Shown here piece by piece: positions 1 through 16,886 of a stretch of 16,886 bases of DNA. This stretch comes from an uncultured Alphaproteobacteria bacterium (lineage in GTDB: Bacteria; Pseudomonadota; Alphaproteobacteria; Caulobacterales; Hyphomonadaceae): assembly GCA_903831485.1 (NCBI GenBank), contig CAIKXW010000049.1, positions 1 to 16,886 on the forward strand. The letters are read 5' to 3'. Each line of letters starts with the position of its first letter. Within the stretch, counting starts at the first letter, position 1. The notes below the pieces were generated by a model, which did no database searches, was not told the DNA's origin, and saw only the letters and a program-made list of their open reading frames with translations. Position numbers and translations under genes: made by a program.

Positions 1-1
1 G

Positions 2-32
2 AACGGCCCGGTGGAAACACCGGGCCGTTTTT
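2..32 (+). terminator. Rho-independent terminator of an upstream gene
   Basis: An 11-bp perfect stem (aacggcccggt at 2-12 pairing with accgggccgtt at 19-29) encloses a six-base loop and is followed by a short T run (28-32). It presumably ends a forward-strand gene lying left of the window, because no gene inside the window precedes it. Confidence 0.85.
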
Positions 33-118
33 CGTCATGCGAGAAGCTTCGACGCAGAGCGCCGGGCGCCATTCATCCGCCCGATTCTCTGCCAAGCCTC
101 GGCGCAAGGAGAACGCCC

Positions 119-706
119 ATGCGCACGATGATCTTCGCTTTCGCGGGACTTGCCGTCACCGCCTGCGGACAAGCGGAAACCGAAATCGCCGCCGTTCCTG
201 CGGCGACTGAAGAGGCGCCTCCTGCCGCCGCCATGCCCTCCGCAGCAATCGGTGGCTGGGAGGTCGACCAGACTGCCTATGCGCTCAGCAACACGGCGCT
301 CCCTGCGATGACTGGCACGAGGCCGGATGGATCGGCCTTCACGACCGAAGCGATGCGCGGCCGCTGGACCATCCTCGGCCTGTGGTCTGGCCCTGCGCCT
401 GCCGATGAAGCCAGCTTCACTGCTGCGCTGAGTTCAGCTGCGGACCAGGACCCTGATCTCGATGTGCTTGTGATACACGCAGCCGGCGCCGCGCCGCAGC
501 CTCCTCCGCCGTGGCCGATGCTGGAAGACAGCGGCAAGCTGATCAGCGTGTTGGCGCCGCCGACCACGCCGGCTTACCTGCTCGTTGGCCCGGATCTGAC
601 GATCGAGGGCTATCGCGGCGCCCTATCTGAAACGCCAGACGATGGCATCAAGTCGGTCATCCGCGGCGTCGCGGAGATCCGCAAGCAGATCGCCACGCTG
701 CAATAG
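119..706 (+). CDS. Thioredoxin-fold-like lipoprotein without a CxxC motif
   Basis: A 195-residue exported protein of unknown specific role. I start at ATG 119 because an AAGGAG ribosome site lies just upstream and the N-terminus then reads as a lipoprotein signal. A short hydrophobic stretch ends in a VTAC lipobox, making Cys16 the likely lipidated residue. An Ala/Pro/Glu-rich linker to about residue 45 follows. The remainder has the look of a TlpA/peroxiredoxin-like thioredoxin fold: a WTILGLWSG strand, a DLDVLVIHA strand, a TTPAYLLVGPD segment where the cis-proline of such folds would sit, and a final helix. The mature part contains no cysteine apart from the lipobox, so redox activity is unlikely. 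It ends directly against the convergent glutathione S-transferase gene with no spacer. The fold assignment is by eye only. Confidence 0.75.
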   Translation: MRTMIFAFAGLAVTACGQAETEIAAVPAATEEAPPAAAMPSAAIGGWEVDQTAYALSNTALPAMTGTRPDGSAFTTEAMRGRWTILGLWSGPAPADEASFTAALSSAADQDPDLDVLVIHAAGAAPQPPPPWPMLEDSGKLISVLAPPTTPAYLLVGPDLTIEGYRGALSETPDDGIKSVIRGVAEIRKQIATLQ

Positions 707-1333
707 TCAGCGGCCGAGCGCGTATGCGCCGCCTTTCTCTATCGCGCGTATCCAGGCGGGCCGGGCATGGATGCGGTCGAGCCAGGCATTGAAGTTCGGA
801 TAGGACGGCAGGGCGCCCTGCGCGCGCGCCACTTCGGCGACGAAGCTCATTTGCACATCTGCGCCCGTCAGGCTGTCGCCGACGAAGAACTGCGTGCCGG
901 TGAGATGTCCCTCGATGAAGCTCAGATGGTTGGCCGTCTCGCTCGAGATGCGCGGCTCGAGCGGCGCGCCAGCATCCTTCAGCCTCCCGACATAGAGGCG
1001 CAGCATCAGGGGAAGCATCGCTGACCCTTCGCCATAGTGCAGCCACTGGACGTAGCTGTCATAGTGCCGCGTCGCCATGTCGGGCTGCATGCGACCGCCG
1101 CCGTGATGGCGGATGATGTAGTCGATGATCGCGCCGGTCTCGATGATGGTGGCGTCGCCATCGGTGATGACGGGGCTCTTGCCGAGTGGGCTCACGGCCT
1201 TGAGCTCCGGCGGAGCAAGGCGGGTCTGCGTATCGCGCTGGTAGATTTTGAGCTCATAAGGAAGCCCCAGCTCCTCCAGCAGCCACAGGATGCGCTGCGA
1301 GCGTGACTCGTTGAGATGGTGAACCGTGAGCAT
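707..1333 (-). CDS. Glutathione S-transferase family protein
   Basis: A 208-residue cytosolic protein of normal GST length. GSTs conjugate glutathione to electrophiles or act as glutathione-dependent reductases; the substrate cannot be read here. The N-terminal thioredoxin-like domain starts MLTVHHLNESRSQRILWLLE, with a Ser in the NESRSQR stretch as the likely glutathione-activating residue. It continues to SPLGKSPVITDGD (the conserved cis-proline region) and ETGAIIDYI (the usual glutathione gamma-glutamyl contact). The all-helical C-terminal domain covers about residues 85-208 and includes the GDSLTGADVQMSF N-capping region. The ATG at 1331-1333 is chosen because the fold begins there and an AGGA lies upstream; an in-frame start 19 codons earlier adds only non-conserved residues. 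The stop abuts that of the convergent lipoprotein gene. Confidence 0.92.
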   Translation of the reverse strand: MLTVHHLNESRSQRILWLLEELGLPYELKIYQRDTQTRLAPPELKAVSPLGKSPVITDGDATIIETGAIIDYIIRHHGGGRMQPDMATRHYDSYVQWLHYGEGSAMLPLMLRLYVGRLKDAGAPLEPRISSETANHLSFIEGHLTGTQFFVGDSLTGADVQMSFVAEVARAQGALPSYPNFNAWLDRIHARPAWIRAIEKGGAYALGR

Positions 1334-1918
1334 GGGATGTGTCCTGAGAAAGCGTGGAGAGCAGTCTCGGCCAGCGGAATTGAATTGCATAGACCCTCAA
1401 AAGCGAAGAGCCCCGCGCCCAAGGGACACGAGGCTCTTCTGGCTTTCGCCTTCGCCACTCAAGAGAGCGGCTGTTCAAGCAGGCCGTTCAAGGCCAGCAT
1501 ATGTCGTTCTGAATTTTGCTGATGACGACTCGAAACGTCCTGGCCAGGCGCGCTTCCGATCGAGCCGGGGCCCCACCGCATTCGGGGAGCCCGGATTTCT
1601 AAGCAGGTGGAGCCTCCATGCGCATCTCCTTGTGTTTCACCGCGTCCGCTGGCGCAGCGCTACGACCGGACTTCGTTCGTGGCATGCCGCTCACGGAATG
1701 CCGTCTCGCGTCACCGGAGCCGCTGGTGCTCCGCGGACGAGCAGAGGCTACGCCCATCCTCCCGATCGTCAACCGCAAGAGGTCAGAAAGTCGATCACGA
1801 TGCAGTCTCAAATCTCCGCGCACTCCCCGCGCCGCGCACAGGAAACGGCTTGGCTTCACCGGCGTGTGCTGCATAGTCCGCGGAACGGCGCCTGAGAGCG
1901 CCGATGGGAGGGACATTG
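1334..1918. other. Intergenic region of about 585 bases without a convincing gene
   Basis: This gap separates divergent starts, the GST gene to the left and the MFS transporter to the right. Several open frames cross it, but none begins with a good ribosome site, none gives a protein I recognise, and their composition is arginine/serine-rich as expected of out-of-frame reading in GC-rich DNA. A hairpin with an 8-bp stem (gaagagcc 1405-1412, ggctcttc 1432-1439, 19-base loop) sits about 75 bases upstream of the GST start. Read on the reverse strand it is followed by gctttt, so it could attenuate or end reverse-strand transcription. A 31-codon frame at 1801-1895 is too short to support. The region may hold promoters for both neighbours or a decayed gene. 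Confidence 0.5.
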
Positions 1919-3364
1919 ATGACGAGCACCACAACGGCTTCGGCCGTCGCGCCGCCCTTGTCCTCGCCGATGCCTGTTCCATACCGCCGCTATGCGCTCG
2001 GACTTCTGGTCGCGATCTACACGGTCAACTTCCTCGACCGACAGATCGTCACCATCCTGATCCCCGACATCAAGCGCGACCTCAACCTGTCCGACAGCGA
2101 AGTGGGCGCGATGGCGGGTCTGTGGTTCGCCATCCTCTATACCACGCTCGGCATTCCCATCGCGCGATGGGCGGACCGGGGCGACCGGCCCTTCATCATG
2201 ACGGCCTCGCTCGCCGTGTGGAGCGGCTTCACAGTGCTTGCAGGCTTCGCGCAGAACTTCCTGATGCTGGCGATCTCTCGCGCCGGTGTTGGCGTCGGTG
2301 AAGCGGGCTGCACGCCGACAGCGCATTCGCTGCTCACCGACTATTTCCCGAAGGAGTCGCGCGCGCGCGCGCTGGCAATTTACTCGATGGGCATTTCCAT
2401 CGGATCGCTTCTGGGGATGGCCCTCGGCGGCATCATTGCAGCCAACTGGGGCTGGCGCACTGCTTTCTTTGTCGCTGGCGCGCCGGGCTTGATCCTCGCC
2501 GTGGTGTCCGCGATGACGCTGCTTGAGCCGCGCCGCGCGTCAAATCTTATCGCGGCTGAAGCCGCTGCCAGAGCCGCGGCCGCCATTCCAACCAAAGTCG
2601 CGCTGAATGTGCTCAGCAAGAAGCCGACCTTCTGGTTCTTTGCGCTGGGCGCCGCGTTTGCCGCGACGGTTTCCTACTCGCACTCCTTCTTCCTGGCCGG
2701 GTACTTTCTCTACACGCAGCCGCAGGGCCTCGCAGACGCCGCGGCTTTCTACGGCATCGGCGGAAGCAATGCCGGCACGTCCTATCTCGGAATTGGCCTT
2801 GGCTTCTCGGCCGGCATTGGCGGCGTTATCGGTTCGTGGATCGGCGGCTGGTGGTGCGACAAGTACGGCGCGAAGGACCTGCGGCAGTTCGCGACCCTGC
2901 CGCTGATCTTCCCGTTCATCGGCCTGCCCGTCTTCTGGTACGTCGCGCAGATGGACGACATGGTGCTGGCGATGATCCTGATGATCATACCGAACATCGG
3001 CGTCGCGATCTGGTATGGACCGGTATATGGAGGCGTGCCGGGCCTCGTGCCGCCGGCGATGCGCGCGACCGCTGCTGCGATCCTCCTTTTCGTGGTCAAC
3101 ATGATCGGCCTCGGCGCTGGTCCGACGCTGTTCGGCATTGCGAGCGACGCCTTCGCCAACTGGCATCACACGCAAGCCGGCACGGGGCTCGACGTCGCCA
3201 CCTGTAAATCCATCGCGCAGGACGCGCCGCAGTTTGCGACCTGCTTCACCAACCAGGTCGAGGGCCTGCGCAACACCATCTACTGGTCGACGTCGATCCA
3301 TGTCCTCAGCTGGATTGCCTTCGCGCTCACCATCCTGACGATCAGGAAGGACATGGAGAGCTGA
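1919..3364 (+). CDS. MFS transporter, spinster-like
   Basis: A 481-residue inner-membrane transporter of the major facilitator superfamily, with about twelve hydrophobic segments. The first segment contains the VNFLDRQIVTILIPDIK signature common to spinster-like bacterial MFS proteins. The loop between segments 2 and 3 carries motif-A-like residues (GIPIARWADRGDR), and a second copy follows in the C-terminal half (SWIGGWWCDKYGAKDLR). Segment 4/5 has RAGVGVGEAGCTPTAHSLL. The loop before the last segment is long, with two cysteines twelve residues apart (ATCKSIAQDAPQFATCF) that could form a periplasmic disulfide. In sphingomonads and hyphomonads such transporters often sit beside hydrophobic-substrate catabolism genes, but no such gene adjoins it here, so the substrate is open. 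ATG 1919 is chosen because GGGAGGGA at 1906-1913 is well spaced for it; an ATG at 1904 lies inside that site's upstream flank. Confidence 0.92.
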   Translation: MTSTTTASAVAPPLSSPMPVPYRRYALGLLVAIYTVNFLDRQIVTILIPDIKRDLNLSDSEVGAMAGLWFAILYTTLGIPIARWADRGDRPFIMTASLAVWSGFTVLAGFAQNFLMLAISRAGVGVGEAGCTPTAHSLLTDYFPKESRARALAIYSMGISIGSLLGMALGGIIAANWGWRTAFFVAGAPGLILAVVSAMTLLEPRRASNLIAAEAAARAAAAIPTKVALNVLSKKPTFWFFALGAAFAATVSYSHSFFLAGYFLYTQPQGLADAAAFYGIGGSNAGTSYLGIGLGFSAGIGGVIGSWIGGWWCDKYGAKDLRQFATLPLIFPFIGLPVFWYVAQMDDMVLAMILMIIPNIGVAIWYGPVYGGVPGLVPPAMRATAAAILLFVVNMIGLGAGPTLFGIASDAFANWHHTQAGTGLDVATCKSIAQDAPQFATCFTNQVEGLRNTIYWSTSIHVLSWIAFALTILTIRKDMES

Positions 3365-3379
3365 GCTACGGCAGCCGCG

Positions 3380-3628
3380 CTACTTCGGCGCGTCTGAACG
3401 TCCGCGCAGTTCGGGCGATTTATCGTCGGTCACTGCAGCGACGCACGCCTTGTATTCCTCGGCAAGCAGAGCGTCCGCGCGACCCTGTCGGTAACCGGTG
3501 ATCGCAGCACATGCCTTCCCGGCCTCGACCCTTTCGGGATCGGGCTGCAGGACAGGCTCAGCCAAAGGCGCGGGCGGCGCTCCATCGCATCCCGCCAGCA
3601 GCACCGCAGCAAACAGCAATCCGCGCAT
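3380..3628 (-). CDS. Small lipoprotein, unknown function
   Basis: An 82-residue protein with a clear lipoprotein signal: MRGLLFAAVLLAGC, lipobox LAGC with Cys14, followed by a Pro/Ala-rich linker. The mature part is short and charged (ERVEAGKACAAITGYRQG, then EEYKACVAAVTDDKSPELRG) with two further cysteines that could pair. An AAGGA ribosome site lies six bases before the ATG at 3626-3628. The open frame extends further upstream, but that extension would run through the promoter region shared with the divergent dioxygenase gene. It is convergent with the MFS transporter, 15 bases from its stop. I recognise no family. Confidence 0.7.
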   Translation of the reverse strand: MRGLLFAAVLLAGCDGAPPAPLAEPVLQPDPERVEAGKACAAITGYRQGRADALLAEEYKACVAAVTDDKSPELRGRSDAPK

Positions 3629-3711
3629 CCGCGATCCTTGGCCGAAGCCCAACCAGGGCGCAGACTGCCGCGGACATTCCTCGCAATTCGTCAACGCGGG
3701 CGGAGCACTTG

Positions 3712-3725
3712 ATTGCAAATGCAAC
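3712..3725. promoter_or_regulatory. Candidate operator palindrome upstream of the dioxygenase gene
   Basis: ATTGCAAATGCAAC is a near-palindrome (TTGCA...TGCAA) that matches 12 of 14 bases of the perfect palindrome before the pirin gene at 5679-5692. The bases after it are also alike (aatgtcc here, tacatgtcc there). It lies in the 116-base gap between the divergent lipoprotein and dioxygenase genes. Its position argues against a dioxygenase start at ATG 3727, one base beyond it. The binding protein is unknown. Confidence 0.55.
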
Positions 3726-3744
3726 AATGTCCATGTTGAGGAGC

Positions 3745-4524
3745 ATGTTGCCAGCGATCTTCGTTTCCCACGGCTCCCCCATGCTCGCGATCGAGCCCGC
3801 AGAGGCGCGCGACTTTCTCGCGGATCTTCCGCGGCTCCTTCCCGAGCGTCCGAGGGCAATCCTCGTTATCTCGGCCCATTGGGAGCGCCTGCGCCCCGCC
3901 GTGAATGCGCCCGCGCATAACGAGACCATCCACGATTTCGGCGATTTTCCGCAGGCCCTGTTCGACCTGCAATACCCCGCCCCTCCCGCGGCCGACCTCG
4001 CGCATCGTGTCGCCGAACTCCTGACGGCCGGCGGCATGCCGACGGATATCGACACGCGCCGCGGTCTCGACCATGGCGCATGGGCGCCACTGATCGTGGC
4101 CTGGCCCGACGCGAACGTGCCCGTGCTGCAGCTGTCGGTGCAGACGCGCCTCGGTCCGGAACATCATTTCCGCCTCGGGCAGCTGCTTGCGCTGCTGCGC
4201 GAGGAAGGCGTGCTGATCCTCGGCTCCGGCAGCTTCACGCACGACCTGTCGAGCTTCCGCATCTCGGGCGGCCGTATCGATGCGCCGGAACAGGACTGGG
4301 TCCGCAGCTTCGCTGACTGGATGGTGTCGGCCCTGCGGGAGGGCCGCATCGACGACCTCTTGAACTACCGCACGCGCGCACCGGAAGCGGTTCACAACCA
4401 TCCGACCGAAGAACACCTGCTACCGCTTTACGTAGCGCTCGGCGCAGGCGCCGACCGCACTTCGCACCTGCACCAGAGCACCACTTACGGCATCCTGCGG
4501 ATGGACGCGTTCGCGTTCGGTTGA
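3745..4524 (+). CDS. DODA/YgiD-type class III extradiol dioxygenase
   Basis: A 259-residue cytosolic protein of the LigB-like family that includes 4,5-DOPA dioxygenase YgiD of E. coli. These enzymes use a metal bound by histidines to cleave a catechol ring next to its hydroxyls. Expected residues are present: FVSHGSPM (His9), VISAHWE (His45), LDHGAWAPL (His110, the region of the conserved catalytic histidine), SGSFTHDLSSF (His166) and NHPTEEHLLPL (His219/His224). Length fits the family (about 260-270). The start is uncertain: GAGGAG at 3738-3743 is close to ATG 3745 and TTG 3748, and the fold begins at once (PAIFVSHGSP). ATG 3727 and 3733 are also in frame but lie on or against the palindrome and lack a ribosome site. 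The shared upstream palindrome links it to the pirin gene 1.2 kb downstream. The true substrate is unknown. Confidence 0.9.
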   Translation: MLPAIFVSHGSPMLAIEPAEARDFLADLPRLLPERPRAILVISAHWERLRPAVNAPAHNETIHDFGDFPQALFDLQYPAPPAADLAHRVAELLTAGGMPTDIDTRRGLDHGAWAPLIVAWPDANVPVLQLSVQTRLGPEHHFRLGQLLALLREEGVLILGSGSFTHDLSSFRISGGRIDAPEQDWVRSFADWMVSALREGRIDDLLNYRTRAPEAVHNHPTEEHLLPLYVALGAGADRTSHLHQSTTYGILRMDAFAFG

Positions 4525-4628
4525 ACTCGCCCACTGACGAGTGCGTGCACACTCTGTTGCTTGGACCAATCCTGCGCTAATTCAGGGTCAAAGCCGGAGA
4601 AACCGGTTGAAACTGTCAGGCAGGAAAC

Positions 4629-5474
4629 ATGACCACGATCGCTGCACCACGCCCTCGCTCAAGCCTCTTCCGCCGCGCCGCTTTCGCGCTTGCCGCTGCA
4701 TCGGCGCTTTTCGCGTCCGCCTGTGCAAGCATGGGCAACATGATGAGCGAGCCGCAGCAACCCGCCATCGGTCTCTATGAGATGCGGATCTACACGCCCG
4801 CGCCGGGCAAGAAAGCCGCCCTCGATGCGCGCTTCCGCGACCATACGGTCGGCCTGTTCCAGAAGCACGGCATGACGCCTATCGGCTTCTTCCACGTCTA
4901 CACCCCGCCGGGCGCGCCGGCTGACGACCGCCTGTTCTACGTGATGGGCTACAAGGACCGCGCCGCACGCGATGAGTCTTGGCGTGCGTTCGCACAGGAT
5001 CCGGAGTGGCAGAAGGTCTATGCCGACAGCCAGAAGGACGGCTCGCTTACCACGCAGGGCGGCATCGAGAATGTCTTCTTCAGCCCGGCGGAGTATTCGC
5101 CGAAGCTCAACCTCACGCCGTCAGCCACGCCGCGCCACTTCGAGTATCGCGTCTACACGGGAAACCCGGGCAAGCTGGAAAACATCCACGCCCGCTTCCG
5201 GGACCACACCATGCGCATCTTCGCGCGCCTCGGCATGGCCAACTATCTTTACTGGCGCCCCGTCGCCGACCAGCCGGCGCAAACCGACAAGATGGCCTAC
5301 ATGCTTGCCTTCCCCACCGCGGCAGCCCGCACGACCATGTGGCAAGCCTTCGGCGCCGACGAAGAATGGAAGAAGGTCTCAGCCGAAAGCCAGGTCGGCG
5401 GCCAGCTGCTCAAGACCCCGGGCGGCGTCGTCTCGGTCCAGCTGACGCCGACGGACTACTCGCCGCTGCGCTAG
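4629..5474 (+). CDS. Exported tandem NIPSNAP-family protein, probable lipoprotein
   Basis: A 281-residue protein with two NIPSNAP (dimeric alpha/beta-barrel-like) domains. The first covers about residues 48-155 (LYEMRIYTPAPGKK, then ARFRDHTVGLFQKHGM) and the second about 170-280 (FEYRVYTGNPGKLENIHARF, then RDHTMRIFARLGM). Both repeats carry ARFRDHT and a late W-x-AF-x(5)-W motif (WRAFAQDPEW, WQAFGADEEW), so the duplication is internal and old. The N-terminus has RR at 15-16, a hydrophobic run and ASAC, making Cys32 a plausible lipidation site; the lipobox is weaker than usual. Most bacterial NIPSNAP proteins are single-domain and cytosolic with no settled activity. CAGGAAAC precedes the ATG. 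It ends with its own strong terminator and sits between the dioxygenase and the pirin. Confidence 0.85.
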   Translation: MTTIAAPRPRSSLFRRAAFALAAASALFASACASMGNMMSEPQQPAIGLYEMRIYTPAPGKKAALDARFRDHTVGLFQKHGMTPIGFFHVYTPPGAPADDRLFYVMGYKDRAARDESWRAFAQDPEWQKVYADSQKDGSLTTQGGIENVFFSPAEYSPKLNLTPSATPRHFEYRVYTGNPGKLENIHARFRDHTMRIFARLGMANYLYWRPVADQPAQTDKMAYMLAFPTAAARTTMWQAFGADEEWKKVSAESQVGGQLLKTPGGVVSVQLTPTDYSPLR

Positions 5475-5492
5475 TCAAACTGCAAACGATCG

Positions 5493-5524
5493 AGCCCCCG
5501 GCCCACAAAGCCGGGGGCTTTTTT
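5493..5524 (+). terminator. Rho-independent terminator after the NIPSNAP gene
   Basis: A perfect 10-bp GC-rich stem (agcccccggc 5493-5502, gccgggggct 5510-5519) with a seven-base loop runs straight into six T's (5519-5524). This is a textbook intrinsic terminator 18 bases after the NIPSNAP stop codon, so the pirin gene needs its own promoter. Confidence 0.95.
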
Positions 5525-5544
5525 GCGGCCATGATTAAGCGCCG

Positions 5545-5623
5545 TTAGGACTACCCCAATTCCTTACGCATCTTAGGAATAGCCCCATTCCTGCGATCGT
5601 TAGGAATTGCCCAATTCCTGACG
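5545..5623. repeat. Three tandem copies of a ~24-bp inverted-repeat unit
   Basis: Copies begin at 5545, 5573 and 5600 (spacing 28 and 27 bases). The third contains the perfect inverted repeat AGGAATTG-cc-CAATTCCT (5602-5619). The second has AGGAAT...ATTCCT. The first is more diverged on its left arm (AGGACT...AATTCCT). All start TTAGGA, keep a C-rich centre and end in CG. They lie between the NIPSNAP terminator and the pirin promoter, which suggests a cluster of operators for one DNA-binding protein. No family assignment is possible from the sequence. Confidence 0.7.
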
Positions 5624-5669
5624 GCCGTTGACCATTGGCCCGGCTCAGGGTGGGCTCCGGCGCGACCAC

Positions 5670-5698
5670 TTGAATCTTGTTGCATATGCAACTACATG
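5670..5698 (+). promoter_or_regulatory. Candidate pirin promoter with embedded 14-bp palindrome
   Basis: TTGAAT (5670-5675) and TACATG (5693-5698) are separated by 17 bases and resemble weak -35 and -10 elements. The spacer holds the perfect palindrome GTTGCATATGCAAC (5679-5692). A protein bound there would block RNA polymerase, so a repressor that responds to a small molecule fits best. The palindrome is clear; the promoter elements are only moderate matches. Confidence 0.5.
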
Positions 5699-5730
5699 TC
5701 CGCCAACGCAGTAGCACGAGGAGTTCGCAT

Positions 5731-6429
5731 ATGATCGAAGTCCGTCCTTTTGACACCCTTGGCGGCGCCAACCATGGCTGGCTTGACGCCCACCACCACT
5801 TTTCGTTCGCGGAATACTATGACCCCAACCGCATGAACTGGGGCAGGCTCCGCGTCTGGAATGACGATATGATCGCGCCGAAGTCCGGCTTCCCGCCGCA
5901 CCCGCACAGCGACATGGAGATCATCACCTACGTCCGCACCGGCGCCATCACCCACCAGGACTCGATCGGGAACAAGGGCCGCACCGCTGCAGGAGACGTG
6001 CAGGTCATGTCCGCTGGCACGGGCGTGCGACATGCCGAGTACAATCTCGAGGACGAGACCACGACCATCTTCCAGATCTGGATCGAGCCGGACCGTCACG
6101 GCCAGAAACCCAGCTGGGGGGCGCGGCAGTTTCCGAAGTCGGACCGGACCGGCGCCTGGTCCATCCTGGCGTCTGGCAAGGGCGATGAAGGCGCGCTCGG
6201 CATCCAGGCCGACGCACGTGTCGCCGGCGTTACATTGGAAGCCGGACAAGAAATCGTCTGGGAAACAACGGCCGAGCGGCATGTCTACGCCGTCGCCGCA
6301 ACCGGCGCGATCGAAGTGGAGGGCAAGCACGCAAAGGCGCGGGATGGCGTCGCCATCACCGGGTCGAACCGTATCGTCTTCCGTGCGGTCGAAGGCCCTG
6401 CCGAGATCGTGCTCACCGACACGGTTTGA
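5731..6429 (+). CDS. Pirin family protein (YhhW-like)
   Basis: A 232-residue bicupin protein. Bacterial pirins such as E. coli YhhW bind a metal and can oxidise flavonoids like quercetin; others act in redox or quinone metabolism. The metal ligands fall at the family positions: His57 and His59 (PPHPHSDMEI), His101 and Glu103 (GVRHAEYN). The MSAGTGVRHAEYN and FQIWIEPD motifs are typical. Length equals that of YhhW. The start at ATG 5731 follows GAGGAG (5718-5723) with a seven-base spacer; in-frame ATGs upstream at 5677 and 5686 lie on the palindrome. It is monocistronic by appearance. It shares its candidate operator with the dioxygenase upstream, a pairing that makes sense because pirin and YgiD-like genes are often found together in proteobacteria. 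Confidence 0.93.
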   Translation: MIEVRPFDTLGGANHGWLDAHHHFSFAEYYDPNRMNWGRLRVWNDDMIAPKSGFPPHPHSDMEIITYVRTGAITHQDSIGNKGRTAAGDVQVMSAGTGVRHAEYNLEDETTTIFQIWIEPDRHGQKPSWGARQFPKSDRTGAWSILASGKGDEGALGIQADARVAGVTLEAGQEIVWETTAERHVYAVAATGAIEVEGKHAKARDGVAITGSNRIVFRAVEGPAEIVLTDTV

Positions 6430-6517
6430 CAGCCTGAGCCGGTCCTATGCCATTCTCCCCTGGCCCGGCCTGCGCTAGCTTCCCGTGAGGCCCGGCCAGC
6501 AGGGGAATCCAAACACC

Positions 6518-6760
6518 ATGAGAAAAGCCATCATTGCCGCGACGCTGGTGGCTACGACGCCCCTGCTGCAGGGCTGTCTGGTCGCGGATGTCGCCGGCGT
6601 CGCGATCGGCGTCACCGGAGCGGCGGTCGGCGCGGTCGGCGGCGCAGCAATCGACCTCGTCACCACCGACGAAGATGAACGCCAGCAGCAGGAAATCGAT
6701 CAGCTGAAGAAGGACAACGAGGAACTTCGCAAACAGCAACAATCCTCAAAACCGCAATAG
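6518..6760 (+). CDS. Small lipoprotein with glycine zipper and coiled coil
   Basis: An 80-residue envelope protein. The signal MRKAIIAATLVATTPLLQGC has a good lipobox (LQGC, Cys20). A glycine/alanine-rich zipper-like stretch follows (VAIGVTGAAVGAVGGAA, about residues 26-45), and then a charged, Gln/Lys/Glu-rich C-terminus (residues 50-75) that would form a short coiled coil. This plan (lipid anchor, glycine zipper, coiled coil) recalls small outer-membrane lipoproteins, but I cannot name a family. AGGGGA at 6501-6506 precedes the ATG; a GTG at 6485 in the same frame is less likely because it would put eleven residues ahead of the signal peptide. Confidence 0.75.
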   Translation: MRKAIIAATLVATTPLLQGCLVADVAGVAIGVTGAAVGAVGGAAIDLVTTDEDERQQQEIDQLKKDNEELRKQQQSSKPQ

Positions 6761-6895
6761 CGCCCCTTTCAGACCGCCGCCGTTCATCCCACTTTCATGT
6801 TGGATCTGGTCTGCTTCTGGCGACGCGCCGTAGACATGACGCGAACCTGGAATGGACCCGGGATTTCAAGACCACAGGACTACAGGGAGCAGAAC

Positions 6896-7375
6896 ATGCG
6901 TATCGCCACTCTCGCCGCCTCGGCCATCGCTGCTATTCTGATGGCGATGCCGGCCGCCGCCCTCACGGTCGAGGCAAGGATCTCGACTGAATTCCAGAAA
7001 AAGCTGGATGACGACATCGGCCAGCGCGAAGCACGAATCTTGACCGAGTCGCTGACGAACAAGGTAAGCAACATCTTCACCAGCCGCGGCGTCAATGCCG
7101 ACCGCGTCGTCGTCACTATCGAGGACGCGAAACCCAACCGGCCCACATTCGAACAGGTCTCCAGCAAGCCAGGGCTCGACGCCATGCGCTCGATCAGCCT
7201 CGGCGGCGCGCGCATCACCGGCATCGCATATGACGCCGCCGGCAGGGAGATCGGCACGCTCGACTATGACTGGTACGAGAACGACCTCTCCAACACTGTC
7301 GGCTCAACCACATGGACCGACGCACGGACGGCGTTCGACCGCTTCTCGCGGCGCTTCGCGGACAAGCTGTCGTAG
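6896..7375 (+). CDS. Secreted hypothetical protein
   Basis: A 159-residue protein with a Sec signal peptide (MRIATLAASAIAAILMAMPAAA, cleavage likely after residue 22), so probably periplasmic. The mature protein begins with a strand-like LTVEARIS and continues with a helix (EFQKKLDDDIGQREARILTE). It has a GVNADRVVVTIEDAKPNRPT segment and a C-terminal aromatic/acidic part (LDYDWYENDL) before a basic helix. There is no cysteine. AGGGAG at 6884-6889 is well placed for ATG 6896. No enzyme motif and no family is recognised. It ends at a clear terminator. Confidence 0.75.
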   Translation: MRIATLAASAIAAILMAMPAAALTVEARISTEFQKKLDDDIGQREARILTESLTNKVSNIFTSRGVNADRVVVTIEDAKPNRPTFEQVSSKPGLDAMRSISLGGARITGIAYDAAGREIGTLDYDWYENDLSNTVGSTTWTDARTAFDRFSRRFADKLS

Positions 7376-7397
7376 CTGACTGAAACCTCCGACGCGA

Positions 7398-7427
7398 ATG
7401 CGCCGCTCCGAAAGGGGCGGCGCTTTT
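7398..7427 (+). terminator. Rho-independent terminator between convergent genes
   Basis: The stem gcgccgctcc (7400-7409) pairs with ggggcggcgc (7414-7423) through one wobble, closed by a GAAA tetraloop, and is extended by AA/TT and a TTTT tail. It ends the secreted-protein gene and, being nearly symmetric, may also help end the reverse-strand queC-queE transcript, whose stop lies at 7431. Confidence 0.9.
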
Positions 7428-7430
7428 GCT

Positions 7431-8063
7431 TCAGGGCATCCCTGTCACCTTGTGCGTCTGAAGGCTCAACCGCCACTGCGGATGCGCAAGACAATACGCA
7501 ATGCACGCGGCGGTGCTCGCCTCGCGCTGCGGTCCGTCCATCGGCTGCAGGAAGAAATTGAGGAAGCGCAGCGCCGCGAACTTTTCCGGCGGCGCATCCG
7601 TCTGCGGATAGACAAGTTTGAGCTCATCGCCCGCCACCTGCTTCAACTCCGCCGTCGACTTCGGCGACACGCAGACCCAGTCGAGCGAAGCCGGCGCAAC
7701 GATCGTGCCATTGGTCTCCACGGCCACCTCGAAGCCCCGGGCATGCAAGGCTGCAATCAACGCCTCGTCCAGTTGCAGCAATGGCTCGCCGCCGGTGCAC
7801 ACCACATAGGGCCTGCCGGTCGCCCCGCCCCACTTCGCGGCGACATGCGCCGCCACAGCGTCAGCCGTCGCAAACTTGCCGCCGCCATCGCCATCGACGC
7901 CGACAAAGTCCGTATCGCAGAACTTGCAAACGGCGCTGGCGCGATCGCGCTCTAGCCCGCTCCAGAGGTTGCATCCGGCAAAGCGCAGGAACACCGCGGC
8001 GCGGCCCGTGTGAGCGCCCTCGCCCTGCAGCGTGTAGAAGCATTCCTTGACCGAATAGGTCAT
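7431..8063 (-). CDS. queE: 7-carboxy-7-deazaguanine synthase QueE
   Basis: A 210-residue radical-SAM enzyme that converts 6-carboxy-5,6,7,8-tetrahydropterin to 7-carboxy-7-deazaguanine in the queuosine pathway. The cluster-binding cysteines are Cys31, Cys46 and Cys49 ([22 protein letters not shown]), the CX14CX2C spacing known from proteobacterial QueE instead of the CX3CX2C of classic radical-SAM proteins. The N-terminal FYTLQGEG and the [11 protein letters not shown] (SAM-binding GGE) motifs are present. The chosen start gives [16 protein letters not shown] and overlaps the queC stop by four bases (ATGA at 8060-8063), implying translational coupling. QueD, which makes the substrate, is not in the window. 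Confidence 0.96.
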
Positions 8064-8773
8064 CCTGTTTGCCTGCTCTGGGCCCGCCATTGCGCCCACC
8101 CCTTCACGCGCAACTCACACGCCGGGCACGTACCGCAACCATAGCCCCAGTCATGCCGCAGGGAGCGATCGCCAAGATAGCAGGTGTGCGTTTCTTCCAC
8201 GATCAGGTCGACCAGCGTCTTCCCGCCCAGCTGTTCAGCCAGCGCCCATGTCTGCGCCTTGTCGAGATACATCAGTGGCGTCTCGACCGGCGTTGGCCGG
8301 TCCATGCCCAGCCTCATCGCGGTCGCCATAGCATCCATCGTCGCGCGGCGGCAGTCGGGATAGCCGGAATAGTCAGTCTCGCACATGCCGCCCACCAGCG
8401 CCTCAAGCCCGCGCCGGTACGCCACCGCGCCTGCGAATGTCAGGAACACCAGGTTGCGCCCGGGTACGAACGTGCTCGGCAAACCACCCTCAGCAAACCC
8501 GATCGCCTGCTCGCGCGTCAGCGCCGTATCCGACACCTCGCCGAGCACGCCAAGATCGAGCACGCGATCTTCGCCAAGCTTGGCAGCCCACAAGGGAAAC
8601 TGCGCGCGTAGCTTGGCAAGAAACACGCTCCTGCAATCCAGCTCCACGCGATGCCGCTGCCGGTAGTCGAACCCGATGGTTTCGACGCGATCATAGCGCA
8701 TCAGCGCCCATGCGACGCACACAGCAGAATCCTGCCCGCCCGAAAACAACACCAGTGCCGAAGACGTCGCCAT
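8060..8773 (-). CDS. queC: 7-cyano-7-deazaguanine synthase QueC
   Basis: A 237-residue ATP- and ammonia-dependent enzyme that turns 7-carboxy-7-deazaguanine into preQ0, the next step after QueE. The PP-loop SGGQDSAV is at residues 11-18. [10 protein letters not shown] and [14 protein letters not shown] match the substrate region. The zinc site near the C-terminus is Cys198, Cys213, Cys216 and Cys219 ([12 protein letters not shown]). The start is the ATG at 8771-8773, after a G-rich stretch, because the fold starts directly at [10 protein letters not shown]; the open frame before it is a low-complexity extension. First gene of a two-gene unit with queE, divergent from the DUF952 gene across 100 bases. 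Confidence 0.96.
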
Positions 8774-8873
8774 CCGCCCCCGATGCCGCCCAACCTGATT
8801 GAGGTCAAGCTCGCAGCCGCCCTTCCGGCCGCCCCCTTGCCTCGCGCCCCTATCCGCAGCACAAACCGCCGCC

Positions 8874-9260
8874 ATGGGACAGATGATCTACAAAATCCTC
8901 ACCGCCGAACAGCTCGCCGCGGTCGAATCCGGCCGGCCGATGCAGGCGCCGGTCGATATCGCAGATGGCTATGTCCACTTCTCGACGTCGAAGCAGGTGC
9001 AGGAAACGCTGGCCAAATGGTTCAGGGGGCAGACCGGCCTCGTGCTTGCGTCGGTCAATGGCGATGATTTCGGACCCGACCTCAAATGGGAAGCTTCGCG
9101 CGGCGGTGACTACTTCCCACACGTCTATGCGGAGGTACGCCAGCAACACATCTCGTCGCTGTGGCCGCTCGACATCGTCGACGCCGAGGGCGTGCCGCTT
9201 GCGCCCGACGACGTGACGCGTAGCGCAGAGCCCTCCGCCAAACCCGGCGGCCACTCGTGA
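8874..9260 (+). CDS. DUF952 family protein
   Basis: A 128-residue cytosolic protein. It shows the DUF952 pattern: an [11 protein letters not shown] start, [20 protein letters not shown] in the middle and FPHVYAEV near the end. The family resembles a small ADP-ribosyltransferase-like or glutathione S-transferase-associated fold, but its activity is not established. The start could be ATG 8874 or ATG 8883; the latter has GGGA three bases closer and begins with the conserved MIYK. Its stop overlaps the GTG start of pyrD (GTGA, 9257-9260), so the two are translationally coupled, a pairing seen in many alphaproteobacteria as far as I recall. Confidence 0.88.
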
Positions 9261-10318
9261 GCCTGTTCGATCTGGCGACCCGCGCCGTCCGCATCCTTCC
9301 AGCCGAAACAGCGCATCGCTTTACAATCGACGCGCTGAAGACTGGTCTCGCAAAGCCCTCGCCTGGGCTCGAAGATCCGCGGCTTGCCGTGCGACTGAAG
9401 AAATCCGGCCTGCTCCTGCCGAACCCCATCGGCCTTGCAGCCGGCTTCGACAAGAACGCGGAAGTCGCGGCGCAGATGCTGGGCTTCGGTTTCGGCTTCG
9501 TCGAATGCGGAACCGTCACGCCGCGCCCGCAAGCCGGCAATCCGCGTCCGCGCCTCTTCCGTCTCAACGAGGATCAGGCCGTCATCAACCGGATGGGATT
9601 CAACAATGACGGCATCGGCTATTTCGTCCGCCGTCTTTCGGCCGTTCCCCGGGGCCTCGGCGTCATCGGCGCCAATGTCGGCGCCAACAAGGACTCGGAA
9701 GACCGCATCGCGGACTACGTCGCAGGGGTGAAGGCCGTGTGGCCCTACTCCTCCTACGTGACGATCAACGTCTCGTCGCCCAACACACCTGGCTTGCGTG
9801 GCCTGCAGGATCGCGGCGCGCTCGAGGAACTGCTCGGCCGCGTCGGCGCCGCTGCGCGCGAGATGGCGGCCGTGGTGAAGAACCGCCCCGTATTCCTCAA
9901 AGTGGCGCCCGACCTTGATGACCGCGCCATTGCCGACATCGCCGATGTCGCATTGGCCCAGGACTGGCTTTCGGGCCTGATCGTTTCGAACACCACGATC
10001 GATCGTCCGGCCTCGCTCGGCAGCACGCACAGGACCGAGACGGGCGGTCTGTCAGGCGCTCCGCTACTGGAAAAATCGACGCGCGTTCTCGCGGAGTTTC
10101 ACGCGGCCATCGGCGACCGGCTCGACCTCATCGGTGCAGGCGGCATTGCATCCGCACAGGACGTGATCGCAAAATTCCGTGCGGGGGCGCAGGCCGTGCA
10201 GCTTTATTCCGCGCTCGTCTTTCATGGTCCGATGCTGGTCCAGCGCATCAAATCCGACCTTCTGAACATCATGATCGCCGAAGGCATCGACACGCCGCAC
10301 CGCTTCCGCCCCGGCTGA
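9257..10318 (+). CDS. pyrD: Dihydroorotate dehydrogenase (quinone), class 2
   Basis: A 353-residue FMN enzyme at the inner membrane that oxidises dihydroorotate to orotate with ubiquinone, the fourth step of pyrimidine synthesis. The N-terminal amphipathic helix region (residues 1-40), typical of membrane-associated class 2 enzymes, is present. Motifs: NPIGLAAGFDKNAE (Lys66), GTVTPRPQAGNPRPRLFRL, NRMGFNNDG, GANVGANKDS, TINVSSPNTPGLR (catalytic serine at 173/174, class 2 type), FLKVAPDL, IVSNTT, TGGLSGAPL and the FMN-phosphate loop GAGGIASAQDV...GAQAVQLYSALVF. It starts with GTG overlapping the DUF952 stop. Length and motifs are complete. Confidence 0.97.
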   Translation: MSLFDLATRAVRILPAETAHRFTIDALKTGLAKPSPGLEDPRLAVRLKKSGLLLPNPIGLAAGFDKNAEVAAQMLGFGFGFVECGTVTPRPQAGNPRPRLFRLNEDQAVINRMGFNNDGIGYFVRRLSAVPRGLGVIGANVGANKDSEDRIADYVAGVKAVWPYSSYVTINVSSPNTPGLRGLQDRGALEELLGRVGAAAREMAAVVKNRPVFLKVAPDLDDRAIADIADVALAQDWLSGLIVSNTTIDRPASLGSTHRTETGGLSGAPLLEKSTRVLAEFHAAIGDRLDLIGAGGIASAQDVIAKFRAGAQAVQLYSALVFHGPMLVQRIKSDLLNIMIAEGIDTPHRFRPG

Positions 10319-10462
10319 TCCCGCCGCCCCTAGCCGCCCCGCCGCTGCGGGCCTATGGTCGGGACGCGGCTTCGCTGATTGATCGCATGGGACGGATCGA
10401 TCCACGCCCCAAACGATTTCGGACAGCGGCCGGTGTTTCGAGGCGTGCGTTGGAAACTGACC

Positions 10463-12115
10463 ATGGTGGCCGGTCCCGGAAAAACTAGCACCGTCTCGCT
10501 GATCTCCGGCGTCGGGCGCGTTCGCGCAGGCACGATTTCGATCGGCAGTCACGTTATCGCCATCGAGAATATCGGCACGATCCGCATGGTCCGTGGCGAG
10601 CGCTCCTGGTGGCTCTTCCTGCTCGGCCTGCTTGTCATTGGCGGCGCGGCGACCCAGCTGAACGCCTATGGCGCATTCGCCATCGCAGGCATCGGCCTCG
10701 GCATTGCGCTCATCCTCGGCAATCTGGCCCAGCGCGTCGATAGCGGCCTGGCCATCGGCGCATCCGATGGCTGCACGACGCTGATCGTTTCGCGCGACAA
10801 GGCATTCCTGCAACGCCTGCTCCAGCTGCTGGTCGACAGGATCGATAGCGGCGACCTTGCGCTGGCGGTAGATTTCGACATCACGCGGGGCGCCCTGTCG
10901 GCGTCTGCGCCCGAGGCTGGCCAGAAGGATGATGACGTCTTTGCTGATCCAGTCTCAGTTGCGCCGCCCGCTCCCGAACAACCGCAGATGGCCCCGGCCC
11001 CGGTCGCGCCCGGAGACAGCGCCGACGATGCGCTATTTGGCGACCCGGCGCCTGAAGACCCGGTTTCGTCGGGCCCAACTCCTCTGGAGGCAGCGCCCAA
11101 GGATCCGCCGCCCGCCCCTGCGGCAGCGAAGGCTGCGCATCGGCACACCTTTGACGGGTTACTCGATGGCGGCCCCCCGCCCGCCTCGAGCGACGATGAC
11201 TGGCTGGTGCGTCCGGGGCCTACGCCTGCGCAACAGGAAGAATCTGGTGGCGGACTGGGCCGCGTCCTGCTCGCCCTGCTGATCCTGACTGTTCTTGGCG
11301 GCGGCACCTTCGGCGCGTGGTACTTCACCGGCGAAACGGGTCCATCGACATCGATGCCCGCAATCGACATTTCCGTGCAGGCCGGTGCCGACGTTCCCGC
11401 CGAAACGCCCCCGACGCCGGCAGCCGACAACCTGCAATTGCCGCTTCCTGCATTGATCGAACCGGAACCACTCACCGCCGCCGAACCCGCGGCCGCGCCA
11501 GCGCCGGAGCCCGCTGAAGCCGTCCAGGATTTCGCGCCACCTGCGCCGATGGTTGCCCGCGCTTCCGGCCAGCGTTATCGCGCGAGCCCGTCTGTGGACG
11601 AAGGTGTTGCAGTGGTCGCTGAGACGCGAGCCGGCGGCGATGTGTTGAACATCACGGGCCGGATGATGCAACCTGACGGCGAATGGTATCGCGTGCAACT
11701 GGCGGACGGGAGCACCGCCTGGTTCAAGGCTTCGCTCGCCATCGCGCGCACGCGCTTTTCTGGATGGGTGCGGGGTGCGCCCAACGCACCGGACGCCTCG
11801 TTCGCTGCATCGACGCCGCAGATTCTCGATCCGTCAGAAGGAATCGCAGTTGGCGGCGGGCCTCAGGCCGTGGGGCTGGCGTGGACGCATCGTGAAGACG
11901 CTTCCATCTTCATCGTCGAGATCCAGGCCTACGACGCGCAAGCGCAGCGGTGGATCGAGGATCCGCTGCACAAGCGGATGACCGTGGAGGGCAGGACCGA
12001 GCTGACCGAGATGTTTCCAGCGGCAGGCGCCTGGCGCTGGCGCGTGCGGGGCGTCACGCTGGATGGGCAGCAGAGCCAGTTCAGCCGCTGGTCGGCCTTC
12101 GCCATCCGCGACTGA
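10463..12115 (+). CDS. Membrane protein with SH3-like domain and beta-sandwich-like C-terminus
   Basis: A 550-residue protein of unknown function. The N-terminal 120 residues look DUF6232-like: a short beta domain (VRAGTISIGSHVIAIENIGT) followed by two membrane segments at about 49-64 and 67-86. A long Pro/Ala/Asp-rich linker (about 150-260) leads to a third membrane segment at about 266-288 (RVLLALLILTVLGGGTFGAW). A second Pro/Ala-rich stretch then leads to a bacterial SH3-like domain at about 370-428 (RYRASPSVDEGVAVVAE...GEWYRVQLADGSTAWFK). The last ~90 residues resemble a fibronectin-III-like or FecR-associated beta domain (VEIQAYDAQ, AWRWRVRGVTLDG). The SH3 part is probably periplasmic and may touch the cell wall. 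The start is unsure: ATG 10463 has only GGAA upstream, and a TTG at 10379 extends it by 28 residues. Confidence 0.75.
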   Translation: MVAGPGKTSTVSLISGVGRVRAGTISIGSHVIAIENIGTIRMVRGERSWWLFLLGLLVIGGAATQLNAYGAFAIAGIGLGIALILGNLAQRVDSGLAIGASDGCTTLIVSRDKAFLQRLLQLLVDRIDSGDLALAVDFDITRGALSASAPEAGQKDDDVFADPVSVAPPAPEQPQMAPAPVAPGDSADDALFGDPAPEDPVSSGPTPLEAAPKDPPPAPAAAKAAHRHTFDGLLDGGPPPASSDDDWLVRPGPTPAQQEESGGGLGRVLLALLILTVLGGGTFGAWYFTGETGPSTSMPAIDISVQAGADVPAETPPTPAADNLQLPLPALIEPEPLTAAEPAAAPAPEPAEAVQDFAPPAPMVARASGQRYRASPSVDEGVAVVAETRAGGDVLNITGRMMQPDGEWYRVQLADGSTAWFKASLAIARTRFSGWVRGAPNAPDASFAASTPQILDPSEGIAVGGGPQAVGLAWTHREDASIFIVEIQAYDAQAQRWIEDPLHKRMTVEGRTELTEMFPAAGAWRWRVRGVTLDGQQSQFSRWSAFAIRD

Positions 12116-12139
12116 GTGGGGCCGCGCCCAATGCGACGA

Positions 12140-12165
12140 GGCCGAACCCCCTTCGGGATCCGGCC
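12140..12165 (-). terminator. Possible hairpin terminator of the first UrcA-family gene
   Basis: Read on the reverse strand, GGCCGGATCCC (12165-12155) and GGGGTTCGGCC (12150-12140) form an 11-bp stem with a GAAG loop, fully paired when two G-T wobbles are allowed. On the forward strand those wobbles become mismatches, so the structure fits reverse-strand RNA better. No T run follows. An alternative longer-range pairing (12116-12124 with 12161-12169) competes with it. It lies between convergent stops at 12115 and 12196. Confidence 0.35.
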
Positions 12166-12195
12166 CCACGGCACGCCGGGACGGGAATCGGGGGA

Positions 12196-12552
12196 TCAGC
12201 CGCCAGAACGCGTGTCGTATGCCTGGGCCAGCGTGGCGGACCCGAACTTGCCGATCGATTCACGCATCGTCGCGTTGGTGCACTCGTCAACGCGCGAACG
12301 CTCATCGAGCGTCATCTTGCGTGCGCCGCCGCTGCAGTGAACGCGAACCTCGCGCTGCAGACGCCGGAGGAGTTTGTCGGCGGCACCCTCCGAGGCGAGT
12401 TCGTTGGTATTGTAAGAGAAAGGGAACTTGAACTGGTCGGTCTTGAAGGAAGCCTCCTGGGCGAAGGCCGGGCCGGTGGCGAACCCGGTGGCGAGGGCGC
12501 CCATGATGGCGAGTGAGGCGATCAGGTACGTGGCCGAAGATGATGTTTTCAT
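12196..12552 (-). CDS. UrcA-family secreted protein
   Basis: A 118-residue exported protein. The signal peptide is long with a hydrophobic core and AFA-QEA at the cleavage site (after about residue 31). The mature part follows the UrcA pattern: FSYNTNELASEGAADKLLRR (the Y-x-x-x-L-x-[ST]-x-x-G-x-x-x-L motif), then REVRVHCSG with the first cysteine, RVDECTNATMRESIGKFGS with the second, and a LAQAYD end. The two cysteines are the family hallmark and probably form a disulfide. The family is common in sphingomonads and caulobacteria, and its function is unknown. ATG 12552 follows a GGAGA site, and a sigma70-like promoter lies 84-112 bases upstream. Confidence 0.85.
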   Translation of the reverse strand: MKTSSSATYLIASLAIMGALATGFATGPAFAQEASFKTDQFKFPFSYNTNELASEGAADKLLRRLQREVRVHCSGGARKMTLDERSRVDECTNATMRESIGKFGSATLAQAYDTRSGG

Positions 12553-12635
12553 TGTCTTTCTCCGAATGGACTTGGCTATTGCTCTGTCGTCCCTTCCGAA
12601 CTGACCCCTGACAGCCATCTCGAAAGTCGATGTTT

Positions 12636-12664
12636 ATTTATCGAGAAACAATATGACCTGTCAA
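12636..12664 (-). promoter_or_regulatory. Sigma70-like promoter of the first UrcA-family gene
   Basis: On the reverse strand a perfect TTGACA (-35, 12664-12659) is followed after 17 bases by ATAAAT (-10, 12641-12636), in an AT-rich stretch that stands out from the surrounding GC-rich DNA. Transcription would begin near 12630, giving a leader of about 75 bases. This is one of the best promoter matches in the window. Confidence 0.7.
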
Positions 12665-12695
12665 TGGAGCGAATGTGGTCTCTTTCGGGCAAACG

Positions 12696-12724
12696 AAAAC
12701 GCCCGGAGCTGCGCTCCGGGCGTT
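12696..12724 (-). terminator. Rho-independent terminator of the second UrcA-family gene
   Basis: A perfect 12-bp stem (aacgcccggagc 12698-12709 with gctccgggcgtt 12713-12724) has a three-base loop. On the reverse strand it ends in TTTTCGTTT, the tail expected for a terminator of the gene whose stop is at 12748. It separates the two UrcA-family genes into independent transcripts. Confidence 0.9.
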
Positions 12725-12747
12725 CTGCTAGGCTGTAGGCTGCTTCG

Positions 12748-13044
12748 TTAGTTGGCCGCGAGGACCAGCGGTGCGCTTTTCGATGCGTAGATGCCGGTCG
12801 GATCATCCTTGGCGACCTTCGCGCGGGTCGCCTTGATGCACTCGAGGTAAATGTAGTGGTTCAGGCCGATCATCGGCGCGGCCGCCTGGTAGCAGACTTC
12901 CTTTACCGCCTTGTCGAGCCGGACGACATAATCTTGCGCGTCCTGTTCGGAAACCGGCGCCTTGGGCGCCATGACCGTAACCGGATCCGCGTAAGCAGCG
13001 GACGTGCTGATGGCGATCGCAGCAATAATTGCGAGGATTTTCAT
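12748..13044 (-). CDS. Second, shorter UrcA-family-like secreted protein
   Basis: A 98-residue exported protein. The signal peptide MKILAIIAAIAISTSAAYA is followed by DPVTVMAPKAPVSEQDAQDY. The core matches UrcA in plan: YVVRLDKAVKEVCYQAAAPM (first cysteine), HYIYLECIKATRAKVAKDD (second cysteine) and a short tail. The Y-L motif near the N-terminus is weaker than in its neighbour, so the assignment rests on size, signal peptide and the spacing of the two cysteines. A GGAG lies upstream of ATG 13044. It shares a 208-base upstream region with the divergent quinone oxidoreductase. Confidence 0.72.
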   Translation of the reverse strand: MKILAIIAAIAISTSAAYADPVTVMAPKAPVSEQDAQDYVVRLDKAVKEVCYQAAAPMIGLNHYIYLECIKATRAKVAKDDPTGIYASKSAPLVLAAN

Positions 13045-13177
13045 AGGCGTAGTTCTCCGGGTTGTCGTTTGACCTGACTTTCAGAACGACCCTGGAGCGT
13101 TTCCCTCTGCACGACTCATGTGTTCTTGTGCAGTTGCGAACCCTCTATGCTGCATCGCACCAAAGTCAATTCCCCTG

Positions 13178-13192
13178 ACGTAAACTTTACGT
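13178..13192. promoter_or_regulatory. Perfect 15-bp palindrome ACGTAAACTTTACGT
   Basis: ACGTAAA-C-TTTACGT is a perfect inverted repeat with a single central base, within TGACGTAAACTTTACGTAAG. It lies 60 bases before the likely quinone oxidoreductase start and about 130 bases upstream of the divergent UrcA-family gene. The TTTACGTAA half-site recalls operators of MerR-family regulators of acyl-CoA and branched-chain catabolism in proteobacteria (LiuR-type), but the match is only by eye. A TetR protein from the adjacent gene is another candidate binder. Confidence 0.5.
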
Positions 13193-13252
13193 AAGGGCAC
13201 GGTGGCCGGACCTAACCAGTTTGTGCACCATGCCGCCATGTCTCAGAGGTTG

Positions 13253-14236
13253 ATGCAGGCAGTGGTTTGCGAGGGGCTGGCGCAGGATTTCTCCAGCGTG
13301 AAGCTGCGCGATCTGCCCATCCCAGAGCCAGGCCCCGGCGAAGTGCGTGTGAGGGTCGAGGCGGCGAGCCTCAACTTTCCTGACCTGCTGATGCTGAAGG
13401 GCGAATACCAGTTCAAACCCGAACCGCCTTTCACCGTCGGGATGGATCTCTCTGGCGTCGTCGATTCGTTGGGAGAAGGCGTCAGCGTTGCGCCCGGCGC
13501 GCGTGTGGCCGGCGGCGCGAAGACCGGCGCATTCGCGGCTTACGCAATCTGCCCGGAGACCAACCTTCACATTGTACCGGACACAATGCCGGCGCACCTC
13601 GCCGCGGCCTACCCGGCGGCCTACGTGACCGCGCATGTATCCCTGATCGCGCGCGGACGCCTGCAGCACGGCGAAACGCTGCTAGTGCATGGCGCATCGG
13701 GCGGGGTCGGCATGGCGGCAATGGATGTCGGCCGGTTTCTAGGCGCGCGCGTGATCGCGACGACGGGGTCAGCGGAAAAGCGCGATGCTCTTGCCCGCGC
13801 CGGAGCGGACGAGGTCATCGTGCTTGGCGAGACGCGCGGCGAGGCTTTCCGCGAACGCGTGAAGGCGCTGACCGGAGGCCGCGGCGCAGATGTGATCTTC
13901 GACCCGGTCGGCGGAGACGTGTTCGATGAATCGACGCGCTGCATCGCATTCGATGGCCGCCTGCTTGTGATCGGCTTTGCTGGTGGACGCATCGCGTCGG
14001 TGAACACCAACATGCCGCTGATCAAGGGATTTTCTGTCGTTGGCGTCAGGGCCGGCGAGTATTGCCGCCAATTCCCTGATCGCGGTCGTGAAATCCGTGA
14101 CGAGATCTGGCGCTGGGCTGCAGAGGGCAAGACCAAGCCGACTGTGTTCGCGGAACTCCCCCTCGACCGCTGGCGGGAGGCGTTCGAGTTGATGCGCGAC
14201 CGCAGGCTGGTAGGGAAAGTCGTGCTGCGGCCCTAG
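13253..14236 (+). CDS. NADPH:quinone oxidoreductase family protein (zinc-free MDR)
   Basis: A 327-residue cytosolic medium-chain dehydrogenase/reductase. These enzymes reduce quinones or enoyl-type substrates with NADPH. The N-terminal catalytic domain has IPEPGPGEVRVRVEAASLNF and PDLLMLKGEYQFKPEPPFTV, strong family signatures. The Rossmann domain has VHGASGGVGMAAMDVGRFLG (AxxGGVG at about 147-153) and FDPVGGDVF. There is no structural-zinc cysteine cluster and no catalytic zinc site, which is normal for this branch. The start is uncertain: ATG 13253 (AGAGG three bases upstream) begins with MQAVVCEG as in relatives; ATG 13238 and GTG 13202 are in frame. Its stop is seven bases from that of the convergent TetR gene. 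Homologues often sit near acyl-CoA dehydrogenase genes; none is present here. Confidence 0.93.
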   Translation: MQAVVCEGLAQDFSSVKLRDLPIPEPGPGEVRVRVEAASLNFPDLLMLKGEYQFKPEPPFTVGMDLSGVVDSLGEGVSVAPGARVAGGAKTGAFAAYAICPETNLHIVPDTMPAHLAAAYPAAYVTAHVSLIARGRLQHGETLLVHGASGGVGMAAMDVGRFLGARVIATTGSAEKRDALARAGADEVIVLGETRGEAFRERVKALTGGRGADVIFDPVGGDVFDESTRCIAFDGRLLVIGFAGGRIASVNTNMPLIKGFSVVGVRAGEYCRQFPDRGREIRDEIWRWAAEGKTKPTVFAELPLDRWREAFELMRDRRLVGKVVLRP

Positions 14237-14243
14237 CCGGACA

Positions 14244-14825
14244 CTACTTCCGCCATCCGGCAAGAACGGAATCCGCCGCCGCGTCGAGTTCGACGTCGGT
14301 CCACTTGCGGCCCTTCATCTCGGCTTTCAGCAGGTAGCTGATCGGCGCCATGAAGAGTCCTCCGAGCAGGTCTGGCGGCAGGTTCTTGAAGTCACCGGAG
14401 GCAATGCCCGCCTTGCGCAGGTCGCCTACCATGCGCGCGACGGCGCGGCCTGCTTCACCGCCTTCACGCTCGGCGAGGGCCGATTCCGCAAAACGCTGGC
14501 CGAAGGCGAAGGCGTCCTTGTTGGCGCGATAAGCGAGGTAGATCGCCTTCCAGGTCAGCTTGAGCCGCTCCTGCGGCGCGATCGACGTGTCGAGCCCTGC
14601 GCCGGCGCCCAGAAAGACCTCCTGCTTCATCTGCCGGTAGGAGGCGATCAGCAGGTCATCCTTGCTGTCGAAGTGCCGGTAGAGCGTGCCCTCGGCGACG
14701 CCGGCCTCCGCTGCGATGGCAGCTGTCGTGGCGGCTTCCATGCCGTCGCGCGCGACGATGCGGGCGGCGGCCTGCAGCAGCCTTTCGCGCGTCGCCTGGC
14801 CGGAGGACTGTGTCGTGGCGTTCAT
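14244..14825 (-). CDS. TetR family transcriptional regulator
   Basis: A 193-residue DNA-binding repressor. The N-terminal helix-turn-helix is at about residues 13-60: RERLLQAAARIVARDGMEAA, then TTAAIAAEAGVAEGTLYRHF and DSKDDLL, the classic TetR pattern ending in YRHF-x-SK-x-x-L. The C-terminal ligand domain (about 65-193) is helical and has no signature that tells the ligand. ATG 14825 is chosen as start; ATG 14855 in frame would add ten residues. Neither has a good ribosome site. It is convergent with the quinone oxidoreductase and divergent from the DUF429 gene across 89 bases. Divergent arrangement commonly means autoregulation and control of the opposite gene, but I see no palindrome in that gap. 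Confidence 0.93.
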   Translation of the reverse strand: MNATTQSSGQATRERLLQAAARIVARDGMEAATTAAIAAEAGVAEGTLYRHFDSKDDLLIASYRQMKQEVFLGAGAGLDTSIAPQERLKLTWKAIYLAYRANKDAFAFGQRFAESALAEREGGEAGRAVARMVGDLRKAGIASGDFKNLPPDLLGGLFMAPISYLLKAEMKGRKWTDVELDAAADSVLAGWRK

Positions 14826-14914
14826 CGGGCCAAGGCGCCCGCAATGCGTGGCCATGTCAAGATAAACGCGCCGCGGCTGTTGGACTAACCCCGTGGCGCC
14901 GTAAGTCTCTCGAG

Positions 14915-15727
14915 GTGAGCGAAGCGCGATTCCTTGGCATCGATTTCTCGGGCGCCGCCGCCCCGTGGCGGCCTGTCTGCGCGCGTCCAACGGTCTGGAT
15001 TGCGGTGCTGGAGGGCGTCCGGCTGGCCGACCTGCGGCCGGTGCAGAAACTGGACCCGGGGAGCGCGCCGTTCGACAGCCTGGTCAACCTGCTTCGGGCG
15101 GGCCAATTCCGGGCCGCCGGGATCGACGCGCCCTTCTCCCTGCCTGACCCGCACCTTCCCGGCGGCGGCTATGCCCGGCTTCTCGCGGAAATTGGCGCGT
15201 TGCCGCCGGCAGGCGACCGGCCATTTCCACTGGGGCCGCAGCTGATTGGCCTTGCCGAGCGCTATGCCCCGAAGCAGAGCGCGAAGCCTCACCGCGCGAC
15301 CGAGCGACAGTGGAGCCGCGCAACCCCGCGATCGACGCTGTGGTGGAAGCCACGTGGCGGGGCGCCATTCGCGGCGGCATGCATGACATTGCTTCATCGC
15401 GCCGGCCGCCCGATCTGGCCATGGAAGGACGCGCCGGGGATGCTGGTGGAAGCCTTTCCCGCGGCGCAGCTGCTCGCGTGGGACCTGCCGCATGTTAACT
15501 ATACGGGCGCTGACGCCAGCCCTGTTCGTGCACGGATAGTCGCGGACATTGAACGCCGGCAGCATATCGAGATCACGCCGGCGCATCGCAGGGAAATGCT
15601 CCGCACGCCGGATGCGCTTGATGCATTCATTGCGACCTTCGCCGGGCGCGCGGCAGCCAACCGGACGCTGAAACTTGAGAAGCCTTCGAGCTGGAAGACA
15701 GAAGGCGCGATTGCGGTTCACGCTTGA
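14915..15727 (+). CDS. DUF429 family protein
   Basis: A 270-residue protein. The start of the conserved part, FLGIDFSGAAAPWRP, and IDAPFSLPDPHLPGGGYARL match the DUF429 RNase H-like/predicted nuclease fold: Asp in GIDF and Asp in GIDAP are the acidic residues usually kept. The C-terminal VEAFPAAQLLAWDLPHVNYT and RTPDALDAFIATFAGRAAA (the third acidic motif, D-A-x-D-A) complete the pattern. Catalytic activity has not been shown for the family, to my knowledge. I use GTG 14915 as start because the fold begins there; the frame is open upstream to 14810 through the divergent TetR start region, and GAG is the only nearby ribosome-site-like sequence. Confidence 0.85.
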   Translation: MSEARFLGIDFSGAAAPWRPVCARPTVWIAVLEGVRLADLRPVQKLDPGSAPFDSLVNLLRAGQFRAAGIDAPFSLPDPHLPGGGYARLLAEIGALPPAGDRPFPLGPQLIGLAERYAPKQSAKPHRATERQWSRATPRSTLWWKPRGGAPFAAACMTLLHRAGRPIWPWKDAPGMLVEAFPAAQLLAWDLPHVNYTGADASPVRARIVADIERRQHIEITPAHRREMLRTPDALDAFIATFAGRAAANRTLKLEKPSSWKTEGAIAVHA

Positions 15728-15855
15728 GTCCGGAGCCCTGCTCTGGCGCCCCGATCCGGTCCGCCGGTCGGGATGAGCGGCGACTGTGCCGATCTTCGTC
15801 AATACTGTAACGTCGACTTGCCGGAACGCCATCCAAGTCGAGAAGATCCTTTCGC

Positions 15856-16296
15856 ATGACCTTCATTGTCCGCCCGCTTGCAGCAGACGATCGCGAACAA
15901 TGGCTGGGGCTTTGGCAAGGTTATCTCGACTTCTACGAAAGCGATGTGCCGGCCAGCGTCACAAACCTGACCTGGAACAGACTGCTTGATCCTGAGGCTC
16001 CGATCCACGGCCTCTGCGCCGCCACGACAGACGGCCGCATTCTCGGCATCGTGCACTACCTCTTCCATCCGGTGACATGGGCGGCGGGACCGCGCTGTTA
16101 CCTGGAAGATCTCTTCACGTCCGCTGATGCGCGCGGGCGCGGCGTGGGGCGCGCGTTGATCGAGGCCGTGTATGCCGCGGCGGACGCGCGCGGCGCGGAT
16201 CAGGTCTACTGGCTGACGCAGGAGTTCAACGCCACGGCTCGCCGGCTGTACGATCAGGTCGCCACGGCGACGCCGTTTATCAAATACCGGCGGTAA
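15856..16296 (+). CDS. GNAT family N-acetyltransferase
   Basis: A 146-residue acetyl-CoA-dependent acetyltransferase with a complete single GNAT domain. The N-terminal strand-helix is FIVRPLAADDREQWLGLWQG. Motif A, which binds the acetyl-CoA pyrophosphate, is CYLEDLFTSADARGRGVGRA (R/Q-x-x-G-x-G/A as RGRGVG). Motif B is YWLTQEFNATARRLYDQV, where the Asn and Tyr are the usual catalytic/CoA contacts. The substrate (protein, amine or antibiotic) cannot be told. AGAAGATCC lies before the ATG, a weak ribosome site. It stands alone between the DUF429 gene and the luxI relic. Confidence 0.93.
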   Translation: MTFIVRPLAADDREQWLGLWQGYLDFYESDVPASVTNLTWNRLLDPEAPIHGLCAATTDGRILGIVHYLFHPVTWAAGPRCYLEDLFTSADARGRGVGRALIEAVYAAADARGADQVYWLTQEFNATARRLYDQVATATPFIKYRR

Positions 16297-16391
16297 CTCG
16301 CCGGAACGATCCATCACAACCTTTAGTTGCAAGAAAACATCGGCCAAACCATTGTCGCCTTTCCCGCATTCCGCGGGTTGGGGACTGAAGA

Positions 16392-16886
16392 ATGATTCAC
16401 GCCGTAACGCTTGCAAATCAGCATCTCCATGGACGCCAGCTCGACCAGATGTTTCGCATGCGTCACGCCTTCTATGTCGAGGGACATGGCTGGTCGGGCC
16501 TGACGTCGAAGGATGGCCGCGAGACAGACGAATTCGATAACGAAAGCGCTATCTACCTGATGAGCATCGATCCGTTCGGGGATGTGGCCGAGCACAGGGA
16601 AATGCATTGCTGCCTACGGGTGGCCGCTTCGGTTTCTGGGCGCGCCGCGCGCCCATTAGGGCGGAAAGGGAATCGCTGTCGCGGCCGAGATCGACATTGG
16701 CCTCCACGTTCTTGCGCGGACGCGTGTGAAAACGGGCGTCACGGGGGCGATGCTGGTGGAAATCGATCCAGTGAGAATTGCGTCAGCCGGACCTGCATCT
16801 ACCGCAATCGTTGCGCCCGATGATCTTCGGGACATGGCCGACGCACTTGGCTCACACCGCGCTGGCGCGTTGATCCGGACACTGTC
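16392..16886 (+). pseudogene. Broken luxI-type acyl-homoserine-lactone synthase gene
   Basis: The first ~65 residues are a good LuxI N-terminus: FRMRHAFYV (Arg24, Phe27), GHGW (Trp34) and DGRETDEFD (Glu44, Asp46, Asp49, at the family's conserved positions), ending YLMSIDPFGDV. After about 16586 this frame degrades to Arg-rich sequence with only MHCCLRVAAS recalling the next LuxI strand, and stops at 16821-16823. A second frame, opened after TAG 16657-16659, reads GGKGIAVAAEIDIGLH, LARTRVKTGVTGAMLVEID and APDDLRDMADALG up to the window edge, which resembles the LuxI C-terminal half. The central part, with the conserved E...SR/TR motif, is missing in all frames. I read this as a gene broken by a deletion plus frameshift. 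Sequencing error or a merged junction is the alternative. No luxR lies in the window. Confidence 0.7.

What the first reader, a model, noticed from the sequence alone, without database searches (positions are those of the whole stretch)
3712..5692. Same palindromic operator before the extradiol dioxygenase and the pirin
ATTGCAAATGCAAC (3712-3725) and GTTGCATATGCAAC (5679-5692) match at 12 of 14 bases, and both are followed by closely related flanks ending in atgtcc. The second lies between candidate -35 and -10 elements, as a repressor site would. Pirin and YgiD-type dioxygenases are known to act on aromatic or flavonoid/quinone compounds. The shared site suggests one regulon for an aromatic or quinone signal, with the NIPSNAP lipoprotein between them as a possible member. 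The regulator is not encoded in the window.
Basis: partly seen in the sequence, partly recalled or inferred. Interest (0 to 1): 0.7.

Follow-up and report, generated by a model that had tools for sequence, protein, structure and literature searches.

The report
MarR operator shared by quinone-detoxifying enzymes
A short mirror-image DNA site sits in front of two ring-attacking enzyme genes, and in related bacteria the same site also lies at a repressor gene paired with a predicted quinone reductase, which points to a small detoxification regulon that E. coli appears to have wired independently with a different regulator.

Summary
The two sites are real, and no shuffle of the window reproduces exact matches. 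The pirin site is kept in the 9 closest loci and in 0 of 71 more distant pirin loci. It fills the 17-bp spacer between conserved -35 and -10 elements. The missing regulator was found in relatives: a MarR-family gene, divergent from an NADPH-FMN (ChrR/YieF-type) reductase, with the palindrome at the pair in 17 of 17 genomes holding close orthologues. Of 22 strict TTGCAWWTGCAA sites in nine relatives, 18 lie at pirin, DODA or marR; with TTGCG forms, 26 of 49. DODA is a variable member (intact in the window and 4 of 10 readable relatives). NIPSNAP has no site of its own. E. coli's unrelated LysR regulator YhaJ controls the same enzyme types in response to hydroquinone (PMC5031710 passages), so a quinol/quinone signal is plausible but untested. 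The palindrome is not exclusive: 23 other family genomes carry it before other genes. The window's own genome is not held, so its marR is inferred. Verdict: a real, new predicted MarR regulon of a known kind.

The parts
3709..3714 (+). -35-like TTGATT of the DODA promoter, overlapping the operator
   Evidence: CTTG kept in 9 of 9 aligned DODA promoters, the window's included; inference from consensus
3712..3725 (+). operator ATTGCAAATGCAAC before the DODA
   Evidence: ATTGC-N4-GCAAC also in G003, G004, G005, G007
3732..3737 (+). weak -10-like CATGTT; implied start of transcription at about the DODA ATG (leaderless)
   Evidence: 17-bp spacing read; position aligned; inference, not listed by the scan
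3745..4524 (+). LigB-type extradiol dioxygenase, YgiD/DODA-like (start taken at MLPAIFVSHGSP)
   Evidence: PF02900 E 1.1e-37 (query from 3730); PRK10628 4,5-DOPA-extradiol-dioxygenase 191.8 bits, below its cut-off 233; PDB 8in2, YgiD 2pw6
4629..5474 (+). NIPSNAP-domain lipoprotein; no operator of its own
5492..5524 (+). strong intrinsic-terminator-like hairpin after NIPSNAP, separating it from the pirin unit
   Evidence: -30.2 kcal/mol for 5475-5530, z -5.2; not among the 4 terminator-like sites of the simple scan
5670..5675 (+). -35 element TTGAAT of the pirin promoter
   Evidence: TTG at fixed distance from the operator in 12 of 13 promoters
5679..5692 (+). operator GTTGCATATGCAAC filling the pirin promoter spacer
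5693..5698 (+). -10 element TACATG of the pirin promoter
   Evidence: TA at offsets 14-15 and T at 18 in 13 of 13 promoters
5731..6429 (+). pirin, YhhW/quercetinase-like
   Evidence: PF02678, PF17954; PDB 6uts quercetin 2,3-dioxygenase and 1tq5 YhhW, E about 1e-51

Best explanation
The palindrome is the operator of an autoregulated MarR-family repressor. In relatives the repressor gene is divergent from an NADPH-dependent FMN reductase of the ChrR/YieF type, with one or two copies of the site at their shared promoter region. A dimer bound to GTTGC-N4-GCAAC occupies the spacer of the pirin promoter and the -35 region of the DODA promoter and blocks RNA polymerase. A quinol, catechol or quinone releases it, directly in the usual MarR pocket or through the invariant wing cysteine, so that the reductase, the pirin and in some species the DODA are made together to reduce and cleave the compound. 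Shown by sequence: sites, promoter geometry, conservation, the marR/reductase pair and their co-distribution. Inferred: binding by this MarR, repression, the ligand, the role of the cysteine, and that the window's own genome carries the marR gene.
For: Pirin site in 9 of 9 loci L001-L009 and 0 of 71 others, later also in G102, G105, G087. 11 of 14 operator columns invariant in 13 promoters against 0 of 52 flank columns. In nine relatives 18 of 22 strict TTGCAWWTGCAA sites lie at pirin (7), DODA (3) or marR (8); 1.8 (base composition) or 6.2 (first-order model) sites would be expected in 36.5 Mb. marR and FMN reductase are divergent with the palindrome at the pair in 17 of 17 genomes with E below 1e-40. 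G087, whose 3.4 Mb lie essentially in one contig, holds exactly two GTTGCAWWTGCAAC sites, one at marR and one at pirin. MarR domain and MarR fold. Of 50 tested genomes with distant, site-less pirins, 48 have no match to this MarR at E 1e-20. E. coli YhaJ controls yhhW, yhaK and ygiD on hydroquinone (PMC5031710 passages); Gram-positive MhqR controls reductases and ring-cleavage dioxygenases on quinones (PMC6798810 passages).
Against: No binding, expression or ligand data. The window's own genome is not held, so its marR is inferred from relatives. The same palindrome occurs in 23 of 105 family genomes without a close marR orthologue, in 9 of them beside a 4-hydroxyphenylpyruvate dioxygenase-like ORF, in others near pfaD- or argD-like genes, so the motif alone does not name this regulator. 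With the looser TTGCRWWTGCAA only 26 of 49 positions are at the regulon; G087 has four further TTGCG-type sites whose neighbours I did not look at. Five of 7 more distant marR genomes have no pirin site (one of them, G158, a 2-mismatch sequence). The DODA site is lost in G008, G009, G102, G105. G426 has a MarR match at E 1e-44 with no such site. 4 of the 22 strict sites are elsewhere.
Confidence: 0.75

Rival explanations
1. The sites are bound by another MarR-type regulator with the same recognition sequence, such as the one beside 4-hydroxyphenylpyruvate dioxygenase in other genomes of the family, so pirin and DODA belong to an aromatic amino acid (tyrosine/homogentisate) circuit.
For: GTTGCAWWTGCAAC lies beside a HPPD-like ORF in 9 of 23 family genomes lacking a close orthologue of this marR, and in G016 between HPPD (4HPPD above cut-off) and a divergent MarR-type gene.
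Against: Among the ORFs printed beside the sites of G001-G009 I recognised no HPPD, and the only regulator gene recognised beside the strict sites was the marR paired with the reductase. HPPD genes themselves were not searched for in those genomes.
Confidence: 0.1
2. Correct MarR regulon, but the signal is not a quinone: for example a flavonoid, salicylate-like acid, sulfane sulfur or general thiol stress sensed by the wing cysteine.
For: The listed nearest structures include a MarR protein with salicylate, benzoate and catechol; the wing Cys99 is invariant in 17 of 17; MarR proteins sensing sulfane sulfur are in print (PMC11211675, start of abstract in the listing).
Against: The enzyme set (FMN reductase, YhhW-type pirin, YgiD-type DODA) overlaps the hydroquinone-induced YhaJ set of E. 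coli.
Confidence: 0.3
3. Chance palindromes in promoter gaps with no shared regulator.
For: With mismatches allowed the window alone is not striking.
Against: Conservation and genome-wide placement.
Confidence: 0.02

Closest known systems
E. coli YhaJ regulon (LysR family; yhaK, yhhW, ygiD, yqjF, ybiJ, yceP; hydroquinone/DNT-inducible)
   Same: Same enzyme classes under one regulator: YhhW is among the closest solved structures to the window's pirin; YgiD is a relative of the DODA. Inducer reported as hydroquinone-like (PMC5031710 passages).
   Different: LysR-type regulator with a TCA-N7-TGA box; here a MarR gene, a different palindrome and repressor-like placement. No FMN reductase was named in the passages seen.
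MhqR of B. subtilis / S. aureus (MarR quinone repressor)
   Same: MarR repressor with quinone/azo reductases and ring-cleavage dioxygenases in the B. subtilis regulon (PMC6798810 passages).
   Different: 9-9 bp operator TATCTCGAA-aTCGAaATA; no pirin named in the passages seen; sensing reported not thiol-based, whereas this MarR has an invariant wing Cys.
Campylobacter RrpA/RrpB with MdaB/NfrA
   Same: MarR-family proteins linked to a flavin-dependent quinone reductase (PMC8765430, start of abstract in the listing; not read).
   Different: RrpA is described there as a positive regulator; no pirin or DODA mentioned in what I saw.
HpaR / SlyA-type MarR regulators
   Same: Best, sub-threshold NCBIfam matches (HpaR 38.3 bits against cut-off 121.2; SlyA 34.8 against 120); 12-bp palindromic sites are typical (recalled).
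   Different: Far below the curated cut-offs; no homoprotocatechuate operon was recognised at the loci.
ChrR/YieF flavin reductases
   Same: The divergent gene matches PDB 3u7r (E 3.4e-42), 1rtt, chromate reductases 3s2y/4hs4/4h6p and E. coli YieF 3svl.
   Different: Family similarity only; substrate not tested.

Membership tests
MarR-family autoregulated repressor system | winged-helix MarR domain | tested here: met
   PF12802 E 2.3e-10 and PF01047 E 4e-08, both above cut-off; AlphaFold model (mean pLDDT 83.4) matches MarR structures
MarR-family autoregulated repressor system | palindromic operator in its own, usually divergent, promoter | tested here: met
   17 of 17 genomes; in G009 the copy strictly between the genes is one letter off and the exact copy overlaps the marR start
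MarR-family autoregulated repressor system | DNA binding relieved by a ligand or oxidation | not testable with these tools
   needs EMSA
MhqR (quinone-sensing MarR) | MhqR 9-9 bp operator | tested here: not met
   operator here is GTTGC-N4-GCAAC, MhqR's is TATCTCGAA-aTCGAaATA
MhqR (quinone-sensing MarR) | regulon of reductase plus ring-cleavage dioxygenase | tested here: met
   by shared sites only: FMN reductase, DODA (variable), pirin
YhaJ regulon | LysR-type regulator | tested here: not met
   the regulator gene beside the sites is MarR
YhaJ regulon | co-regulated YhhW-type pirin and YgiD-type DODA | tested here: inconclusive
   enzyme types match and both carry the site in the window, G003, G004, G005, G007, but co-regulation itself was not measured and the DODA site is lost in 4 of 10 readable relatives
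HpaR equivalog | score above NCBIfam cut-off 121.2 | tested here: not met
   38.3 bits

The most novel reading that the evidence does not exclude
A quinol-detoxification regulon in which a thiol-sensing MarR (invariant wing Cys99) controls a ChrR/YieF-type reductase, a YhhW-type pirin and a YgiD-type dioxygenase, convergent with the LysR-controlled set of E. coli. The second operator lies over the marR start codon, so operator DNA also dictates the protein's first residues and one site could gate both transcription and translation of marR-mtaB-ftsY.
Probability: 0.25. Interest if true: 0.65.

Novelty: new member of a known kind. Interest (0 to 1): 0.5.

Why it matters
Bacterial pirins and YgiD-type dioxygenases are widespread and poorly understood (recalled). 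Finding the same enzyme pair wired to a common signal by two unrelated regulators (LysR in E. coli, apparently MarR here) argues that they act as a unit on quinol-like compounds. It gives a precise operator, a candidate regulator and a relative with only two strict 14-bp sites in its genome in which to test the idea.

Tried and rejected
Own-genome scan: not possible, no genome is held; replaced by genomes of relatives. Chance: rejected on conservation and placement. Shared 'atgtcc' flank: rejected, not conserved. NIPSNAP as direct target: rejected. TTGCG-type sites: the scan gave 71 rows, that is 49 positions, 22 strict and 27 of the TTGCG form; 8 of those 27 are at pirin or marR. Several of the others (TTGCGATTGCAA) lie beside a YceI-like gene (L104, L108, L114, L120; only L114 confirmed as YceI) and look like a different motif. 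The strict form was chosen for the headline count after seeing this. Motif as exclusive to this regulator: rejected. Weaker MarR matches: the 10 order-level hits at E 4e-36 to 1e-28 have no TTGC-N4-GCAA site in their loci (0 of 10) and were dropped as orthologues; the E below 1e-40 line was drawn after seeing the results.

Literature: no paper linking a MarR, a pirin and this palindrome appeared among the papers listed. Several of these lists were capped (20 of 106, 15 of 844, 12 of 287, 8 of 15), and most papers of subscription journals are not in the library. Four spellings of the palindrome gave 9 papers, none on this subject by title. PMC10376123 (Acinetobacter, yhaK pirin) was seen in listings only.

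Full report
What was checked. One search shows ATTGCAAATGCAAC at 3712-3725 and GTTGCATATGCAAC at 5679-5692. Exact TTGCAWATGCAA is found only there in the window, and in none of 200 shuffles. With mismatches allowed the window alone would not be convincing, so the case was tested in relatives. No whole genome is held for the window itself.

Conservation at the pirin. The pirin query gave 364 relatives, of which the best 80 were kept as loci; the nearest are records named Hyphomonadaceae or Alphaproteobacteria. A site of the form GTTGC[AG]WWTGCAAC lies 50-53 bp before the pirin start in 9 of 9 loci L001-L009 (79-94% identical pirins): exact TTGCAnnTGCAA in 7 and the TTGCG form in 2. It is absent in 71 of 71 others, whose best match to GTTGCATATGCAAC within 250 bp upstream has at least 4 mismatches. 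The site was also found before the pirin in G102, G105 and G087, and with one mismatch in G174, but not in G258, G131, G226 or G206, and only as a 2-mismatch sequence in G158. In 13 promoters including the window's, 11 of 14 operator columns are invariant and mean identity is 95%; the 52 flank columns outside the -35/-10 average 51% and none is invariant. TTG stands at a fixed distance before the operator in 12 of 13 (not in G087), and TA follows it at once in 13 of 13: the operator fills the 17-bp spacer. These sequences are related by descent and are not independent trials.

The DODA. Its site overlaps the -35-like element, and the weak -10-like element ends a few bases before the ATG, which suggests a leaderless message (inference). 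ATTGC-N4-GCAAC is intact in the window, G003, G004, G005 and G007; degenerate in G001 and G002; lost in G008, G009, G102 and G105; the G006 gene is only partly detected and its promoter was not read. In G087 no DODA was found at E 1e-20. So the DODA is a variable member.

NIPSNAP. It sits between DODA and pirin in 9 of 9 loci L001-L009 but has no site in 8 of 8 loci checked, and a strong terminator-like hairpin follows it in the window (the simple scan did not list it). It can only be a member by read-through from the DODA promoter.

The regulator. A scan of G001-G009 with TTGCRWWTGCAA found sites in 9 of 9 genomes; the reversed-pattern control hit 1 of 9. Counted by position the strict form TTGCAWWTGCAA gives 22 sites, 18 of them at pirin (7), DODA (3) or a divergent gene pair (8). 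With the TTGCG forms the count is 26 of 49. The expectation for the strict form over 36.5 Mb is 1.8 by base composition or 6.2 by a first-order model (composition from the fetched loci, not the whole genomes). The pair is a MarR protein of about 163 aa and an NADPH-dependent FMN reductase (PF03358 E 8.7e-41), closest among solved structures to 3u7r, 1rtt, chromate reductases and E. coli YieF. It is present in 9 of 9 genomes (loci L103, L107, L112, L116, L117, L121, L123, L126, L128). In 8 of the 9 two sites lie 26-28 bp apart (in G009 one of them is a letter off; in G007 the second is degenerate). The second covers the first codons of marR, so that the operator letters encode the protein's first residues, mostly (M/L)-R-(M/L)-Q-Q.

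How far it extends. With the nine-protein alignment A1, 13 of 105 family genomes match at E 1e-15: ten at E below 1e-90, G087 at 7e-46, and G072 and G056 at about 4.5e-32. 27 of 398 order genomes match at E 1e-25. Seventeen genomes have E below 1e-40. In 17 of 17 the reductase is divergent from marR and the palindrome is at the pair. In the 10 weaker matches no such site was seen. G087, listed at 3.4 Mb with both genes on one contig of 3,398,407 bases, has exactly two GTTGCAWWTGCAAC sites, one at marR and one at pirin; with TTGCG forms allowed it has four more, not examined. Of 50 (from 71) genomes with distant, site-less pirins, 48 have no match to the 17-protein alignment at E 1e-20; the two that do (G426, E 1e-44; G442, E 2e-35) have no site in their loci. 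mtaB and ftsY follow marR in 9 of 17; in 2 the contig ends there, and in 6 neither was found by tblastn at E 1e-10.

Limits of the motif. GTTGCAWWTGCAAC occurs in 35 of 105 family genomes against 1 of 105 for the reversed control. Twelve are the genomes of this system (G105's contig ends before marR, so its marR was not seen). I looked at all sites of the 23 others, one of which, G072, has a weaker MarR match. In 9 the neighbour is a HPPD-like ORF, judged by its N-terminus, one confirmed as 4HPPD with a divergent MarR-type gene; in others it is near pfaD-like or argD-like genes (one of each confirmed). Other regulators of the same broad family probably read the same palindrome there (inference).

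Mechanism. The placement is that of a repressor site. The MarR model has the usual wing, with strands 94-98 and 106-110 and Cys99 at the wing, invariant in 17 of 17 orthologues; the listed nearest folds include MarR, HpaR and a MarR protein bound to catechol. The enzymes fit a common substrate class: a YhhW/quercetinase-type pirin and a YgiD/DODA-type dioxygenase. In E. coli the LysR protein YhaJ controls yhhW, yhaK and ygiD in response to hydroquinone, and the authors propose a role in quinol degradation (PMC5031710, passages). MhqR shows a MarR protein doing a similar job in Gram-positives (PMC6798810, passages). Binding, repression and ligand are inferred, not shown.

Verdict.

Noticed in passing
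L159, L166, L167, L169, L170, L172, L174, L183, L190 (family genomes without a close orthologue of this marR): The same palindrome lies beside a 4-hydroxyphenylpyruvate dioxygenase-like gene, in G016 (L159) between it and a divergent MarR-type gene; a second regulon with the same operator letters.
   Followed up: partly
L107, L112, L117, L121, L123, L126, L128, L182, L193: marR is followed by mtaB and ftsY, so an SRP receptor gene may sit in the same autoregulated operon.
   Followed up: partly
L103, L112, L116 and other marR loci; distant forms L207, L212: The second operator overlaps the marR start codon, so the first residues of the protein are operator sequence.
   Followed up: partly
L104, L108, L114, L120: A related but different site, TTGCGATTGCAA (paired with TTGCAATCGCAA 21 bp away in L104 and L114), lies before a YceI-like gene (confirmed by profile in L114 only).
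   Followed up: no
L115:4997 and L122:4983: A perfect palindrome lies between thyA and a small lipoprotein-like ORF in two closely related genomes.
   Followed up: no
L105:4824: TTTGCATTTGCAAA lies just upstream of a glyoxalase/extradiol-dioxygenase-fold (VOC) gene in G003, a possible extra target.
   Followed up: no
L160, L165, L171, L175: The palindrome recurs beside a PfaD-like gene in four family genomes (confirmed by profile in L171 only).
   Followed up: no
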